Assembly: GCA_035192965.1 (NCBI GenBank)
Contig: CP136571.1
Coordinates: 1,074,501-1,138,500 of the forward strand
DNA: 64,000 nucleotides
Source: Fuscovulum sp.
Lineage (GTDB): Bacteria > Pseudomonadota > Alphaproteobacteria > Rhodobacterales > Rhodobacteraceae
Direction: 5' to 3'
Shown here: in pieces, positions 1 to 64,000 of the stretch
How positions within the stretch are numbered: the first letter of the stretch is position 1
How the letters are laid out: each line of letters starts with the position of its first letter
Position numbers and translations under genes: made by a program
The notes under the pieces: model-generated
Seen by the model: the letters and a program-made list of their open reading frames with translations, nothing else
What the model was told of the DNA's origin: nothing
The model's database searches: none

Positions 1-1092
1 CCCCGTCGGAGTGCCACCGGCCAGGAGTTTTGCCCCCTTGGCCACGGCATCCTCAACTATGGCCTTGACCAACGCCACCTGACCATCCGAGATCAGCGGC
101 CCGAGGGCGCATTGCTCGGTTGCCGGATTGCCCACAGGCAGACGGCTGGCCTTGGTTGCAAGCTCTGCCGCCAGCGCGTCGGCCATCGCGGCAGGCGCAA
201 GGATCAGGCCGGTCGCCATGCAGATCTGGCCCTGATGCAGCCATGTGCCCCAGGCCGCATTGGCGGCTGCGAGCGCGAAATCGGCGTCATCCTGAATGAT
301 CAGGGCGTTCTTGCCGCCAAGCTCCAGTTGCACTTTCTTGAGGTTGCGGCCACACGCCTCGCCCACCTTTGCGCCCACACCGGGCGAGCCGGTGAAGGAT
401 ACCATGGCGATGTTTGGGTCTTCGCAGAGGGCTGTGCCCGCCTCGCCGCCACCGGGAATGATGTGCAGAAGGTTCGCCGGAAGACCGGCTTCTTCGAACA
501 CACGGGCGATGATGACACCGCCGCTGATCGGGGTGCGGGGGTCGGGCTTGTGGACAACGGCATTGCCGGTGGCCAGCGCTGCTGCAATGGCGCGCATCGA
601 CAGGATCAGGGGGAAGTTGAAAGGAGAGATCACACCCACGACGCCGTGTGCAACGCGGATCACCTCTTCATCACGCCCGTCCAGCGACTGAACCACACGG
701 CGCGTCGGCTCCAGTGCGGCGGCCGCAGCGGCCCGCAGGAAGCCCGCTGAATGTTCGATTTCGATTGCGGCTTTGGGATAGATTGACCCGGATTCGCGGA
801 TGATCCACGGGATCAGCTCTTCGCGGTGCTGTTCCAGGATTTCAGCGGTTGCAGTCAGGATGCGCGCGCGCTCTGCGGGCGGGGTCGCCTCCCATGCGGG
901 TTGAGCAGCGGCGGCAGCGGCCGCAGCGCGTGCCACATCCGCCTTGTTGCCCTGACCGACCGACGCCACAACGCTGCCGTCAGCGGGGGCGGTCACGTCA
1001 TATACGCCGCCCGCGGCCTTGCCCCAGCCGCCAGAGAAAATCATGCCTGTCCAGGCGTCCTGTTCCAAAAAGATCGGTGCTGAGCCGTCCAT
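1..1092 (-). CDS. Aldehyde dehydrogenase, benzaldehyde/vanillin type (3' part cut by window edge)
   Basis: NAD(P)-dependent oxidation of an aromatic aldehyde to the acid is the expected role. The frame translates as an ALDH-superfamily protein from ATG 1092, preceded by a purine-rich GGGGAGGA site, and stays open to base 1. Visible are the cofactor-binding segment VVGVISPFNFP, the glutamate motif LELGGKNA and the catalytic cysteine in HQGQICMATG. The segment preceding the cofactor site (SLDGRDEEVIRVAHG) resembles XylC/vanillin dehydrogenases. About 364 residues are present of an expected 480 or so. It is divergent from the XylR-like regulator at 1345 and near pobA, which suggests that it feeds hydroxybenzaldehyde into 4-hydroxybenzoate. 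Substrate is an inference; family assignment is firm. Confidence 0.88.
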   Translation of the reverse strand, partial: MDGSAPIFLEQDAWTGMIFSGGWGKAAGGVYDVTAPADGSVVASVGQGNKADVARAAAAAAAAQPAWEATPPAERARILTATAEILEQHREELIPWIIRESGSIYPKAAIEIEHSAGFLRAAAAAALEPTRRVVQSLDGRDEEVIRVAHGVVGVISPFNFPLILSMRAIAAALATGNAVVHKPDPRTPISGGVIIARVFEEAGLPANLLHIIPGGGEAGTALCEDPNIAMVSFTGSPGVGAKVGEACGRNLKKVQLELGGKNALIIQDDADFALAAANAAWGTWLHQGQICMATGLILAPAAMADALAAELATKASRLPVGNPATEQCALGPLISDGQVALVKAIVEDAVAKGAKLLAGGTPTG

Positions 1093-1344
1093 GTCCGTCC
1101 TCCCCTTTATGGGTGCCTTCAGCGGCCACCCTTTTGTCCATTCGCCGCCGAGCCGTTGGCCCATCTGCGGCGCTCCTCCCAAAACGCTGACGAGATGTCT
1201 GGCATATAGAAAACATGACTTTCAAGAATAATTATGGTTTACCTCAATACAGCTTCATCCATCTGTTTTTACGAGTTTTTATTCGATATGCTTGCCGAAT
1301 GGGGCGGTTCATGAAATAGTTAGAATCGGCTCCAGTTTCATGAA
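1093..1344. promoter_or_regulatory. Divergent regulatory region, aldehyde dehydrogenase / XylR-like regulator
   Basis: This 252-base gap separates two divergent genes and is AT-richer than its surroundings between about 1200 and 1290, as expected for promoters. I looked for a sigma-54 -24/-12 element (GG-N10-GC with flanking TGGC and TTGC) and found no convincing match, in agreement with the missing sigma-54 contact loop in the neighbouring activator. No clear palindrome could be assigned to the regulator. Confidence 0.4.
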
Positions 1345-3033
1345 ATGGCGAAAATGACCGAACGCATCACCTTGACCGAAGCTTCTCGGCGCGCGCCTCG
1401 AATCACGGCGCGGGGGGATAGTCGGCTGCTGGAAGAAGGTGCCGCCCCGACGCTGGCCGACCTTGCAGGGGCCTTGCAGTTTGCCCTTGGCGATGGCCGC
1501 ATCTGGCTGAGCGACGAGCGGATGGTGATGATGCAGACGCAGGTTCTGGGCAGCCTGCGGCGCGATGTGATCAAGCGGATCGGCATAGATGCGGCACGCA
1601 GCCTGTTCTACCGCACGGGCTGGCGGCAGGGGCAGCTCTACGCCGACCTGGTCCGGAAACGGTTCAACCAGGATGATCTGACCGCCGCGCTGGCGGCCGG
1701 CCCGCGCCTGCACACGATGGAAGGCTTCGTCAAGGTCACCACCAAGCGGTTCGAGTTCGACATCAAGCGCGGGCATTATCACGGTGAGTTTCACTGGCAT
1801 GACAGCACGGAGGCAGTGGAGCATCTGAACGCCTTTGGCGTGTCCGACTGCCCGACCTGCTGGATGCAGGTGGGGGCGCCAGCCGGGTTCACCACCGCCC
1901 TTCTGGGCCAACCGGTGATCTTTCGCGAGGTTGAGTGCATGGGCATGGGGGCCGAACGCTGCGTCGTGATCGGGCGCAACGCTGCCGCCTGGGGCAAAGA
2001 TGTGCCGGAGTTGGAGGATTTCGCCTCTGCGACTGCCCGCCCGCGTGCCAAGCCATGGAATCCCAGCGCGACGGACCCGCGACCCCCTCAGGCCAATGTC
2101 CCGCATGCGATCATCGGCAAGACTGCCGCCATAGAGCGGGCGCGGCGCCTTCTGGAACGGGTCGCGGGCTATGACGAGCCGGTCATCTTCATGGGCGAAC
2201 CGGGAACCGGCAAGGAGTTCTTTGCCCGCCGCCTGCACGAGATCGGCCGGACACCGAAGGCGCCTTTCGTGACCGTCAACTGTGATGCCTATGCGGGCGG
2301 CTATGCGGAAACGCCGCTGTTCGGCAAGGGCGGTGCCATTGAGCGGGCGCAGGGAGGGACGCTGTTTCTGAACGACCTCTTTTCTTTGCCGCGACCGCTG
2401 CAATCGCAGCTGGCCGCCCATCTGGGCGATGGGGGGGCAAACCGCAAGGCGACGCGCGTGATGTCGGCCACCGGGGCGGCCCCGCGAGATGCTGTCACCA
2501 CTGGCGCGTTTCGGGCGGACCTTTACTTTCGCCTGTCGCTCTTGCCAATTGTCATTCCGGCATTGCGCGACCGGCGCGATGATCTGCCGATGCTGATCGA
2601 TCATTTCGTCCTGACCCATAGCCGCACCCATCGCAAGCCGCTGCGCCAGATCACGGCGGCCGCGCGCGATCTGCTGATGCGCTATGACTTTCCGGGCAAT
2701 GTGCGAGAGCTGTCCAACATGATCGAACGCGGCGTGATTTATGCCGAACCGGGCGGCGATCTGGAGATTTCGCACATCTTTACGGGTATCGAGCAGATGC
2801 CTGAATTCGTGGAAGGCCTGCACGCTTCGGGCCGGATTGTGCGGCGCAGCCCCCAGGGCGCGTTGGCGGATCCGACCGAAGGGCGCACGTTCGACGAACT
2901 GGAACTTGATACCTATCGCGCCGCTCTGGCCGCCGCTGACGGCAATGTTTCTGCCGCAGCAAGGGCGCTTGGGCTTAGCCGGGCAAAGTTGGACTATCGG
3001 CTGGCAAAGCTGGGGTTGAACCGGAAAGGATAG
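1345..3033 (+). CDS. XylR/DmpR-like aromatic-responsive regulator lacking GAFTGA
   Basis: 562 residues: an N-terminal XylR-type effector domain, a V4R-like domain with the cysteine pattern CPTCW...VECMGMGAERC (about residues 168-210), an AAA+ domain with Walker A GEPGTGKE (284-291), and a C-terminal Fis-type helix-turn-helix (NVSAAARALGLSRAKL). The family senses aromatic effectors and normally activates sigma-54 promoters. Here the segment between LFG and the Walker B strand is shortened (LFGKGGAIERAQGGTLFLND), so the GAFTGA loop that contacts sigma-54 is absent and Walker B reads LFLND rather than LFLDE. Known GAFTGA-less relatives act with sigma-70 or as repressors. It probably controls the divergent aldehyde dehydrogenase. 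The ATG at 1340 runs into a stop after five codons, so 1345 is chosen. Confidence 0.85.
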   Translation: MAKMTERITLTEASRRAPRITARGDSRLLEEGAAPTLADLAGALQFALGDGRIWLSDERMVMMQTQVLGSLRRDVIKRIGIDAARSLFYRTGWRQGQLYADLVRKRFNQDDLTAALAAGPRLHTMEGFVKVTTKRFEFDIKRGHYHGEFHWHDSTEAVEHLNAFGVSDCPTCWMQVGAPAGFTTALLGQPVIFREVECMGMGAERCVVIGRNAAAWGKDVPELEDFASATARPRAKPWNPSATDPRPPQANVPHAIIGKTAAIERARRLLERVAGYDEPVIFMGEPGTGKEFFARRLHEIGRTPKAPFVTVNCDAYAGGYAETPLFGKGGAIERAQGGTLFLNDLFSLPRPLQSQLAAHLGDGGANRKATRVMSATGAAPRDAVTTGAFRADLYFRLSLLPIVIPALRDRRDDLPMLIDHFVLTHSRTHRKPLRQITAAARDLLMRYDFPGNVRELSNMIERGVIYAEPGGDLEISHIFTGIEQMPEFVEGLHASGRIVRRSPQGALADPTEGRTFDELELDTYRAALAAADGNVSAAARALGLSRAKLDYRLAKLGLNRKG

Positions 3034-3070
3034 CGCGACAAGGCTCGCGTCTGGCCGGACAGGACCAACC

Positions 3071-3937
3071 TTAATCCTGATCATATCCTGCACGATATCG
3101 CGCGGGGGAATGCCCCATCACGCTGCGGAACCTGCGCGAGAAATAGGACGGGTCGTCGAACCCAAGGGCGTAGCCGATCTGTGCGACGGGAGTGCGGGTA
3201 TAGACCAGCAGGCGACAAGCCTCGCGCATTGCGGCCGCCTCGATCACGCCCGAGGCGGGTTGGCCGGTGGCGGCCTGGCAAATCCGGCTCAGGTGACGGG
3301 GCGACAGCCCGATGCTGCGCGCATAATCCGTGAGCGTCCATCGGTCGCGCATGTGCCGGGCCAGAAGAGCCTGAAACTGCGCAAAACGCGGGTCGGTCCC
3401 GGCTGTGTCGGCCCTGATCTGGCCCAGATCCCGCAACGCCGTACAAGCAAGTTCGGTGGCCAGTGCGCCCAGCAGGATTTCTCGTGCCGGGCGCGACTGG
3501 CGGTGTTCTTCCTCGATCTGCTGAAAAAGACGCAAGTATTCATCGCCCGACGACAAGATCCCCGGCCACCCCAACGCCGTATCCCGCGCCAGTGCCGGGC
3601 CAAGCTGATCAGGCAGGGTCTGCACCGGAACAGTCAGCACCCAACCTTGCGTTCCGGCCTCCATCGTAAAGTCATGGACCACGCCGGGCGGCACGTTCAG
3701 GAGAGCAGGCGGTGCGACTGCCACACCTTTTCCATCCAAGGTGATCTGAGCGACCCCGCTTTGGATCAGAAAGAACTGGTGCAGATGCAGGTGCCGATGT
3801 GGGGCGATCCGCCAGTCCAGACCAGCCGCGCGGTCGGTGAATCGCTCGATGTGCAGCACATCGGGAAAGGCCCGGCTTTCGCCATACAGGCTCCAGGCAG
3901 GAATGGCGGTGTGGGTGTCGGACGAAAGTGTGTTCAT
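3071..3937 (-). CDS. pobR: AraC-family regulator PobR
   Basis: AraC/XylS-family protein with an N-terminal cupin-like sensing domain (HRHLHLHQFFLIQSG, then a second beta segment) and two C-terminal helix-turn-helix motifs (LTDYARSIGLSPRHLSRIC and PVAQIGYALGFDDPSYFSRRF). Divergent adjacency to pobA and overall length match PobR, which activates 4-hydroxybenzoate hydroxylase expression in response to 4-hydroxybenzoate. The frame is open to 3973. I place the start at ATG 3937 because it leaves about 90 bases for the shared promoter; the upstream ATG 3973 has no better ribosome site. Convergent with the upstream XylR-like gene, 37 bases apart. Confidence 0.82.
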   Translation of the reverse strand: MNTLSSDTHTAIPAWSLYGESRAFPDVLHIERFTDRAAGLDWRIAPHRHLHLHQFFLIQSGVAQITLDGKGVAVAPPALLNVPPGVVHDFTMEAGTQGWVLTVPVQTLPDQLGPALARDTALGWPGILSSGDEYLRLFQQIEEEHRQSRPAREILLGALATELACTALRDLGQIRADTAGTDPRFAQFQALLARHMRDRWTLTDYARSIGLSPRHLSRICQAATGQPASGVIEAAAMREACRLLVYTRTPVAQIGYALGFDDPSYFSRRFRSVMGHSPARYRAGYDQD

Positions 3938-6112
<2,175 letters not shown>

Positions 6113-6195
6113 AATCATGGAGTTATGCATATGCAGCCATTTCGCATTTCTTCACCCATTCTGTTCCGGTTATATTATGGATTGGAGAGACAGTG
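6113..6195. promoter_or_regulatory. pcaQ-pcaD divergent control region
   Basis: Short divergent region containing a perfect ten-base palindrome TGCATATGCA at 6126-6135 and an AT-rich stretch ggttatattatgg at about 6168-6181, followed by the pcaD ribosome site GGAGAG. The GGTTAT element is reminiscent of one half of the PcaQ box described in rhizobia (ATAACC-N4-GGTTAA), but the partner half-site is not evident. Confidence 0.45.
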
Positions 6196-6981
6196 ATGCA
6201 AGTTCTGACCCGGCCCTTTGGCGCCCTTCACATCCAGACTGATGGCCCAGAGGGCGCGCCCGCGGTGGTTTTTGCCAATTCGTTGGGCACCGATCTGCGC
6301 CTTTGGGATGCCGTGCTCCCCCTTTTGCCGCTGGGCCTGCGGCTGGTGCGCTATGACAAGCGCGGGCATGGCCTGTCGGATCATGGCAGCGGGACACGGA
6401 TCGAGGATCATGCCGCGGATGCGATTGCAGTGATCGAGGCGTTGGGCGGCGGCCCGATCGTCTTTGTCGGGCTTTCCATTGGCGGGCTGATCGGGCAGGT
6501 CGTTGCCAGCCAGCGCCCCGACCTTGTGCGCGCGTTGGTCTTGTCCAACACCGCCGCTCGTCTCGGTACCTTGGAAAGCTGGCAGGCCCGGATTGATGCC
6601 GTCGCTTCGCACGGGCTTGGGTCTATTGCTGATGCGGTGATGGAGCGGTGGTTTGCCGCCCCGTTCCGCGCCAGTCCGTCCTGTGCCCCTTGGCGCAACA
6701 TGTTGCTGCGCACGCCGGCCGAAGGCTATGTCGCTGCGTGTCAAGCGCTTGCCACTGCGGATCAGAGCAGCGCCACCGCCGCCTTGCGCCTGCCAACGCT
6801 GGTGATCGCCGGATCAGAAGATGGGGCGAGCCCGCCTGATCTGGTGCAGGCCACTGCAGCCCTTATCCCGGGCGCCGCGTTCCATATCATCCCTGGCGCA
6901 GGCCACCTGCCTTGCGTCGAGACGCCCGCAGCCTGGGCTGCTATCGTCTCGCCTTTCCTGAAAGCCCACGCCCATGTCTGA
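6196..6981 (+). CDS. pcaD: 3-oxoadipate enol-lactonase
   Basis: Alpha/beta hydrolase of 261 residues that hydrolyses 3-oxoadipate enol-lactone to 3-oxoadipate in the protocatechuate branch. Nucleophile elbow GLSIGG (serine about residue 97), acid region VIAGSEDGASPP, and histidine in PGAGHLPCVE near the C-terminus. The frame includes a GTG at 6193; ATG 6196 has the better spacing (six bases) from GGAGAG. It overlaps pcaC by eight bases, indicating coupled translation. First gene of the PcaQ-regulated operon. Confidence 0.92.
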   Translation: MQVLTRPFGALHIQTDGPEGAPAVVFANSLGTDLRLWDAVLPLLPLGLRLVRYDKRGHGLSDHGSGTRIEDHAADAIAVIEALGGGPIVFVGLSIGGLIGQVVASQRPDLVRALVLSNTAARLGTLESWQARIDAVASHGLGSIADAVMERWFAAPFRASPSCAPWRNMLLRTPAEGYVAACQALATADQSSATAALRLPTLVIAGSEDGASPPDLVQATAALIPGAAFHIIPGAGHLPCVETPAAWAAIVSPFLKAHAHV

Positions 6982-7360
6982 CCTGACCAAGACGGCCATG
7001 ACAACCCGCCGCCGCGTCCTGGGCGATGCCCATGTGAACCGCGCCGAGGCAGCAAAGACCCCGTTTGACACCCCTTTTCAGGCGTTGATCACCGATGCCG
7101 CCTGGGGACATGTCTGGTCGCGCGATACCATCTCGTTGCGCGAACGGTCGATGCTGACCATCGCCTTGCTTGCGGGGCTGGGCAACGATCACGAATTGGC
7201 CATGCACATCCGGGCCACCCGCAACACCGGTGCCACGCAATCCGACGTGATGGAGGCGCTGTTGCATGTCGCCATCTATGCGGGTGTGCCGCGCGCCAAC
7301 CATGCCATTTCGATCGCCAAGGAGGTTTTCGCCGCCATGGAGCAGGAGGTCACCCGATGA
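6974..7360 (+). CDS. pcaC: 4-carboxymuconolactone decarboxylase
   Basis: 128 residues, the standard length of PcaC, with the AhpD-like helical fold but no CxxC peroxidase motif. It decarboxylates 4-carboxymuconolactone to 3-oxoadipate enol-lactone. Characteristic segments are the N-terminal region with [18 protein letters not shown] and the core [15 protein letters not shown]. It overlaps pcaD upstream and shares an ATGA junction with pcaH downstream, so all three are translationally coupled. Cytoplasmic. Confidence 0.93.
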
Positions 7361-8079
7361 AGCCCGCCGAATTCTATATGCGCGACCGCAACCTGCATCC
7401 GCCCGCCCACCATCCGGGTTACAAGACCAGCGTGCCACGATCGCCCCGCAACGCGCTTTTGACGCTGCAACAGACCGTGTCAGAAATCACCGGGCCGACC
7501 TTCGGGCATAATGATATCGGCGCGCTCGACAATGACCTGACGCTGAACTTCAACCACGGCGGTCTGCCAGTGGGCGAGCGGATCATTCTGCAGGGCAGGG
7601 TTCTTGACGAGAACAACCGCCCCGTACCGAATACCTTGGTCGAAATCTGGCAAGCCAACGCCTCGGGTCGGTATCGCCACAAGAAAGACGCCTATCTAGG
7701 TGCGCTGGACCCGAATTTTGGCGGCTGCGGGCGCACGCTGACCGATGCAGAGGGCCGCTATGCCTTTCGCACCATCAAGCCCGGGCCTTACCCTTGGCTG
7801 AACTATGTCAACTCCTGGCGGCCCGCGCATATCCATGTCTCCGTTTTTGGCACGTCGTTCAGCCAGCGCCTGATCACGCAGCTTTACTTTGAGGGCGATC
7901 CGCTGATCCCGAAATGCCCGATCGTTCAGACCATCCCCGACCCGCAGGCGGTGCAGCAATTGATTGCCGTGCTTGATCTGAATTCTGCCGTGCCTATGGA
8001 TTGTCTGGCCTATAAGTTTGACATCGTGCTGCGCGGGCGGCGGTCGACGCTCTTTGAAAACCGGCTTGAGGGGAACTGA
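7357..8079 (+). CDS. pcaH: Protocatechuate 3,4-dioxygenase beta subunit
   Basis: 240 residues. The beta subunit carries the non-haem Fe(III) site for intradiol cleavage of protocatechuate to 3-carboxy-cis,cis-muconate. Candidate ligands visible are the tyrosines in [11 protein letters not shown] and GPYPWLNY and the two histidines in RPAHIHVSV. The N-terminal extension ending at the conserved intradiol core ([20 protein letters not shown]) is typical of PcaH. ATGA overlap with pcaC; one base separates its stop from pcaG. Confidence 0.95.
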
Positions 8080-8080
8080 G

Positions 8081-8698
8081 ATGGTCCAAACCTTGCCCTA
8101 CCTGCGCGAAAGCGCCTCGCAAACCGCTGGTCCCTATGTCCATATCGGGCTGGCCCCCGGTGCCGCCGGATTTCATACCTTTGAGACCGAACTGGGCCAG
8201 ACCCTTGCGCCCGAAGGTGTTCCCGGCCCCCGAGTCACCATCGAAGGCCAAGTGTTCGATGGTCTGGGTGCGCCGATCAAGGATGTGCTGATCGAGGTCT
8301 GGCAGGCGGATGCGAACGGCATCTACCCCCATCCGGAAGATCCCCGCGCGGCCGATTGCGCGCCGGGCTTTCGTGGGTGGGGCCGAGTGATTTCAGATTT
8401 TGACACAGGGCTTTTTCGGTTTGAAACCGTCAAGCCCGGTCCAGTTGCGGGCCGTGCGGGCCGGATGCAGGCGCCGCACCTGAACCTTTGGCTTGTCTCA
8501 CGGGGTATCAACATCGGGTTGAACACGCGGATGTACTTTCCCGAAGACACCGCCGCCCATGCTGCCGACCCTGTGCTTGGAAGTATCGAGCAGCGTGCCC
8601 GCGTGGCGACGCTGATCGCTATTGCGACCGGGCCATCCACCTATCGCTTCGATATCCGGTTGCAGGGCGACGGCGAAACCGTATTCATCGACGTGTGA
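8081..8698 (+). CDS. pcaG: Protocatechuate 3,4-dioxygenase alpha subunit
   Basis: 205 residues starting at ATG 8081, just after the pcaH stop; an in-frame upstream extension lies wholly inside pcaH and is rejected. It begins with QTAGPYVHIGL, typical of PcaG, and contains the intradiol fold core (GQVFDGLGAPIKDVLIEVWQ). In place of the iron-binding HIH it has APHLNLWLV, as expected for the non-catalytic alpha subunit that shapes the active site. Stop at 8698, two bases before the next gene. Confidence 0.94.
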   Translation: MVQTLPYLRESASQTAGPYVHIGLAPGAAGFHTFETELGQTLAPEGVPGPRVTIEGQVFDGLGAPIKDVLIEVWQADANGIYPHPEDPRAADCAPGFRGWGRVISDFDTGLFRFETVKPGPVAGRAGRMQAPHLNLWLVSRGINIGLNTRMYFPEDTAAHAADPVLGSIEQRARVATLIAIATGPSTYRFDIRLQGDGETVFIDV

Positions 8699-8700
8699 CA

Positions 8701-9543
8701 ATGTCCAATCCGTGCATCATCTGCGTCGCCATCACCGGGTCCTTGCCGACCAAGGCCAACAATCCCGCCGTGCCGATCACCATCGCCGAACAGGTGGAAA
8801 GCACGCAGGAAGCGTTCGAGGCCGGGGCGAGCATTGCGCATTGCCATGTCCGCGATGATGAGGGAAAGCCGACCAGCGACCCCGACCGTTTCGCGCGGCT
8901 GAAGGAAGGGCTGGAAAAGCACTGCCCCGGCATGATCGTGCAATTGTCCACCGGTGGGCGATCAGGGGCCGGTTATGCGCGTGGCGGCATGCTGCCCTTG
9001 CGGCCGGATATGGCCAGCCTTTCGGTAGGGTCGAACAACTTTCCGACCCGCGTTTACGAAAACCCTCCTGATCTGGTGGATTGGCTTGCTGCCGAGATGC
9101 TGAAGTACGAGGTCAAGCCCGAGATCGAGGCTTTTGATCTTTCGCATATCCTCAAGGCCAAGGAGATGCAGACCAAGGGACAGTTGGCAGGCACGCCCTA
9201 TGTGCAATTCGTGATGGGTGTTAAGAACGCAATGCCCGCAGACCGCCACGTGTTCGACTACTACATCGCCACCGTCAAACGCCTGTTCGGCGACGATGTG
9301 CCCTGGTGCGCGGCCGGGATAGGGCCGGCGCAGATCATCCTGAACGACTGGGCCGTTTCTTCTGGTGGCCATGCCCGCACGGGGCTGGAGGATAACGTGC
9401 GTCTTGACCGTGACAGGCTTGCCCCGTCCAACGCGGCCCTTGTTCAGCGGGTGGTCGACCTTTGTGATCGTTACAACCGCCCGGTGGCGACCTGGGCAGA
9501 GGCCCGCGCCATCCTTGGCCTTCCTTTGCCGCAAACCGCCTAG
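8701..9543 (+). CDS. BKACE-family beta-keto acid cleavage enzyme
   Basis: 280 residues from ATG 8701, two bases after the pcaG stop. Belongs to the 3-keto-5-aminohexanoate cleavage (BKACE, DUF849) family of zinc-dependent enzymes, which condense a beta-keto acid with acetyl-CoA to give acetoacetate and a new acyl-CoA. Conserved features: ITGSLPTKANNPAVPIT near the N-terminus, the zinc ligands in AHCHVRDDEG (His47, His49), STGGRSGAGY, and the C-terminal GGHARTGLEDN. Placed between pcaG and pcaB, it probably cleaves 3-oxoadipate to succinyl-CoA plus acetoacetate, replacing PcaIJ and PcaF, neither of which is seen here. The substrate is inferred from context only. Confidence 0.85.
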   Translation: MSNPCIICVAITGSLPTKANNPAVPITIAEQVESTQEAFEAGASIAHCHVRDDEGKPTSDPDRFARLKEGLEKHCPGMIVQLSTGGRSGAGYARGGMLPLRPDMASLSVGSNNFPTRVYENPPDLVDWLAAEMLKYEVKPEIEAFDLSHILKAKEMQTKGQLAGTPYVQFVMGVKNAMPADRHVFDYYIATVKRLFGDDVPWCAAGIGPAQIILNDWAVSSGGHARTGLEDNVRLDRDRLAPSNAALVQRVVDLCDRYNRPVATWAEARAILGLPLPQTA

Positions 9544-9568
9544 AACGCCCCCCCCGAGAAAGCCCGCC

Positions 9569-10909
9569 ATGCCCGCCAGTCCGATGAATTCCCAGATCTA
9601 TGCGGGGCTTTTTGGTGACCCGGAAACGGAGCGCCTTTTCAGCGACAGCGCCGAACTGCGCGCCATGCTGCTGGTCGAGGGAGCGCTGGCCCGTGTTCAA
9701 GGCAATCTGGGTCTGATCCCCGCAGATGCGGCCGCCTTCATCGAGCGAGCCGCGCATGAAGTGCAGATCGACCCTGCCGCGCTTGCCGCAGACACGGCCC
9801 GCAACGGGGTGCCTGTGCCGGCGCTGCTTGGGGCGTTTCGCAAGGCGGCGACCGCGCCCGACCTGATGCAGTACCTGCATTGGGGGGCCACAAGTCAGGA
9901 TATCATGGACACCGCCCTTGCCTTGCGGTTGCGGCCCGTGCTGGCCCTGTGGGAGGCCCGGCTGGGTGCGTTGTTGCAGCAAATGGTCACCCTTGCCGAA
10001 GGCCATGCCACCCTTCCGATGGCCGCCCGGACTTATGGCCAGATCGCGACGCCGACCAGCTTTGGCGCTGTTGTTGCAAGCTGGGGCTGGCCATTGATCA
10101 CTGCACGCGACCGTCTGGTCGGCTTGCGCCCCGCAGTTCTGCAAGTATCCCTTTCGGGAGCGGCTGGCACATTGTCTGCCATGGGGCCGGAGGGCCCGGC
10201 GGTGCGGTCCGCATTGGCAAAGGTGCTGAACCTTGAAGACCCCGGTCACAGCTGGCACAGCGACCGCTCTGGTATCAGCCAACTCGCAGGCTTCGCCGCC
10301 ACGCTGGCCGCTTCCCTTGGCAAGATCGGAGAGGACCTGATCCTGCTAACCCAGTCCGGGTTGGCCGAAGTGACGCTGGGGCAGGGCGGTGCCTCATCGA
10401 CGATGCCGCAAAAGCAGAACCCTGTCGCCCCGTCGGCGCTTGTCGCGTTGGCGCGGCATGTCATCGGGCAGGCCACCATCTTGCAGGGGGCCGGGGTTCA
10501 CCGTCAGCAGCGGGACGGTGCGGCCTGGTTCACCGAATGGCTGACCCTGCCGCAAACCTGCATTGCTTTGGGGCGTATGCTCAGCTTGGCGCAAGACTGC
10601 CTGTCTCGGCTGGAACCCGACCCGATGGCAATCGCCGCACAGATGGGCACAAGCCACGGCAGCATTCACGCCGAGGCGCTGACCTTTGCCCTTGCCCGCC
10701 AGATACCCCGCCCTGATGCCGAACGGCAGGTCAAGTCCCTGCTGGCCGAGGCCGTTGCCACGGGCCAGCCCCTTGCGACCCTTGCCACCCGCGACCATCC
10801 CGCGCTGGACTGGTCCGCAATCATCGCAACCAGCCTTGGTCAGGCGCCAAACGAGGCGCTGTCTTTTGCCCAAGCGGTTTCCGGATCAGGGGCCCCACCC
10901 ACAAACTGA
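9569..10909 (+). CDS. pcaB: 3-carboxy-cis,cis-muconate cycloisomerase
   Basis: 446 residues, member of the fumarase/aspartase superfamily; converts 3-carboxy-cis,cis-muconate to 4-carboxymuconolactone. The superfamily signature GQGGASSTMPQKQNPVAP lies at about residues 271-288, and the HWGATSQDIMDT segment at about 105-116. The frame is open well upstream into the BKACE gene, but ATG 9569, 25 bases after the BKACE stop and preceded by a GAGAAA site, fits the family N-terminus (MNSQIYAGLFGDPE). Last gene of the pca operon. Confidence 0.93.
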   Translation: MPASPMNSQIYAGLFGDPETERLFSDSAELRAMLLVEGALARVQGNLGLIPADAAAFIERAAHEVQIDPAALAADTARNGVPVPALLGAFRKAATAPDLMQYLHWGATSQDIMDTALALRLRPVLALWEARLGALLQQMVTLAEGHATLPMAARTYGQIATPTSFGAVVASWGWPLITARDRLVGLRPAVLQVSLSGAAGTLSAMGPEGPAVRSALAKVLNLEDPGHSWHSDRSGISQLAGFAATLAASLGKIGEDLILLTQSGLAEVTLGQGGASSTMPQKQNPVAPSALVALARHVIGQATILQGAGVHRQQRDGAAWFTEWLTLPQTCIALGRMLSLAQDCLSRLEPDPMAIAAQMGTSHGSIHAEALTFALARQIPRPDAERQVKSLLAEAVATGQPLATLATRDHPALDWSAIIATSLGQAPNEALSFAQAVSGSGAPPTN

Positions 10910-11240
10910 CAGAAGTTTGCCATGTGGCGGATGCGAAACCGTCTCCGTTTGCCTTGAGCGAGGAGCCGGTCTGTGAGTGGAAGAAGGGATGGCTCGGTCG
11001 ACCGTGCCGTTGGGTATGGACCACATGCAATGATCTCTGGCAACGGCGCGCGCAGATACTTTCGGGAAACAGATAGCCCCACAAAAGATTTCTGCGTGTT
11101 CTGCCTTTGTGTTTGGCGCTTGAGTGTCGCGTCGCGCTGATTTTGGTTTTGCCCAGCCCTTCTTGTAACGATGCTGTTTCGGCAAGCGAAGTGCCGCAGG
11201 TCGGATCTGCAGACGCAGCCCATCGCCGAAGGGAACAGCC
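10910..11240. other. Intergenic gap without a recognised gene
   Basis: 331 bases between pcaB and the SGNH-like gene. Open frames here on the minus strand run antisense into both neighbours and show no family resemblance. No convincing hairpin terminator for the pca operon was found. The last part should hold the promoter of the 11241 gene; its ribosome site is CGAAGGGAAC. Confidence 0.4.
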
Positions 11241-12086
11241 ATGAAAAACCGGGTTGCGGCATTGGCCATCGCCGTGATGGGACTGTTCCTGCGCGGCGAG
11301 GCCATGGCCCAGACGCAGACATCGCCAGACATACTTGTTTTAGGCGACTCGCAGCTTTCTTTCGGAGCGGGTGAGGCCTTTGTTACGATCCTTGAGGACT
11401 TGAGGGGCGCGTGCGGACTTTCGCGCGACACGACTGTCGGCGTGATCGGTGTACGCTCCAGCAGTCTGCAGTCATGGACGTCAACGGGACGCTCGGCCAA
11501 AGGGGCAATCTGCGACATCGACCCGAAATGGAAGGTCAATGCCGGTGCCTACGGACTGCTTTCCCAAGGTGCCAACCCCTATGTCCAGATCGGGCAAGGT
11601 GAACGGTTCCAGTTCTGTCAAGACGGCCTTTCTCCCCTTCAGGCCGTGTTCAACGAGGGGTATTACCAACCAAAGCTCCTGATCATGTTCCTCATGGGCA
11701 ATGCCACGCGACGCTGGGCTGCCAGCGCCGAGGCTGCTTTGCAGGATGCGCGTTCTTTCATTGCCGATTTGCCTGCGGATCAGCCTTGCATCTTCATGAC
11801 GTCGGCCCCGACCTATGGCGAGAAGTCCGTCCGCCTGCGCCAAGTGGCACAGGCCAATATCGAGGCAGCTTTCGCTACAGCCGGTGGGCAGTGCAGCTTT
11901 GTCGCCGGGCTGACACCGGAAACAATCCGTGAAAACCTTGGCAATGCCGCGAACTTTCGTCGCTCGGCCACTGGCAGAGTGAAAGACCCCCTACACCCGA
12001 CCGAAAGAGCAGCGCACCGATTTATGTCTTTGCAGCGCGATGCGCTATGCGCGGCGCTTTCTGCCCAGTTGGGACACGAGGAATGA
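11241..12086 (+). CDS. Secreted SGNH/GDSL-hydrolase-like protein
   Basis: 281 residues with a cleavable signal peptide (about 1-23, ending AMAQ). The mature protein starts with ILVLGDSQLSFG, an SGNH block I with candidate nucleophile Ser37, and has a block V-like DPLHPTERAAHRF with candidate Asp249 and His252. SGNH proteins are esterases, deacetylases or acyltransferases acting on lipids or glycans. An acyl-esterase role on periplasmic glucans is possible because OpgC and OpgH lie downstream, but this is only positional. Several cysteines fit a periplasmic location. It may not be cotranscribed with the next gene, since a small hairpin lies between. Confidence 0.7.
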   Translation: MKNRVAALAIAVMGLFLRGEAMAQTQTSPDILVLGDSQLSFGAGEAFVTILEDLRGACGLSRDTTVGVIGVRSSSLQSWTSTGRSAKGAICDIDPKWKVNAGAYGLLSQGANPYVQIGQGERFQFCQDGLSPLQAVFNEGYYQPKLLIMFLMGNATRRWAASAEAALQDARSFIADLPADQPCIFMTSAPTYGEKSVRLRQVAQANIEAAFATAGGQCSFVAGLTPETIRENLGNAANFRRSATGRVKDPLHPTERAAHRFMSLQRDALCAALSAQLGHEE

Positions 12087-12127
12087 AACCCTCGCATAGG
12101 CATCACGTCTCCGCGACCAGACGGTCC

Positions 12128-12141
12128 CGGCGGTAACGCCG
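12128..12141 (+). terminator. Small hairpin after SGNH gene
   Basis: Five-base-pair stem CGGCG/CGCCG closing a GTAA tetraloop, followed by CTCTTTC. Short and without a full T-tract, so a weak terminator candidate. Confidence 0.3.
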
Positions 12142-12187
12142 CTCTTTCAGCCTGCGAATGGACGTTTAGACAAAACAGGAGCTTTCC

Positions 12188-12709
12188 ATGTTCAAGACCA
12201 CCGCCCTTGCCTTTGCCTTTGCCGCCGGAATGTTTGGAACCGCCTTTGCGGGCGATCAATATGTCGACAAGACCGGATTTGCTGTTTCGGGATATGACGT
12301 CGTATCCTATTTCGAGCTGCCGCAATCCGGGATTGGCCAGCCGCAGCTATCGCCCCTGCCAGGTAATGCCGCGATCACGACAGAATACAACGGAGCCACC
12401 TTCGCCTTCGCGACAGAGGCCAACCGCGACACCTTCCTTGCAAACCCTGCGGCGTTTGCTCCGCAATATGACGGGCATTGCGCCTATGGCGTTTCCAAGG
12501 GCGGCAAGGTTCCCGGCAATCCCACACTCTGGCGGATTGTCGACGGCAAACTCTACCTCAACATTACAAAGAACGTCGTGGGGTTCTGGGAAGAGGACAT
12601 TCCCGGTAATCTGCAGAAGTCCCAAGCCAACTGGCCAGGAATCGAAGCCGCCGATGCTTCAACGGCCAAGATCCCGGCCTTCACCTCGGCGGCACCGGTT
12701 CCCAATTGA
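12188..12709 (+). CDS. Secreted YHS-domain protein
   Basis: 173 residues with an N-terminal signal peptide cleaved near FGTAFA-GDQ. The YHS-like domain follows, with AVSGYDVVSYF, TTEYNGATFAFATEANRDTFLANPAAFAPQY split over its two halves, and HCAYGVSKGGKV. YHS proteins of this secreted type are widespread in Proteobacteria and are suspected to bind metal, but their function is not established. The ribosome site is AGGAG about eight bases before ATG 12188. The stop lies 13 bases before the next gene's likely start, so cotranscription is likely. Confidence 0.82.
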   Translation: MFKTTALAFAFAAGMFGTAFAGDQYVDKTGFAVSGYDVVSYFELPQSGIGQPQLSPLPGNAAITTEYNGATFAFATEANRDTFLANPAAFAPQYDGHCAYGVSKGGKVPGNPTLWRIVDGKLYLNITKNVVGFWEEDIPGNLQKSQANWPGIEAADASTAKIPAFTSAAPVPN

Positions 12710-12722
12710 TCGGACTGGGGAG

Positions 12723-13979
12723 TTGACCGCCATCGAGCCAGAACAAAAGCACGCGCAGGCCCTTGCTGGCCTGCGTGTGCTTGACCTGTCGCGCATCCTC
12801 GCCGGTCCGTCGGCGACCCAACTTTTGGCCGATCTCGGGGCCGAGGTCATCAAGATCGAACGTCCCGGTGTAGGGGACGATACACGCGGCTGGGGGCCGC
12901 CTTTCCTGACTGATGCAACCGGGTGCGAATCTGGCGTGAGCGCCTATTTCCTGTCGGCCAACAGGGGCAAGCATTCGATCGCCGTAAACATAGCCGATCC
13001 GCGCGGGCAGGCACTGGTGCAGGAGCTGGCCGCGCAGGCGGACGTGGTGGTCGAGAATTTCAAGCCGGGTGATCTGGCGCGTTACGGCCTCGATGCAGTT
13101 GCCCTTCGGGCTGCCAATCCACGCCTGATCTATTGCTCCATCACCGGTTTCGGTCAGACCGGGCCAAACGCACAGCGCGCAGGCTATGATTTTCTTGTGC
13201 AGGGCGAAGGCGGGCTGATGAGCCTGACGGGCATGGCAGATGGCCCGCCACTCAAGGCCGGGGTCGGTATCGCCGACCTGATCTGCGGGATGTATGCGGC
13301 AGTGGGCATACTTGCCGCCGTCGTGTCACGCCAGGAAACGGGCGTGGGCCAACACATTGACCTTGCCCTGATGGATGCGCAGGTGGCCATGCTGGCCAAT
13401 CAGGGTGTCGGATTCCTTGTCAATGGACAGTCGCCGCCGAGGCGTGGCAACGACCATCCGACCATCGTGCCATATGGAACCTTTCCGGCCAGCGATGGCA
13501 CCTTCATCCTCGCCATCGGCAATGACGCGCAGTTTTCCCGTTTCGCCGCTCTTGCCGGTGCGCCTGGTCTTTCCGCCGATCCACGCTTTGCCACGAATGC
13601 GGCGCGGGTGAGCAATCGCGACGTTCTGATTCCTTTGGTGGGCGCCCTGACTGCGGGAAGGACAGCGCAGGAGTGGATTTCGCTCTGTGCAGCGCAGGGC
13701 ATTCCGGCAGGCCCGATCAACGATCTTGCACAGGTCTTCGCCAGCCCGCAGGTCGCTTCAAGGGAGATGACCGTCGCCATGACCCTTGCCTCGGGGGAAG
13801 CGGTGAAGGTCATCGGCAACCCGTTGAAGATGTCGGGAACCCCTGTCAGCTATTCCAAGGCGCCTCCCGTGCTGGGGGGCGATACCGTTGCGGTTCTGTC
13901 CCGCTACCTTGGGCTGACACGGGCAGAGCTTTCGGAACTTGCGGCCTCAGGCGTGATTGGCGGGGATTTTGAACCATGA
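12723..13979 (+). CDS. CaiB/BaiF family (class III) CoA-transferase
   Basis: Class III CoA-transferases move CoA between carboxylic acids. The N-terminal LAGLRVLDLSRILAGP, the ADLGAEVIKIERPG segment and LALMDAQVAMLANQ with the catalytic aspartate (about residue 218 from the chosen start) are all clear. The frame is open upstream inside the YHS gene; TTG 12723, preceded by GGACTGGGGAG, is the first start outside it and gives 418 residues. An ATGA junction couples it to the ThDP enzyme, as formyl-CoA transferase is often paired with oxalyl-CoA decarboxylase. The actual CoA donor and acceptor are unknown. Confidence 0.85.
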   Translation: MTAIEPEQKHAQALAGLRVLDLSRILAGPSATQLLADLGAEVIKIERPGVGDDTRGWGPPFLTDATGCESGVSAYFLSANRGKHSIAVNIADPRGQALVQELAAQADVVVENFKPGDLARYGLDAVALRAANPRLIYCSITGFGQTGPNAQRAGYDFLVQGEGGLMSLTGMADGPPLKAGVGIADLICGMYAAVGILAAVVSRQETGVGQHIDLALMDAQVAMLANQGVGFLVNGQSPPRRGNDHPTIVPYGTFPASDGTFILAIGNDAQFSRFAALAGAPGLSADPRFATNAARVSNRDVLIPLVGALTAGRTAQEWISLCAAQGIPAGPINDLAQVFASPQVASREMTVAMTLASGEAVKVIGNPLKMSGTPVSYSKAPPVLGGDTVAVLSRYLGLTRAELSELAASGVIGGDFEP

Positions 13980-15589
13980 CGACAACCGGTGCGGACATCA
14001 TTGGCGAGGCCCTCTTCCGTGCCGGTGCAACCCATGCCTTCGGCATTCCGGGGGGCGAGGTACTCGCCCTGATGCAGGGGTTGGACGCCGCGGGCCTGCG
14101 CTTCGTGCTGGTCAAGCACGAGAATGGCGGCGGCTTTATGGCCGAGGGCCATTGGCACATGACTGGGGCGCTGCCGGTTCTGGTGGCGACGCTTGGCCCC
14201 GGGGTGGCCAATGCGGTCAATGTCGTGGCCAATGCGATGCAGGATCGCGTGCCGCTGATCTTCCTGACCGGCTGTGTCGATGCTGCCGAGGCGGAAACCT
14301 ATACCCATCAGATATTCGACCATCAGGCGATGCTGCGTCCCGTCGTCAAGGGCAGCTTCCGTCTTGCCCGAGGGGCCGTCGGCGCGGGCATGGCGAAGGC
14401 GATCGCCCTTGCGACTTCGGGCCAGCCGGGGCCAGTGCATATCGACGTGCCGATCAACGTAGCCGAAGGCCTTGCTGAAGAGGCATCTCCGCTTACTCTT
14501 TGGACCGCTGCCACCGGACTGCCACCTTTGGACGATCTCAAGCAGGCCTTCGTCGCGCTCTGTGCTGCGCGGCGGCCCATCGCCATCGCCGGTGTTGATG
14601 CAGTGAACGAAGCGGCAGGTCCAACCATCGCCGCCTTCTGCCGTAGCCATCACATTCCGCTTGTAACCACCTACAAGGGCAAAGGGCTGCTGGATGAAGA
14701 TGATCCGCTCTGTTTGGGTGGCGCAGGCCTGTCACCTAAGGCGGATCGCATCTTGATGCCGCTCATCGCGCAGGCCGACACAGTTCTTCTGATCGGCTAC
14801 GATCCAATCGAGATGCGGATCGGCTGGCGCAACCCTTTCGGTCCATCCCAGACCGTAATCGAAATCGCCCCTACCCGGCGCGACCACGGCATGCACCGCG
14901 CAGACATCCCACTGATCGGCGGGATCGCACCAACCCTCGATGCGCTTTGCCATGACGCGCCAGAGCGATGGGCCGAGGGTGAGCCGGATGCTGCCCGGAA
15001 CGCGCTGAAGGCCGCCTTCAGCGGCCCAGATGCATGGGGTCCACATGCAGTTTTCTCGACGCTGCGGGCCGTCATGCCGTCGCAGACCGTAATCACCGCC
15101 GATTCTGGCGCACATCGCATTCTCCTATCCCAGATGTGGGCGTGCCCCGCGCCCCGCCTGATCCTTCAATCCTCGGGCCTGTGCACTATGGCCTGCGCCG
15201 TGCCGCTTGCCGGTGGGGCCAAGATGGGGCGGCCCGAAAGTCCCGTCCTTGCTTTCGTAGGTGACGCCGGGCTGGAGATGGGGGCGGGCGAGTTGGCCAC
15301 CCTTGCTGCGCAGAATCTGCCCATCCTGATCTGCGTTCTCGTTGATCACAGACTGACCCTGATCGAGATGAAGCAGCGCGCGAGCCAGCGCCCGAACCTT
15401 GGCGTCGATTTCGGCGGGCCGGGAGCGGGCACCGATTTCGCAGCCCTTGCCCGGGCCTTTGGCGGGCATGGTGTGGACGTGTCGGACAGCGCCACGCTGG
15501 CCGCCGAGGCACGTGCTGCGCTTGGCCGCGACCGCTTTACCCTGATTGCGGCGCATATCCCGCGACGGGCCTATGACGGGGCCTTTTAA
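13976..15589 (+). CDS. Thiamine-diphosphate enzyme, acetolactate synthase/oxalyl-CoA decarboxylase-like
   Basis: 537 residues with the three-domain layout of ThDP decarboxylases: N-terminal pyrimidine-binding domain with the catalytic glutamate in VKHENGGGFMAEG (about residue 45), a central domain, and a C-terminal diphosphate domain. The metal/ThDP motif reads GDAGLEMGAGELATL with VDHRLTLIE instead of the usual GDG...NN, so the second half is atypical. Coupled to the CoA-transferase by ATGA, which suggests decarboxylation or condensation of an acyl-CoA made by its partner. Substrate not predictable. A 152-base gap follows before the next gene. Confidence 0.78.
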   Translation: MTTTGADIIGEALFRAGATHAFGIPGGEVLALMQGLDAAGLRFVLVKHENGGGFMAEGHWHMTGALPVLVATLGPGVANAVNVVANAMQDRVPLIFLTGCVDAAEAETYTHQIFDHQAMLRPVVKGSFRLARGAVGAGMAKAIALATSGQPGPVHIDVPINVAEGLAEEASPLTLWTAATGLPPLDDLKQAFVALCAARRPIAIAGVDAVNEAAGPTIAAFCRSHHIPLVTTYKGKGLLDEDDPLCLGGAGLSPKADRILMPLIAQADTVLLIGYDPIEMRIGWRNPFGPSQTVIEIAPTRRDHGMHRADIPLIGGIAPTLDALCHDAPERWAEGEPDAARNALKAAFSGPDAWGPHAVFSTLRAVMPSQTVITADSGAHRILLSQMWACPAPRLILQSSGLCTMACAVPLAGGAKMGRPESPVLAFVGDAGLEMGAGELATLAAQNLPILICVLVDHRLTLIEMKQRASQRPNLGVDFGGPGAGTDFAALARAFGGHGVDVSDSATLAAEARAALGRDRFTLIAAHIPRRAYDGAF

Positions 15590-15597
15590 GGGAGGCG

Positions 15598-15646
15598 CTG
15601 TAACGACTGCGTGAGACGGGTGTTACGATCCCTTCCGACTGTAACA
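15598..15646. promoter_or_regulatory. Helically phased TGTnAC repeats before the glucan operon
   Basis: Three copies of TGTAAC/TGTTAC at 15599-15604, 15621-15626 and 15640-15645. Adjacent copies are 22 and 19 bases apart, about two helical turns. The second and third form an inverted repeat (TGTTAC, then GTAACA at 15641-15646). They lie about 100 bases before the TTC38-like gene, suggesting an operator for the downstream unit. The first two copies are spaced 2 x 11 bases as in Pho boxes, but the middle repeat is not conserved. Confidence 0.4.
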
Positions 15647-15741
15647 AAACAGGGTCGGATAGCGAAACGCAGACTGTCCGCGCCTGCAAATGCCGATCTC
15701 CGTCCCCTGCAGGCCTTCACTCCGCCGTGAAAGGTTTGCCC

Positions 15742-17082
15742 ATGCCGCTGTCAGATGACCTGAGTGGAACGCCCACCTCCCTTTCATCGGAGTTGATCGA
15801 TGACTGGAACCGGGTGATCAGGGGCATACTCTCGCACGCGGCAAGCACCGGACCCGATCTGAACCGCGTGCTTGCAGCCTGTCCAGATTTCGCGCTGGGT
15901 CAGGCGATCCGGGGGATATCCTGTCTTCTGCTGGGCCGCGCAGAAATGGTGGAAATCGCCCGTCAAGCCTATGCCGCAGCGCTGACCGGTGCCCCTGCAA
16001 CGATGCGAGAAATCGCTTTCGTCCACGCTCTGGGCGACTGGCTGGGCGGCCGCCCCTCCCGTGCCGCCGCGCGCATGGAGGTGATCCTGAGTTTGAACCC
16101 TCGGGATGCTTTGGCAATGAAGATGGTTCAGGCGATCCATTTCGTCATGGGCAGGCCCGATGCGATGCGCGCGTCGGTTGAAGCCATCCTTCCCGCATGG
16201 ACCGACGACCACCCGGCGCGCGGCTACATCTTGGGCTGCCATGCCTTCACGCTGGAAGAAACTGGAGAATTTGCGCAGGCAGAACGGATCGGCCGCGACG
16301 GCGTAGCGCTTGCCACGGATGATGCTTGGGGTCTGCATGCCGTGGCTCATGTCTATGACAGCACGGGCCGCGCGCGCGCCGGGCTGGATTGGTTGACGGG
16401 GCGCGAAGCCGCTTGGGCGCATTGCAACAACTTCCGCTTCCACGTCTGGTGGCATCGGGCCCTGATGCATCTGGACCTTGGGGAGTACGAGGCTGCGCTG
16501 GCCCTCTACGACGCCGATATCCGCGCCGAGAAGACCGACGATTACCGCGATATCTCGAACGCGGCCTCCCTTCTTGCGCGGCTAGAACTTGAAGGCGTCA
16601 ATGTCGGCGAACGGTGGGAAGAACTGGCAGACCTGTCCGAGAACCGTGCCACCGACGGCTGCCTCGCCTTCGCGGATCTTCATTACATGCTGGCGCTTTG
16701 CGGCGGCGCGCGGGATCAGGCGGCCGCTGGACTTATCGCCCGCATGCAGGCCACACGCCCTGTGGGCCATGAAGCGCAGCGGGTCATCGCCCATCCGGGC
16801 CTGCATATCGCGCAGGGACTGCAATCCTTTGCCGGGGGAGAATATGCGTCGGCATGGATGCACCTGCGTGCAGGGCGCGCTGACCTGCAGCAGATCGGCG
16901 GCAGCCACGCGCAGCGCGATATCTTTGATCGCATCACCATCGAAGCGGCGCTCAGAAGCGGATACTCAGAAGCGGCTGAAGCCCTGCTTCGCGATCGGAT
17001 GGCACGGCGGGCGGGCACTATTGACGGCTATACCTCCGCGCGCCTGTCCCTGATCGACGCTGTTCGCGTCAAGGCCGTGTGA
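15742..17082 (+). CDS. TTC38-like tetratricopeptide-repeat protein
   Basis: 446 residues from ATG 15742, preceded by AAAGG at a spacing of seven; a GTG at 15727 lacks a ribosome site. The protein resembles the TTC38 family: helical TPR-like repeats (RAEMVEIARQAYAAAL, ETGEFAQAERIGRDGVALA, HLDLGEYEAALALYDADIRA), with HAVAHVYDSTGRARAGLDWL in the centre. No signal peptide, so cytoplasmic. Function of the family is unknown. Its stop is one base from the OpgC start, tying it to glucan synthesis or modification by operon context. Confidence 0.78.
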   Translation: MPLSDDLSGTPTSLSSELIDDWNRVIRGILSHAASTGPDLNRVLAACPDFALGQAIRGISCLLLGRAEMVEIARQAYAAALTGAPATMREIAFVHALGDWLGGRPSRAAARMEVILSLNPRDALAMKMVQAIHFVMGRPDAMRASVEAILPAWTDDHPARGYILGCHAFTLEETGEFAQAERIGRDGVALATDDAWGLHAVAHVYDSTGRARAGLDWLTGREAAWAHCNNFRFHVWWHRALMHLDLGEYEAALALYDADIRAEKTDDYRDISNAASLLARLELEGVNVGERWEELADLSENRATDGCLAFADLHYMLALCGGARDQAAAGLIARMQATRPVGHEAQRVIAHPGLHIAQGLQSFAGGEYASAWMHLRAGRADLQQIGGSHAQRDIFDRITIEAALRSGYSEAAEALLRDRMARRAGTIDGYTSARLSLIDAVRVKAV

Positions 17083-17083
17083 C

Positions 17084-18274
17084 ATGGCGTCGGCCCAAAA
17101 GCAGCGTGACCTTCGCCTCGATTTCTTTCGCGGCCTTGGCATGTTCATCATCCTCATCGCCCATATCACCGGCAACCCCTGGGCGCTGTGGATACCTGCC
17201 CGCTTCGGCTTTTCCGACGCGACAGAGATGTTCGTTTTCTGCTCTGGCATGGCCTCTGCGCTTGCCTTCGGGGCAGTCTTTTCGCGGGCAGGTTGGCTGT
17301 TAGGGACAATCCGCATCCTGCACAGGGTCTGGCAGGTTTATTGGGTGCATTTGGGCGTGTTCTTCGTGACGCTTGCCCTGATGGTCGCGCTGAACATGAC
17401 GGGTTTCTTCCCGCGTGATGAGGTTTCGGCGCTGAACCTCAATCACTTCCTCAACAACACCGGTCCGAACCTGATCGGCTTGCTGACCCTGACCTATGTG
17501 CCGAACTATTTCGACATCCTGCCGATGTATCTGGTGATCCTCGCGCTTATCCCCGTGATGATGGGGCTTGCACGCCAAGATACGCGGCTTGTTCTTGCCG
17601 CAAGCATCGCGCTTTGGATCGCAGCCACAGCCGGATTGAACTTTCCGGCCGAACTTTGGTTCACCAAATCCTCTGACCGCCAATGGTTCTTCAACCCATT
17701 TGCTTGGCAGCTTGTATTCTTCACCGGCTTTGCCCTGATGGCGGGATGGCTTCCCGCGCCACCCGTCCACCGCGCGTTGATCTGGCTGGCGGTCGGGATC
17801 GTGCTTCTGTCGATACCCTTTGCCTGGGGCAAGGTCTTTACCCAATTCGAACTGCTGCGCGAGGTCCGAAAAGCCGCAGCACCACTGTTCAACAAGACCG
17901 ACTTTGGCATCTTGCGCTATGTCCACTTCCTCGCACTTGCCTATTTGGCCTGGGCCGCTGTGGGACCAGACGGCGCGAGATTGCGACTTGGCGGCTGGGC
18001 CGGACAGATCATCGCCCTCATCTGCCGCGTCGGTCAGCAATCGCTTGCGGTTTTCGCCGCATCCATGGTGCTTGCGCGCGTCCTTGGCGCATTCTTGAAA
18101 CTGGCAGGAAGCAGCCCGCTTGCTGCGCTTGTGGTGAACCTCACGGGTTTCGCCTTGATCATCGGCGTGGCATGGATCGCCGCCTATTTCAAAAGCCAGC
18201 CATGGAAGACCGCCCCGGTCCGCACCGCCGCACCCGCGGCTGAAGCAGACTGGCAAACCAAGGTGCGGACGTGA
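17084..18274 (+). CDS. opgC: OpgC-family membrane acyltransferase
   Basis: 396 residues with about ten hydrophobic membrane segments. The opening RDLRLDFFRGLGMFIILIAH and FSDATEMFVFCSGMASALAFG are characteristic of OpgC, the integral membrane protein that adds succinyl groups to osmoregulated periplasmic glucans. LTLTYVPNYFDILPMYLVIL also matches. It starts one base after the TTC38-like gene and its stop overlaps the GTG start of opgH, so the unit is translationally coupled. The linked acyl-CoA enzymes upstream could in principle supply an acyl donor. Confidence 0.88.
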   Translation: MASAQKQRDLRLDFFRGLGMFIILIAHITGNPWALWIPARFGFSDATEMFVFCSGMASALAFGAVFSRAGWLLGTIRILHRVWQVYWVHLGVFFVTLALMVALNMTGFFPRDEVSALNLNHFLNNTGPNLIGLLTLTYVPNYFDILPMYLVILALIPVMMGLARQDTRLVLAASIALWIAATAGLNFPAELWFTKSSDRQWFFNPFAWQLVFFTGFALMAGWLPAPPVHRALIWLAVGIVLLSIPFAWGKVFTQFELLREVRKAAAPLFNKTDFGILRYVHFLALAYLAWAAVGPDGARLRLGGWAGQIIALICRVGQQSLAVFAASMVLARVLGAFLKLAGSSPLAALVVNLTGFALIIGVAWIAAYFKSQPWKTAPVRTAAPAAEADWQTKVRT

Positions 18275-20019
18275 CGTTCTCCCCGCGTCAGCTTTTGCCC
18301 GGCAGCCTTGCTGCGGAATCGCTGGTGATGCCGGACCAGAGCATGACGGCACCCTTTCGTGATCCTGCTGCACCGGGTCTGCGCCCAAGCGGGCAGGTAT
18401 TGGCCTGTCGGACCTTCGTGCTTGTGCTGCCGCTCTGCTTCACAGTTGCGCTTGTTGCGGTATGGGTTGGCTGGTTCACCATGGACGGACGGCTGACACT
18501 AGCAGAGGCCGTCGTGGCCGGCTTATCGGGTTTTGCGTTCTTCTGGATGGTCCTCTCGGTCGCCACTGCGATACTTGGGCTTTGCTGGAGGCGGCCATCC
18601 ACGGTGCGGCCCCTTCATGAGCTAAAAGTCGCGATCCTGCTGCCGATGTATGGGGAGCCTGCCGCAGAAACGATCGGCAATGCCATTCAGCTTCTTGCAG
18701 GTGTTGGCGGCAAGGGCAGGCATTCCTTCTCACTGCATGTTCTGTCCGACACACGATCCTCGGCTGCGGCATTGATCGAGGAGGCAGTGGTCGCGGCATG
18801 CCGCCTTCGGCATCGGGGCCTTTCCCTGACCTACCGTTGCCGCGCCAAGAACACCGATTACAAGTCCGGCAATATTCGCGACTGGGTGATCTCGGAAGGT
18901 CACGCCCATGACGCCATGCTAATCCTAGATGCGGATAGCATCATGGGGCCTGACACAGTGATCCTGATGGCAGATGCCATGGCACGGAAGCCTGGGCTTG
19001 GCCTGATCCAGACCATCCCCCGTATCCTTCCTGGGAAGACCGTCTGGCAGGGTCTGCAAAGCTTTGCCTCCGAGGTCTACGGCATGAACATGGGGCGCGG
19101 CTTTGCCATGTGGACGGGAAATGAGGGTAATTTCCTTGGTCATAATGCTTTGGTCAGGACACGTGCCTTCGCCGCCTCAGCCGGTCTGCCGCATCTTCCC
19201 GGTGTGGCCCCGCGCGGTGGGGTCATCCTTAGTCATGACTTCGTCGAAGCTGCCCTGATGCGTCGCGCCGGATGGGGGGTGCAGATGATGCCAGAGGCGG
19301 AAGAAAGCCATGAAGACACGCCCGAAACGCTGATCGGATACCTAAGGCGCGACCAACGCTGGTGTCAGGGCAACCTGCAGCATGTCAGGCTTCTTCTGGT
19401 CCCCGGGCTGCACCCCTTGTCGCGGTTCCACCTTTTGCAGGGGGCTATGTCCTACTTCTCCTCGGTCTGGTGGCTGCTTTTGCTTCTGCTCTGGGCGCTT
19501 TCCGGCCAGGGTGGGACCGCAATCGTTGCCACTCCGCTCTTGGCGGACTGGTCACTCACCCCCCAAATGCCACAGACCACCATCGCCGGTGTCGTTGTCG
19601 CTATGCTTGTCGCGCCGAAGCTTCTGGGGATCATCGCCCACTTGCGCGGCAACGGCCTGCCAATTGCCGGGGTGCCCCGCTTTGCAGGTCTCGTTACGGC
19701 CGAGCTGCTCGTTTCCGCTCTACTCGCCCCGGCTTTGATGGTGCACCAAGTGCGGGCGGTGCTGCGCATTGTGCGGGGGGGTGATGGGGGATGGATGCCG
19801 CATGCCACAGGCCGGTCTGACTTGCGCACTCTTTTGCGATTTCATGCTGTCGAAACCGGGCTCGGCGTGGTTCTTCTTTCACTGTCCCTCGCTGGAAAGA
19901 TCAGCCCTTGGCTTCTGCCCATCAGTGTCAGCCTCTGTCTGACCATTCCCTTGGCGGCGCTTGTGCAGATGCCCCTCTCGGCATTCAAGCAACGCCAAGC
20001 CGGGGAGAAAACCGCATGA
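18271..20019 (+). CDS. opgH: Glucans biosynthesis glucosyltransferase OpgH
   Basis: 582 residues, shorter than the enterobacterial OpgH because it lacks the long cytoplasmic N-terminal extension, as in other Alphaproteobacteria. Family 2 glycosyltransferase that polymerises UDP-glucose into the periplasmic glucan backbone. Seen: membrane helices at about 40-110, then RAKNTDYKSGNIRDWV, the DAD metal motif in LILDADSIM, SHDFVEAALMRRAGW, the product motif DQRWCQGNLQH, and C-terminal membrane helices. The start is GTG 18271 in a GTGA overlap with opgC. No opgG is present next to it. The stop overlaps the next ATG. Confidence 0.9.
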   Translation: MTFSPRQLLPGSLAAESLVMPDQSMTAPFRDPAAPGLRPSGQVLACRTFVLVLPLCFTVALVAVWVGWFTMDGRLTLAEAVVAGLSGFAFFWMVLSVATAILGLCWRRPSTVRPLHELKVAILLPMYGEPAAETIGNAIQLLAGVGGKGRHSFSLHVLSDTRSSAAALIEEAVVAACRLRHRGLSLTYRCRAKNTDYKSGNIRDWVISEGHAHDAMLILDADSIMGPDTVILMADAMARKPGLGLIQTIPRILPGKTVWQGLQSFASEVYGMNMGRGFAMWTGNEGNFLGHNALVRTRAFAASAGLPHLPGVAPRGGVILSHDFVEAALMRRAGWGVQMMPEAEESHEDTPETLIGYLRRDQRWCQGNLQHVRLLLVPGLHPLSRFHLLQGAMSYFSSVWWLLLLLLWALSGQGGTAIVATPLLADWSLTPQMPQTTIAGVVVAMLVAPKLLGIIAHLRGNGLPIAGVPRFAGLVTAELLVSALLAPALMVHQVRAVLRIVRGGDGGWMPHATGRSDLRTLLRFHAVETGLGVVLLSLSLAGKISPWLLPISVSLCLTIPLAALVQMPLSAFKQRQAGEKTA

Positions 20020-20846
20020 TCCGTCCCATTGCCGCGCTGGCCGCGACCCTTGCCGTGTTCTTCAGCGCTTCTCTCGCGATGGCCGGGTGCAACGGCGATC
20101 CCGAACCGTGCTCGCTGCCCGACGGCACCTATCACATCGTCCTGCCGGAGGAAGCGGTGGCGTTGCATCCGGCTGTCCTGCTCCTGCATGGCTACGGTGG
20201 CGAAGGAGCGGGTTTCGTTCGCAATGACGGGATGGCCCGACTGTTTCTTGAGCGCGGCTATGCCGTGATCGCGCCGGATGGCCAACCGCGCGAGAATGGC
20301 AAGGGCAGATCGTGGGACTTTCATCCAAACCGCCCCGCAACGCGCGATGAAGCCACGTTCCTGATTGCCGTGGCGGATGATGCTGCAGCGAAATACGGTC
20401 TGAAACGGGATGAAATGCTACTGGCAGGGTTTTCGATCGGCGGATCAATGACAAGCTATGTCGCCTGTCTGAACCCCACTGCCTTTGCCGCCTATGCCCC
20501 GGTTGCGGGCAGTTTCTGGCGTCCACATCCGGCCAACTGCGCAGGTCCGGTCAGGCTCTTGCATACACATGGCACCAGCGACCGGACAGTTCCTCTGGAA
20601 GGGCGCCAGATCTCGCCGGACTTCGTGCAGGGCAATGTGCCCGAGGCGATGCAAATCTGGCGCAAGGCAAATGGCTGCAAGTCAGCGGTTGCCGACAGAA
20701 CGGCAAGCCTTGGCCCGTTTGCTGTTCAGCAATGGACCAATTGCCACCCCGGCACAGACCTGATCTTCGCATTGCATGAGGGAGGACACAGTATCCCGAA
20801 AGGCTGGGCCCCGATGGTGCTGGATTGGTTCGAGGCGCTTGATTGA
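20016..20846 (+). CDS. Secreted PHB-depolymerase-like esterase
   Basis: 276 residues starting at ATG 20016 in an ATGA overlap with opgH; longer upstream readings lie inside opgH. Signal peptide about 1-23 (ending SLAMAG). Alpha/beta hydrolase of the esterase/polyhydroxybutyrate depolymerase type: oxyanion region LLLHGYGGEG, nucleophile AGFSIGGSMT (serine about residue 137), a likely aspartate in THGTSDRTVP and histidine in HEGGHSIPKGW. Four or more cysteines fit disulfides in the periplasm. Context with OpgC/OpgH argues for a glucan or cell-envelope ester as substrate rather than PHB. Confidence 0.82.
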   Translation: MIRPIAALAATLAVFFSASLAMAGCNGDPEPCSLPDGTYHIVLPEEAVALHPAVLLLHGYGGEGAGFVRNDGMARLFLERGYAVIAPDGQPRENGKGRSWDFHPNRPATRDEATFLIAVADDAAAKYGLKRDEMLLAGFSIGGSMTSYVACLNPTAFAAYAPVAGSFWRPHPANCAGPVRLLHTHGTSDRTVPLEGRQISPDFVQGNVPEAMQIWRKANGCKSAVADRTASLGPFAVQQWTNCHPGTDLIFALHEGGHSIPKGWAPMVLDWFEALD

Positions 20847-20989
20847 TGTTGCAACTGTGGGATCGGCCTAGAAAATCGACCCGGCCTTCCCGCCGTAGTG
20901 CAGCAAGTCGCCAAACGACTTCTGGTCGACGGGTCGGACAGGCGCTTGGCAGAATGTGCCTACACCAGGAAGTCCCGAAGGAGATCTTC

Positions 20990-21139
20990 ATGCGGTCCAT
21001 CAGGAAATGGGGATATCTTTGGGCTTACATCGTGGTTGCCCTGAGCATCGTGGGCACGCCCCCTGATACCGCTGCACCGGGCGATGATCCACGATGTGGC
21101 TGCGGGGCCGCGTTGGCACGAAAGAGCCCCCGGGCATAG
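20990..21139 (+). CDS. Small putative membrane-anchored or exported protein
   Basis: 49-codon frame from ATG 20990 with an excellent Shine-Dalgarno (AAGGAGAT, seven bases upstream). Basic N-terminus followed by a hydrophobic stretch (WGYLWAYIVVALSIVG), then a short tail with CGCG. Resembles a signal peptide or single membrane helix with a tiny domain. It lies 143 bases after the esterase and ends inside the hairpin serving the opposite gene. No known family recognised; expression is supported only by the ribosome site. Confidence 0.4.
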   Translation: MRSIRKWGYLWAYIVVALSIVGTPPDTAAPGDDPRCGCGAALARKSPRA

Positions 21140-21150
21140 CCCCCGGGAGC
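21126..21150 (-). terminator. Rho-independent terminator of the 21174-23345 gene
   Basis: On the minus strand, GCTCCCGGG pairs with CCCGGGGGC around a seven-base loop (nine pairs including one T-G), followed by TCTTTCG. Located 24 bases after the stop of the phytase-like gene. Confidence 0.65.
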
Positions 21151-21173
21151 AATCTGTGACGGTTATGGTGAAG

Positions 21174-23345
21174 TCACTCGATCCGGCCGATTGACCAGAA
21201 CAGGGTCTCGCCCGAACTGTCATCAACGCCGTCGTTGTCGGTTACGACCCAACCCGTTCCGGCCGCGTCGATGGCAAAGCCTTCGACCTTGTCCATTACA
21301 TAGCCGTTCAGCACGATCAGGTCGGGCAGCAAGTCGCGAACCAGTTCCTTCTCCACCACCGGCAGGGTGCCGCCCAGAGTTGCAGGCACCATTTGCGCGA
21401 CGGGGACGCGGTACAGCTTCTTGACAGCCGCAGCACCCGCGATCTGGTTGTCACGCTCTACCACATAGACCCAGTCGCCGTGCAGGGTGATTTCCGAAAG
21501 GCCCATCCAGGCACCCTCGGCGGGCGCGTCCAGCCGGTAATGCACCGCTCCCCAGTTCTTGTCGACGGTGTTGTAGGCCAGCAATTTGACCATGCCCTTG
21601 GGGTCATCCTTCCATTCGCGCTGCACGGCCATCCACAGCCAGTCGCCCGCCACAGTGATGCCTTCGAACCCGAAGCGTATCTCGTTGGCCAGCAACTCCT
21701 CGGGTAGGGCGATTTCCTGAACGATCGCGCCTTTGTCGTCGACCTGATAGATCGCATGCGGGATCAGCCGGTCGCTGCGGCCTTCGCTGGCCAGCCAGAA
21801 GCCGCCTTCGCCATCTGGGGCAATGCCCTCGATGTCCAGCTTCTGCGCCCGGTCGCCACCGCGCGTGGTGTCCAGCGCCGCGGTGATGCGTGCCGGTGTC
21901 TGCGTGGCGTCGATCGTGTAGATGCGCGGCATCGCGCCATAGACGCTGTCCGACACGGCATAGAGCTTGCCCGCCTCGGCCGGATCGGCCGCGAGGCCGG
22001 ACAAAGCGCCCCAGCCGATCAGCGGATCGGTTCCTTCCGAGGTCAGCATCGGATATGACGGCGCACCCTCGGCCAGCGCGTAGATCATGACATGTGCCGG
22101 AGCCAGACCGTCCGCGCGCAGATCCACCTCATTCGCGGTGACCAGCAGATTGCGTTCGGGGATTGCCACGATGCCTTCGGGGCTCACCCCCGACGGCAGC
22201 AGCTGCTTCAGCACCGGTGCGGCAGGATCGGTTAGGTCATAGACCGCAATGATCGATGCCCTTTCCGAGGCGACAACGGCCATGGGCACTCCGCCATAGT
22301 TGGCGAACTTGACTGATTCCAGTTCCACGCCCTTGGACCCGCTGCGGTGTTCGGGATAGTGGCCAATCGCAGCAATGGCTCGTTCTAGGCTGCTGCCAGA
22401 ATCCCAGACCAGCGTGCCGTCCTTGCGGAAGATCGACCATGTGCGCGTGCCGCCGTTCCAGTCGCCCTCGTTCGCAACGGCGACGTGGTCGCTGTCGATC
22501 CAAGAAATGCCATCGGGCTCGCGCGGCACCGCCGCTTTGCCCTCTGTAAAGGACAACCGCCCGTCGCGGCGCGTGTCGATGCCGTCCACCGCCACGTCAC
22601 CCGCGCTGAAGTGGCTGGCTACCGTATCATCGACGCCGATCACCACGATGTGGTTGTTCTCCTGCAGCGTCACGACAATCTCGCCTGCCGCGTTCACGTC
22701 CAGGAACTCGGGCTCTGGATCCTCAGGCGCGACGGCGGCAAGGCCGGTTACCTCTATGCGGACCTGCGCAGCGCAATCCACCACGCCGTCCACGACTGGC
22801 AGTTTCACGACATATCCCGCGGGCATCTGCGGCAACCCGCCATCACCCGCGTCCTCATCGCGCTGGTTTTCGATGGCAATGGCGAGGAACGTTCCGTCCG
22901 GCGCCTTGGCAACGGAATCGGGCTGTCCACCGATCTCGCATTCAGCCGTGACGCTGCGGGTGGCCGGGTCGATCGTGACCAGCTTGCCCGACGGTGCCGT
23001 GAAACTTTCACTGGTATCGACGCCAGCAAAGATCTGGTCACCGATGAACACGGCGGTCGTGGGTTCGCCCCCGGTTTCGATGTTGCCCATCGGTTTGGGC
23101 GCCGCAGGGTCCGTAATGTCGATAAGCCCGATGACGCCAAGAGGGCTATCGGAATAGACCAACGTCATGCCGTCCTCAGAGACCGAGACGATCTCGGCAG
23201 AGCTCTCGCGGCTCTGATCCTCGCCATCAGCCATGTTTTGTGGCGTGGCAAAGGTCGCAATACGCGTAAACGCGGTGTCGGCCGAGGCGGGAAAAGCCGT
23301 GGCAAGTGCCACGACCGATGTCAGGCAAAGGGAACGAAGGAGCAT
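21174..23345 (-). CDS. Secreted esterase-like/phytase-family beta-propeller protein
   Basis: 723 residues from ATG 23345 (AGGA seven bases upstream; the frame also has a TTG at 23351). Signal peptide about 1-23 ending AFPASA. The N-terminal two thirds is built of propeller-like strands (VYSDSPLGVIGLIDITDPAAPKP, split; AVYDLTDPAAPVLKQLLP), and the C-terminal part (PLIGWGALSGLAADPAEAG, YTIDATQTPARIT, LDIEGIAPDGEGGFWLASEGR) matches the esterase-like activity of phytase domain. A Pho-box-like array lies upstream, pointing to phosphate-starvation control and a role in releasing phosphate from organic esters. Substrate unknown. Confidence 0.8.
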   Translation of the reverse strand: MLLRSLCLTSVVALATAFPASADTAFTRIATFATPQNMADGEDQSRESSAEIVSVSEDGMTLVYSDSPLGVIGLIDITDPAAPKPMGNIETGGEPTTAVFIGDQIFAGVDTSESFTAPSGKLVTIDPATRSVTAECEIGGQPDSVAKAPDGTFLAIAIENQRDEDAGDGGLPQMPAGYVVKLPVVDGVVDCAAQVRIEVTGLAAVAPEDPEPEFLDVNAAGEIVVTLQENNHIVVIGVDDTVASHFSAGDVAVDGIDTRRDGRLSFTEGKAAVPREPDGISWIDSDHVAVANEGDWNGGTRTWSIFRKDGTLVWDSGSSLERAIAAIGHYPEHRSGSKGVELESVKFANYGGVPMAVVASERASIIAVYDLTDPAAPVLKQLLPSGVSPEGIVAIPERNLLVTANEVDLRADGLAPAHVMIYALAEGAPSYPMLTSEGTDPLIGWGALSGLAADPAEAGKLYAVSDSVYGAMPRIYTIDATQTPARITAALDTTRGGDRAQKLDIEGIAPDGEGGFWLASEGRSDRLIPHAIYQVDDKGAIVQEIALPEELLANEIRFGFEGITVAGDWLWMAVQREWKDDPKGMVKLLAYNTVDKNWGAVHYRLDAPAEGAWMGLSEITLHGDWVYVVERDNQIAGAAAVKKLYRVPVAQMVPATLGGTLPVVEKELVRDLLPDLIVLNGYVMDKVEGFAIDAAGTGWVVTDNDGVDDSSGETLFWSIGRIE

Positions 23346-23394
23346 GGGCAATTCCTGTCGCGAGTTTCCAATGGCATAGAAGTGAACCAGTTGG

Positions 23395-23423
23395 GTTACA
23401 GGTCAGCCACAGCTGCATGACAG
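23395..23423 (-). promoter_or_regulatory. Pho-box-like triple repeat
   Basis: On the minus strand three seven-base repeats with exact 11-base period: CTGTCAT, CTGTGGC, CTGTAAC, separated by GCAG and TGAC. This is the arrangement of a PhoB box (CTGTCAT-N4 repeats). The last repeat doubles as a -35 (TGTAAC), with a TATGCC -10 after 16 bases. Fifty bases upstream of the phytase-like gene. Confidence 0.65.
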
Positions 23424-23569
23424 ATTTGTATCTCATCCAACCGCGGCGGCCCACATATCGGCACGTTCTTCGGTCATGCCGACCCCCACAGGATACCGTA
23501 TTCAAGGCTAGGAGTGGGGGCGTCGGGCGGAAAGCGGGCGTTCTCCGCATGCTCGATGAAGGTCCGAGT

Positions 23570-23875
23570 TGGACTTGTCCGGCTTTCGTGGAGAGCGTTT
23601 AGCTCACTTCCCGGGCCGTTCGCTCGAAGTCGATGGGGCTATGGAAGCCGAGCGATGAATGCCGCCTGATGGGGTTATAGAACCCGTCGATGTATCTGGC
23701 GACGTCGTTTTCGGCCTGCTGGCGGGATTGCCACGCGACTGGCCAGATCAGCTCCGACTTGATGGCCTTGAAGAACGTTTCCACCATCGAGTTGTCGTAG
23801 CAGTTTCCGCGCCCGCTCATGGAGGTCAGGATGCCACGTCTGTGGAGCAGCGCCTGATGGTCGACCGAGCGGTCA
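23570..23875 (-). mobile_element. Remnant of an IS3-family element (3' end)
   Basis: Contains the 3' third of an IS3-family orfB and about 30 bases of terminal sequence (cttgtccggctttcgtggag). Its right side is cut exactly where the inverted repeat of the next IS begins, and no continuation of it is found beyond that IS. The far boundary is approximate. Confidence 0.6.
23599..23875 (-). pseudogene. IS3-family transposase OrfB, C-terminal fragment
   Basis: Encodes about 92 residues of the integrase-core C-terminus, including SMSGRGNCYDNSMVETFF with the catalytic glutamate, and the C-terminal RRHSSLGFHSPIDFE typical of IS3-family OrfB. The first two catalytic aspartates are lost. The open frame continues upstream for 12 codons, but those are translated from the inverted repeat of the inserted element. 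Confidence 0.8.
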
Positions 23876-23916
23876 TGAACCGCCTCGGGTTTACCGGAGG
23901 GTGATTTGTTCAACGA

Positions 23917-24822
23917 CTAATCGACCATATCGAGTGAGTTCAGGTTTGCATAGAACGCCTCCTCTGCTTCTGCGGGCGGGATGTATCCGATGGGACCGAA
24001 AAGGCGGCGGTTGTTATACCAATCGATCCATTTGAGGGTTTCCCACGCGACTTCACGGATCGATTTCCAGGGCCCGATCTGGTTGATGACCTCGGTTTTG
24101 AAGAGGCCAATGACGCATTCGGCTAGGGCGTTGTCATAGGCGTCACCGACTGTCCCGACTGAAAGGTCGATCTCTACCTCGGCCGGGCGGTAGGTGTATT
24201 TGATCGACAGATTTTGCAATCCGCGGTCAGAATGATGGACCAAGCTCTTGTTATGCTGCGTCTTTCTTTGCTAGATCGCCTGATCCAGCGCATCAAGAAC
24301 GAACTGGGTCTTCATCGAAGTTGAGGCACGCCAGCCCACGATCCGCCGTGCAAAGACGTCGATGACGAAGGCCACATAGACGGTGCCGGACCAAGTGGGC
24401 ACATAGGTGAAATCTGAAACCCACAGTTTGTTAGGCCGATCTGCCATGAACAGGCGGTTCACCTTGTCGTCCGGGCAGGGCAGAGATGTGTCAGGGTTGG
24501 TTGTGATGACCTTCTTGCCGCGAACCACACCCCTGATGCCTAAACTGCGCATCAACCGTTCCACGGTGCAGCGGGCGGCGTTGTCACCCTGCCGTCGCAA
24601 AACATGCCAGATATTCCGCGCGCCATAGAGCTTGTGGTTGGCACCCCAGGCGGCGTCGATCTTGACGCTCAGGGCGGCGTCCGATTTGGCCCGGGCTGAC
24701 GCCCGGTCAGGATCACGCAAGATGGCCCGCCGGTCATAATAGGTCGACGGGGCGATCTATAGAATTTTACAGATCGGCTCGACCCCGAACTCCCTGCGGT
24801 GTTATTCAATGGAGGCAGTCAT
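23917..24822 (-). pseudogene. IS3-group transposase OrfB with three in-frame stops
   Basis: A single uninterrupted frame from ATG 24822 to the stop at 23917-23919, 301 codons, but with nonsense codons at codon 7 (TAA, 24802-24804), codon 22 (TAG, 24757-24759) and codon 184 (TAG, 24271-24273). There are no frameshifts. The integrase core is otherwise well kept: WVSDFTYVPTWSG, LVHHSDRGLQNLS and VGDAYDNALAE mark the DDE residues. The ATG overlaps the orfA stop. The element cannot transpose without a helper. Confidence 0.85.
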
Positions 24823-25169
24823 TTGCGAAACGGGCGGTCGAGCGCCGCCTGGGCAAAATACGCCGACGCCTTCTTCAGGATCTCATTGGCCTGACGAAGC
24901 TGCCGCACCTCGCTTTCAAGCTCCTTGATCCGCGCCTTCTCGGCGGTCGTCTGGCCTGGCCGTTCGCCGCCATCACGCTGGACCTGTCGCATCCAGACGC
25001 GAAGACTGTCCGGCGAACAGCCCAATTTACCCGCGATCGCCGTCAGCGTCGCAGCTTCGCTTTGATACTCATCGCGATGTTCTATCGCAAGCCGAACTGC
25101 GCGTTCGCGGAACTCAGGCGAATATGGCTTCGAGGTCTTCTTCTTTGATGTCTGTTCCATAACGGGCAA
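24819..25169 (-). CDS. IS3-group transposase OrfA
   Basis: 116 residues with the helix-turn-helix of IS3 OrfA (YSPEFRERAVRLAIEHRDEY, ITA-type GKLGCSPDSLRVWMRQ) and a C-terminal leucine-rich coiled coil (IKELESEVRQLRQANEILKKASAYFA) used for dimerisation. It is intact, unlike its orfB, whose start codon overlaps its stop. Translation may begin at codon 1 or 4. Confidence 0.85.
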   Translation of the reverse strand: MPVMEQTSKKKTSKPYSPEFRERAVRLAIEHRDEYQSEAATLTAIAGKLGCSPDSLRVWMRQVQRDGGERPGQTTAEKARIKELESEVRQLRQANEILKKASAYFAQAALDRPFRK

Positions 25170-25446
25170 TTCTCCGAGAGTTTTGCCCTCCGGTAAATCC
25201 GGGGCGGTTCAATCCAGAGACATGAGTGCAAACAAGTGCCCCGCCACTTTCGATTTCTGTTCCAATTCGCGAATGGCTCCGAAATCAAAGTGTTCAGGCA
25301 GGTTTTCGGAAAATTTACGGAAATCAATTACATAAATGCACGACACTAGAATGTGGCAGTCATGAAGTCCGGAGAATATCGGTGACGATGCCCCCTGCAC
25401 CTAATCCAGTCTGAGGTAGACTCTGGCCAAGCCGAGAGGACCAGAG

Positions 25447-25750
25447 ATGAAGCGCAGCGGGTTCACCGAAGACCAGATCATCGGCATTCTGAAGGAGCAT
25501 GGTGAAGCATGGCCGCGCCATTGGTCCGAGCGCCATGCCGAACGGGGTTTCCGTCGCCGATTTGTGCCGCAAGCACGGCGTCAGCGATGCGACCGTCTAC
25601 AAGTGGAAGGCCAAGTATGGTGGCATGGATGTCAGTGAGGCGAAGCGCCTGAAGGGGCTCGAGGACGAGAACGCCCGTCTGGAGCGGTTGTTGGCCGATG
25701 CGATGCTCGACAATGCGGCGCTGAAGGATCTCTTGAGAAAAAAGTGGTGA
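25447..25750 (+). pseudogene. IS3-family OrfA, frameshifted near the N-terminus
   Basis: The natural start (25447, MKRSGFTEDQIIGILKEH) lies in a different frame from the rest of OrfA (VADLCRKHGVSDATVYKWKAKYGG...LKDLLRKKW, ending 25750). Between them lies extra sequence of roughly 35-40 bases (about 25501-25539) relative to related OrfA proteins, and this breaks the frame. A minor start at ATG 25499 could rescue a shorter protein. The 3' end carries A_AAA_AAG at 25738-25744, in phase for -1 slippage into orfB. Confidence 0.72.
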
Positions 25751-26673
25751 CGCCCGCCGGAAAGCGGCAAGCGGTCGCGCATCTGGTGGCGGGCCACGGG
25801 ATGAGCGAGCGGCGGGCGTGCCGGGTGATCGGCTGTTGCCGGATGACCATGCGCTATGAGGCGATCCGGCAGGATGATCCCGTGCTGCGTGAGCGGCTGA
25901 AGGAGTTGGCCCGTGTCCGTCGCCGGTTCGGCTTTCGGCGGCTGCACGTGTTCTTGCGCCGTGAAGGGCATGAGGTGAACCACAAGCGCCTGTTCCGGAT
26001 CTATCGCGAGGAGCGGCTGCACGTGCGCCGTCGCGGTGGACGCAAACGGGCGATAGGGACGCGGGCACCGATGGCGTTACCGCTGATGCCGAACCAGCGC
26101 TGGTCGCTCGACTTTGTCTCCGACCAGCTGACCGATGGCCGCCGCTTCCGGGTGCTGACCGTTGTGGATGACTGCACCCGGGAATGCCTCGCCCTGATCG
26201 CCGACACCTCCCTGTCGGGCGCAAGGGTGGCGCGGGAGTTGTCGACCCTGTTCGAGGCCCGCGGCAAGCCGATGACGGTCGTCAGCGATAACGGGACCGA
26301 GTTCACCTCGAACGCGATCCTGACCTTCGCCGACGACCGCAAGATCGACTGGCACTACATCGCACCCGGCAAGCCGACCAAGAACGCCTTCATCGAGAGC
26401 TTCAATGGCCGTCTGCGCGACGAGCTCTTGAACGAAACGCTGTTTGCATCCCTGAACCACGCCCGCGCCACGCTCGCGGCCTGGCGCAAGGACTACAACA
26501 CCGAGCGCCCCCACTCACGCCTCGGCTGGCAGACGCCTACCCAGTTCGCCCAAACCTTCACCCCGCAACGGGGCCTGACGCTGCGCAACCCGCAAAGCTC
26601 CGCGCCAGCCCCCGTTGCCCAACCCGCCCAAACAAGCAAAACTCAAACCCGGAGTCTCGCTCACGCTGGATAA
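25744..26673 (+). CDS. IS3-family transposase OrfB (DDE integrase)
   Basis: About 310 residues. Contains the HTH_21-like region ([25 protein letters not shown], split) and an intact retroviral-type integrase core with D in [12 protein letters not shown] in VVSDNGTEF and E in [15 protein letters not shown]. Normally made as an OrfAB fusion by -1 frameshifting at 25738-25744. The GTG at 25744 is an alternative independent start. The C-terminus is unusually rich in Pro, Gln and Thr. Confidence 0.85.
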
Positions 26674-26691
26674 AAGTCGGGGGCAACGTCA

Positions 26692-26713
26692 GGGGCCGTA
26701 TCGCTGCGGCCCC
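26692..26713 (-). terminator. tetR terminator hairpin disrupted by IS insertion
   Basis: Seven-base-pair stem GGGGCCG/CGGCCCC with an eight-base loop, immediately after the tetR gene on the minus strand. The terminal repeat of the neighbouring IS starts at the very next base (26691), so any T-tract that once followed the stem is gone. Confidence 0.5.
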
Positions 26714-26719
26714 CGTTTG

Positions 26720-27283
26720 TTATTCTGCGTCACGGTCCAGCGCGGCGTGGCAATCGGCCCGGCAGGTATCCAGAATCTCATCCACCAGCGCAGACCCGTC
26801 CGGGCAGGCGCGCGACAGCACCACAGCACCAACCGCCTGCGCCAAGAGGCTGATGGCCTGCGCCCTTGCATTCGGCTGCCCGGCAAGACCGTGCTCCAAC
26901 GCGGCAAACAGCCCCCCGATCCCCGCGCCAAAGACGGCCCGTGTATCATTCGGCAACCGCGCGGCCTCACCGCTCAGCGCTGCGGCCGAACACCCCTGCC
27001 CCCGCGCATCCCTATGTGCGCGTGAGATGTAGGCATCGATCACATCGCGCACGGAATAGCCGGCATAGTGCTCTGACGTCTCGATGAACCCTTTGGCGGC
27101 GGCCTCGGCGATCAGTGCCTCTTTTGACGCGAAGTGGTTGTAGAACCCGCCATGGGTCATCCCCGCCTTTTCCATCAGATCTGCCACGCCCACGCCATCA
27201 AACCCGCGCTCACGGAACATCTCCGAGGCGACAGTGACGATCTTGTCGTGGTTTTCCTGCTTCTTTTCCTTGGTGATCCGCAA
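26720..27283 (-). CDS. TetR/AcrR-family repressor
   Basis: 187 residues with an N-terminal TetR helix-turn-helix (VASEMFRERGFDGVGVADLMEKAGMTHGGFYNHF), split over positions 17-51, and a ligand-binding C-terminal domain with several cysteines. The start is TTG 27283 with GGGGG nine bases upstream. Divergent from the hydrolase/OYE operon; two identical-armed palindromes in the gap are its likely operators. Members of this group often respond to electrophiles or aldehydes, which fits an OYE target, but that is inference. Confidence 0.85.
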   Translation of the reverse strand: MRITKEKKQENHDKIVTVASEMFRERGFDGVGVADLMEKAGMTHGGFYNHFASKEALIAEAAAKGFIETSEHYAGYSVRDVIDAYISRAHRDARGQGCSAAALSGEAARLPNDTRAVFGAGIGGLFAALEHGLAGQPNARAQAISLLAQAVGAVVLSRACPDGSALVDEILDTCRADCHAALDRDAE

Positions 27284-27316
27284 TTGAGCCCCCTTTTCAC
27301 AGCCTATGATTTAAAT

Positions 27317-27331
27317 GATGTCAATCATCAT
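27317..27331. promoter_or_regulatory. TetR operator copy 1
   Basis: Palindrome TGATG-N5-CATCA in the divergent gap, nearer the tetR gene. It has the same arms and spacing as the second copy 36 bases away. Confidence 0.6.
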
Positions 27332-27352
27332 CGTTATCTTGACTCTATTGCT

Positions 27353-27367
27353 GATGAATATCATCAA
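27353..27367. promoter_or_regulatory. TetR operator copy 2
   Basis: Palindrome TGATGAATATCATCA (TGATG-N5-CATCA), about 28 bases before the hydrolase ATG. A TTGACT element (27340-27345) lies between the two copies, so repressor binding would cover the promoter in both directions. Confidence 0.6.
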
Positions 27368-27394
27368 TAACCCATTCAACGCAAGGAGCAGATC

Positions 27395-28240
27395 ATGCAA
27401 GTCAGCCATGCCACGGCGCAAACCCGGTTCGTCGAACGGGACGGCGCGCGTTTTGCCTATCGCCGCTGGGGCAATGCCGCCTCAGGGAAACCGCCACTGT
27501 TCTTGCTGCAGCATTTCCGGGGCGGGATGGATCATTGGGATCCGCTGATGACCGACGGTCTGGCTGCAGGGCGCGAAGTGATCCTCTATGACCCGCGCGG
27601 CTGCGCCTCATCCACCGGCACGCCGCGCGCGCTGATCGAGGATATGGCGGATGACGCGGCACAGGTGATCCGCGCGCTGGGGCTGGCGCAGGTTGATGTC
27701 TTGGGCTTTTCACTGGGCGGCATGATCGCGCAGGACCTGACCCTCCGGCACCCCGGTCTCGTGCGCAGGCTGATGCTCTTGGGCACGCAACCCCGCGGCG
27801 GCAACCCCGATCCGCACCCTAGAATCTTCAAGGTTGCCCCCAATCCCGTTCCGACCGCCGATGACTTCCTGTTCCTCTTCTTCGACCCATCCGAGGCCGC
27901 CAAAGAAGCAGGCCGCGCCTTCTGGACCCGCCGTCACCAGCGCCCGGATCTAGACCCGCCCAGCTCGGCCGAGTTGATGATGGGCCAGATCGCGGCTAAC
28001 ACCGCCTTTGTCACCCCGCTTGATCCCGACGCGCCCTTTGCGCATCTGCAAAAAATCACCCAGGCCACACTGATCGTGAATGGCGTGAACGATGTGATGA
28101 TCGCCACGATCAACTCTTGGCACTTGGTGCAGAACATCCCGAACGCACAACTGATCGTCTATCCTGATGCAGGGCATGGCGCGCAGTTCCAGTATCCTGA
28201 CAAGTTCCTGAAACACGCCGTCCAGTTTGTGGATGAATGA
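27395..28240 (+). CDS. Alpha/beta hydrolase
   Basis: 281 residues, preceded by AAGGAG at seven bases. Fold markers: FLLQHFRGGMDHWDP, YDPRGCASSTG, the nucleophile elbow LGFSLGGMIAQD (serine about residue 107), the acid region after ATLIVNGVNDVM, and the histidine in DAGHGAQFQYP. Cytoplasmic, no signal peptide. The substrate cannot be read from sequence. Its stop overlaps the first ATG of the OYE frame, so the two genes form an operon under the divergent TetR regulator. Confidence 0.85.
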   Translation: MQVSHATAQTRFVERDGARFAYRRWGNAASGKPPLFLLQHFRGGMDHWDPLMTDGLAAGREVILYDPRGCASSTGTPRALIEDMADDAAQVIRALGLAQVDVLGFSLGGMIAQDLTLRHPGLVRRLMLLGTQPRGGNPDPHPRIFKVAPNPVPTADDFLFLFFDPSEAAKEAGRAFWTRRHQRPDLDPPSSAELMMGQIAANTAFVTPLDPDAPFAHLQKITQATLIVNGVNDVMIATINSWHLVQNIPNAQLIVYPDAGHGAQFQYPDKFLKHAVQFVDE

Positions 28241-28266
28241 TGAACCAAGGTTCAGAAAGAAGACAA

Positions 28267-29352
28267 ATGACCCAGAACTTACTTTTCCAGCCTTATGACC
28301 TCGGCTCGCTGACCTTGGCCAACCGGATCGTCATGGCCCCCTTGACCCGCAACCGCGCGGCGGCTGGCCTGGTGCCCGGACCCTTCGCCACCGAATACTA
28401 TGCACAACGCGCAAGTGCCGGGCTGATCATCGCCGAGGCGACCCAGATTTCACCTCAGGCGCAAGGATATCAGGACACGCCCGGAATCTATACGCCCGCA
28501 CAGATCGCAGGCTGGCGGCTAGTGACCGACGCGGTCCACGCCAAAGGCGGGCGCATCTTCCTGCAAATCTGGCACGTGGGCCGCGTCAGCCATGTCGAGC
28601 TGCAACCGGGCGGCGCGGCCCCCGTCGCGCCATCGGCCATCTCGGCCGGGACCAAGACTTTCGTGAATAACACCTTCGCGGACACGTCGATGCCCCGCGC
28701 CCTGACGCTGGCGGAAATCCCCGGCATCATCGCCGACTTCCGGCAAGCGGCGGCAAATGCGATCGCGGCGGGGTTTGACGGGGTCGAAATCCACGGTGCT
28801 AACGGATACCTGCTGGACCAGTTCGCAAAGGACGGTGCAAACCACCGCACGGATGCCTATGGCGGCACGGTAGAAAACCGCGCTCGCCTGATGCTGGAGG
28901 TGGCCGAGGCTGTCTGTGCTGAGATCGGGGCCGCTCGCACCGGCATGCGCATCTCGCCGGTGTCGCCCGCCAATGGCGTGTCGTGCTCTGATCCGCAGCC
29001 GCAGTTCGACTTCATCGTCGATCACCTAAGCAAGCTGGGCCTTGTCTATCTGCACGTGGTCGAAGGCGCGACCGGCGGCCCGCGCGACGTGGCACCGTTT
29101 GACTTCGTGGGCCTGCGTCGGCGGTTTGCGGGCACCTATATCGCCAATAACGGCTATGATCTGGACTTGGCGGAGGCGCACCTTGCCTTGGACAAGGCCA
29201 ACCTGATCGCCTTTGGTCGGCCCTTCATTGCCAATCCCGACCTGGTGGCCCGCCTGAGATCTGGCGCCCCCCTGGCAGCGATGGACCCCGCCACGCTCTA
29301 TGGCGGCGGGGCGGAAGGCTATATCAACTATCCCGCGCTCTCCGAGGCCTGA
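28267..29352 (+). CDS. Old Yellow Enzyme family alkene reductase
   Basis: FMN-dependent NADPH ene-reductase (NemA/OYE type), 361 residues from ATG 28267. Visible: NRIVMAPLTRNRA at the N-terminus; the active-site pair in EIHGANGYLLDQF; HRTDAYGGTVENRARL; and phosphate-binding NNGYDLDLAEAHLALDKANLIAFGRPF split across the C-terminal barrel. Such enzymes reduce maleimides, enones and other electrophilic alkenes. The frame extends ten codons up to ATG 28237, overlapping the hydrolase stop; the family N-terminus favours 28267. Confidence 0.88.
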   Translation: MTQNLLFQPYDLGSLTLANRIVMAPLTRNRAAAGLVPGPFATEYYAQRASAGLIIAEATQISPQAQGYQDTPGIYTPAQIAGWRLVTDAVHAKGGRIFLQIWHVGRVSHVELQPGGAAPVAPSAISAGTKTFVNNTFADTSMPRALTLAEIPGIIADFRQAAANAIAAGFDGVEIHGANGYLLDQFAKDGANHRTDAYGGTVENRARLMLEVAEAVCAEIGAARTGMRISPVSPANGVSCSDPQPQFDFIVDHLSKLGLVYLHVVEGATGGPRDVAPFDFVGLRRRFAGTYIANNGYDLDLAEAHLALDKANLIAFGRPFIANPDLVARLRSGAPLAAMDPATLYGGGAEGYINYPALSEA

Positions 29353-29362
29353 TTACCCTCGT

Positions 29363-29387
29363 GCAGGACTGGAACATCCAGTCCTGC
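29363..29387 (+). terminator. Hairpin after the OYE gene
   Basis: Perfect 11-base-pair stem GCAGGACTGGA/TCCAGTCCTGC with an ACA loop, ten bases after the OYE stop. No T-tract follows, but position and stability suit an operon terminator. Confidence 0.55.
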
Positions 29388-29904
29388 GCCAAGCTCCGCA
29401 CAGGATAAATGGAGAGGTCCCGCTTCCGCACCAGCGACCGCTTTCAGGAAGGCCTGAATATGCGCGGCCAGCGCCGTGAACGTCCGCTTAGGGCCGAAAG
29501 CGCCTTGCCAGTCGCATAGGGCGCGATGCGGTCATGCGCTGCGTTTTGCGAACAAGTCGGCTACAAGGCGAACCGCACCGTTGCTTATGCCGACTGGCGC
29601 GGACGCTTCGTTGTTTGATGTAAACGTCGGAAATGGCTGATGGAGACGGGTTCGCGTAAGTCTGACACTCACCTCAATGAGTCTTCGCGACTTCAGCAGC
29701 TTAAACATTTTAAAGTTGACGGGTTTAATGATGGGTATATTTCAAAATTTTCCGAAAAATCGTTTATTTTCAATGGGGTTTGGCGGAGGGAGTTTGACAA
29801 ATATCGAACTCTCTCCCGTGCCGATGGTTGCGGCACGGGACCGCCGCGAAATGTTGCGCATCAACGGGGGACAGTGGCCCGGTGCTAGCCTGACAGACCG
29901 TCGT
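29388..29904. other. Non-coding or decayed stretch, partly AT-rich
   Basis: About 520 bases without a recognisable gene. The first part (to about 29620) is GC-rich with short frames resembling debris, one ending GRFVV-stop at 29617. The second part (29640-29780) is clearly AT-richer than anything nearby and contains two overlapping short frames (29640-29888, 29677-29916) without ribosome sites or family resemblance. The mixture suggests the left scar of the inserted defence island. Confidence 0.4.
29815..29839 (-). terminator. Hairpin downstream of the zinc-ribbon gene
   Basis: Perfect nine-base-pair stem CCCGTGCCG/CGGCACGGG with a seven-base loop, 66 bases beyond the stop of the leftward unit. 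No clear T-tract. Confidence 0.45.
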
Positions 29905-31110
29905 TCAACCCCATAGCATCCCGAACAGTTTAGTGCGCCTCCGACGAGCTGCACTTAGTTGATCATGTATCTTTTGGCGCTGCGTGCCCGAAGCTGCAGC
30001 ATCCCAGCTGGCCTCCAAGTCTGCTATCCTAGCTTCGGTCTCGTGCAGTTCTTTCGCAATCTTGTCACGATCCACCTCATGGATGGCTGCCGCAACGGTG
30101 GTTGCTCGGTTTGGTTTCTGAGGTCGTAGTTTATCTTCGTGGCGTATGTCGTAAATCACCGCGGAAACAAGCTCTCTGGTCCATTTTGATGACCGAAGCG
30201 TTCTCACATTACTATCGTTGAGAACGATCTGGAAATCCGCCAAATAGCTGGCTCCCTTCTTCGCTGCACTCTGTATCATCTCTTTCACGTCCTCGAAGTA
30301 CCGAGACGATGGATCCCGCCCGATGTAATGCGCTCGTTCATCCGGTCCGGGGATGCCCTCCGTTTTCAACGCGGCCGGAAGTCCAAACGCATCAAGGCGA
30401 CGATGGTTCGCCGGCGGTCGCGCTGGACCACGGGGCTCCGGTTGAGAGGGCCTCATTCCTTCGTAAGTCACCCCGACGTCTCGGCGCTCTCCTGCGATTT
30501 CATCGAAGAACGACAAAACATCGCGTCGTAGACTGGCGAACTGGCCAACATAGAAGTGGCAACCTTGGTCGGCCAGCAAGGTAATCCGGTGCTGATGTAT
30601 TGTTTCCACGAACTCGGCTGAAAGCTGCACTTTGCCGCCTCTTGCCTTGACCTCGGTGATCAGCAAAAGGCGCCATCCGTCGAGGTTGGGAGATTCTGTA
30701 CGGTCGAGACTGGGTGTGCGCTTTCGATCTAGCACCCACGCATGTCCGACGATCTCCTTGATTAGTCCTATCTTCCTCCGCTCTGGCCGAGCACCATGTA
30801 CGGCCACTCGTGCCGCAACATTCGGCCTGTCGGTACAAGGGTGCTTGGGCCATGGCGGCCCGAGCTCATCAAAGAATACCCTGCTTCCGTTTGAGTTCGC
30901 GTAAAAATAGACGCTTGCTTTGCAAACGGGGCAAGTGGCGTTTGGAGCAACGAAACAGCTCGATCCAAGACGTGATGCACCATTTCTCTTGAGAAAATCA
31001 GCTGACGTCCTGCGTGCCATCTCGTTGCGTAAAGCCGCCTTGTCGACGGTTCGGCCATGCGCGACACACCAACCACACTGACAGCTTGGATAGTGATTAT
31101 AGCCGGGCAT
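29905..31110 (-). CDS. Uncharacterised zinc-ribbon protein in the defence island
   Basis: 401 residues of no recognised family. N-terminal cysteine cluster (YPSCQCGWCVAHG, then CPVCKASVYFYANSNGSRVFF and HPC at about residues 60-92) looks like a zinc ribbon of the kind that precedes nuclease-like or nucleic-acid-binding domains. The middle has alternating basic and hydrophobic strands (LLLITEVKARGGKVQL...). The C-terminus (about 330-395) is a predicted coiled coil (DKIAKELHETEARIADLEASW). No signal peptide. It is the last gene of the leftward unit, 26 bases after the repeat protein, on the back of the BREX-like system. Function unknown. Confidence 0.7.
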   Translation of the reverse strand: MPGYNHYPSCQCGWCVAHGRTVDKAALRNEMARRTSADFLKRNGASRLGSSCFVAPNATCPVCKASVYFYANSNGSRVFFDELGPPWPKHPCTDRPNVAARVAVHGARPERRKIGLIKEIVGHAWVLDRKRTPSLDRTESPNLDGWRLLLITEVKARGGKVQLSAEFVETIHQHRITLLADQGCHFYVGQFASLRRDVLSFFDEIAGERRDVGVTYEGMRPSQPEPRGPARPPANHRRLDAFGLPAALKTEGIPGPDERAHYIGRDPSSRYFEDVKEMIQSAAKKGASYLADFQIVLNDSNVRTLRSSKWTRELVSAVIYDIRHEDKLRPQKPNRATTVAAAIHEVDRDKIAKELHETEARIADLEASWDAAASGTQRQKIHDQLSAARRRRTKLFGMLWG

Positions 31111-31136
31111 AAGTCACTCGCCTCGCCGACATGGAT

Positions 31137-31460
31137 TCAATTGCAGAAAAGCTGGTTCCCGATCTGCGTGCAAGTTGAGCCGTCGTCGAAGAACGTGGTG
31201 TCACCGATCTGAGACGACGATGTCCCATCGCTGTAAAATGTCGAGCCGCCAATATCGGTCACCGTAAACCCATCATCGAAGAAAGTTGTGTCGCCCAGCT
31301 CGGTCGCTGTGCTGCCGTCATCGAAGTATGTCGTGTCACCGAGACGCATGGCGCTTGTCCCGTCGGAACACATGGCCATGTCATCAAAGATCGTGCAGTC
31401 CTGTGCCGCAGCAATCGTCGGCAACCCGAGCACGGAGATAATAGTAAGGAATTTCAGCAT
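31137..31460 (-). CDS. Small secreted 15-residue tandem-repeat protein
   Basis: 107 residues from ATG 31460. The signal peptide is about 1-20 (MLKFLTIISVLGLPTIAAAQ). The mature part is almost entirely tandem repeats of about 15 residues with the core [LI]GDTT[FY]FDDGS: LGDTTYFDDGSTATE, LGDTTFFDDGFTVTD, IGGSTFYSDGTSSSQ, IGDTTFFDDGSTCTQ. Cysteine pairs cap both ends (QDC and MAMC; STC and LFC), consistent with a disulfide-capped beta-solenoid. The start lies one base after the stop of the VWA gene, with its ribosome site (GAAGGGA) inside that gene's last codons. An upstream ATG 31475 is less likely. Exported role unknown; very acidic. Confidence 0.8.
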   Translation of the reverse strand: MLKFLTIISVLGLPTIAAAQDCTIFDDMAMCSDGTSAMRLGDTTYFDDGSTATELGDTTFFDDGFTVTDIGGSTFYSDGTSSSQIGDTTFFDDGSTCTQIGNQLFCN

Positions 31461-31461
31461 G

Positions 31462-33651
31462 TTATTTCCCTTCAATCACGTCTGAAAAAATCAAGGCGTC
31501 GTATTCTGCGATAAACGCTGCTTCCGAGCGCCCATTGAGAACCTTGACGGCAAAGCGCCGCGCCGCGCGAGAATGGGTTACGAACCGCAGTGACAAGTAA
31601 GCAAGCAGATCCAGCTTGAGGGCATCTTCGGAACGCGATGAGGCAAGGGCCAGCACATGCTGAACCAACCGCTCAAGTGCCGTCTGCTCGCTCACCAATA
31701 GACCGTCAAACGCCAAGGACAGGAAACGATTTGCCTGGTTCTCCCAGTCGATGCCCACCGCGACTTCGGCAAGGCGATGTTCTTTCGCTTTTCGCAGTGC
31801 CTCTTGCTTCGCAGGCTCAATGATCCCGTCGTCGAGGAACGAGCGCAGCTTCCTTCTCTGTTCGCTCGGCACGGGGGTCTTCGAAACAGCGGCCTGCAGC
31901 CGAGAGAGCGCTTCTGGGCTGGGAGTGCCGCCCGACGGAACACTTGGTGTCGACGCATTGGGAGCCGGCAAAAGACTGCTGATCCCGAAGCGCATGCGTG
32001 GTGCCCTGTCTTCTGACGCCGAATAGCTTGCGCTTGCCCTCGCCATAGGAAGGATAGCATTTCGATCTTCGATGAAGTCCCCAAGTTGGCCGTCGTCGTC
32101 AGCATTCATCAGCGGGATCTTACGTGTTTCGGAGATGCCATCGCTCAGCGCGCCGGCTTCATCGATCAAGACGAGACTGGTGACGTTGCTACAAAGACCC
32201 TCCATTACCGCCAAACGTTCAGCGGCGGCGTCATTAAGCTGACCCAGGCACAGCGCGGCGGCGTAGCGACCAATGTCGTCGGCAGCGCCCATTGCCATCG
32301 CGTCGCTCCATTGGGCGCTGACAGTCACGCCGCCAAGCGTTTGCACGAAACGAACCGGGTCGGAGCCGTCCATTTCAAGGTGACGGTCCATACGAGACGA
32401 CCGCATCTGTGACAGCGCAACGGACACGGATTTCTCCACGTCTGCGTCGGGAGTGTAGAAGAGATCACCTCCAGTGGCCGCACAGAAATGCCCGATATTC
32501 ACGTCAAGGCTTGCCCGTCCCACCAGCACCGCACTGACGCGGACATTCTTCCCTTCGACCTGAGGCGAGAGACGGTCCCAGGTCTGACCATCGGTCAGCA
32601 CCAGGATATCCTGCGCACCGGTGCGGGCGACGGCCTTGATCGCCTCGCCCAGACGGGTGCCGCCGCCTGGCCGCTTCAACTTCTCCAGGATCTGAAGAAC
32701 TTCAGCGCCGCGTCCCGTACCAAGCCGTTGGCAACTGTCATCGAACTGCCAGACGGCAATCAGGTCTTCGTCTGTCACAATCTTCAGCGACTGCGCAAGA
32801 CCGTCACGAATGGCGGAAAGTACAGTTTGTCCATCGGTCCCGACTGGGCTACCCGTCGAACCGGACCGATCAATGAGGATGGCAAGTTTCAGACTATTCT
32901 CGCCGTTCGGTTCGCGGCGCAGATCGAGCTGAACTTGCCGCCCGCTTGCCGACACGCCAAGCAGGGTGCCCGTCCTGCTGCCTTCAATTTCGATCTCGAT
33001 GGATCTGTTCATAAGGACATCGACCGCCTCCCCGTCAGACAGCGAACCGAAACCGACGAGATGCGGCACGCCGCTGTCCGAACGAACACGAACCGATGCC
33101 GTGTGCCGAACAGACGCCGAGGTGATCAGGTCATCGGCCGGCTGCAGCGGCGATACGCCATAAAGGTGACCTGTTGTCATGGGCAGGCGCAGCAAAAGAC
33201 CATTTTCGGTGGCGGCCAACGGCATGACTGTGCGGAGTTCGACAGAGACTTCTTTTCCGGGAGCCAACTGACCTACCGATAGGACATGGATGCCGCGCAA
33301 GACTTCTTCGTGAAGGATAGCCATCTTGCCCTGGTCAATTGCGCCCTCATAACTGGTCCGAGCTGCCGTCTTGCCTTTGGCAACGGCGCGGAGCGAGCGC
33401 CCATCAATCTTGGCCGAAAGGCCCGTAACGACGGCATTGAAACCAACCGGCATCGTAAGCACGGCCTCAATGGGCACATCTTCGACATTTGAGAATATGC
33501 GGGTCGTCACGACGATTGCGAGCCCGGCTTGGATGGATACATCAATTGCGGTGCTACCGAGGGGCATAGGCTTGCCCTCTCCATCGCGGAATATAGTGAC
33601 GCCGTCATTCAGTTCTTCGAGAAGGTGACCGAAGACCATACCGTTCGCCAT
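31462..33651 (-). CDS. VIT and von Willebrand factor A domain protein
   Basis: 729 residues. The N-terminal VIT-like domain (about 20-170) includes FSNVEDVPIEAVLTMPV and the KGKTAARTSYEGAIDQGK segment. A VWA domain with the MIDAS motif DRSGS at residues 261-265 follows, then GGTRLGEAI and VLTDG. The C-terminal third contains a Pro/Ser-rich linker (about 560-585) and a helical domain. No signal peptide or membrane helix, so probably cytoplasmic and scaffold-like. Coupled to the MerR-type gene upstream (ribosome site AAGGGA inside its last codons) and to the repeat protein downstream. Partner unknown. Confidence 0.85.
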   Translation of the reverse strand: MANGMVFGHLLEELNDGVTIFRDGEGKPMPLGSTAIDVSIQAGLAIVVTTRIFSNVEDVPIEAVLTMPVGFNAVVTGLSAKIDGRSLRAVAKGKTAARTSYEGAIDQGKMAILHEEVLRGIHVLSVGQLAPGKEVSVELRTVMPLAATENGLLLRLPMTTGHLYGVSPLQPADDLITSASVRHTASVRVRSDSGVPHLVGFGSLSDGEAVDVLMNRSIEIEIEGSRTGTLLGVSASGRQVQLDLRREPNGENSLKLAILIDRSGSTGSPVGTDGQTVLSAIRDGLAQSLKIVTDEDLIAVWQFDDSCQRLGTGRGAEVLQILEKLKRPGGGTRLGEAIKAVARTGAQDILVLTDGQTWDRLSPQVEGKNVRVSAVLVGRASLDVNIGHFCAATGGDLFYTPDADVEKSVSVALSQMRSSRMDRHLEMDGSDPVRFVQTLGGVTVSAQWSDAMAMGAADDIGRYAAALCLGQLNDAAAERLAVMEGLCSNVTSLVLIDEAGALSDGISETRKIPLMNADDDGQLGDFIEDRNAILPMARASASYSASEDRAPRMRFGISSLLPAPNASTPSVPSGGTPSPEALSRLQAAVSKTPVPSEQRRKLRSFLDDGIIEPAKQEALRKAKEHRLAEVAVGIDWENQANRFLSLAFDGLLVSEQTALERLVQHVLALASSRSEDALKLDLLAYLSLRFVTHSRAARRFAVKVLNGRSEAAFIAEYDALIFSDVIEGK

Positions 33652-33654
33652 GAA

Positions 33655-33999
33655 TTATCCCTTCGAAACATAGGTCCTTAGGGCTGCAGCGATTTCGGCG
33701 ACGACTGCATCAACATCGATGTCATCGGGCGCGATGTCCGGGGACACACGCAGCTCTACCCCACCGGATTGCACAATTGGCACCGCGTCGTCGAAAGCCA
33801 TGAGCACCTTGATCGAAGCGGGCTTCATCCCCATCCTGTGAAGGGCGAGGTATCTTTGGGCCTTGATCAGGTGTTCTTCGCCGTAAGCATCGGCCGCACG
33901 TCCTGTCTTGTTGGCGGGTGGCAGTATGCCCTCCGCGATGAGAAACCGGATCTGACGTGGTGCGGTGCCAATGCGTTCGGCCAGCTCTGCGAGCGTCAT
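33655..33999 (-). CDS. MerR-type helix-turn-helix protein
   Basis: 114 residues from ATG 33999 (GTG 34002 directly upstream is an alternative). The N-terminal MerR winged helix (TLAELAERIGTAPRQIRFLIAEG and ALHRMGMKPASIKVLM) is clear. The C-terminal 40 residues are acidic and short, without a metal site or long dimerisation helix. It probably binds the CGCGACA repeats just upstream and controls its own unit, which continues with the VWA, repeat and zinc-ribbon genes. Its stop is three bases before the VWA ATG. Confidence 0.82.
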   Translation of the reverse strand: MTLAELAERIGTAPRQIRFLIAEGILPPANKTGRAADAYGEEHLIKAQRYLALHRMGMKPASIKVLMAFDDAVPIVQSGGVELRVSPDIAPDDIDVDAVVAEIAAALRTYVSKG

Positions 34000-34009
34000 C
34001 ACTCCCCCT

Positions 34010-34059
34010 AACGCGACATGAAATATGTCACGATCATCGTCGCGTCAAGTAACGCGACA
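34010..34059 (-). promoter_or_regulatory. Promoter and operator of the MerR-VWA unit
   Basis: Two direct repeats TAACGCGACA at 34010-34019 and 34050-34059, 40 bases apart. The distal one also forms an inverted repeat GTCGCG-N8-CGCGAC (34039-34058). Between them, on the minus strand, are -35 TTGACG (34048-34043) and a -10 TATTTC after 17 bases. The repeats flank the promoter, which suggests autoregulation. Confidence 0.5.
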
Positions 34060-34374
34060 AGAATTTTGACACGTTGATTGCGGATCAGCTAGACTCCATC
34101 GATCCACAACTGAAAGCTCGACGGGCGCTTAGCGGAACAATGATGTAGCTTTGCTCGCTCTGCACGGCACTTGGAGCCCAACTTCGGTCACAAAATGATG
34201 GAAGCGTCTGCTGCGCCCTATCCACTTGCTTGGTAATGCAATTCACCGCGCATGGCTCTGATCATAGTGTGAGTTTGCGATTGATTGCGCTCCCTAGCTC
34301 AAGTAGCCTCAGGACAGGTCCAAAAAATGGGCGCGCATATTTTTCGTACGCATCCAACCAGGTAAGGGGACGCA
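34060..34374. other. Divergent intergenic region between the two defence-island units
   Basis: 315 bases without a credible gene. It must contain the promoter of the WYL-DUF499 operon. The stretch 34320-34365 is AT-rich (ccaaaaaatgggcgcgcatatttttcg, in part). The ribosome site AAGGGGAC precedes the TTG start of the regulator. I could not assign the WYL-protein operator. Confidence 0.4.
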
Positions 34375-35244
34375 TTGGAAAGCGGCAGCGCGGAACTTCG
34401 CTGGGGCGTCGAGCAGCGGCTCGAGTTCATCGAGTTCCGTCTGTTCTGGGAGGGGCATGTGAACCGCAGCGATGTGATGGAGCAGTTCGGGCTGTCGGTG
34501 AACCAGGCGTCATCCGACCTGAATCGCTACATCGGCTTTGCTCCGGAGAACATGGTCTACGATAAGAGTGCGCGGACCTATGTCCGAGGGCCTAGGTTCA
34601 AGGCGCAGTTTATGCAGCCCGACGCAGGCCGATATCTTGCGCAGCTTCGGTCCTTGGCCGACGGACTACTGGATCCAGAGGATTCATGGATCGCTGTCCA
34701 TCCCACTTTCGATGCGGCTCCAACCCCAGTTCGGGGCGTGAACCCCATGACGCTTCGCTCGATTGTCGGTGCTATTCATCGGGCAGAGGCAATCGAAGTG
34801 CAGTATCAATCGCTGTCGCGCCCAGAACCGATCTGGCGCTGGATTGCTCCGCATGCCATCGCGTTCGATGGCTTCCGCTGGCACACTCGTGCTTTCTGCC
34901 TGCTGGACAACTGTTTCAAGGATTTCCTTCTCTCAAGAATCCTCGACACTCGCGGCATTCAACCATCCCCATGCGGCAGCGCCGCGGACGAGGATTGGGC
35001 CGAGCAGGTCGATCTGGTAATCGGACCTCATCCGGATCTATCCGATACGCAACGCAGGGTTGTTGAATTGGATTACGGGATGAGTGGCGGCAGTGCCAAG
35101 ATAACTGTACGGCGGGCGCTCCTGTATTACGCGCTGCGACGTCTCGGCCTCGATTCTCCGCCGGGCTCGCGAAAGCCGGAAGAACAACAAATTGTATTGC
35201 TGGCATCCAGCGCGGAAGTGCGCCGCGCTGAAACTGAAATGTGA
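34375..35244 (+). CDS. WYL-domain transcriptional regulator (BrxR/CapW-like)
   Basis: 289 residues from TTG 34375 with AAGGGGAC upstream. N-terminal winged helix (LEFIEFRLFWEGHVNRSDVMEQFGLSVNQASSDLNRY, split), a WYL domain in the middle (IEVQYQSLSRPEPIWRWIAPHAIAFDGFRWHTRAFC), and a C-terminal extension. Regulators with this layout (BrxR, CapW) repress BREX, CBASS and other defence operons and are thought to sense a nucleotide or nucleic-acid signal. It stands first in the rightward operon, 12 bases before the ATPase gene. Confidence 0.85.
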   Translation: MESGSAELRWGVEQRLEFIEFRLFWEGHVNRSDVMEQFGLSVNQASSDLNRYIGFAPENMVYDKSARTYVRGPRFKAQFMQPDAGRYLAQLRSLADGLLDPEDSWIAVHPTFDAAPTPVRGVNPMTLRSIVGAIHRAEAIEVQYQSLSRPEPIWRWIAPHAIAFDGFRWHTRAFCLLDNCFKDFLLSRILDTRGIQPSPCGSAADEDWAEQVDLVIGPHPDLSDTQRRVVELDYGMSGGSAKITVRRALLYYALRRLGLDSPPGSRKPEEQQIVLLASSAEVRRAETEM

Positions 35245-35256
35245 TGGGGGTGCTCT

Positions 35257-38001
35257 ATGCTGGGGCTTAAACTACGCGGAGAATTTCTTGGCCGCCGCTT
35301 GCAGGGCACTGCGATTGAACTGTCCAACGACAGCAACACAGGCGCTACCCAAGTACCAGCCCAGAGCTTCTTGGAGATCACTTACCCCACCCTCGACCTT
35401 CTAAAGGGAATTGAAGCTGTGGGCCCGGCGCAGGGACGCCCCGTCGTTGTGATCGGGGAGCGCGGCCTGGGTAAATCACACTTGATGGCCACCCTATACC
35501 ACGCTGTGCACGATCCAGCTTCAACAAGGGCGTGGCTGAATAACTGGTCGGTCACCCTCAGCGATCCGAAGATCAGTTCGATACCACTCCGCGACGGTAT
35601 GCTTGTGCTCGGTGAAAGCCTCCACCGTCACCGGTACAAATTCCTGTGGGACCTGCTCTTTGAGCGCCACCCTCATGGCACCTACATCAAGGGAAAGTGG
35701 GAAGGAATGGGGTCCGCCAAGACCGACATCCCTTCAGATCAGCTTATCCTAGAGCTGTTGCGCCACACTCCGACCATGCTGCTGCTGGACGAGTTTCAAA
35801 CTTGGTACGACAGCCTGACCAACACAAAGCAGTACCCTTGGAAGAACTGGGCGTTCAATTTCATCCAGATCCTTTCTGAAATTGCGAAGGAGCATCCAGA
35901 GCTTCTTGTGCTTGTCGTGTCCGTGCGAAACGGCACAAGCGATGCTTACCAGCAGATCCATCGGGTAAACCCGGTTCAGGTTGACTTTCGGGCGGGTGGC
36001 AGTCCTGACAGGATCCAAATCGACCGCCGCAGAATGCTGCTGCATCGCTTGTTTGAGAACAGGCTTCAGATCACAGCGTCTGCGATCGAGAGCATCGTGG
36101 CGACACACGTCTCGGAGTTCATAAGGCTTACGAACGTTCCTGCCGCTGAGCAGGAGCGGAAGCAGCGCGATTTTCTCGATGCTTGGCCATTCGCGCCGCA
36201 TCTCCTGCAACTTCTCGAAGACCAAGTATTGGTTGCAACTGATGCGCAGGAGACGCGAGACCTCATCCGCATCCTCGCAAACCTGTTCAAGAGCCGGGGG
36301 GATACGACACCGATCCTGACCTCTGCGGACTTCAAGCTCGACGATGATACCACCGGTATTGGTGCATTGCTTGACTCGGTCGCGAACCAGCAGCACCGGT
36401 CCCTTCGGGACAAAGCGCTGCGAAATTTGACCTCTGTGGTCGAAGCCGTACCGGACCATGCATCAAAAGCGCCCCACCTTCAGGAAATTGTCGGTGCTTT
36501 GTGGCTGCGGTCGATCGCCGTAGGCAACTTGGCTGGCGCTGACCCTGCGATCCTGCAGGCCGACATCACGAAAACCAAGAAGGTGGACGACAACGCATTC
36601 CAGGTTGAGCTGGCAACGATCATCGAAAACAGCTTCAACATACACCAGGACGGAACTCGGCTGGTTTTCAAAGAGGAAGAGAACCCGCAAGCCAAAGTGA
36701 TGGCATCCGCCCGCAACGACAGGCTGTTCACTGACGGGGCAGATCTCGCCCAGCTCGCGAAGGAGGTTCGCTACGTCATCAGCGGAACCGAAGAGGTAGC
36801 GCGAAACTTCCGAGTGATCGCTTTGCCGCGCAGCTGGCAAACCGATCCTTGGACTGGTCTCGAGGAAAGTGAACACCCAGATCAATGGGACGACAGACTG
36901 CCTATCCTGGTTCTTCCCGAAGAACCCGACCGCTTGAATGAACGTCTTGGGCGTTGGGTCAAAGACCACATGCAAAAGCGCAGGAACACCGTGCGCTTCT
37001 TGCTGCCGCGCTCGGGCTTTACGAACGCATTCTACGACCGTGACCTGATCATCCTTGCGCGCGCAGAAATGAAAGCACGGGAGTGGGGCAACCAGAACGC
37101 TGAATATCGTAAACTTCACACGAAGTATCAAAGCGAACTGCGGGACATCTTGCGGAAGCGCTTCGACCGCTTTGCTGTGATGTACCGCTGGAACTTCTCT
37201 GATCCTTCAAAATGTGAGTTTCACGTTGAAGCCTTGCGAGAGCAAGGTTCAAAGATCCCCGACGCCATCGAGAATGCGTTGACGAACGATTTGTTCGTGC
37301 CGGAGGACTTCCAGGACCTTGTCCTTGATGCAGCGAACAGTAACAGCTCGGTTGGCAAGCTCTTGAAGGAGCTTCAGGAACCGCGACCCTCTGGCCAAGA
37401 CTGCATCCCATGGCTTGGCGAAACTGCCATGAAGGAACGAATTGTCCGTCTGTGTGCCCGTGGAAAGATCGCGATTAACTTGCGGAGCATGGAGTACCTG
37501 CAGGCTCTCGCTGGGGAAGATGAAGATGCGGCTTGGAAACGTCTGAGACCAAAGTTGGCCTTCACTGGTCGTCAGCTGGATGAAGTTTTCCTTCTGCCCC
37601 CGTCTGCGGTTCCGTCGACTGGCGGCTCGACACCCGTGACACCTCCGACAACAGAACCTCCCACTGGTGGTCTCTTCGGCGGCGCCCCTCCGGCACCGAC
37701 CTCTCCGGTTGGCGGGAACAATGGAGACCCGCCAGTCGCACCCGCCCCAGGTCCAACGTCCACACCGGGCGGGATCTTTGGAGGGGGGGCAGGAAGCGGT
37801 CGTACACCTTTCGCCAGCTCAGCAACCTCCCCTTTGAATCTTATCGGCAAAGTTGAGAGCTGGGGCATTGGGCCAGCAACGCCCGTCAAGGAAGTGACGA
37901 TCAAGGTAACCGCAGCTACCGGCGCTCAGCTCAAGGAACTGCTCAAGAAGCTTCCTGACGGCATGACGTTCGAGCTTTCCTTGGACAAGGAGGGCAGCTG
38001 A
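35257..38001 (+). CDS. DUF499-type AAA+ ATPase of the anti-phage system (BrxC/PglY-like)
   Basis: 914 residues. P-loop GERGLGKSH at 67-75 and Walker B TMLLLDEFQTW with Asp178-Glu179. The N-terminal region (LRGEFLGRRLQGTAIELSND) and overall length match the DUF499 ATPases found next to DUF1156 methylases in bacterial and archaeal defence islands. They are functional counterparts of BrxC/PglY. A Pro/Gly/Thr-rich linker at about 785-855 separates a small C-terminal domain (EVTIKVTAATGAQLKELLKKL). The stop overlaps the PglZ start (TGATG), so translation is coupled. Confidence 0.85.
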   Translation: MLGLKLRGEFLGRRLQGTAIELSNDSNTGATQVPAQSFLEITYPTLDLLKGIEAVGPAQGRPVVVIGERGLGKSHLMATLYHAVHDPASTRAWLNNWSVTLSDPKISSIPLRDGMLVLGESLHRHRYKFLWDLLFERHPHGTYIKGKWEGMGSAKTDIPSDQLILELLRHTPTMLLLDEFQTWYDSLTNTKQYPWKNWAFNFIQILSEIAKEHPELLVLVVSVRNGTSDAYQQIHRVNPVQVDFRAGGSPDRIQIDRRRMLLHRLFENRLQITASAIESIVATHVSEFIRLTNVPAAEQERKQRDFLDAWPFAPHLLQLLEDQVLVATDAQETRDLIRILANLFKSRGDTTPILTSADFKLDDDTTGIGALLDSVANQQHRSLRDKALRNLTSVVEAVPDHASKAPHLQEIVGALWLRSIAVGNLAGADPAILQADITKTKKVDDNAFQVELATIIENSFNIHQDGTRLVFKEEENPQAKVMASARNDRLFTDGADLAQLAKEVRYVISGTEEVARNFRVIALPRSWQTDPWTGLEESEHPDQWDDRLPILVLPEEPDRLNERLGRWVKDHMQKRRNTVRFLLPRSGFTNAFYDRDLIILARAEMKAREWGNQNAEYRKLHTKYQSELRDILRKRFDRFAVMYRWNFSDPSKCEFHVEALREQGSKIPDAIENALTNDLFVPEDFQDLVLDAANSNSSVGKLLKELQEPRPSGQDCIPWLGETAMKERIVRLCARGKIAINLRSMEYLQALAGEDEDAAWKRLRPKLAFTGRQLDEVFLLPPSAVPSTGGSTPVTPPTTEPPTGGLFGGAPPAPTSPVGGNNGDPPVAPAPGPTSTPGGIFGGGAGSGRTPFASSATSPLNLIGKVESWGIGPATPVKEVTIKVTAATGAQLKELLKKLPDGMTFELSLDKEGS

Positions 38002-38990
38002 TGGCTTTGGATGCACAACAGTTGCTAGATCTGACCAAGTCTTCACCCGAAGAGGCTTGGCAGACCGTCATTGAACGCGCCTTGGAAGTCTGTGGCAGTC
38101 CGCTGAATGTCGCGAGTGCATCTGCAGAGGTCACTAGGCGCGACCGAGCTATCGGTGAGCTGGACCATTTCCTTTCGTCGGTGGCTTGGGATTTGTGGCG
38201 GGCCTTCGGGGATGTCGTCCCGCGGAACGCGGACAAGGTCAGCGAATGGTGGGGAAAACCATACAGCGCCAAAGCGGTGCTCGTCTTAGACGGCCTCAGC
38301 TTGCGGGAACTGCCTTGGCTGATCGAGGAAGCGAAGGCGCGCGGCTTCGCGCTGCATACCACCACGGCTTACGCGGCCGAGATACCCAGCGAAACAAACG
38401 CCTTTGCCAAGGCGCTCGGGTTGAACAGCCGCAGTCAGCTGCAGAACAACGGCGGTGGCCTGCTTCACCGCCTCGCGCCTGCGAGAACTGAGTGCATCGA
38501 CATGCCTTGGAAAGACTGTGCCGGGCTTGTCGATGCTTCGCCGAACTGGCTGTTCTGGCATCAATGGCCTGACACGAAACTGCACGATGGCGCTGGCGCG
38601 GGTCAGGGGCTGGACGTTCTCACGCGGGACATCGCGGCGCAGCTGACCAGCGATGATTTCTGGTTGTTCGTGGAGCGGCTGGCGACCGGTCGCCGCCTGG
38701 TGATCACCTCCGACCATGGCTACGCCGCGACCGGCTTGTTCTTCGACGCGGCCGACGAACAGGGCACCTTCCTGAAGAACGCCCTTAAGAGCGGCCGTCT
38801 CGCAGCTGGCGATCACGACCCGGGCCCGTTCGTTCCCCCGGTCGCGCTGCAGGCCGACAGTCCGCACGGAAAGCACCTACTCGCCCTCGGCCGCTGGAAA
38901 TGGAAGAGCCAGGGCGGCTATCCCACCCTCGCGCATGGCGGCCTGTCCCTGCTCGAGATGCTCTGCCCGTTTGTTGAATTGACGAAGTAA
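38001..38990 (+). CDS. pglZ: Short PglZ-domain protein
   Basis: 329 residues, about half or less of usual PglZ proteins. Alkaline-phosphatase-superfamily core: metal aspartate in AVLVLDGLSLRELPW, SDHGYAAT with its Asp-His pair, and the C-terminal HGGLSLLEMLCPFV, the PglZ hallmark. PglZ is essential in BREX and Pgl systems, but its biochemical role is unsettled. It may act as a nuclease, phosphatase or partner that controls PglX. The start overlaps the DUF499 stop, and the methylase starts 12 bases after its stop. Confidence 0.85.
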   Translation: MALDAQQLLDLTKSSPEEAWQTVIERALEVCGSPLNVASASAEVTRRDRAIGELDHFLSSVAWDLWRAFGDVVPRNADKVSEWWGKPYSAKAVLVLDGLSLRELPWLIEEAKARGFALHTTTAYAAEIPSETNAFAKALGLNSRSQLQNNGGGLLHRLAPARTECIDMPWKDCAGLVDASPNWLFWHQWPDTKLHDGAGAGQGLDVLTRDIAAQLTSDDFWLFVERLATGRRLVITSDHGYAATGLFFDAADEQGTFLKNALKSGRLAAGDHDPGPFVPPVALQADSPHGKHLLALGRWKWKSQGGYPTLAHGGLSLLEMLCPFVELTK

Positions 38991-39002
38991 GGAATTACGC
39001 CC

Positions 39003-42000
39003 ATGGCGACCAAGAAAGAACAGATTGCCCAAGAGGTCGCGCGTGCGGTCGGCGCCGGCAAAGCCGTCGCCATGGAGACCGTTGATTTCAGCGACCCGAA
39101 CCGGCCCAAGACCTGCCTTGAGGTGGATTTTCCGATCTTGCCCGTGAACCAGGTTGCCGTGATCGAGGGCAACGCGGGCAAGCCGATCTATCAGATGTCG
39201 AAATGGTGGGCGCGGCGGCGGTCCAGCGTGTTCCGCTCGATGCTCATCGCGGCCGCGACCAAGGCGCCCGAGGATCCGTCCCATGCGGCGAAGCTGGTTT
39301 GGGACAACTACTACGCCAACCACCAGAAGAAAGGTGCCTTCAAGCACCTGAAGGTGGCTGACATCTTCATGGGTGGCGGTACGACGCTGGTCGAAGGCTC
39401 TCGTCTTGGAATGCAGATGTCGGGCAATGACCTGAACCCGGTCGCCTGGTTCGTGGTGAAGCAGGAACTGGCAGATGTTGATCTGGACGAGGTGAAGCGC
39501 CTGCTGGCGGACATCGAGGCTGAGGTGAAGCCACAGATCATGCCGTTCTACTACTGCGACGGCCCGAACGGCGAGAAAGGCACCTGGACGCACAAACTCT
39601 CGGGCAAGGTGATGGGCGCGGATTTTGACCCGCTCTCGTTGAAGCCAGAGGAGCGGAAAGACTACAGCTACGAAGGGCCCGAGATCATCTACACCTTCTG
39701 GGCAAAGCACGGCCCTTGCCAGGTGACGGGCTGCGGTCACCGTACCCCGATCATGACTGATCCAGTCATGGCCGTGAAAACACTGACCGTGAAACATTGG
39801 GCGCATGAATGTCGGTCATGCAGCGGGCAGTTTGACATCGAGGATGCCGAAGCGCGCATGGCCCCAGAGGTTCCGCTCTATGTGGCACCCGATGAAAAGC
39901 CCTATTCGATCCTCGATCCGAAAGGCAGGGTGATCTGCCCCCATTGCGGCCATACCGAAATGGTGAAGCTCGACAAGGGCACGAACAAGAAGGTCGACCT
40001 GACGCTCCTGGTCCATCCTGAATGGCTGGCTGGCAGCCCAAAAACGGCCCCCGACGGCACCGAGTTCGGTGGCGCGCCTCAGGACGACGCGGCATCAACC
40101 CGCGCTTGGAATTCCGAGAGGGCAAGCCACATTCGACTGTTGGAAGTACGCGGCAAGCTCCCGGACACTGCCACCTGTCCCGAGACCAAGGTAACCTTCC
40201 CGACCGGCAAGGAAGGTGGCACTGTCCCGAAGCGGTCGACCTTCACATGTGCATCCTGCGGTTCACAACAGGATGTAATGAACTCGACCCGCGACTCCAA
40301 GAAAGGTGGACAGGTTGCCGGCTACGGCATCCAAGGGCTCGCGCCAAAGCGCGGAGACACTGGCGCGCCCTATCGCGGTCGTTTCTTTGCGCCTTTCAAC
40401 GAGCAGCTGGCCGACCAGTACAGCACTGCAATCGAAGAGTGGGAGCTGCGTAAGGACGGCGATCTAGCGGACTATTGGCCCCGCTCCGAGGTTCCCTATG
40501 GCTTCATGACGGCCATCGCAAACAGCGATATTCGTACGAATTATGGGTTCACGCATTGGTGGACCATGTTCAATCCGCGGCAGCTTCTCGTGCTGTCTCA
40601 GATCCTCAAGTCCATCGTGGAAACCGGCGACTACAGCTGGGCAACGCGGGAGTATGTTCTTGGTGCGTTCCAGCAATACGTCCGCAACCAAAACATGTTT
40701 TGCTTCTGGGATATCAGCCGCGATTGCCTCGCTCCACACATGAGCAATAACAACTACCACCCGAAAGCGAACATCGTTGAGAATTGCGTTTTCAGCAATT
40801 TAGGTCGTGGAAACTGGATCTCCTGCGCTGAGACTATTGAAGCCGGAGAAGATTGGTCTGCTAGGCCGTGGGAGCCCGTTAGCGTAGACACACTCTCGGT
40901 GTCACACCCCGGCCTAGCAGCCGAAATCTCAGGGAAGAGTGAGAAAGTCTTTCCCGGAGATCCCGTTCGCGAAACGGAAATTTTCCAAGGCTCTTCGACG
41001 GATCTGAGCCAGTTCCGCGACCAGTCCATAGACTTGGTGATCACCGATCCGCCATTCGGTGGCCTTCTTCACTATTCAGAGCTCGCTGACTTCTTTTACG
41101 TTTGGCTCCGCCTTCCTCTGAAAGCGAAATACCCAGAGTATTTTGGACCGGAATACACCCCCAAATCCATGGAGGCTGTGTCCAACAAGGCACGGGAACC
41201 AGAAGATCCGGACGGGTTCTACCAGCGTCTCCTGACCGGCTGTTGGCGTGAAGCCCATCGCGTACTGAAGCCGGGCGGCGTTTTGGCGTTCACGTTCCAT
41301 CACAGCGAAGATGCACCGTGGGTCTCGGTGCTTGAGTCGCTCTTTGACGCTGGTTTCTATCTCGAGGCGACCTATCCAATACGCTCGGACGAAACCAAGG
41401 GTGAAGGCGAGTTCGGCTCCAAGACCATCGAGTACGACATCATCCATGTCTGTCGAAAGCGCACAGACGAACCTAAGCCAGTCAGCTGGGGCCGCATGCG
41501 CCGCGAGGTGCTGGCTGATGTCCGCCAACTACAGGGCATGTTGGAAAATCATGCCCGCGCAGGTCTGCCAGCCGCTGACCTTCAGGTCATTCGCCGTGGC
41601 AAGGCGCTCGAATACTTCTCGCGCCACTATGGCAAGGTCTATGTCGACGAGGGTCGTCCAATTTTGGTCAAAGACGCACTGGTCGGCATCAACCAGCTGA
41701 TCGACGAGGACGCAAACAAGACCGCCGAACCGCCGCCGGTGATCGCCGAGCCGATCTCGCGCCAGTTCCTGCGCATCTTCGACAGCAAGACCGAACTGGC
41801 CCGTGACCAAATCCAGAAGCTGCTCCGCGGCTCGGGCATCGCCCCGGATGAATTCGAAACGCGGGGCTGGTGCCACGAGGACAAGAAGGTCTTCCACCTG
41901 GTTGACCCGCTGGCCTTCGCCCGCGATTGGCAAGGCAAGCATCGGCGGAAACTGACGGCCGACCTCGACCAGGCCCTCGTGATGGTGGGGGCTTGCTACG

Positions 42001-42209
42001 ACGGCAGCGGCATCAACGCGTCAGACACGCTGAAGAACGAGAACTTCAAGCCGCACCCTGCGCTGAAAAGCTTGCTCGAATGGCTCAGCAAGCGGGGCCA
42101 GACTCAAACGATGCGCAATGCGGCATCGCGGGCGCTGACGATCTACAACAACTGGGCCGCAAGCAACAAAGACCAGGTGCGCCAGCTGTCGCTGTTCCAG
42201 GAGGACTGA
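39003..42209 (+). CDS. DUF1156-type adenine-specific DNA methyltransferase
   Basis: 1068 residues. The N-terminal DUF1156 region has YQMSKWWARRRSSVFRSM; the SAM-binding motif is DIFMGGGTTLVEG (about 120-132); zinc-ribbon-like cysteine pairs occur at about 240-425 (CQVTGC, CRSC, CPHC, CASC); the catalytic motif is TDPPFGGLLHY, with DPPF at 682-685. The order fits N6-adenine methylases of BREX-like and related islands, marking host DNA as self. The C-terminal 250 residues (from about 850) may be a specificity or coupling domain. Base composition within the gene is mosaic, with the segment around 40740-41450 much AT-richer than both ends. The stop is two bases before the next gene. Confidence 0.88.
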   Translation: MATKKEQIAQEVARAVGAGKAVAMETVDFSDPNRPKTCLEVDFPILPVNQVAVIEGNAGKPIYQMSKWWARRRSSVFRSMLIAAATKAPEDPSHAAKLVWDNYYANHQKKGAFKHLKVADIFMGGGTTLVEGSRLGMQMSGNDLNPVAWFVVKQELADVDLDEVKRLLADIEAEVKPQIMPFYYCDGPNGEKGTWTHKLSGKVMGADFDPLSLKPEERKDYSYEGPEIIYTFWAKHGPCQVTGCGHRTPIMTDPVMAVKTLTVKHWAHECRSCSGQFDIEDAEARMAPEVPLYVAPDEKPYSILDPKGRVICPHCGHTEMVKLDKGTNKKVDLTLLVHPEWLAGSPKTAPDGTEFGGAPQDDAASTRAWNSERASHIRLLEVRGKLPDTATCPETKVTFPTGKEGGTVPKRSTFTCASCGSQQDVMNSTRDSKKGGQVAGYGIQGLAPKRGDTGAPYRGRFFAPFNEQLADQYSTAIEEWELRKDGDLADYWPRSEVPYGFMTAIANSDIRTNYGFTHWWTMFNPRQLLVLSQILKSIVETGDYSWATREYVLGAFQQYVRNQNMFCFWDISRDCLAPHMSNNNYHPKANIVENCVFSNLGRGNWISCAETIEAGEDWSARPWEPVSVDTLSVSHPGLAAEISGKSEKVFPGDPVRETEIFQGSSTDLSQFRDQSIDLVITDPPFGGLLHYSELADFFYVWLRLPLKAKYPEYFGPEYTPKSMEAVSNKAREPEDPDGFYQRLLTGCWREAHRVLKPGGVLAFTFHHSEDAPWVSVLESLFDAGFYLEATYPIRSDETKGEGEFGSKTIEYDIIHVCRKRTDEPKPVSWGRMRREVLADVRQLQGMLENHARAGLPAADLQVIRRGKALEYFSRHYGKVYVDEGRPILVKDALVGINQLIDEDANKTAEPPPVIAEPISRQFLRIFDSKTELARDQIQKLLRGSGIAPDEFETRGWCHEDKKVFHLVDPLAFARDWQGKHRRKLTADLDQALVMVGACYDGSGINASDTLKNENFKPHPALKSLLEWLSKRGQTQTMRNAASRALTIYNNWAASNKDQVRQLSLFQED

Positions 42210-42211
42210 AC

Positions 42212-42712
42212 ATGAAGCAGCTTCTCGACAGCGTCTGGCAGCGGCGTGGCGTCAGCTGGATCTGGGAGAACGACGCCTTCTCGTCTATCGCCAAAGCTGG
42301 CGAGGTGTTCAGCTTGCGAGAGATGATCCGCGCTTCGAGTAACTGGCCGGATGACTTGCCCAGCAACGCCAGCAACACCTTGGTCGTTGCAGGTCTTGAC
42401 GCCTGTCTCGACCTGATGACGCCAGCCGATGCGGAGGCGTGGTTGGGCAACGAGCTGAAATCGACGATCTTGTCTTTCCAGGACGCATATTCCGGCGAAG
42501 CTGCGCTCGTTTTTTGGCTACCTAATGGCCATCGACGTATTCATGTTGACCTTGCCACGGATGCTGTCCGCTGGCGCTGTGCCGCACCTTATTCCGATGA
42601 ACAGATCGAGTTTGGTCGGGTGCTATGGGGGGAAGCTCGCCAATATCCGCAGGAGATCCTCCTCGCGCACGGTGGCAAGCCTGCCGGGCTCTTCCACCTC
42701 CGGATCACTTAA
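42212..42712 (+). CDS. Unknown 166-residue protein of the anti-phage operon
   Basis: Starts at ATG 42212 with GGAGGA upstream, inside the methylase's last codons. Upstream in-frame extension overlaps the methylase and is rejected. No family recognised: it begins MKQLLDSVWQRRGVSWIWEND, is acidic and tryptophan-rich, and has alternating beta/alpha character without cysteines in a motif or membrane segments. It fills the place where DUF3780-type or BrxF-type accessory proteins occur in related systems but shows no clear likeness to either. The stop overlaps the helicase ATG (TAATG), so it is surely a component of the operon. Confidence 0.75.
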   Translation: MKQLLDSVWQRRGVSWIWENDAFSSIAKAGEVFSLREMIRASSNWPDDLPSNASNTLVVAGLDACLDLMTPADAEAWLGNELKSTILSFQDAYSGEAALVFWLPNGHRRIHVDLATDAVRWRCAAPYSDEQIEFGRVLWGEARQYPQEILLAHGGKPAGLFHLRIT

Positions 42713-45483
42713 TGATGGCGACCGAGACCACCTACAGCCCGGGTGAGCGGATCACCCACAGTGACCACGGCGCAGGTGTCGTGCTTGAGACGCCGCGTGA
42801 AGGCTATCTTCGAGCGTTCTTCAGCGGCGGCGAGCGCCGAGTACCGCTTGGCAGCATCAAGAAGGAACGATCAAGGACCGAGCGCATCCTCAGTTCCGTT
42901 GAGGGGTCTGCTGAAAGGGCAAGGACTGTCTGGCTGTCTTACGAAGCCCATGCCCTACCCATAATGGAGAGTGCATCAGCGCTGACATCTGCGCGGATCG
43001 ACTTGCTGCCCCATCAGGTTGTTCTGACCCACAGGATCGCGACAGCGTCGCCCCGCCGGTTCCTGATCGCTGATGAGGTTGGGCTGGGAAAGACCATTGA
43101 GACGGCATTGATCTTGCGAGAGCTCGTCAATCGAGGTGAGCTAAACCGTGCCTTAATGGTCGTTCCGGCTGGCCTCGTGAACAACTGGCATCGAGAATTG
43201 AACGAAGTATTCAATCTCGATTTCGAGGTTTTTGGGTCAGAGGGCGACATTACTGACCGGAAGACCAATGCTTTTGCGAAACACGACCGGCTGATCGCAA
43301 GCATCGACACCCTCAAGCGTCCAGCACGCATCAAGCGCCTGTTGGATGCGCCACGCTGGGACCTGGTGGTCTTCGACGAAGCGCATCACGTCACCGCACA
43401 CCGCATCGGCGGCAAGGTGCGGAAAACTGAGAACTACAAGCTTGGCGAAGCGTTGAAAGGCCATGCACGCGACCTGCTTCTGCTTTCAGCAACCCCGCAT
43501 CAGGGAAATCACTTCACGTTCTGGATGCTGATCCAACTGCTGAACCCAACACTCTTCAGCAGCCCCGAAGACATGCTAGAGAACCGGCATCGTCTTAACA
43601 CGGTGATGTTCCGCCGGACAAAAGCTGACGCGTGCAAGCCTGATGGCGAGCCGCTGTTTGCCCGCCGTTGGGTACATACGGAATCATTCCTGATGAGCGA
43701 GGAAGAACGGGGCTTCTACGAAAAACTGCGTGAATACCTCGAGGACGGCTTTGACCTGGCTAAGCGCAAAGGCAATCAAGGACGCGCCCTCGGCTTCCTC
43801 ATGGCAATCTTCCAGAAAATTGCAGCATCCAGTTTCGCGGCAGTTCGACGCACTTTGAAACGCCGGATGCTCATGTTGACCTTGCATGAAGCGCTGCTGA
43901 GAGATCGCGAACTCGACATCGAGGGACGCGAGCGCCTTTACGATGAAGCCCGAGAGTTGATCCATATTGAATGGGGTCTGGGCAGAGATCCAATTTCGAG
44001 AAGCGAAGTCGACAGGGTGATGGCAGACCTCAAACATCGCCTAGCCAAAAAGCTTGACGAGGACGAGCTGGAGTTGGCATCTGATCCTTACGGCAGCGAA
44101 TTCGTGTCTTCGCATCTGGAAGATCTGGCGTCCGCAGCGATTGACCTGCACCTTCCCGAAGAGCGTCTTAGAATTGCGGACTTGCTCAATAGTTTTCCAG
44201 CCCAGCGTGAAACCAAGGCTCAAAAGCTAATCGACGGCTTGGGTGTGCTCTGGCGACAAAACCCGAATGAAAAGATTGTGATCTTTGCCACGTATCTTGG
44301 CACTGTAGATCTGATCGCAAAGGAAATTGAAGCGGTCTATCCAGGTCAAGGGGTGGCTGTGTTGCGAGGAGGCGACCACGGCGCAAAGGTAGCAGCGGAG
44401 CGCCGATTCAAGCAAAAGGATGGGCCGAGGGTCCTCGTTTGCACAGCAGCCGGCCGAGAAGGGATAAATCTTCAGTTTGCGCGCATCCTGTTCAATTTCG
44501 ACCTGCCCTGGAATCCGATGGATATGGAGCAAAGAATTGGACGCATCCATCGTTACGGTCAAAACCACACGGCACAAGTGTACAATCTTGTTCTTTCTGA
44601 TACGATTGAAGGCAGGATTTTCCTGTTGCTAGACGACAAGCTCACGGAGATTGCCCGCACCCTTGGCAAAGTCGACGAGCAAGGGAATGTCGCCGAAGAT
44701 CTCCGGTCACAGATTCTTGGACAGCTTTCGGAGCGCCTAAACTATGATCGTCTGTATCAAGAAGCGCTTGGCGATCCAGAACTGAAGCGGACAGCGGTTG
44801 AACTTGAGGCAGCGCTATCGAATGCCCGTGAGGCACGCGAAGTCGTGTTTGACCTTTTCCAAGACCTCGATGGTTTCAGCTTGGATGACTATAAGCCATT
44901 CTCGGATGTTTCTTCCGGTATGGGGCGTCTGGTTGAGTTCCTGTCCTCAGCAGTAAGCGATCAGAATTCGCGAGTGGTCAAGATTGATGATCGAACTGTC
45001 GATCTAATCAGTTCCGAAGGCAGCCTGAGAAAAAGGTTCACACTCGACCGAGATACTGCCACTGAAAATGAAAAATGCGATCTAATGGGACTGGATCACC
45101 CATTGCTCCAGGAAGAGCTGGGTCGATGGCGCAGCGTTGCTCCCGAGTCCTTGGGCGTCGCCCTTGAAGGCAGCGGTTATGGGCCAGCAGTCCTTACTAT
45201 CTGGATGATCGAAACGTCAAATAGCGCTGGGGAGCACAGGTCCACAATCCAAGCAATCGCCGTGAATCTTGAAGGCAACAGATTACCGGCAGCTGAACGT
45301 CAATTAGAAATTGTACTCCGATCAAATCCAACTCGCGCAATGCTTTCGGCAGAAAAGCGGATTGAGTTGTTTGCTCAACATGTGGAACCGACTTTACAGC
45401 GGGAGCTGAAGCACAAAGGTGCCGCTGCGGGTGAAGGTAGCTATTCGGCTGAGTTGATTGGGTACATCGAGCTCGTTTCATAG
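42712..45483 (+). CDS. SNF2-family helicase (DrmD-like)
   Basis: 923 residues from ATG 42712 in a TAATG overlap. Superfamily 2 SNF2 ATPase: an N-terminal KOW/SH3-like region (GERITHSDHGAGVVLETPREG), motif I DEVGLGKTIE at 121-130, DEAHH at 222-226, motif III LLLSATPHQGN, and in the second lobe VCTAAGREGINLQFA and QRIGRIHRYGQ. The architecture matches the DrmD helicase of class 1 DISARM and helicases of DUF1156-linked islands. It should translocate on or remodel phage DNA. Last gene of the rightward operon; 48 bases separate it from the prophage lysis genes on the other strand. Confidence 0.87.
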   Translation: MMATETTYSPGERITHSDHGAGVVLETPREGYLRAFFSGGERRVPLGSIKKERSRTERILSSVEGSAERARTVWLSYEAHALPIMESASALTSARIDLLPHQVVLTHRIATASPRRFLIADEVGLGKTIETALILRELVNRGELNRALMVVPAGLVNNWHRELNEVFNLDFEVFGSEGDITDRKTNAFAKHDRLIASIDTLKRPARIKRLLDAPRWDLVVFDEAHHVTAHRIGGKVRKTENYKLGEALKGHARDLLLLSATPHQGNHFTFWMLIQLLNPTLFSSPEDMLENRHRLNTVMFRRTKADACKPDGEPLFARRWVHTESFLMSEEERGFYEKLREYLEDGFDLAKRKGNQGRALGFLMAIFQKIAASSFAAVRRTLKRRMLMLTLHEALLRDRELDIEGRERLYDEARELIHIEWGLGRDPISRSEVDRVMADLKHRLAKKLDEDELELASDPYGSEFVSSHLEDLASAAIDLHLPEERLRIADLLNSFPAQRETKAQKLIDGLGVLWRQNPNEKIVIFATYLGTVDLIAKEIEAVYPGQGVAVLRGGDHGAKVAAERRFKQKDGPRVLVCTAAGREGINLQFARILFNFDLPWNPMDMEQRIGRIHRYGQNHTAQVYNLVLSDTIEGRIFLLLDDKLTEIARTLGKVDEQGNVAEDLRSQILGQLSERLNYDRLYQEALGDPELKRTAVELEAALSNAREAREVVFDLFQDLDGFSLDDYKPFSDVSSGMGRLVEFLSSAVSDQNSRVVKIDDRTVDLISSEGSLRKRFTLDRDTATENEKCDLMGLDHPLLQEELGRWRSVAPESLGVALEGSGYGPAVLTIWMIETSNSAGEHRSTIQAIAVNLEGNRLPAAERQLEIVLRSNPTRAMLSAEKRIELFAQHVEPTLQRELKHKGAAAGEGSYSAELIGYIELVS

Positions 45484-45531
45484 CGCTGTATGCAAAGTGT
45501 TCGGCAATGTTTACCCACCGGGCTTGCAGGA

Positions 45532-45780
45532 TTAGTTCTGACACACCCGCGCTTGGTCTCGCAAAACCGCATAGTCACCAAGCATGCGGGCGATGACGGC
45601 GCCTTCTGGCAACGCCTCGACTTCGTTGGCCGCGCGCGCCTGCTCGGCGCCGGTGTACTCGACCACGGGCGGACAGGGCGATTGGGTGTCAGAACCGCCC
45701 ATCGTGCAGCCGGTCAGCAAGTGCATCGCGATCAGGGGGGCGGCGAGCCGCGGCTTCGAGCATCTCTCGCTGTATGACAT
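45532..45780 (-). CDS. Rz1-like outer-membrane spanin lipoprotein
   Basis: 82 residues from ATG 45780, with a lipoprotein signal (LIAMHLLTGC, lipobox LTGC) and a short mature part rich in Ala/Glu. It starts inside and out of frame with the i-spanin gene, overlapping it by about 90 bases, the classical Rz/Rz1 arrangement. Together they fuse inner and outer membranes during lysis. An upstream start at 45837 would add 19 codons before the signal and is unlikely. Last gene of the prophage on this side. Confidence 0.72.
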   Translation of the reverse strand: MSYSERCSKPRLAAPLIAMHLLTGCTMGGSDTQSPCPPVVEYTGAEQARAANEVEALPEGAVIARMLGDYAVLRDQARVCQN

Positions 45781-45934
45781 CGTTTCTCTCCTTGACATCA
45801 AGCCGTTCGGCAGCGCGCCCGGCGCGTTCACCAGCACTACGCAAGTTGAACAGGAACAGCAGAATCGCCGCAGCGGTGAGGATGAGACCCAGCGCCGTGC
45901 GCACCGGGCCAGGGGTGAAAAGCCAGCCGATCAC
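45689..45934 (-). CDS. Rz-like inner-membrane spanin
   Basis: 81 residues: one N-terminal membrane helix (VRTALGLILTAAAILLFLF) and a periplasmic helix rich in Arg/Glu/Ala (SAGERAGRAAERLDVKERND) with coiled-coil character. Size, topology and the overlapping out-of-frame lipoprotein gene identify an i-spanin. An ATGA overlap couples it to the endolysin gene. Confidence 0.72.
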   Translation of the reverse strand: MIGWLFTPGPVRTALGLILTAAAILLFLFNLRSAGERAGRAAERLDVKERNDVIQREMLEAAARRPPDRDALADRLHDGRF

Positions 45935-46605
45935 CGCTGCCCCCGATTCCAGTCGTCGATCCGCGCGTGGATCGTGATGGCAATGCCGATCAGCGCGATG
46001 ACGATCAGCACCCAGCGCAGGGTGTCGAGGTAGGGCACCAGCGGCTGGACCGCGGACTGGGTCTCGGCAAGCACGTCCTCCAGAACTTCAACCCCAGCCG
46101 CGCCGACAGTCGCGGCACCGGCCGCCCCACCACCGCGCAGCGTACGGCTTTCCGAAAGAACTTCGCGCGCAGGCGGCAGTTCCGGTGCAAAAGGGACAGG
46201 GCGCACCGGGAAGGCATCGCCCCAGGACCGGGCAGGCCCAAGGTCGATATGCATGAAGCCCGAGCGGGGGTAATAGCCGAACCCCAGGAATCCGACTGCC
46301 CGCGCTGCCGCCTCGAAGGCCTCAGGATCATGGTTCGCCATAGCGATGTCGAAAGCGGTGCCCTGCATGTGCTTCGACGCCGGGGCTCCGCCGACAGCAC
46401 GGTTGTGTTCCGGGCTGCGATAGGCGGACCGCACGATCAGCGGCTTGCCCAGCCGGTCGCGCAGGGCCTGCAGCTTGTCCATCGCATCGGTGTTGATCCT
46501 GATTGCGCCTGTGCCACGGCAGGCGATCTCCGCGGGCGAAAAGCTCGGCCAACGCCACGCCTTGTCAGGAACGTCGCGCCAGGTCGGAAAGGACAGGGTC
46601 GGCAT
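45931..46605 (-). CDS. Peptidase M15 endolysin with C-terminal membrane anchor
   Basis: 224 residues. An M15-type D-Ala-D-Ala carboxypeptidase-like domain occupies the first 125 residues: zinc ligands in SKHMQGTAFDIAM (His, Asp) and GFMHIDLGP (His). A low-complexity Gly/Ala linker follows and then a C-terminal hydrophobic helix (WVLIVIALIGIAITI) near 205. No N-terminal signal. A tail-anchored peptidoglycan endopeptidase is unusual and suggests membrane tethering until holin triggering. A terminator hairpin sits just upstream of this gene. Confidence 0.8.
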   Translation of the reverse strand: MPTLSFPTWRDVPDKAWRWPSFSPAEIACRGTGAIRINTDAMDKLQALRDRLGKPLIVRSAYRSPEHNRAVGGAPASKHMQGTAFDIAMANHDPEAFEAAARAVGFLGFGYYPRSGFMHIDLGPARSWGDAFPVRPVPFAPELPPAREVLSESRTLRGGGAAGAATVGAAGVEVLEDVLAETQSAVQPLVPYLDTLRWVLIVIALIGIAITIHARIDDWNRGQR

Positions 46606-46623
46606 GGTGGATCCTCCAAATGG

Positions 46624-46646
46624 AAAAACCCGCCGAGGGGCGGGTT
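46624..46646 (-). terminator. Terminator between holin-like gene and endolysin
   Basis: On the minus strand AACCCGCC/GGCGGGTT forms a perfect eight-pair stem with a four-base loop, followed by TTTTTCC. It lies after the holin-like gene and before the endolysin ATG, so the lysis genes need read-through, antitermination or their own promoter. Confidence 0.75.
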
Positions 46647-46686
46647 GGGTGGTCGTGTTGGTGGTGAAATCGGCAGCGCCTCCCCG

Positions 46687-46977
46687 TCAGGGCGCGCTGC
46701 CAAAGATCTTCAGCTTGATCGCGATGCCCGCAAGCAGTGCCAGGATGACGCCGGTGGTGATCAGGTGGACTGCGCTTTGGACGGCCGTGCGTCGGACGAA
46801 GCGGATGGCATCGAGCAGCGCGCGCAAGTCGCGAATGTCGAGGGCGGCTTCCGTGCCGTCGAGGCCGACATCGGCCAGCGCGCGCTTCGCCCCCTCTTCT
46901 GCGGCCCGCGCAAGGAGTTCCTCGAACTCGGCATCCGGCATGCGGACATGGCCCTCTCCGGAGCGGCGCGGGCTCAT
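46687..46977 (-). CDS. Holin-like/DUF6127-type small membrane protein
   Basis: 96 residues starting at ATG 46977 in an ATGA overlap with the upstream fibre gene. The N-terminal half is helical and charged (EFEELLARAAEEGAKRALADVG); a single membrane helix lies near the C-terminus (LITTGVILALLAGIAI). Proteins of this type sit before the endolysin in many alphaproteobacterial prophages. One membrane helix and position suggest a holin-like role, unproven. Confidence 0.62.
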   Translation of the reverse strand: MSPRRSGEGHVRMPDAEFEELLARAAEEGAKRALADVGLDGTEAALDIRDLRALLDAIRFVRRTAVQSAVHLITTGVILALLAGIAIKLKIFGSAP

Positions 46978-47972
46978 GCGGAGAGGATCCCGACTTCGGC
47001 GGGCAGGGTCACGCTGGTCCAGGCGCTGCTGTCGGTGGGGTTCAGCGCCCATGTGGAATAGACCGACCTCGGTGCAAGTGACGGCACAGTCACCGGCGCC
47101 GCATCATGGTTGACCCCGCCCATGCGCAGGAAACCCGCAGCGGCCTGCGGCCCCGCTGTGCCCGCCTGCGCGACCTGCTTCACATGCACGCCCGCGATGG
47201 CCGCGACCGCTGCAGGTCCGGTCGGCCCGGTCAGCGAGAAGGACAGCCGCTGCCCTGCCGCGTTGCTGGAGACCCGGCTACTGACGTCCTCGTCCTTCAG
47301 CGCATCGATGCTGCCCGCCATCTGGCTGAAGGTCGCGATGGCATTGGGGGTACGCCGCACGAAGCGCCGCCCGATGGTCGACACGCCATCCAGCACCGCG
47401 AAATGCGCGTAGTACCAGGTGCGGGTGACACTGGTGCCGTGCAGCCCCACATTCGGGAAGACAATCTGCACCGGCTTGCCCTTGGCTTGGGTGTTGGCGG
47501 CCGTGGCCGAGCTGTGCAGGACCCCGTCGACGTAGAAATCGATGGTGATGCTGGCGCCCACCGCCACGCGGACGTCGATCCATTGCGGCTGGCCATTCGG
47601 CGGGGTGTAGCTCGAGTTGCCCTGCACGGTCGTGTCGCCCCGCGCGACGGCGTGGTACCGGTCCGTGCTGGCCACCGGCTGGATCTGCGCGACACGGACC
47701 TGGTTCGCGTCAAAGAAATCGATGAAGTTCGCATTGCCTTCGGTGATGAGGTCGGCATCCCCGTTGGGCGGCACATAGCGGAAGCCGAGCCAGAGATCGC
47801 CTGCGGGTGCCGCAAAGCCGAGGGAAAATGGCATGGCATAGCTGCGCGAGGCGATGAAGCGGATGCCGTTCACGTCGAGGTTGGCGTCGAAGCCGATGGC
47901 GGTGGTGTTCAGAAGCCCGGAAATGCCCGAGACGTCGGTCGGCTGGTGGCCGAGATGCAGGATGTAGCTCAT
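46974..47972 (-). CDS. Phage tail fibre-like protein (concanavalin-like fold)
   Basis: 332 residues. The N-terminal 215 residues have the strand pattern of a LamG/concanavalin-like jelly roll (FDANLDVNGIRFIASRSYAMPF, split; IDVRVAVGASITIDFYVDG). The C-terminal part is small-residue-rich. Overlaps both neighbours by four bases. Placement after the SPRY-like protein and before the lysis cassette fits a receptor-binding tail component, but no direct match is recognised. Confidence 0.6.
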   Translation of the reverse strand: MSYILHLGHQPTDVSGISGLLNTTAIGFDANLDVNGIRFIASRSYAMPFSLGFAAPAGDLWLGFRYVPPNGDADLITEGNANFIDFFDANQVRVAQIQPVASTDRYHAVARGDTTVQGNSSYTPPNGQPQWIDVRVAVGASITIDFYVDGVLHSSATAANTQAKGKPVQIVFPNVGLHGTSVTRTWYYAHFAVLDGVSTIGRRFVRRTPNAIATFSQMAGSIDALKDEDVSSRVSSNAAGQRLSFSLTGPTGPAAVAAIAGVHVKQVAQAGTAGPQAAAGFLRMGGVNHDAAPVTVPSLAPRSVYSTWALNPTDSSAWTSVTLPAEVGILSA

Positions 47973-48835
47973 GGCAGTTCCACTTCGATGTAGAGGTTGG
48001 CTTGGGTCCAGGTGGTGCCGCGACCCCCACCGTGTTCGAGGAAGAGCGCTGCATCGGCGGCGCTGAGATGCGTCCCGCCGCCCCGACTGATCCAGAGGGA
48101 TGCCCCCGCGACGCTGAGGCCGCCGCCCCAGCCGATTTCGAGAAAGGCCGCGGCGTCGAAGAAGCGCAGATCGGGATCGAGATAGCCGAGTGCCGTCACG
48201 CCCGGGGGCACGGGATAGCTGAACTGGGAGGGCAGCGAGCGCAGCGTGCCGCCATCTCCGGGATTGCGCCCCTGGACCTGCGGATAGAAGGCGGGACTTC
48301 CGCCCGCGGTCCAGGTCGCGGCGGCGCTGACCGGATCGTCGCGCCAGATGCCGTTCTTGCCGATCCAGAGACGGCCGAGGGCCGGGTCGAGGACGAACAT
48401 CAGCACATCGCCCGCGCCGAAGGTAGGAAGGCCCGTCAGGCGCTGTTCGGCAGTGGCGGTGGGCGAGGACCAGAGTGCCCCGGTGCCGCGCCAGCCGATC
48501 GAGCCCAGCGTGATCGGGTTCAGGCCGACATTAAACTCCTCGCGCTGCGCGGCCGCGACGACGCCCATATAGCCATCGAAAGTGGCGGCCCCCTGCGCGC
48601 AAAGGACTTCCCAATAGCGCTGTCCGTCTGTGGGCAGGATCGCCTTGGCGGTCGGCACCCAGCGCATGTAGTTGGTGCCGCCCGAGCTGTTCACCGCGGT
48701 CTGATTGCCATCCGACAGTGTGTAGCCCGGAGGGCGGCGGGTGGTGTCGAGCTGCCAGACCGCGCCGATATCGACCGGGGGTGCGGCATCACCGCCTTGC
48801 GCGAGGAGCGCGCCGCGCATCATCAGAATGCTCAT
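47969..48835 (-). CDS. SPRY-like phage tail protein
   Basis: 288 residues from ATG 48835 in an ATGA overlap with the DUF2793 gene. SPRY/B30.2-like features: GQRYWEVLCAQGAATFDGYMGVV, then GAGDVLMFVLDPALGRLWIGKNGIW. A glycine-rich C-terminal tail has repeated SAADAALFLEHGGG-like segments. Such domains bind surface ligands in phage tail fibres. A longer upstream frame overlaps the previous gene and is rejected. Confidence 0.62.
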   Translation of the reverse strand: MSILMMRGALLAQGGDAAPPVDIGAVWQLDTTRRPPGYTLSDGNQTAVNSSGGTNYMRWVPTAKAILPTDGQRYWEVLCAQGAATFDGYMGVVAAAQREEFNVGLNPITLGSIGWRGTGALWSSPTATAEQRLTGLPTFGAGDVLMFVLDPALGRLWIGKNGIWRDDPVSAAATWTAGGSPAFYPQVQGRNPGDGGTLRSLPSQFSYPVPPGVTALGYLDPDLRFFDAAAFLEIGWGGGLSVAGASLWISRGGGTHLSAADAALFLEHGGGRGTTWTQANLYIEVELP

Positions 48836-49509
48836 GCGACGGCTCCTGCCAGCGCGCCCTGGATGATCCAAGCATCGGCCCCGCGCTTGACCAGGGCTAC
48901 ACCCGACCACTGACCGTCGAGGGCAACGGAACCACCCACGACGCCATTCAGCGATACCCCGGCTGCTGCCGCCACGGTCGCGACCCCGGCACCGACCTGT
49001 GTGACGTTGATCAGTGTGCCGGTCTCGAAGGGGACTGTAGCCTCGGGCGGAATGGTCACGATGACGGCCGAGGAACCTGTGGTCTCGAGAATGCTGCCGA
49101 GATCGACGGCTTCCAGCGTGTGGCTGGTCGCAGTGAGCGTCCGGATGCGCACGATCCCCGGGCGCGGCACCTCGACCCAAGCTCCCGCCGTGAACCGCAC
49201 ATGCCGGGCCTCATCGGTGATCCAGACCTGCCAGCCCTCCTGCGGGGGTAGGTAGGCCCAAGCCGCCGCCCCTGCGGGCGACTGGTCCCAAAGGGCCAGC
49301 GAATTGGCGTTCGCCCCGGCCGCGGAAGGCACGATCAGCATCTGGCCCGTACTGCCGGTGGTGGGCAGGGGCGTGGTGCGGGATGTGACGCGGGCCTGCA
49401 CGAGGGCCGAGAGGCGGCGCAGGTCTTCGCTGAGGCTGGTGCCCCAGTTGCGCTGGCCGGGATCGTAGAAGGCGCGCAGCCCCAATCCCGGCATGATCCG
49501 TTCCGGCAT
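48832..49509 (-). CDS. DUF2793-type phage tail protein
   Basis: 225 residues. The central DUF2793-like region is recognisable by ANSLALWDQSPAGAAAWAYLPPQEGWQVWITDEARHVRFTAGAW (quoted in part: GWQVWITDEARHVRF). DUF2793 proteins occur in gene transfer agents and siphophages of Rhodobacterales at the distal tail. Coupled by overlap to the SPRY-like gene. Confidence 0.72.
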   Translation of the reverse strand: MPERIMPGLGLRAFYDPGQRNWGTSLSEDLRRLSALVQARVTSRTTPLPTTGSTGQMLIVPSAAGANANSLALWDQSPAGAAAWAYLPPQEGWQVWITDEARHVRFTAGAWVEVPRPGIVRIRTLTATSHTLEAVDLGSILETTGSSAVIVTIPPEATVPFETGTLINVTQVGAGVATVAAAAGVSLNGVVGGSVALDGQWSGVALVKRGADAWIIQGALAGAVA

Positions 49510-49575
49510 GCTCGTCCTCGTTCGTTGCGGTCGTGGTTGGTGCGATGGCGCGGGCGCTGGCCCGTAGGGTCTTGA

Positions 49576-49926
49576 TCAGGTGCCCCAGAGGAAACCCCAG
49601 CCGCGATCCCATCCGGCGGCGAAGGGCGCCGTCAGTCGAAACCAGCGCGCCTCGCGATCCGTGATCCAGCTGCCCTCGACTAAGCGCCGGGAGCGGACTG
49701 CCAGTTCGATCTCGGCCGTGCGATCCGGGGCGCCCAGCTCGGGAATGGCCTCGGGTGCGAGGGCCCAGCTTGCTGCGGTCCCTGCATCGATGACGACGCC
49801 CGCGGGCAGGATGGCCGCCCCCGTGTCCGGGTCCACCCAGCGCACCTCGATGATGTACCCGACACCCGGCTCCGGCCCGATCGAGGCCCCGGTGTGGTCG
49901 ACGATGACGGGGCTCGTCTGGGTCAG
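49576..49926 (-). CDS. Small tail-associated protein with uncertain start
   Basis: Open frame directly after the tape-measure stop, in the same frame. The conserved-looking sequence begins LTQTSPVIVDHTGASIGP, so I place the start at CTG 49926; the only other start is GTG 49845. About 116 residues, no known family. Contains WVDPDTGAAILPAGVVIDAG and a C-terminal aromatic segment (WFRLTAPFAAGWDRGWGF). It stands where tail-tip genes are normally found and could be a short tail-tip or fibre attachment protein. Confidence 0.5.
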   Translation of the reverse strand: MTQTSPVIVDHTGASIGPEPGVGYIIEVRWVDPDTGAAILPAGVVIDAGTAASWALAPEAIPELGAPDRTAEIELAVRSRRLVEGSWITDREARWFRLTAPFAAGWDRGWGFLWGT

Positions 49927-49932
49927 AGGGGC

Positions 49933-52395
49933 TCAGGCATTGATGGCACCCCGGTTGCGGCGGATCACGTTCAGGATCGCCCGTTCGCCAGAGGGCGTGG
50001 CGAGGTAGTCGCCGACGACGGACGGGTCGAGCACGTTGATGATCCGCGTCGACATGGAGGCGGCCGCAGTTGCACCATCGCCATTCATCTCGACACCAAG
50101 ACGGCCACCCTTGCCGCGGCGTAGGGGCAGAATGGCCTCGGGGCCTGCCTCGCCCATGAGGCCTACGCCCTTCGCGAAGGGAAACACTGTTGGCCGGTTC
50201 ACCACACCACCCCGTGCGAAGGCGGTCAGTTCCGCGCCACCTGCAAAGACCCCGCCCTTGGCAAAACCAAAAAGGCTGCCGAAGAACCCGCCGCCGCCCG
50301 AGAAGGCGTTGATCAGCGCGTTCTCGATCGGCTTGAAGGCCAGATCGATCAACCGCGTGGCGAGGTTCTGTGCGATCCGCGAAATCGCCCCGGCGAATGT
50401 CTCCCAGGTGAACTCGCCCGAAGTCAGGGCTTCCTTGATCGGACCGGTGATGTCCTGCGCGAGGCCTTGGGCGATCTCGCGGGACTTCTCCTGCGCCTTG
50501 CGCACCGCCTCGGCCGTGGCCTCCCAGGCGTTCTTTGCGGCATCGGCCCCCTCACGCAGCGCGTTGCCCGCGCCGCGCCCCGAACTGCCTGCGGCTTCCG
50601 CAGCGTCGCCTGCCCCCTGAAGGGCGGTCCCGAGGCCGGTTGCCGCCGTTTCTGCATCCTCGAGCCCTGCCGCTGCCTCGGTGCCGGAAGCCGAGACGGC
50701 GTTCCGCAGAGCCGCGACAGTCTGCAGGGGCGCGGTGGCGGCCGTCGCCACTCCACCCATCATGTCGCGCAGCTTTGCTGCTTCGCCCCGTGCCGCTTCA
50801 GCTGCTGCCGTCAGGCCAAGATCAGGCGGCGAAATGGGATCGCTGTTGAACGCTGCCTCGAAGGCCGCCCGCGCCTCGGCTCCAGCATTGGCCGCAGCCC
50901 CCTCGAACGGGTTCTCGATTCCGCCCAGTTCGATGGTGCCGATCAGCGGCACCCGCTTCTCGACGCCCAGCACATCGAGACCGGCATTGATGCCTTCGAG
51001 AAAGCCGTTGATCCGGGCCGCTACCCCGTTCAGCATGGCCTCGACGCCGCCGATCAGCGCGTTGGCCGCGCCATAGGCGAACTCGCCAATGGTGGCAGGC
51101 AGCGCCGACCAGAGCACCTTCACCGCCTCCATCGCCCCCTGAAACGTATTCAGCGTCGCATTGCCGAAGCCCACCACCGCCTCGAGGCCGGTCTGCAAGG
51201 CGGCGGTGATGCCTGCGCTGATCTCGGCCCAGCCCGCCATGATCGAGAGACCCAGCGCCACCATGCCGAGCTTCATGCGGTCCCAGACCTCCCGGGCCAC
51301 GTCGCCCAGAAGGCCCAGCGCGGCCCCAACGCTGCCCGTGCCCTGCACCAGCCGCCCAAACTGGAAGATCAACTCGCCCACGCCGACGATCAGTGCCCCG
51401 ATGCCGGTGCGGATCAGCGCGCCGCGCAAAACGACAAGGGCCGTCGCGAGGCCTCGGACAGAGAGCGCTGCGGCGGCCAGCCCAGCCACCCAGCGCCCGG
51501 CCATGACGCCCACGAAAGCCGCGGCATAAGAGGCCATCCGCCCCAGGTTCTCGCCCAGCGCATCGAGGGCCGTGCGCAGCGCGCCACCTTCGGAGGCAAG
51601 GGTCACGAAGGCCTCAGCCAGCCACGTCACAGCAGGTGCCACAGCCACTGCGATCTGGTTGCGGATGCCGTCGAAGACCATGCCAAGACTGCCCAGCGCG
51701 ATCTGGGTCTGGCGGAGCGAGGACAGCGCCTCGCCGTCGAGGATTGCCCCGACCGAGCGGGCCTGGTCGCCGAAGCGGGTCATCTCGGCCCCGCCATCGC
51801 GCAGGAGTGGCAGAAGGCGGGTGGCGTCCGAGGCCATGGCCTCGAGGTAGAAGGTCATCTCCTGCTGGCTGAGCCCGGCCTTCTCGAGCGAGGTCACATA
51901 GAGCTGCAGGGCTTCCGGCCCCGAGAGGCGGGCGAACTCGTCAGCCGTGACGCCCACGCGCGGGGCGATCTGTTCGAAGAAGTCCTTCATCGGACCGCCA
52001 CCGGTCTGAAGGAAATCCCCTACCCGGTCGTTCACGTCCTTCAGGATGTCGGCCAGCTTCTCCTGTTCGACCCCGACCGTGCGCGCCCCGGCCGCCCAGC
52101 GCTGGAAGCTCTCGGGCGTCGCATTGGCCACTTGCGCGAATTGCCGGATCTGGTCGGCACTCTGGGCCGCGTTGCGCACGATGATCCCGAGCCCAGTGGT
52201 GGCGGCGGAGGCGGCCGCAGCCATGGCGATCCCGGCCCGGCGTGCAAAGGCGGCAAGCCGGGTGTTCGCGGCCTCCATCTCGCGCGACAGACGGCTGAAG
52301 CCGCGCGTTCCGGCCTCGCCGATCCCTTCCAGCTCGGCGCGGACCTGGCGACCGCCCACAGCCGCGAGGCGGACGGAAACGCGCTTCTCAGCCAT
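49933..52395 (-). CDS. Phage tail tape-measure protein
   Basis: 820 residues. Sets tail length in siphophages. N-terminal domain of lambda-like tape measures (VRLAAVGGRQVRAELEGIGEAG), long helical Ala/Glu-rich stretches, hydrophobic segments in the centre (about 280-400), and the typical C-terminus GYRD-free ending IINVLDPSVVGDYLATPSGE. Starts at ATG 52395, overlapping the frameshifted GT extension by eight bases. At roughly 3.1 residues per 0.5 nm the tail would be around 120 nm if full length is used. Confidence 0.88.
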   Translation of the reverse strand: MAEKRVSVRLAAVGGRQVRAELEGIGEAGTRGFSRLSREMEAANTRLAAFARRAGIAMAAAASAATTGLGIIVRNAAQSADQIRQFAQVANATPESFQRWAAGARTVGVEQEKLADILKDVNDRVGDFLQTGGGPMKDFFEQIAPRVGVTADEFARLSGPEALQLYVTSLEKAGLSQQEMTFYLEAMASDATRLLPLLRDGGAEMTRFGDQARSVGAILDGEALSSLRQTQIALGSLGMVFDGIRNQIAVAVAPAVTWLAEAFVTLASEGGALRTALDALGENLGRMASYAAAFVGVMAGRWVAGLAAAALSVRGLATALVVLRGALIRTGIGALIVGVGELIFQFGRLVQGTGSVGAALGLLGDVAREVWDRMKLGMVALGLSIMAGWAEISAGITAALQTGLEAVVGFGNATLNTFQGAMEAVKVLWSALPATIGEFAYGAANALIGGVEAMLNGVAARINGFLEGINAGLDVLGVEKRVPLIGTIELGGIENPFEGAAANAGAEARAAFEAAFNSDPISPPDLGLTAAAEAARGEAAKLRDMMGGVATAATAPLQTVAALRNAVSASGTEAAAGLEDAETAATGLGTALQGAGDAAEAAGSSGRGAGNALREGADAAKNAWEATAEAVRKAQEKSREIAQGLAQDITGPIKEALTSGEFTWETFAGAISRIAQNLATRLIDLAFKPIENALINAFSGGGGFFGSLFGFAKGGVFAGGAELTAFARGGVVNRPTVFPFAKGVGLMGEAGPEAILPLRRGKGGRLGVEMNGDGATAAASMSTRIINVLDPSVVGDYLATPSGERAILNVIRRNRGAINA

Positions 52396-52717
52396 CGCGG
52401 CGACCTTCTCTCTCTTCGTTCAGGTTGCGCACCATGGCGGCTTCGATCACTGGCAGGAGTTCGACGACGGCGCGCGGGGAAATGCCCATGGCGGCGGCCA
52501 TGGCCAGTGCGGCCGTCATGTCCCATCCGAGGACAGCACCGGGAATGGCCCGGATCTGGCCGCCCATGCGCTGCGCCAGATCCCAGACTTGCCAGCCCTC
52601 ATGGCTCAGGGGCGCATTCAGGATTTGCGGGCAGTCCGGGCAGCGCCCTTCGCAGGCCTGGCAGTAACCGTCGCCCCCGCCGAAGACCCAAGTTGCGAGG
52701 GCGCCGAGACGTTTTTT
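52388..52717 (-). CDS. GT extension of the tail assembly chaperone (via -1 frameshift)
   Basis: Frame open from the slippery site at 52717-52711 to the TGA at 52388-52390, without its own good start. After slippage it adds 107 residues: RLGALATWVFGGGDGYC, a zinc-type cluster C-x2-C-x3-C-x2-C (CQACEGRCPDC), WQVWDLAQRMGGQIRAIPG and a helical end NLNEEREGRRDG. The fusion with the first 115 residues of the G protein would be 222 residues. The lambda G/GT pair is made the same way, from a gene at this position before the tape measure. Confidence 0.82.
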   Translation of the reverse strand, partial: KKRLGALATWVFGGGDGYCQACEGRCPDCPQILNAPLSHEGWQVWDLAQRMGGQIRAIPGAVLGWDMTAALAMAAAMGISPRAVVELLPVIEAAMVRNLNEEREGRRDG

Positions 52718-53055
52718 TCCGCCTCGAGCTCCAGACCCTTGGCGACATAGGCCGTCTGGAACTTCTCGAAGATCGGCCAGAGATCAAGAAGCGCGTCGAT
52801 GGCCTCAGGGCTGACGGGGATCGGGGCACCGTCCGCGTCGCCCACACCCTCCCAATCGACAATGGCGCGGGTGGCGATGGCCTTGGCGAAAATGACCGCG
52901 ATACTGTCATCAGGCGTGCCGGGCGCGATGGCGCGCACGGTTTGGTCGGTGCGGGCGGCGACCATGATGGCCGTGGTCAGGGGCTCGACCTTGACGCGGA
53001 CGCCCAGCGAGAGGTCCAGCCACTCAGCCTCACGGGCGAGGTTCAGGCGCAGCAT
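52618..53055 (-). CDS. Tail assembly chaperone, G-like product
   Basis: 145 residues from ATG 53055, two bases after the tail tube stop. N-terminal LNLAREAEWLDLSLGVRVKVEPL and a helical body. The 3' region contains the heptamer A_AAA_AAC (52717-52711), in phase for -1 frameshifting after GCG GA. Terminating in the zero frame yields this protein; slipping yields the GT fusion. Tail assembly chaperones coat the tape measure before the tube assembles. Confidence 0.82.
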   Translation of the reverse strand: MLRLNLAREAEWLDLSLGVRVKVEPLTTAIMVAARTDQTVRAIAPGTPDDSIAVIFAKAIATRAIVDWEGVGDADGAPIPVSPEAIDALLDLWPIFEKFQTAYVAKGLELEAEKNVSAPSQLGSSAGATVTARPAKGAARTARKS

Positions 53056-53057
53056 GC

Positions 53058-54002
53058 TTAATACTCCTCGATGTCGTTGACGAGCGTGGCGGTGCACATA
53101 CGGCCCAGCGTGGCGTCGCGTGCGGCCTGCCAGTCGAAAGTGGCCTGGATGCCCTGCGGCCCGGAAATCTCGATCCGGGGGCGCGGCAGATAGACGGCAT
53201 GTGCCGTGAAGCTGAAGCTCTCGCCTGATGGCAGGCTATAGGCGAAGGTCAGTGCGCAGGGATCTCCCGCGATGGCCTGGTTGACCAGCATCTGATCGGC
53301 GAAGCGCACCTCGATCTTCCCGGTCAGCGCGGCAATGGACGGGTCCGCTCCGTCGATCCGGCCATCCGAGCGGATCGTCTCCACACGGTCGAGGTTGTTG
53401 GCATAGGTGATCTCGGCCGAGATGATGTTTCCGAGCGGCTGGCCGTTGCGCGTGATCGCCCCGTTGAAATGGCCGAAGCGCTGGAGGTCGAGGTCAGTTA
53501 GCGTGCCTGCGGCCGACGTGGTGGCGATGGCTTCGCCTTGTGCCACGAGGCTTGCCGTCGCGGTGAGCAGCCCGGACCGCTGCATCTGCCAGCTGAGGCT
53601 GTCGAGCACGCAGCCCGAGTACATGGCATAGCGCGGCACCTCCGGCATGCCGGTCTCGATGGACATCGACGGCAAGGACCAGGCGCCGGAGCGAAACTCG
53701 TGGGTGAATGGCCCCGGTGCAGCACCGGCCGTCACCGGCGTTCCGAACGCCGCCTTCAGCCAGAAGCCGAAGGCCGCCGCGTCGATCGGCACGACCACAT
53801 TGCCGTCCGCCGTTACCGCGTCCTTGATCGGAGCCAGCGGGTCGCGGCCGTAACCAAGCAGTTCGCTGTTCAGCAGCGGCTGTTCCGATCCCAGCGTGGT
53901 GCTGGCGAACGGCATCTTCGTGAAGCCGCCCGAGGGCGGGGTGCCGTAAGTGGTCTCGAACGCAAGCGCAATCTGCGCCCGCGCGCCTTGCGCACGTGCC
54001 AT
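53058..54002 (-). CDS. Phage tail tube (major tail) protein
   Basis: 314 residues from ATG 54002 (AAGGATC upstream). Begins RAQGARAQIALAFETTYGTPP, typical of tail tube proteins of this prophage group, with FTKMPFASTTLGSEQ and a beta-rich body. It polymerises into the siphophage tail tube. Followed by the chaperone pair and tape measure in the order normal for lambda-like phages. A longer upstream frame overlaps the divergent SNase region and is rejected. Confidence 0.85.
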   Translation of the reverse strand: MARAQGARAQIALAFETTYGTPPSGGFTKMPFASTTLGSEQPLLNSELLGYGRDPLAPIKDAVTADGNVVVPIDAAAFGFWLKAAFGTPVTAGAAPGPFTHEFRSGAWSLPSMSIETGMPEVPRYAMYSGCVLDSLSWQMQRSGLLTATASLVAQGEAIATTSAAGTLTDLDLQRFGHFNGAITRNGQPLGNIISAEITYANNLDRVETIRSDGRIDGADPSIAALTGKIEVRFADQMLVNQAIAGDPCALTFAYSLPSGESFSFTAHAVYLPRPRIEISGPQGIQATFDWQAARDATLGRMCTATLVNDIEEY

Positions 54003-54076
54003 GGAAAGATCCTTTTCTTCCTTGATTTGTCGAAGGTTGACTTGCAGCAGTGCCGCTTCTCGGGTCTGCTGCCGCA

Positions 54077-54517
54077 ATGATTGGAAGGTTTATCATTCGC
54101 CGCGTCACCCTCCCGTTCCGCCGCGCACAGCTTTTGGCGATCGCTCTCGCGATTGCTGCGGCCCTCGTCGGCGAGCCCGAGGCGCATGCGCAGTCGTCCG
54201 ATACGCTCGAGGCAAAGGTCAGCAAGGTTCTAGACGGAGACACCTTTACGCTCAGCGGTGAATCCCGCCGGATCAGGATCTGGGGCCTTGATGCACCGGA
54301 ATGGAATCACCAAGGCGGTGCGGCGGCCACGGCCACACTGCGCGGCCTCATCTCCGGCACGCGCTTGCGCTGCGCCGTTCTCGACATCGACCGGTACGGT
54401 CGCCTCGTCGCCCAGTGTTTCCTGCCTGATGGCCGTGACATCGCCGAAGAAATGATCCGCTCCGGTGCGGCCGGTGAATACTGTCGCTATTCCGGCGGTT
54501 TCTACGGAACCTGCTGA
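54077..54517 (+). CDS. Secreted thermonuclease-like (SNase) protein
   Basis: 146 residues from ATG 54077 (a GTG at 54050 is possible). N-terminal basic and hydrophobic signal (RAQLLAIALAIAAALVGEPEAHAQ, in part), then an SNase OB-fold with VSKVLDGDTFTLSGESRRIRIWGLDAPEW: the DGDT calcium motif, catalytic Arg and Glu (RIRIWGLDAPE), and second Arg in DRYGRLVAQC. It cleaves DNA/RNA with Ca2+. Encoded opposite to the tail genes, divergent from the tail tube, so it is a moron. The C-terminus ends soon after GEYCRYSGGFYGTC. Confidence 0.8.
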   Translation: MIGRFIIRRVTLPFRRAQLLAIALAIAAALVGEPEAHAQSSDTLEAKVSKVLDGDTFTLSGESRRIRIWGLDAPEWNHQGGAAATATLRGLISGTRLRCAVLDIDRYGRLVAQCFLPDGRDIAEEMIRSGAAGEYCRYSGGFYGTC

Positions 54518-54561
54518 GCGGGCATAGCAGAGATCATACCATCGCGAGGAACTGCCGGAGC

Positions 54562-54765
54562 ATGATCGAAGGTCTCTTCTTTCTGATTGTCGGGCTGGCG
54601 GCCCTCTACATAGCTCTTTGGCTGTTCATCCTGCTGCCTGCCAGGATGGCAGAAGCGAGGGGACGCAGTGCCATCGGCTGGGTTCTGGTGAGCCTTTTCT
54701 TTTCACCTATTCTGGCAGTTCTTCTGCTGTGGGTGCTGGGCGACGCCTCTGACCGCAATGCCTGA
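54562..54765 (+). CDS. Small two-helix membrane protein
   Basis: 67 residues: two membrane helices (LFFLIVGLAALYIALWLFIL and IGWVLVSLFFSPILAVLLLW) joined by a basic loop (ARMAEARGRSA). 44 bases after the SNase on the same strand, so probably cotranscribed cargo. No family assigned. It could be an exclusion or immunity-type membrane protein. Confidence 0.6.
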   Translation: MIEGLFFLIVGLAALYIALWLFILLPARMAEARGRSAIGWVLVSLFFSPILAVLLLWVLGDASDRNA

Positions 54766-54828
54766 CCGAATTCTACGCTGATCACAGTCCGGTCTTGGCT
54801 CGACGCGTCCCATTCGGCGGCATGGGCA

Positions 54829-55248
54829 TCAAGCCAGCGGATCGGCCGTGGAATAGTGTAAGATGACGGGTATCACCGCCGCCTTCAGGCTGGTGGCGCC
54901 TTCGACCGGCAGATCGACCGGGCGCGGGGCTTCGGCCTCGATCCAGTCGCAAAGGCCACCCAGCGTCCGGTCTGCGGTGATCGCAGCACCAATGCTGGCG
55001 GTCAGCGTGTCGAAGGCGGTGTCACGGGCAGCCCCCTGCACGACCGCCTCGATCTCGGCTCGGTGCTGGTAGTGGTAGCGCAACGGCGAGAGCGTGACCT
55101 CGGGCTCCCCCGGCTCGCCGTCGCGCAGGATCAGGAGGCCTGCGGCAGGCACCCGTTCGGGCAGCACGTCACCACGCAGGGCGGTCGCGGGCAAGGCCGA
55201 AAGCCGCGCATGCAGCGCGGCGAGGATGGTTTCGCGGAGTGTGGGCAT
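54829..55248 (-). CDS. Phage tail terminator-like protein
   Basis: 139 residues beginning MPTLRETILAALHARLSALP, with LSPLRYHYQHRAEIEAVVQG. This pattern and length are characteristic of the tail terminator/tail completion proteins of lambda-like alphaproteobacterial prophages. It is separated from the tail tube by the plus-strand cargo genes and from DUF6441 by the XRE/PIN cargo, although these structural genes are normally contiguous. Confidence 0.7.
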   Translation of the reverse strand: MPTLRETILAALHARLSALPATALRGDVLPERVPAAGLLILRDGEPGEPEVTLSPLRYHYQHRAEIEAVVQGAARDTAFDTLTASIGAAITADRTLGGLCDWIEAEAPRPVDLPVEGATSLKAAVIPVILHYSTADPLA

Positions 55249-55282
55249 GTATCCGCCTTGTTTACGTGAGCGGTGTGCAGGG

Positions 55283-55810
55283 TCAGAAAAGGTCCCTGAA
55301 GCTCCCGATCTTCAATCTGAATCGGTGGTTCGTCGCCCAGTCGTCCTTCATGGCGTCAGCGGCCTCTACACTCAGCAAACCTTCAACGATCATTTGTCTT
55401 GTCAAGTCGACGGTGCCGAGGACGACCAAGCCATCGCTCATGCGGCGGGCTTCATTCGCAGCACGCCTGTCGTCCAGCGCTACGCCGGCCCCAATCGACA
55501 CCGCATGTGCGATCGTCGCGCTTTCGCCGATACCCAGGCGCTGTGTGCCAGTAAGCTGCCCAAACATCTCCAACGCTGCATCGCTCTCCACGCGGCAAAC
55601 TTCACAGCATCCTGCGGCAATAGCAGCTTCGAACCGCGCCAACTGGTCCCCATAGACCTCAGTGATTTCCCCAACGGCATGGTCTGTCACCAGGAACTGC
55701 GGCGAAAGGTTCCGGATCAGATCCATCCGGTCGATCCGAAGGAAGTTCACCAGCACGGAGGTGTCTGTGACGAGGACAACGGGTGGAGGAACCAGCATGT
55801 TGGACGTCAC
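55283..55810 (-). CDS. PIN-domain nuclease-like protein
   Basis: 175 residues with PIN motifs: first acidic VTDTSVLVNFLR (Asp about 15), central glutamate in RLGIGESATIAHA, and ALDDRRAANEA with the third acidic pair. PIN proteins are Mg2+-dependent ribonucleases, commonly toxins. Its start overlaps the stop of the XRE-ImmA gene by four bases, giving the order regulator-protease then nuclease. This resembles a toxin-antitoxin or abortive-infection module carried as phage cargo. Confidence 0.8.
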   Translation of the reverse strand: MTSNMLVPPPVVLVTDTSVLVNFLRIDRMDLIRNLSPQFLVTDHAVGEITEVYGDQLARFEAAIAAGCCEVCRVESDAALEMFGQLTGTQRLGIGESATIAHAVSIGAGVALDDRRAANEARRMSDGLVVLGTVDLTRQMIVEGLLSVEAADAMKDDWATNHRFRLKIGSFRDLF

Positions 55811-57048
55811 TCAGCTCGCGCTGCCTCGGCAAGTTCGAGCAGCTTACGGCCGTCGACACCGATGGTCATGCCCACATCGAGAAGGCGTCCTCGCGAAATC
55901 TCACCCAGCCGATAAGCCTCAAGGGCGAGGTGAGCCACGCGGCTCCGAAGCTCTCGGGTTCCTCTCTTGTTGCTGACTGGCGCCTCAATATCCTCGAAGA
56001 GGTCCAAGGCCCGCAGGTAGTCTTTTCCCGCTTCCTCCTGCTCGGGAGACAACAGAAGGTCGCTTTCGGGCTGATTGATGTGGCGCAGGCTCTTCAGTCG
56101 ATAAACCGCCGCCTGGTAGCTTGCCCCGAACCTGTGCGCGATAAACGCGACGTCTTGAAAGCCGATCGTCTGGGAGCGAGGTGCCGGACGCAGCTGGCCC
56201 TGTATGCTTCCACCGGTCGCCACATCAAAGACGATCTGATCGGTACGTGAAGGCTGACCCTTGCCGAGCTGTCGCAGCTCTTCCTCGAGCCCGGCCTCGG
56301 GAAGCAGGAAGGCTGCGGCGAAAGCGTTCGCGCGCTGTTCTATCCGCTCGCGACTGTTGTCGGCGCTGCTCACGCCAACCACACGGTCGCGATCAAGGAG
56401 GGCATGCGCATACTCATGCGCCAGTGAGAAACGCTGGCGCGCGCGCACATGCGCCGCATTTACGAGCACTGCCATGCCAATGCTCGGATGATGCAGGAAC
56501 AATCCTGACATGGTGTGAGGAAGATCCACCACCGATGCCCAGATCCCCTGATCGCCCAGCAATCCTGCCATGTCGGCAATCGGAGCGCTACCAAGTTCGA
56601 GGCGCCTCCGTTCCTGTTCAGCGACACGCTCGCCCTGAGCGACAGCTTCCCCGGTCGATCTTGGTACCGGCTCACGGTACGCAGGCGGCCCATCGCGCTC
56701 TTCACGCCCGAGCAACTCTTCCAAACTGACGCCTTCGCGGCAGATCTGCACGCAGCGGTCTACCTCGATCCGGATTTCCGGAGTCGCATCGATACCCGGC
56801 GCAATCCGATGCAGCGCCACTACGACATCTTCATCAGCGTCCGGGACGTCTGCGAGAAACCATCTGACCGGCCGACGATAGAGGTCCGCCATTCGCGCAA
56901 GTTCCATGGTGGACACCGCGCGGTTGCCTCCTTCGATTTGCGTGACAGCGGTACGGGGAAGACCGAGTGCTTCAGCCGCTGCACCCTGGCTGATTGATGC
57001 GAGTTCTCGTGCCTCCCTTAGTCGGCGGGATAATTCGATGCGATTCAT
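55807..57048 (-). CDS. XRE helix-turn-helix / ImmA-IrrE metallopeptidase
   Basis: 413 residues from ATG 57048 with GAGGAA upstream. N-terminal Cro/C1 helix-turn-helix (LREARELASISQGAAAEALGLPRTAVTQIEGG, split), then a central ImmA/IrrE zinc-peptidase with HEYAHALL (about 228-235). ImmA-type proteases inactivate phage or element repressors. Combined with HTH they act as antitoxin-like regulators. Starts further upstream (57102, 57069) conflict with the promoter at 57129-57101. Coupled to the PIN gene. Confidence 0.82.
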   Translation of the reverse strand: MNRIELSRRLREARELASISQGAAAEALGLPRTAVTQIEGGNRAVSTMELARMADLYRRPVRWFLADVPDADEDVVVALHRIAPGIDATPEIRIEVDRCVQICREGVSLEELLGREERDGPPAYREPVPRSTGEAVAQGERVAEQERRRLELGSAPIADMAGLLGDQGIWASVVDLPHTMSGLFLHHPSIGMAVLVNAAHVRARQRFSLAHEYAHALLDRDRVVGVSSADNSRERIEQRANAFAAAFLLPEAGLEEELRQLGKGQPSRTDQIVFDVATGGSIQGQLRPAPRSQTIGFQDVAFIAHRFGASYQAAVYRLKSLRHINQPESDLLLSPEQEEAGKDYLRALDLFEDIEAPVSNKRGTRELRSRVAHLALEAYRLGEISRGRLLDVGMTIGVDGRKLLELAEAARAE

Positions 57049-57100
57049 GACGGGTTCCTCGGTGTGCATGTCGGGCTTCTCCCGGCCCCTGCATGGGTAC

Positions 57101-57146
57101 AAGATAGGCCGTTAGAACTATAACGTCAAATTCTTACTTGAACGTT
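57101..57146 (-). promoter_or_regulatory. Promoter and operator of the XRE-ImmA/PIN unit
   Basis: On the minus strand: -35 TTGACG (57129-57124), 17-base spacer, -10 TATCTT (57106-57101). The -35 lies in an imperfect inverted repeat AACGTCAA / TTGAACGTT (57122-57129, 57138-57146). This suggests autorepression by the helix-turn-helix protein. Confidence 0.6.
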
Positions 57147-57197
57147 CGATTGCCGCACACCACATCGTCACCATGCCACCGAAAGGAGGTGATGGAC

Positions 57198-57422
57198 ATG
57201 GCAGGCAAGAACCAGCACGTGGTTCGACGCGCGGACGGCTGGGCTGTCCTTGGCGCTGGTAACAGCCGCGATACGGCGCGGTATGGCACTCAGGCCGAGG
57301 CAATCAATCGGGCCACCGAAATTGCACGTAACCAGCAAAGCGAAGTGCTTATCCACGGGCGTGACGGTCGGATCCGTGAGCGTAACAGCTACGGAAACGA
57401 TCCGTTCCCGCCGCGCGGCTGA
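57198..57422 (+). CDS. DUF2188 protein
   Basis: 74 residues from ATG 57198, eight bases after a perfect AAGGAGG. It begins GKNQHVVRRADGWAVLGAGN and ends with EVLIHGRDGRIRERNSYGNDPFPP, the DUF2188 pattern. Small stand-alone proteins of this family occur beside mobile elements; function unknown. Divergent from the XRE gene and ended by a strong hairpin. Cargo. Confidence 0.8.
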   Translation: MAGKNQHVVRRADGWAVLGAGNSRDTARYGTQAEAINRATEIARNQQSEVLIHGRDGRIRERNSYGNDPFPPRG

Positions 57423-57427
57423 GAATG

Positions 57428-57456
57428 GCGCGGAGGACCAACATGGCCCTCCGCGC
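57428..57456 (+). terminator. Hairpin between DUF2188 and DUF6441 genes
   Basis: Perfect nine-base-pair stem GCGCGGAGG/CCTCCGCGC with an 11-base loop, in the gap between convergent genes. Can serve both strands. Confidence 0.6.
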
Positions 57457-57466
57457 TCCCCTCGCT

Positions 57467-58096
57467 TCAAAGCCGCCCCTCCACCCAGTTCGCCACGATC
57501 AGCCCCGGCACCGCGTCATGCGCCTGAGCCGCATCCCGTGCCAGGTCCAGCCGCTTCGGCAGCTTGACCTGCGGCACCAGCAGGAAGATCGGTGCGGTGA
57601 CCAGGCCCCGGCCGGTCTTCGACCGTGACGCCACGGCCCGACCCTTCGTGTTCAACCGCCCCTCGGCCACCAACAGGCTCGGGCCCCAGCGGCGATAGAT
57701 GAACTGCAGGCGCAGCCCGCTGCGTCGTTCCCATTCGCCCGGGGTGATCCGGCCACCACGCGTGGATTTACCTGCGGCGGGCGTGGGGATCGCCAGCCAG
57801 AAGCCGTTCTTCGACCGGATCAACGGGCCGGTGTCATGGGCACCGACGATGACGGGGGCGTTGGACCAGACCATGGCCGCCGCGTTGAGGCTGGGCGTGG
57901 CCTTCGGAAACTGTTCTGACCGGATGGTACGGGCAAGCCGGGCCCCGAGCCCTGCGCCGGTGATCTGCAGCCGCCAGGAACTCTTCAGCCCGGTCCCGGC
58001 TTCGCGGATTGCGGCGGACACCGCGCGCTCGCCTGCCGCGACCTCGGCCGCCATCATAGCGACGATGTCGGGATCGATGTCGAGCTTCAGCTTCAT
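57467..58096 (-). CDS. Phage structural protein, DUF6441-like
   Basis: 209 residues from ATG 58096. Opens MKLKLDIDPDIVAMMAAEVA, with GLKSSWRLQITGAGLGARLARTIRSE (in part) and a C-terminal WVEGRL. The sequence matches the pattern of DUF6441 proteins found after the head-tail adaptor in Rhodobacterales prophages, probably a tail completion or neck component. Confidence is moderate because the family is defined only by position. Confidence 0.62.
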   Translation of the reverse strand: MKLKLDIDPDIVAMMAAEVAAGERAVSAAIREAGTGLKSSWRLQITGAGLGARLARTIRSEQFPKATPSLNAAAMVWSNAPVIVGAHDTGPLIRSKNGFWLAIPTPAAGKSTRGGRITPGEWERRSGLRLQFIYRRWGPSLLVAEGRLNTKGRAVASRSKTGRGLVTAPIFLLVPQVKLPKRLDLARDAAQAHDAVPGLIVANWVEGRL

Positions 58097-58101
58097 GGCG
58101 A

Positions 58102-58413
58102 TCACACTGGCCTCAGATCGACGGACCAAATCAGCCGCTCGCGGTCACGGTCGGGCTCGCCCTGAATGAGGAAGGCATCGCCGTCGATCTCGATCCGGTC
58201 GCCGGGGCGTGGGTTGGGCACCTCAGCCACGCGCAGGTCGACGCGGCTAGTCTCGGACCAGAGGCGCGCCTCGCCAAAGTCGGTGACCGCATCGGCGCGC
58301 CGGGCGACGATGCGCACCAACTGGGGCGCGCCGCCTTCGGTAATGTAGACCGCCTCCCGGCCGATGTTCGGATCGGCGAAGAGCGCACCAACGGCGGCGG
58401 CGAAGGCCGACAT
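58102..58413 (-). CDS. Phage head-tail adaptor-like protein
   Basis: 103 residues starting at ATG 58413 in an ATGA overlap with the DUF2190 gene. Compact beta-rich sequence (AVTDFGEARLWSETSRVDLR; PGDRIEIDGDAFLIQGEPDRD) typical of head completion/adaptor proteins (HK97 gp6/lambda FII-like). An upstream frame overlapping DUF2190 is rejected. Confidence 0.65.
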   Translation of the reverse strand: MSAFAAAVGALFADPNIGREAVYITEGGAPQLVRIVARRADAVTDFGEARLWSETSRVDLRVAEVPNPRPGDRIEIDGDAFLIQGEPDRDRERLIWSVDLRPV

Positions 58414-58748
58414 CAGAACGCCGCGTTCAGCCGCACCCTGCCGATGGTGTCGCCCGCGCCGTTCGCCACGGCCTCGGTCGCCACGCCGATGAGGGTGTTG
58501 TCGGTCGAGACGGTGGTGCAGCGCTTGTTGGTATTGTCCCAATACACCTTCGCGCCCGCGGTCCATGCCTGGCTGCCGACCTTGGTCAGATCAAACACGC
58601 CGACGAGCGTGGTCTCGACGGTTTCGCCGAGGGCGGCGGGGCCGGAGGCGACGCCGAAGATGGAGCCGATGAGCAGGCCCTCGCCAGAGGCAACGGCATA
58701 GGGCGCGGTCAGGGTGATGGTGTTGCCGGGCTGGACGTAGTTTTTCAT
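58413..58748 (-). CDS. DUF2190 capsid decoration-like protein
   Basis: 111 residues. Begins MKNYVQPGNTITLTAPYAV and contains LIGSIFGVASGPAALGETVE, AWTAGAKVYWDNTNKRCT: the DUF2190 signature, a small beta-sandwich thought to cement capsids. It should lie next to the capsid gene, but a cargo gene (58822-59199) and its terminator intervene. Confidence 0.85.
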   Translation of the reverse strand: MKNYVQPGNTITLTAPYAVASGEGLLIGSIFGVASGPAALGETVETTLVGVFDLTKVGSQAWTAGAKVYWDNTNKRCTTVSTDNTLIGVATEAVANGAGDTIGRVRLNAAF

Positions 58749-58773
58749 GATGGGGATCCTTGTGGAAAGACAA

Positions 58774-58797
58774 AGGGCGGCCCGATTGGACCGCCCT
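58774..58797 (-). terminator. Terminator of the cargo gene between capsid and DUF2190
   Basis: Stem AGGGCGG/CCGCCCT with an additional inner CC/GG pair, ten-base loop region. On the minus strand it is followed by TTGTCTTT; on the plus strand a T6 run follows 11 bases later. Confidence 0.6.
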
Positions 58798-58821
58798 GCT
58801 CTTCATTTTTTGCGATGACAG

Positions 58822-59199
58822 TTAGCTGTACAGCGGGAGATCTAGCCCAAACCTGGAAGACATCTGCCACGACGCCATTTCTTCAAAGAATGGCCGCCAT
58901 TGGGATGGGCCACCCATATACCTGAGCTGCTCAATGCTATCGGCGATCTCATCTTCCGGGTATTGGCAACCTTTGCGAAGTCGATCCAGAAGCAGGAACT
59001 GATAGAGGTGTATCCAAGCCCGATCCGAAAGCTCGAAGCTGAGTTCTTCGGTCACATAAGCTCCGTTTCCACCATCATATTCGTACATGCGTCGATGCAA
59101 ACCTTTGAAGAATGCTTCGAGGACCTCGTTTAGCTTAGTGACAGAAATGCCCGTCACTTTTGCCGTCTCAACCATTAACGACTCACTCGGTTCACTCAT
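58822..59199 (-). CDS. Unknown 125-residue cargo protein
   Basis: Start at ATG 59199, nine bases after GGAGGG; ATGs at 59229 and 59208 are possible. Acidic, helical protein (LNEVLEAFFKGLHRRMYEYDGG; ELSDRAWIHLYQFLLLDRLRKG), no known family. Base composition is markedly less GC-rich than the capsid genes on either side. With its own terminator it looks like a moron inserted between capsid and decoration genes. Confidence 0.62.
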   Translation of the reverse strand: MSEPSESLMVETAKVTGISVTKLNEVLEAFFKGLHRRMYEYDGGNGAYVTEELSFELSDRAWIHLYQFLLLDRLRKGCQYPEDEIADSIEQLRYMGGPSQWRPFFEEMASWQMSSRFGLDLPLYS

Positions 59200-59268
59200 C
59201 GGCAGCATCCCTCCGCTACTCTGCTCCATCGATAGTAGACGGTTTACGATTTGACAGAATGCTTAACT

Positions 59269-61302
59269 TCATGCGCCCGGGTTCTTGTAGAGGCCGCGCC
59301 AGTCGATGGCCTTGGCCCCGAAGTCGAGGCGGCACTTGATCTCGACCCCGTCCACATCGAAACCATTGCGGGTCTCGATATAGGCGCCCTGCTGGCCCTC
59401 GAGATAGGCGTACTCGATGGTGTCGATCTGGTTGGGCGAGGCCGCCAGATACCAGGACGTGGCGCTGGCAGCATCAAGGCGCGGCTCGCTGATCGGCGAG
59501 AGCGTGCGGATCGACTGCGGCACGACCTTGGTGCTGTCGGCGGGGACAAGGTTCTGGGCCACCAGCTGCTCGGCCTTCAGCTCCAGCGCAGCCGGGACGA
59601 TCAGGAAGGCCGGGCGGATGTTCAGCACCGTCTTCTTGTCGAGTCCCGTCTGCAGGGCCATCGCGGCCCGGGCCGCGCCGACGCTCGCCACATCCAGCGC
59701 AGCGCCCGTCGCGGCGAGGTTCTTGTGCGTGGTGTGGAAGAGCGCGTTGCCGTCGGCCATCGCCGGGTTCGAGGTGATGATGCCCCAGACAACGTCGCTT
59801 TCAAGCTGCGCGATGGAGTTGCCGTACATCGCCGGAATGCGGGTGAAGGCGTCGAGATCGTCGTTGATCAGCACCTGTCGGGTGATCGCGACCACGCGGC
59901 CATAGGTCTTCACGCGGTAGCTTTCCTTGCTCTCGCCGAGCGTGCCGCGCTTGAACTCGCCGCTCTCGCCCACCTCCAGCAGTTGCGGGGCCTCGCCGAG
60001 CTGGACGCGGTGCATGGACTTGAAGTCGGTGGCCAGCACCTGACGGCAGAAGAGCGCAAAGGTGCGGGGATAGGCGTCATAAGCTTGGCGCAGGGTCTTG
60101 TTGGTGACGGCCGACAGGATCTCGGGGAAGTCGGATGTCGAATGCAGCGCGCGCGTCGCCACCTCGTCGCGCGACAGGCCCCGCGTATTCACCCCGGCGT
60201 TGCCGAGGCTTTCGCGGGCCAGTTCCAAGAGCGTCATGCCGCGATACTGGCGGGCGGCATCCTCCAGCGGGAAGAGCGTCGGGCTGTAGCGGTGCAGGAG
60301 CGCATTTGCCACGGCATCGCGGCGGGTGATGCGTTCGTCCCGGCCGCCGAGAGGGATGGAGACATGCGGGAAGGTGCGAGTTTCGTCGGATTTCGCTGCG
60401 ACCTGGTCGAGGATGAGGCGGCGGGACTCGTCCACGCTGACGCCGCGCTTGACCAGATCCTCGGCGAAGCTGCGCTCGAGGTTCAGACGGTTGGTCAGAT
60501 CGTAGATCGTCGAGACGCGGTCGCGCTCCGCCTCGCGGGCGCGGTTTGCGATGGCCTCGCTGTCGGGCGCGGCGGGCGCATCCGGCATGCGCGCGGTCGT
60601 CGGTTCGGGGTTCGCCGGGGCCGCGATGGGCTGCTTGCGGGTCTCGATCGAGGCGGGGACATCCCCGGCCACGGTGGTCGTGCTCTCAGGCATGGATGCC
60701 TCCTTTTGCATACGGGTGTCGACGATCTCGACGGGATAGCTGGCCTGGTCGGCGGCGCGGACCTGCGCGCGCGGATCGGCCGGAACGGTCACGAAGCTGA
60801 CCTCGAGCGGGGTCCAGCGTTCGACGATGCGCTGTTCGACCTCGCCCTTTGCGGCGGGCTCGACCACCTTTACCCGCTCAATGGAGTAGCCGACCGAGAC
60901 GTTGCGGATGATGCCGTCGCTGATCAGGCCGAACATGCGGTCGGCGGCCTGGTCGAGCCCTTCGCGCGGGAAACGGATGGTGGCTTTGCCTTCCTTGCCC
61001 TCGATCCAGGCGCGTTCGACGACGCCAACTTGCGAATGCGAGGACCAGACCGAATGGCTGTCGAGCGCCGGGGCTCCGGCGTTGAGGCGTGTCAGGTCCA
61101 CGGCCCTGTCGCTGACCTCGAGGATCTCGTCGAAGGGCACGGAGGTATCCCAGCCGGTCCAGCGCCGCCGCCGGACGGCAGCACCAGTAGTGAAGACCAC
61201 GTCGACCGAGCGCGCCTCGGTGTTGACGGTCGCGGGCAGGATGGGCGCGCGGCGCAGCTGCATCGGCAAGGCGACCGGGGCCGCCATGATCGTGTCGGGC
61301 AT
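59269..61302 (-). CDS. Prohead protease-major capsid protein fusion
   Basis: 677 residues. The first 200 residues are a Clp-like prohead serine protease (VDVVFTTGAAVRRRRWTGWDTSVPFDE, then ALDSHSVWSS and VSVGYSIERVKV). A Pro/Ala-rich delta-like scaffold follows (about 200-265). The C-terminal 400 residues form the HK97-fold major capsid protein (TDFKSMHRVQLGEAPQLLEV, in part; NLVPADSTKVVP). In this fused type the capsid protein is released by self-cleavage near the linker. Ribosome site GAAGGA. Confidence 0.87.
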   Translation of the reverse strand: MPDTIMAAPVALPMQLRRAPILPATVNTEARSVDVVFTTGAAVRRRRWTGWDTSVPFDEILEVSDRAVDLTRLNAGAPALDSHSVWSSHSQVGVVERAWIEGKEGKATIRFPREGLDQAADRMFGLISDGIIRNVSVGYSIERVKVVEPAAKGEVEQRIVERWTPLEVSFVTVPADPRAQVRAADQASYPVEIVDTRMQKEASMPESTTTVAGDVPASIETRKQPIAAPANPEPTTARMPDAPAAPDSEAIANRAREAERDRVSTIYDLTNRLNLERSFAEDLVKRGVSVDESRRLILDQVAAKSDETRTFPHVSIPLGGRDERITRRDAVANALLHRYSPTLFPLEDAARQYRGMTLLELARESLGNAGVNTRGLSRDEVATRALHSTSDFPEILSAVTNKTLRQAYDAYPRTFALFCRQVLATDFKSMHRVQLGEAPQLLEVGESGEFKRGTLGESKESYRVKTYGRVVAITRQVLINDDLDAFTRIPAMYGNSIAQLESDVVWGIITSNPAMADGNALFHTTHKNLAATGAALDVASVGAARAAMALQTGLDKKTVLNIRPAFLIVPAALELKAEQLVAQNLVPADSTKVVPQSIRTLSPISEPRLDAASATSWYLAASPNQIDTIEYAYLEGQQGAYIETRNGFDVDGVEIKCRLDFGAKAIDWRGLYKNPGA

Positions 61303-61306
61303 GGCC

Positions 61307-62818
61307 CTATTCCTTCTCTGGTTCGGATGCGGGGGCGGCCGGTTCGCTGGCCGGATCGCCCGCCTGCGCGCTGCCGGTCTTGGTGACGCGGCGAGGGTCG
61401 CTGTCGAGCACGAGGCCGAGGCCGTCGAGCTTGGCGTTGGTCGCGGCGATTTCCGCCAGCACCGCGTCCGGGTTGTGACCCTGCCGAGCGATGGCCTGCG
61501 CCAGCGTCATGGTGCCTGTGCGGATCGCCAGCAGGTCGGCCATCGCATCCTTGTAGGGATCAACGGCGTCGAACTTCGGTGGCGACCATTCCACCGGCAC
61601 GTCCGGCGTCGGGATCTGGCCCGCAACCCAGGCGGCTTCCGTGAACCAGCGCCAGACCGGTGCGCAGAGCATCGGGATGAAGAGCTGCCACTGCACCGCG
61701 TCGATCATTCGGCGGAACTCGACCAGCCCCGCCCGGATCGAGGAATAGTTGACCTGGGAAAGGTCGCCGGTCAGCAGCTCGTAGGGCACTCGGAACCCGG
61801 CCGAGATCGTGTGCAGGCTGGCCCGCTTGTATTCCCCATAGCCGCCAGTGGCGGCAGGCTGGTTGAAGCGGATGTCCTTGCCGCCACGGGCGTAGGCGAT
61901 CAGCCCCGGCTCGAACTGCTCCACCCGATTGCCGTCGGCATCGACCACCGAGGGCGCGATGCCCTGCTGCCCCTCGTCATCGCCGAAGACGATGGCAGTC
62001 ACGCAGGCCTCAGTCTTCTTGCGGACTAGTTCCGCCACCTCGTAATCGTCGAGATCGCGCAAGGACCGGATCACTGGCGCGCCCCAGGGAACGCCGCGCG
62101 CCTGCGTGCGCTGCTTCTCGTAAACATGGGCGATCTCGGTCGCCGGGACCGGGCGTGATCCGAGCCCACCCTGCAGCGCGCCCCAGGCATCGCCGGGGTG
62201 AGCGGCTTGCAGCCAGTAGGCACGGCGCTTGCCAACCGGATCGAACTCGATCCCCTGTACCAGACGTCCGTCACTCAGTGCGCCGGACTTGGTGCCGTCG
62301 AGGAAGTCGGCCTCCAGCACCTGCAACTGCAGCGGCACCGGCAGACCGTCCGAGGATCGCCGCAATCGGCGGCGCACCAGCACTTCGCCAGCCTCGACCA
62401 TCTCGCGGCAGATCAGCGTTTGCAGCCCGTAGAAGTCGAGCTGGCCGTCGGCGTCGCACTCCGCCGTCCAGCGAGTGAACAACGCATCGATCTTCCGATC
62501 CAGTTTGTCGTCACCGCTCGCGGCGCGGGGCATGATGCCCGCGCCGATGATGTTGTTGACCAGCACCGCCACGGCCTTGGCGGCATGCGGGTTGTTGCGC
62601 ACGAGATCCCGCATCCGGTCCCGGAGCAGCGCTCCGGCGACACTGATCTCGGTGTCTGCCGAGGATCCCGGCGCGCGCCACCCGTCTGTGCGGCGCCCCT
62701 TCGCTGCGCCGTCATACGCCCGCGTCAGGGTCTCGAAAGCCTGCCGGGCCATCACGCGGCGGGCAGCCATGCGCGGGGCGACCGAGGCGATGGCATAGTC
62801 GAACCAGGTCGCCGACAT
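61307..62818 (-). CDS. Phage portal protein, lambda family
   Basis: 503 residues. Lambda-type portal: RMRDLVRNNPHAAKAVAVLVNNIIGAGI, the GTKSGALSDGRLVQGIEFDPVGKRRAYWL segment (quoted in part), and TGDLSQVNYSSIRAGLVEFRRM in the clip/crown region. It forms the dodecameric DNA-entry ring. Four bases upstream of the capsid fusion and overlapping gpW by an ATGA junction. Confidence 0.9.
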   Translation of the reverse strand: MSATWFDYAIASVAPRMAARRVMARQAFETLTRAYDGAAKGRRTDGWRAPGSSADTEISVAGALLRDRMRDLVRNNPHAAKAVAVLVNNIIGAGIMPRAASGDDKLDRKIDALFTRWTAECDADGQLDFYGLQTLICREMVEAGEVLVRRRLRRSSDGLPVPLQLQVLEADFLDGTKSGALSDGRLVQGIEFDPVGKRRAYWLQAAHPGDAWGALQGGLGSRPVPATEIAHVYEKQRTQARGVPWGAPVIRSLRDLDDYEVAELVRKKTEACVTAIVFGDDEGQQGIAPSVVDADGNRVEQFEPGLIAYARGGKDIRFNQPAATGGYGEYKRASLHTISAGFRVPYELLTGDLSQVNYSSIRAGLVEFRRMIDAVQWQLFIPMLCAPVWRWFTEAAWVAGQIPTPDVPVEWSPPKFDAVDPYKDAMADLLAIRTGTMTLAQAIARQGHNPDAVLAEIAATNAKLDGLGLVLDSDPRRVTKTGSAQAGDPASEPAAPASEPEKE

Positions 62819-63027
62819 CAGCGATCCCCACGCGAGAAGCCCGCGAGCCCGGCGACCGGCAATGGCCGCGTGGTGCCCGTGATGGCGCGCTCGATGGTGC
62901 GAATGCGTGCCAGCAGATCCTCAGCCGAGCCGTAGTCGACGGATTTTCCATCATAGCTGACTCGGGTCGTGCCGCTGGCATAGGCCCGGCGCAGCGCCGA
63001 GAGCTCGGTTTCCGTCCAGTCGGTCAT
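62818..63027 (-). CDS. gpW-like head-tail joining protein
   Basis: 69 residues from ATG 63027: TETELSALRRAYASGTTRVS and YGSAEDLLARIRTIERAI. This is the gpW pattern of a short helical protein that plugs the portal after packaging. Lies between terminase and portal as in lambda. One base from the terminase stop. Confidence 0.85.
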   Translation of the reverse strand: MTDWTETELSALRRAYASGTTRVSYDGKSVDYGSAEDLLARIRTIERAITGTTRPLPVAGLAGFSRGDR

Positions 63028-63028
63028 G

Positions 63029-64000
63029 TCAGAACCATCCCCCGCGTCGGCCAAGCCAGTCTGACTGCCGTTTTCCCTGGATTGCGGATTGCGGCCGGTT
63101 GACCCGCCCCGCGCCATCCATTTCCATTGGACCAGCCCCGATCTGATCCTCGAGATCGCGCCATTTCTCGTCGGGCCAGCGGTCCGCGCCCGCGATCCAG
63201 GCGGCGGCGCGGGCATAGACCCGGCAGTCCAGCGCCTCGTTGCGCTCGCGCAGCTTCTGCCATTCGAGCTTCGCGAAGCCGCGCTTGGTGCGGACCGTCA
63301 CCAGTTGCTCGGCCACGACCTGCTTCAGCCATTCGCTTTCCACCCATGTCGGCAGGTGGATCGTCCCGGGTGGAAAAGCCGCGCCCTCGGCGCGCTCCTC
63401 GGCTGTGGGTCGGTCGAGCCGAAGGAAGCGGTAGGTCTCGGCCTTGAAGGTCGACACCGCCACGGTCCAGAGCCGCGCGCCGCGCCGGAGGCGTTTGCCA
63501 CCCTCGGTTGCGTCGACAAAGGTCGGGCCTGACACCGGGCTCGAGCGGTTGAACCCCTCGACGCCTTTCACCGGTGACACCTGCGCAAAGCCTTGCGCGC
63601 GCGACCAGGAATAGACCGCGGGGGCCTCGTATCCCGTGTCGATGGCCAGACGCGCGATGCGCAGATGAGCGCCGCGTTCATGCGGCCAGGACCGCTCCAG
63701 CAGCGCCGTCAGTTCCGACCACGCATCATGTCGGTCAGGCCCGCCTTCGATGACGACGTGATCGACAAGCCAGCTTTCGAGCCCACGACCCCAGGCCCAA
63801 ACATCGACCTCGATCCGATCCTTCTGCACGTCGGCCCCGGCGGTTAGGAACAGCCCACCTGCTGGTACCGTGCCCGGTTTCCACGCCTCGCGCCGGTCGT
63901 AGAGTCGCTGCCAGTCTGGCGCTTCGCCGGTCTCGACCCATGTCTCGCCCAGGATCGTGTTGCGGAACGCCTTGATCGCCTCGTCCGACCCTTGGGCCGC
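63029..64000 (-). CDS. Terminase large subunit, GpA type (5' end outside window)
   Basis: Open to the window edge; 323 codons of the C-terminal part are present. It contains the end of the ATPase domain and the nuclease domain, with TAGADVQKDRIEVDVWAWG holding the first nuclease aspartate, and GLFLTAG before it. GpA-family terminases translocate and cut phage DNA at cos sites. The frame of the last 170 bases up to 64000 continues without stop (NTILGETWVETGEAPDW). Confidence 0.88.
   Translation of the reverse strand, partial: AAQGSDEAIKAFRNTILGETWVETGEAPDWQRLYDRREAWKPGTVPAGGLFLTAGADVQKDRIEVDVWAWGRGLESWLVDHVVIEGGPDRHDAWSELTALLERSWPHERGAHLRIARLAIDTGYEAPAVYSWSRAQGFAQVSPVKGVEGFNRSSPVSGPTFVDATEGGKRLRRGARLWTVAVSTFKAETYRFLRLDRPTAEERAEGAAFPPGTIHLPTWVESEWLKQVVAEQLVTVRTKRGFAKLEWQKLRERNEALDCRVYARAAAWIAGADRWPDEKWRDLEDQIGAGPMEMDGAGRVNRPQSAIQGKRQSDWLGRRGGWF

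Follow-up and report, generated by a model that had tools for sequence, protein, structure and literature searches.

The locus described here occupies positions 34375-45483 of a 64,000-nt stretch of Fuscovulum sp. DNA (hereafter the window; GCA_035192965.1, contig CP136571.1, 1,074,501-1,138,500 of the forward strand), and comprises six genes, all on the + strand. In order, these encode a WYL-domain transcriptional regulator of the CapW/BrxR family (34375..35244, 289 aa, TTG start), a DUF499 AAA+ ATPase (35257..38001, 914 aa), a standalone PglZ protein with a predicted alkaline-phosphatase fold (38001..38990, 329 aa), a DUF1156/PglXI-type adenine methyltransferase (39003..42209, 1068 aa), a 166-aa protein (42212..42712) and a SNF2-family helicase of the BrxHII/HmaA/RapA type (42712..45483, 923 aa). 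Spacing is tight throughout, with gaps of 12 bp (WYL-ATPase and PglZ-methylase) and 2 bp (methylase-small protein), and overlaps of 1 bp at the ATPase-PglZ and small protein-helicase junctions; no extra gene stands among the core genes. An earlier note on this DNA had described six coupled genes, and all six frames are indeed present, albeit with two starts corrected: the small-protein frame begins at 42212 and is not the longer TTG frame 41927-42712, and for the helicase the most probable start is 42712, at a TAATG overlapping the preceding stop, rather than the mechanical start of 42625. Conservation is low (0.21) over the opening 40-residue block of the helicase.

Scanning with the PglZ alignment yielded 218 relatives, of which 80 were kept; 70 of these are complete, with all five core genes (ATPase to helicase), and in the remaining 10 the contig stops short of the helicase. 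The core genes have identical order and strand in 70/70 complete relatives, and as such their association is more than chance. The 166-aa gene holds the same position in every one of the 70, which rules it out as a chance overlap of open reading frames. Some ORF starts in the relatives are mis-set (e.g. giving helicases of only 2 or 14 aa), which affects the motif counts; on this basis the Walker A motif of the ATPase is found in 74/76, the DPPF motif of the methylase in 70/73 and the DEAH motif of the helicase in 57/60. The five-gene unit also occurs on plasmids of Ensifer, Aminobacter, Klebsiella and Tenderia, and the DUF499-PglZ-methylase order is retained on an archaeal plasmid.

The regulator (Pfam WYL, 6.2e-10) is a wHTH-WYL protein and a full-length homologue of the solved CapW and BrxR structures, matching S. 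maltophilia CapW (7tb6) at 8.6e-65 over residues 3-283 and BrxR (7t8k) at 1.3e-41, in accord with its original description as BrxR/CapW-type. It is an optional component of the operon, with a homologue in 14/80 relatives. Inverted and direct repeats are present upstream, and we do not claim a CapW operator since most of them, at 34009-34078, adjoin a divergent MerR gene.

The ATPase carries a Walker A motif (GERGLGKS) at residue 67, scores 28.7 bits against the Pfam DUF499 model (cut-off 23) over residues 156-342 and matches the HmaC model at 2.1e-4; DUF6079 was absent from its Pfam matches at E 0.1. The helicase matches SNF2-rel_dom (2.3e-22) and Helicase_C (1e-17), with no nuclease family among its Pfam matches at E 0.1. 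It had been called DrmD-like, a description that is not specific, as its best PADLOC models are BrxHI/BrxHII (8.7e-99) and HmaA (9.9e-95), ahead of DrmD (2e-76). On other plasmids, the neighbours of the helicase are mostly unrelated systems, including BREX-5, DISARM and others. The 166-aa protein lacks a Walker A motif in 70/70 relatives and is confidently modelled by AF2 (pLDDT 91.6); P-loop proteins head the fold lists, weakly (best Foldseek E 0.33; VIA Z 4.7), and neither Foldseek nor VIA returned a significant fold relative. BrxB chains appear in the Foldseek list at E 0.99 (9zll_G, rank 18) and E 1.6. HHalign against seven BrxB-family frames gave no profile match, in a poor alignment with several frames mis-extracted, and the BrxB model PF08747 had 0 matches in the whole genome. 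From its place in the operon, that of the small iSTAND protein of the Type-3 BREX-related (Type-3 BR) systems discussed below, a BrxB/BrxF-like role may be inferred.

Assignment of the 329-aa protein as PglZ, also proposed in the earlier note, is non-trivial because the Pfam PglZ model misses it, and indeed matches nothing in the genome. The assignment is supported by fold comparison, in which the closest solved structure is PorX (Z 19.3; Foldseek 1e-8), followed by the BREX PglZ structures 9zn5 (Z 15.1) and 9nv3 (Z 11.6). When the PglZ profile was searched against PDB sequences, the best match was again PorX, at an E of only 0.74, and it is in this profile alignment that D238, H239 and H312 align with PorX ligands. 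These three residues and D97, T132, D191 and H195, the latter four being presumably metal-site residues by their match to the PorX motif pattern, are invariant in 57/57 sequences. It is reasonable to postulate on these grounds that the protein is a metal-dependent phosphodiesterase and a candidate nuclease. Nuclease activity has been reported for the PglZ of Type-1 BREX, which has N- and C-terminal domains absent from the 329-aa protein. The window operon would offer a clean test of whether the PglZ domain on its own is enough to act as the nuclease of a BREX-like system.

The methylase matches the PADLOC models HmaB (2.2e-34) and PglXI (6.6e-26) as well as the DUF1156_MTase model, and Pfam N6_N4_Mtase at 5.6e-8, and from these families it is predicted to act as an N6-adenine methylase. 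A large recognition insert with two cysteine clusters distinguishes the protein: C239, C244, C270, C273, C312, C315 and C416 are conserved in 70/70 rows, and C419 in 87%. The variable recognition region (39750..41267, + strand; residues about 250-755, a span that also covers the conserved DPPF motif at residue 682) shares only 56% identity with that of a relative in Cypionkella aquatica (L012), against 97% in the flanks and 95% in the backbone. The same region was the lowest-identity of nine blocks in 29/32 close pairs, and it diverges where the remainder is 95-98% identical. Since divergence between close relatives is concentrated there, the specificity of the methylase probably changes through exchange of the recognition region, and such a pattern is as expected for the specificity part of a restriction-type system. 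The window copy is compact and insert-free and differs from its near-identical Cypionkella relative almost only in this region; a swap of the region between the two could therefore test whether it alone sets the specificity of methylation and restriction.

The operon is cargo of a prophage-like element of ~58.7 kb at a tRNA-Ser, the two ends of which share no words of 10 or more bases. Its neighbours are MerR, VIT/VWA and phage genes, none of them a nuclease. In a related prophage of a congener, the same phage end adjoins a different DUF499 system, and 32 of the 43 matching plasmid records are predicted to be conjugative; this sporadic, mobile carriage is typical of defence. In 27/70 complete relatives other genes lie between the core genes at position-specific slots, several of them from known defence systems: SIR2-HerA or IetAS between PglZ and methylase, Schlafen with a ParA-like protein between methylase and small protein, and OLD with DUF4276 between small protein and helicase. 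The position-specific inserts represent testable partners for the core. An apparent insert in L069, a relative outside the 70, is spurious and stems from a broken ATPase frame. The terms SIR2, subtilase and IetAS do not occur in the main text of PMC12839542, which describes Type-3 BR, and nor does 'recombination'. A tentative picture, to which we would give somewhat short of an even chance, is that the five genes together make up a minimal BREX machine that serves as a platform, wherein the recognition region of the methylase alone sets the target, a PglZ lacking the additional BREX domains acts as the effector, the fixed intergenic gaps are docking slots for second-line defences (perhaps triggered upon inhibition of the core), and the whole is transferred as one cassette among prophages and plasmids.

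The reading we favor, with a probability of roughly 75%, is that the operon is a Type-3 BR, restriction-modification-like anti-phage system. The earlier view of a defence operon of ATPase, PglZ, methylase and SNF2 protein is borne out by the family matches and the PglZ fold. In the proposed mechanism the methylase, via its internal recognition region, would modify host DNA by methylating adenines within a specific site, and the ATPase, the small protein and the helicase would form a DNA-scanning complex for which the methylase is the specificity factor. The analogy is with BREX, for which a BrxC-BrxB-PglZ core complex (PMC13326643) and a PglX serving as both methylase and specificity factor (PMC11341690) are described. 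Upon encountering unmethylated sites, the complex would license the metal-dependent PglZ to act on the invading DNA, by nicking it, degrading it or blocking its replication. The CapW/BrxR-family protein, as judged from its family, most likely keeps the operon repressed in the absence of infection.

It is also conceivable that the operon encodes conventional restriction or abortive defence, with the SNF2 helicase or some unseen partner as effector and PglZ confined to a regulatory phosphodiesterase role, as in the PorX response regulator. PorX, and not a BREX PglZ, is after all the closest solved fold, and several relatives carry an additional effector within the operon (SIR2-HerA, IetAS and GmrSD among them), such that the core could be unable to kill DNA alone. 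We consider this rather unlikely, however, given that 43/70 complete relatives, like the window operon, have no insert of >350 bp between core genes, that the helicase has no nuclease family match and that the presumed metal-site residues of PglZ are invariant. Carriage by a prophage-like element and by plasmids predicted largely to be conjugative would also suit a module that serves the element mainly in an epigenetic or selfish-retention role, through methylation that evades host restriction or kills cells from which the element is lost, and that defends against phages only secondarily. Against this improbable scenario, the genes present are those of BREX-related defence, known defence genes occupy related slots and inserts, and methylation alone gives no reason for the block-wise conservation of ATPase, helicase and PglZ. 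Last, Type-3 BREX (BrxF, BrxC, PglXI, BrxHII, PglZ, BrxA) has in common with the operon a PglXI-type methylase and a BrxHII-type helicase, and the operon might thus be a reduced form of it after loss of BrxA. This we regard as highly improbable: the ATPase is DUF499 rather than BrxC, which is assigned to DUF6079 and set apart from DUF499 by phylogeny (PMC12839542), the PglZ is standalone and only 329 aa, and five genes with no BrxA-like gene among them recur in all the complete relatives. Type-3 BREX itself was rejected on the ATPase and on the lack of a BrxA or BrxF match for the six operon proteins among the PADLOC matches listed, up to 25 each for the methylase and the helicase.

Among other known systems, Hma (helicase, methylase, ATPase; the Type-1 BR of PMC12839542) has counterparts here to all three components. 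Hma is without PglZ or iSTAND, and its helicase has a fused nuclease in 79% of taxa (PMC12839542); it was rejected, as PglZ and the 166-aa gene are integral here and the helicase matches no nuclease family. Type-2 BR (DUF499, DUF3780, DUF1156, HKD/PLD-helicase) shares the ATPase and methylase families, but neither DUF3780 nor an HKD/PLD nuclease is matched in the operon; among the families suggested for searching in the earlier note, DUF499 was recovered, DUF1156 scored 16.7 bits, under its 24-bit cut-off, and DUF3780 had no Pfam match in any of the six proteins. Class 1 DISARM was rejected as none of the six genes is a DrmA, DrmB or DrmC, and the helicase, the only part resembling a DISARM component, is closer to BrxH and HmaA. 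The absence of DrmA/B/C claimed earlier therefore holds, but a lack of any BrxB/BrxF counterpart is doubtful with the 166-aa protein at the iSTAND position. Similarly, the set had been left unassigned as fitting no numbered BREX type; it is neither a numbered BREX type nor DISARM, but its five core genes fit a described subtype. Type-3 BR (Rakesh and Krishnan, NAR, January 2026; PMC12839542), which that paper describes from comparative genomics alone, is defined there by a DUF499 ATPase with a C-terminal RRM, an N6-methylase, a nuclease-free BrxHII-like helicase with N-terminal Tudor and inactive REase domains, a standalone active PglZ and, in most cases, a small inactive STAND (iSTAND) protein, a separate gene in 82% of taxa, with no conserved standalone nuclease adjoining the core. 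The window operon shares the DUF499 ATPase, a predicted N6-methylase with a zinc-finger recognition insert, the nuclease-free BrxHII-like helicase, the standalone PglZ with its conserved presumed metal site, the separate small gene and the absence of a nuclease gene within or adjoining it. Its two methylase cysteine clusters are a feature reported for a smaller subset of Type-3 BR, and its upstream CapW/BrxR-type gene is unmentioned in the Type-3 BR section of that paper. Placed by gene content and family matches, the operon is a further member of this already published subtype, with a predicted function in defence.

All six open frames that the earlier note had claimed at 34375-45483 were found at those coordinates, tightly packed on the forward strand, with two of the starts in need of correction: the 166-aa small protein occupies 42212-42712, and the helicase probably starts at 42712, overlapping the stop of the preceding gene. 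By family search the regulator belongs to the WYL family and is strongly CapW/BrxR-like (8.6e-65 to CapW, 1.3e-41 to BrxR), and DUF499 was recognized in the ATPase at 28.7 bits against a cut-off of 23. A Gly/Pro/Ser-rich linker at about residues 790-850 of the ATPase (window about 37620-37800) precedes its conserved C-terminal part, and this block is the least conserved of the protein (0.46). The methylase, earlier described as a DUF1156 enzyme, is of the N6/N4 type with matches to HmaB (2.2e-34) and PglXI (6.6e-26), although DUF1156 itself fell under the cut-off; it carries two cysteine clusters, at residues 239/244/270/273 and 312/315/416/419. The SNF2 helicase matched BrxHI/BrxHII (8.7e-99), HmaA (9.9e-95) and DrmD (2e-76). 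Nothing in the family searches matched the small protein, and the 329-aa protein had no Pfam match and a PADLOC PglZ match at 0.0024.

The identity of the latter protein was approached through its predicted structure. An AlphaFold2 model built from 54 sequences (pLDDT 84.4, with two active-site loops below 50) matched PorX (Foldseek 1e-8; Z 19.3, rmsd 3.7, 289 residues aligned) and the BREX PglZ entries 9zn5 (Z 15.1) and 9nv3 (Z 11.6). Residues D97, T132, D191, H195, D238, H239 and H312 are invariant in 57/57 sequences; a weak profile alignment (E 0.74) places D238, H239 and H312 against PorX, and the remaining residues presumably correspond, by motif pattern, to the PorX metal ligands and catalytic threonine. 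The titles of structure entries give the PorX catalytic residue as T271.

A profile scan of contigs, built on a PglZ alignment of five sequences, gave 218 relatives, of which 80 were kept. The five core genes are complete in 70 of these, always on a single strand and in the order ATPase, PglZ, methylase, small protein, helicase (70/70), and the contigs of the other 10 stop short of the helicase. The regulator is optional, since an upstream WYL homologue is present in just 14/80 relatives, three of them weak (29-36% identity). The closest copy is that of Cypionkella aquatica (PglZ 97%). A search of 17 congeners returned no close PglZ and a weak 27% match in one. In the plasmid collection PglZ matched 43 records, 37 of them over at least 80% of its length; 28/43 are from Klebsiella and 32/43 are predicted to be conjugative. 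A haloarchaeal plasmid retains DUF499, a 26%-identical PglZ and a methylase in unchanged order. One Klebsiella plasmid with blaKPC-2 (NZ_CP084988.1) carries the system with SIR2-HerA inserted and an annotated ATPase that is shortened (9884-12001). Five loci (L033, L038, L041, L046 and L066) with PglZ 63-69% identical lie on MAG contigs binned as Akkermansiaceae, Acidobacteria, Eremiobacterota and Gemmatales, which reflects either wide transfer or binning error.

GC content is 57.5% in the operon and 63.1% in the remainder of the window. In a genome of the same species (G358), window sequence up to 29788 is joined directly to the 3' end of a tRNA-Ser gene (L106:4521), and given this empty site the window genome carries about 58.7 kb at tRNA-Ser. 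This prophage-like element, located at the tRNA-Ser(gct) 3' end, runs from 29781 past 64000, where the window stops (G000:C1 about 1104281-1163020); an 8-base word, read by eye, is common to both ends. It contains tail, head, portal and terminase phage genes, a primase, a large serine recombinase, a MerR and VIT/VWA block, and the operon. Congener G304 matches the MerR/VIT block (91%) as far as 34064, just short of the operon, and similarity to further prophages from this genus begins just past the helicase (45523-45546 across the five compared slots, within 45523-45554 overall); in G304 the block and the related prophage sit on different contigs. Two 29-nt direct repeats, 79% alike and palindromic-looking, lie at 34009-34078, adjoining the divergent MerR-family gene.

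At the same phage end, the G304 prophage carries DUF499, DUF7680, an HmaB-type methylase and a PLD-type helicase (L135:3142-12705, G304:C11), a set like Type-2 BR but with DUF7680 in place of the expected DUF3780, and in congener G306 DruE-, DpdE- and DrmMI-like genes (Dpd/Druantia/DISARM-like; L139:27-9239, G306:C11) follow the related prophage end. A pure defence slot is disfavoured, because G314 has transporters at the corresponding slot and because RepB, recombinase and Fic genes lie farther inside a second prophage of the window genome; two further stretches of that genome match the window prophage (G000:C1 about 2897605-2919101 and 1721890-1726602), and it is the first that these genes adjoin.

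Comparison of the window with Cypionkella revealed that residues 250-755 of the methylase are just 56% identical, against 97% for its flanks and 95% for the backbone; for Brevundimonas and Aliihoeflea copies (L015, L016) the recognition region is at 49%, the methylase flanks at 96% and the backbone at 98%. Among the 1596 pairs of 57 operons that passed length filters, the window included, 32 reach 0.93 or more in backbone identity. Of nine blocks the recognition block is lowest in 29/32 of these close pairs, falling below 0.70 in 20, and in 8/11 clusters, and for 43/57 operons the nearest neighbour by backbone differs from that by recognition region. Exchange of this one part would account for such a pattern, but the small protein varies as well, at 84% between window and Cypionkella and down to 0.46 in one or more of the close pairs, which counts against a pure one-part swap, and the variation may partly represent fast divergence rather than exchange.

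A gap of more than 350 bp separates two core genes in 27/70 complete relatives (e.g. L025, L062, L036, L080), between PglZ and methylase in 20, methylase and small protein in 6, small protein and helicase in 7 and ATPase and PglZ in 1; the window operon itself has no insert. The identified inserts lie on the operon strand, and each kind is confined to one slot: SIR2-HerA (5) and IetAS (4) to the PglZ/methylase gap, Schlafen with ParA-like (3) and HEPN (1) to the methylase/small protein gap, and OLD ATPase with DUF4276 (PADLOC HEC-01; 7) to the small protein/helicase gap. L087, an incomplete locus, has GmrSD in its first slot. Several inserts have no Pfam match, and those of 249-315 aa in the PglZ/methylase slot (L051:11000-11923, L060:10675-11424, L081:11002-11949) are candidates for unknown effectors. 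The principle of embedding is already known, as PMC12839542 describes nucleases, HEPN, Schlafen and OLD modules within BREX and BR loci; SIR2, subtilase and IetAS are absent from its main text.

BREX has a core complex of BrxB, BrxC and PglZ (PMC13326643), and its PglX serves as both methylase and specificity factor (PMC11341690). By analogy we infer a defence role in which a complex of ATPase, small protein and PglZ would form on DNA, with the site read by the methylase; for the methylase specificity part, the close operon pairs are direct evidence. The model of the small protein is confident (pLDDT 91.6), yet Foldseek gave no match at 0.001: its top hit is at 0.33, most hits are RadA/Rad51 and AAA proteins, and the BrxB chain 9zll_G ranks 18th (E 0.99). 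VIA likewise gave no significant fold match (top Z 4.7, again Rad51-like). The protein lacks a Walker A motif in 70/70 relatives. These results are compatible with, but no proof of, the inactive STAND protein (iSTAND) of Type-3 BR.

The operon is a real, intact and mobile member of Type-3 BR. The definition of this subtype in PMC12839542 (a DUF499 ATPase and methylase, a helicase without nuclease fusion, and a standalone active PglZ) names exactly the parts found here, and the earlier view that the genes fit no numbered type is therefore superseded as regards the core set. The same paper reports PglZ of Type-3 BR in 569 taxa and iSTAND in 466, and the two cysteine clusters of the window methylase correspond to the variant that it ascribes to a smaller subset.
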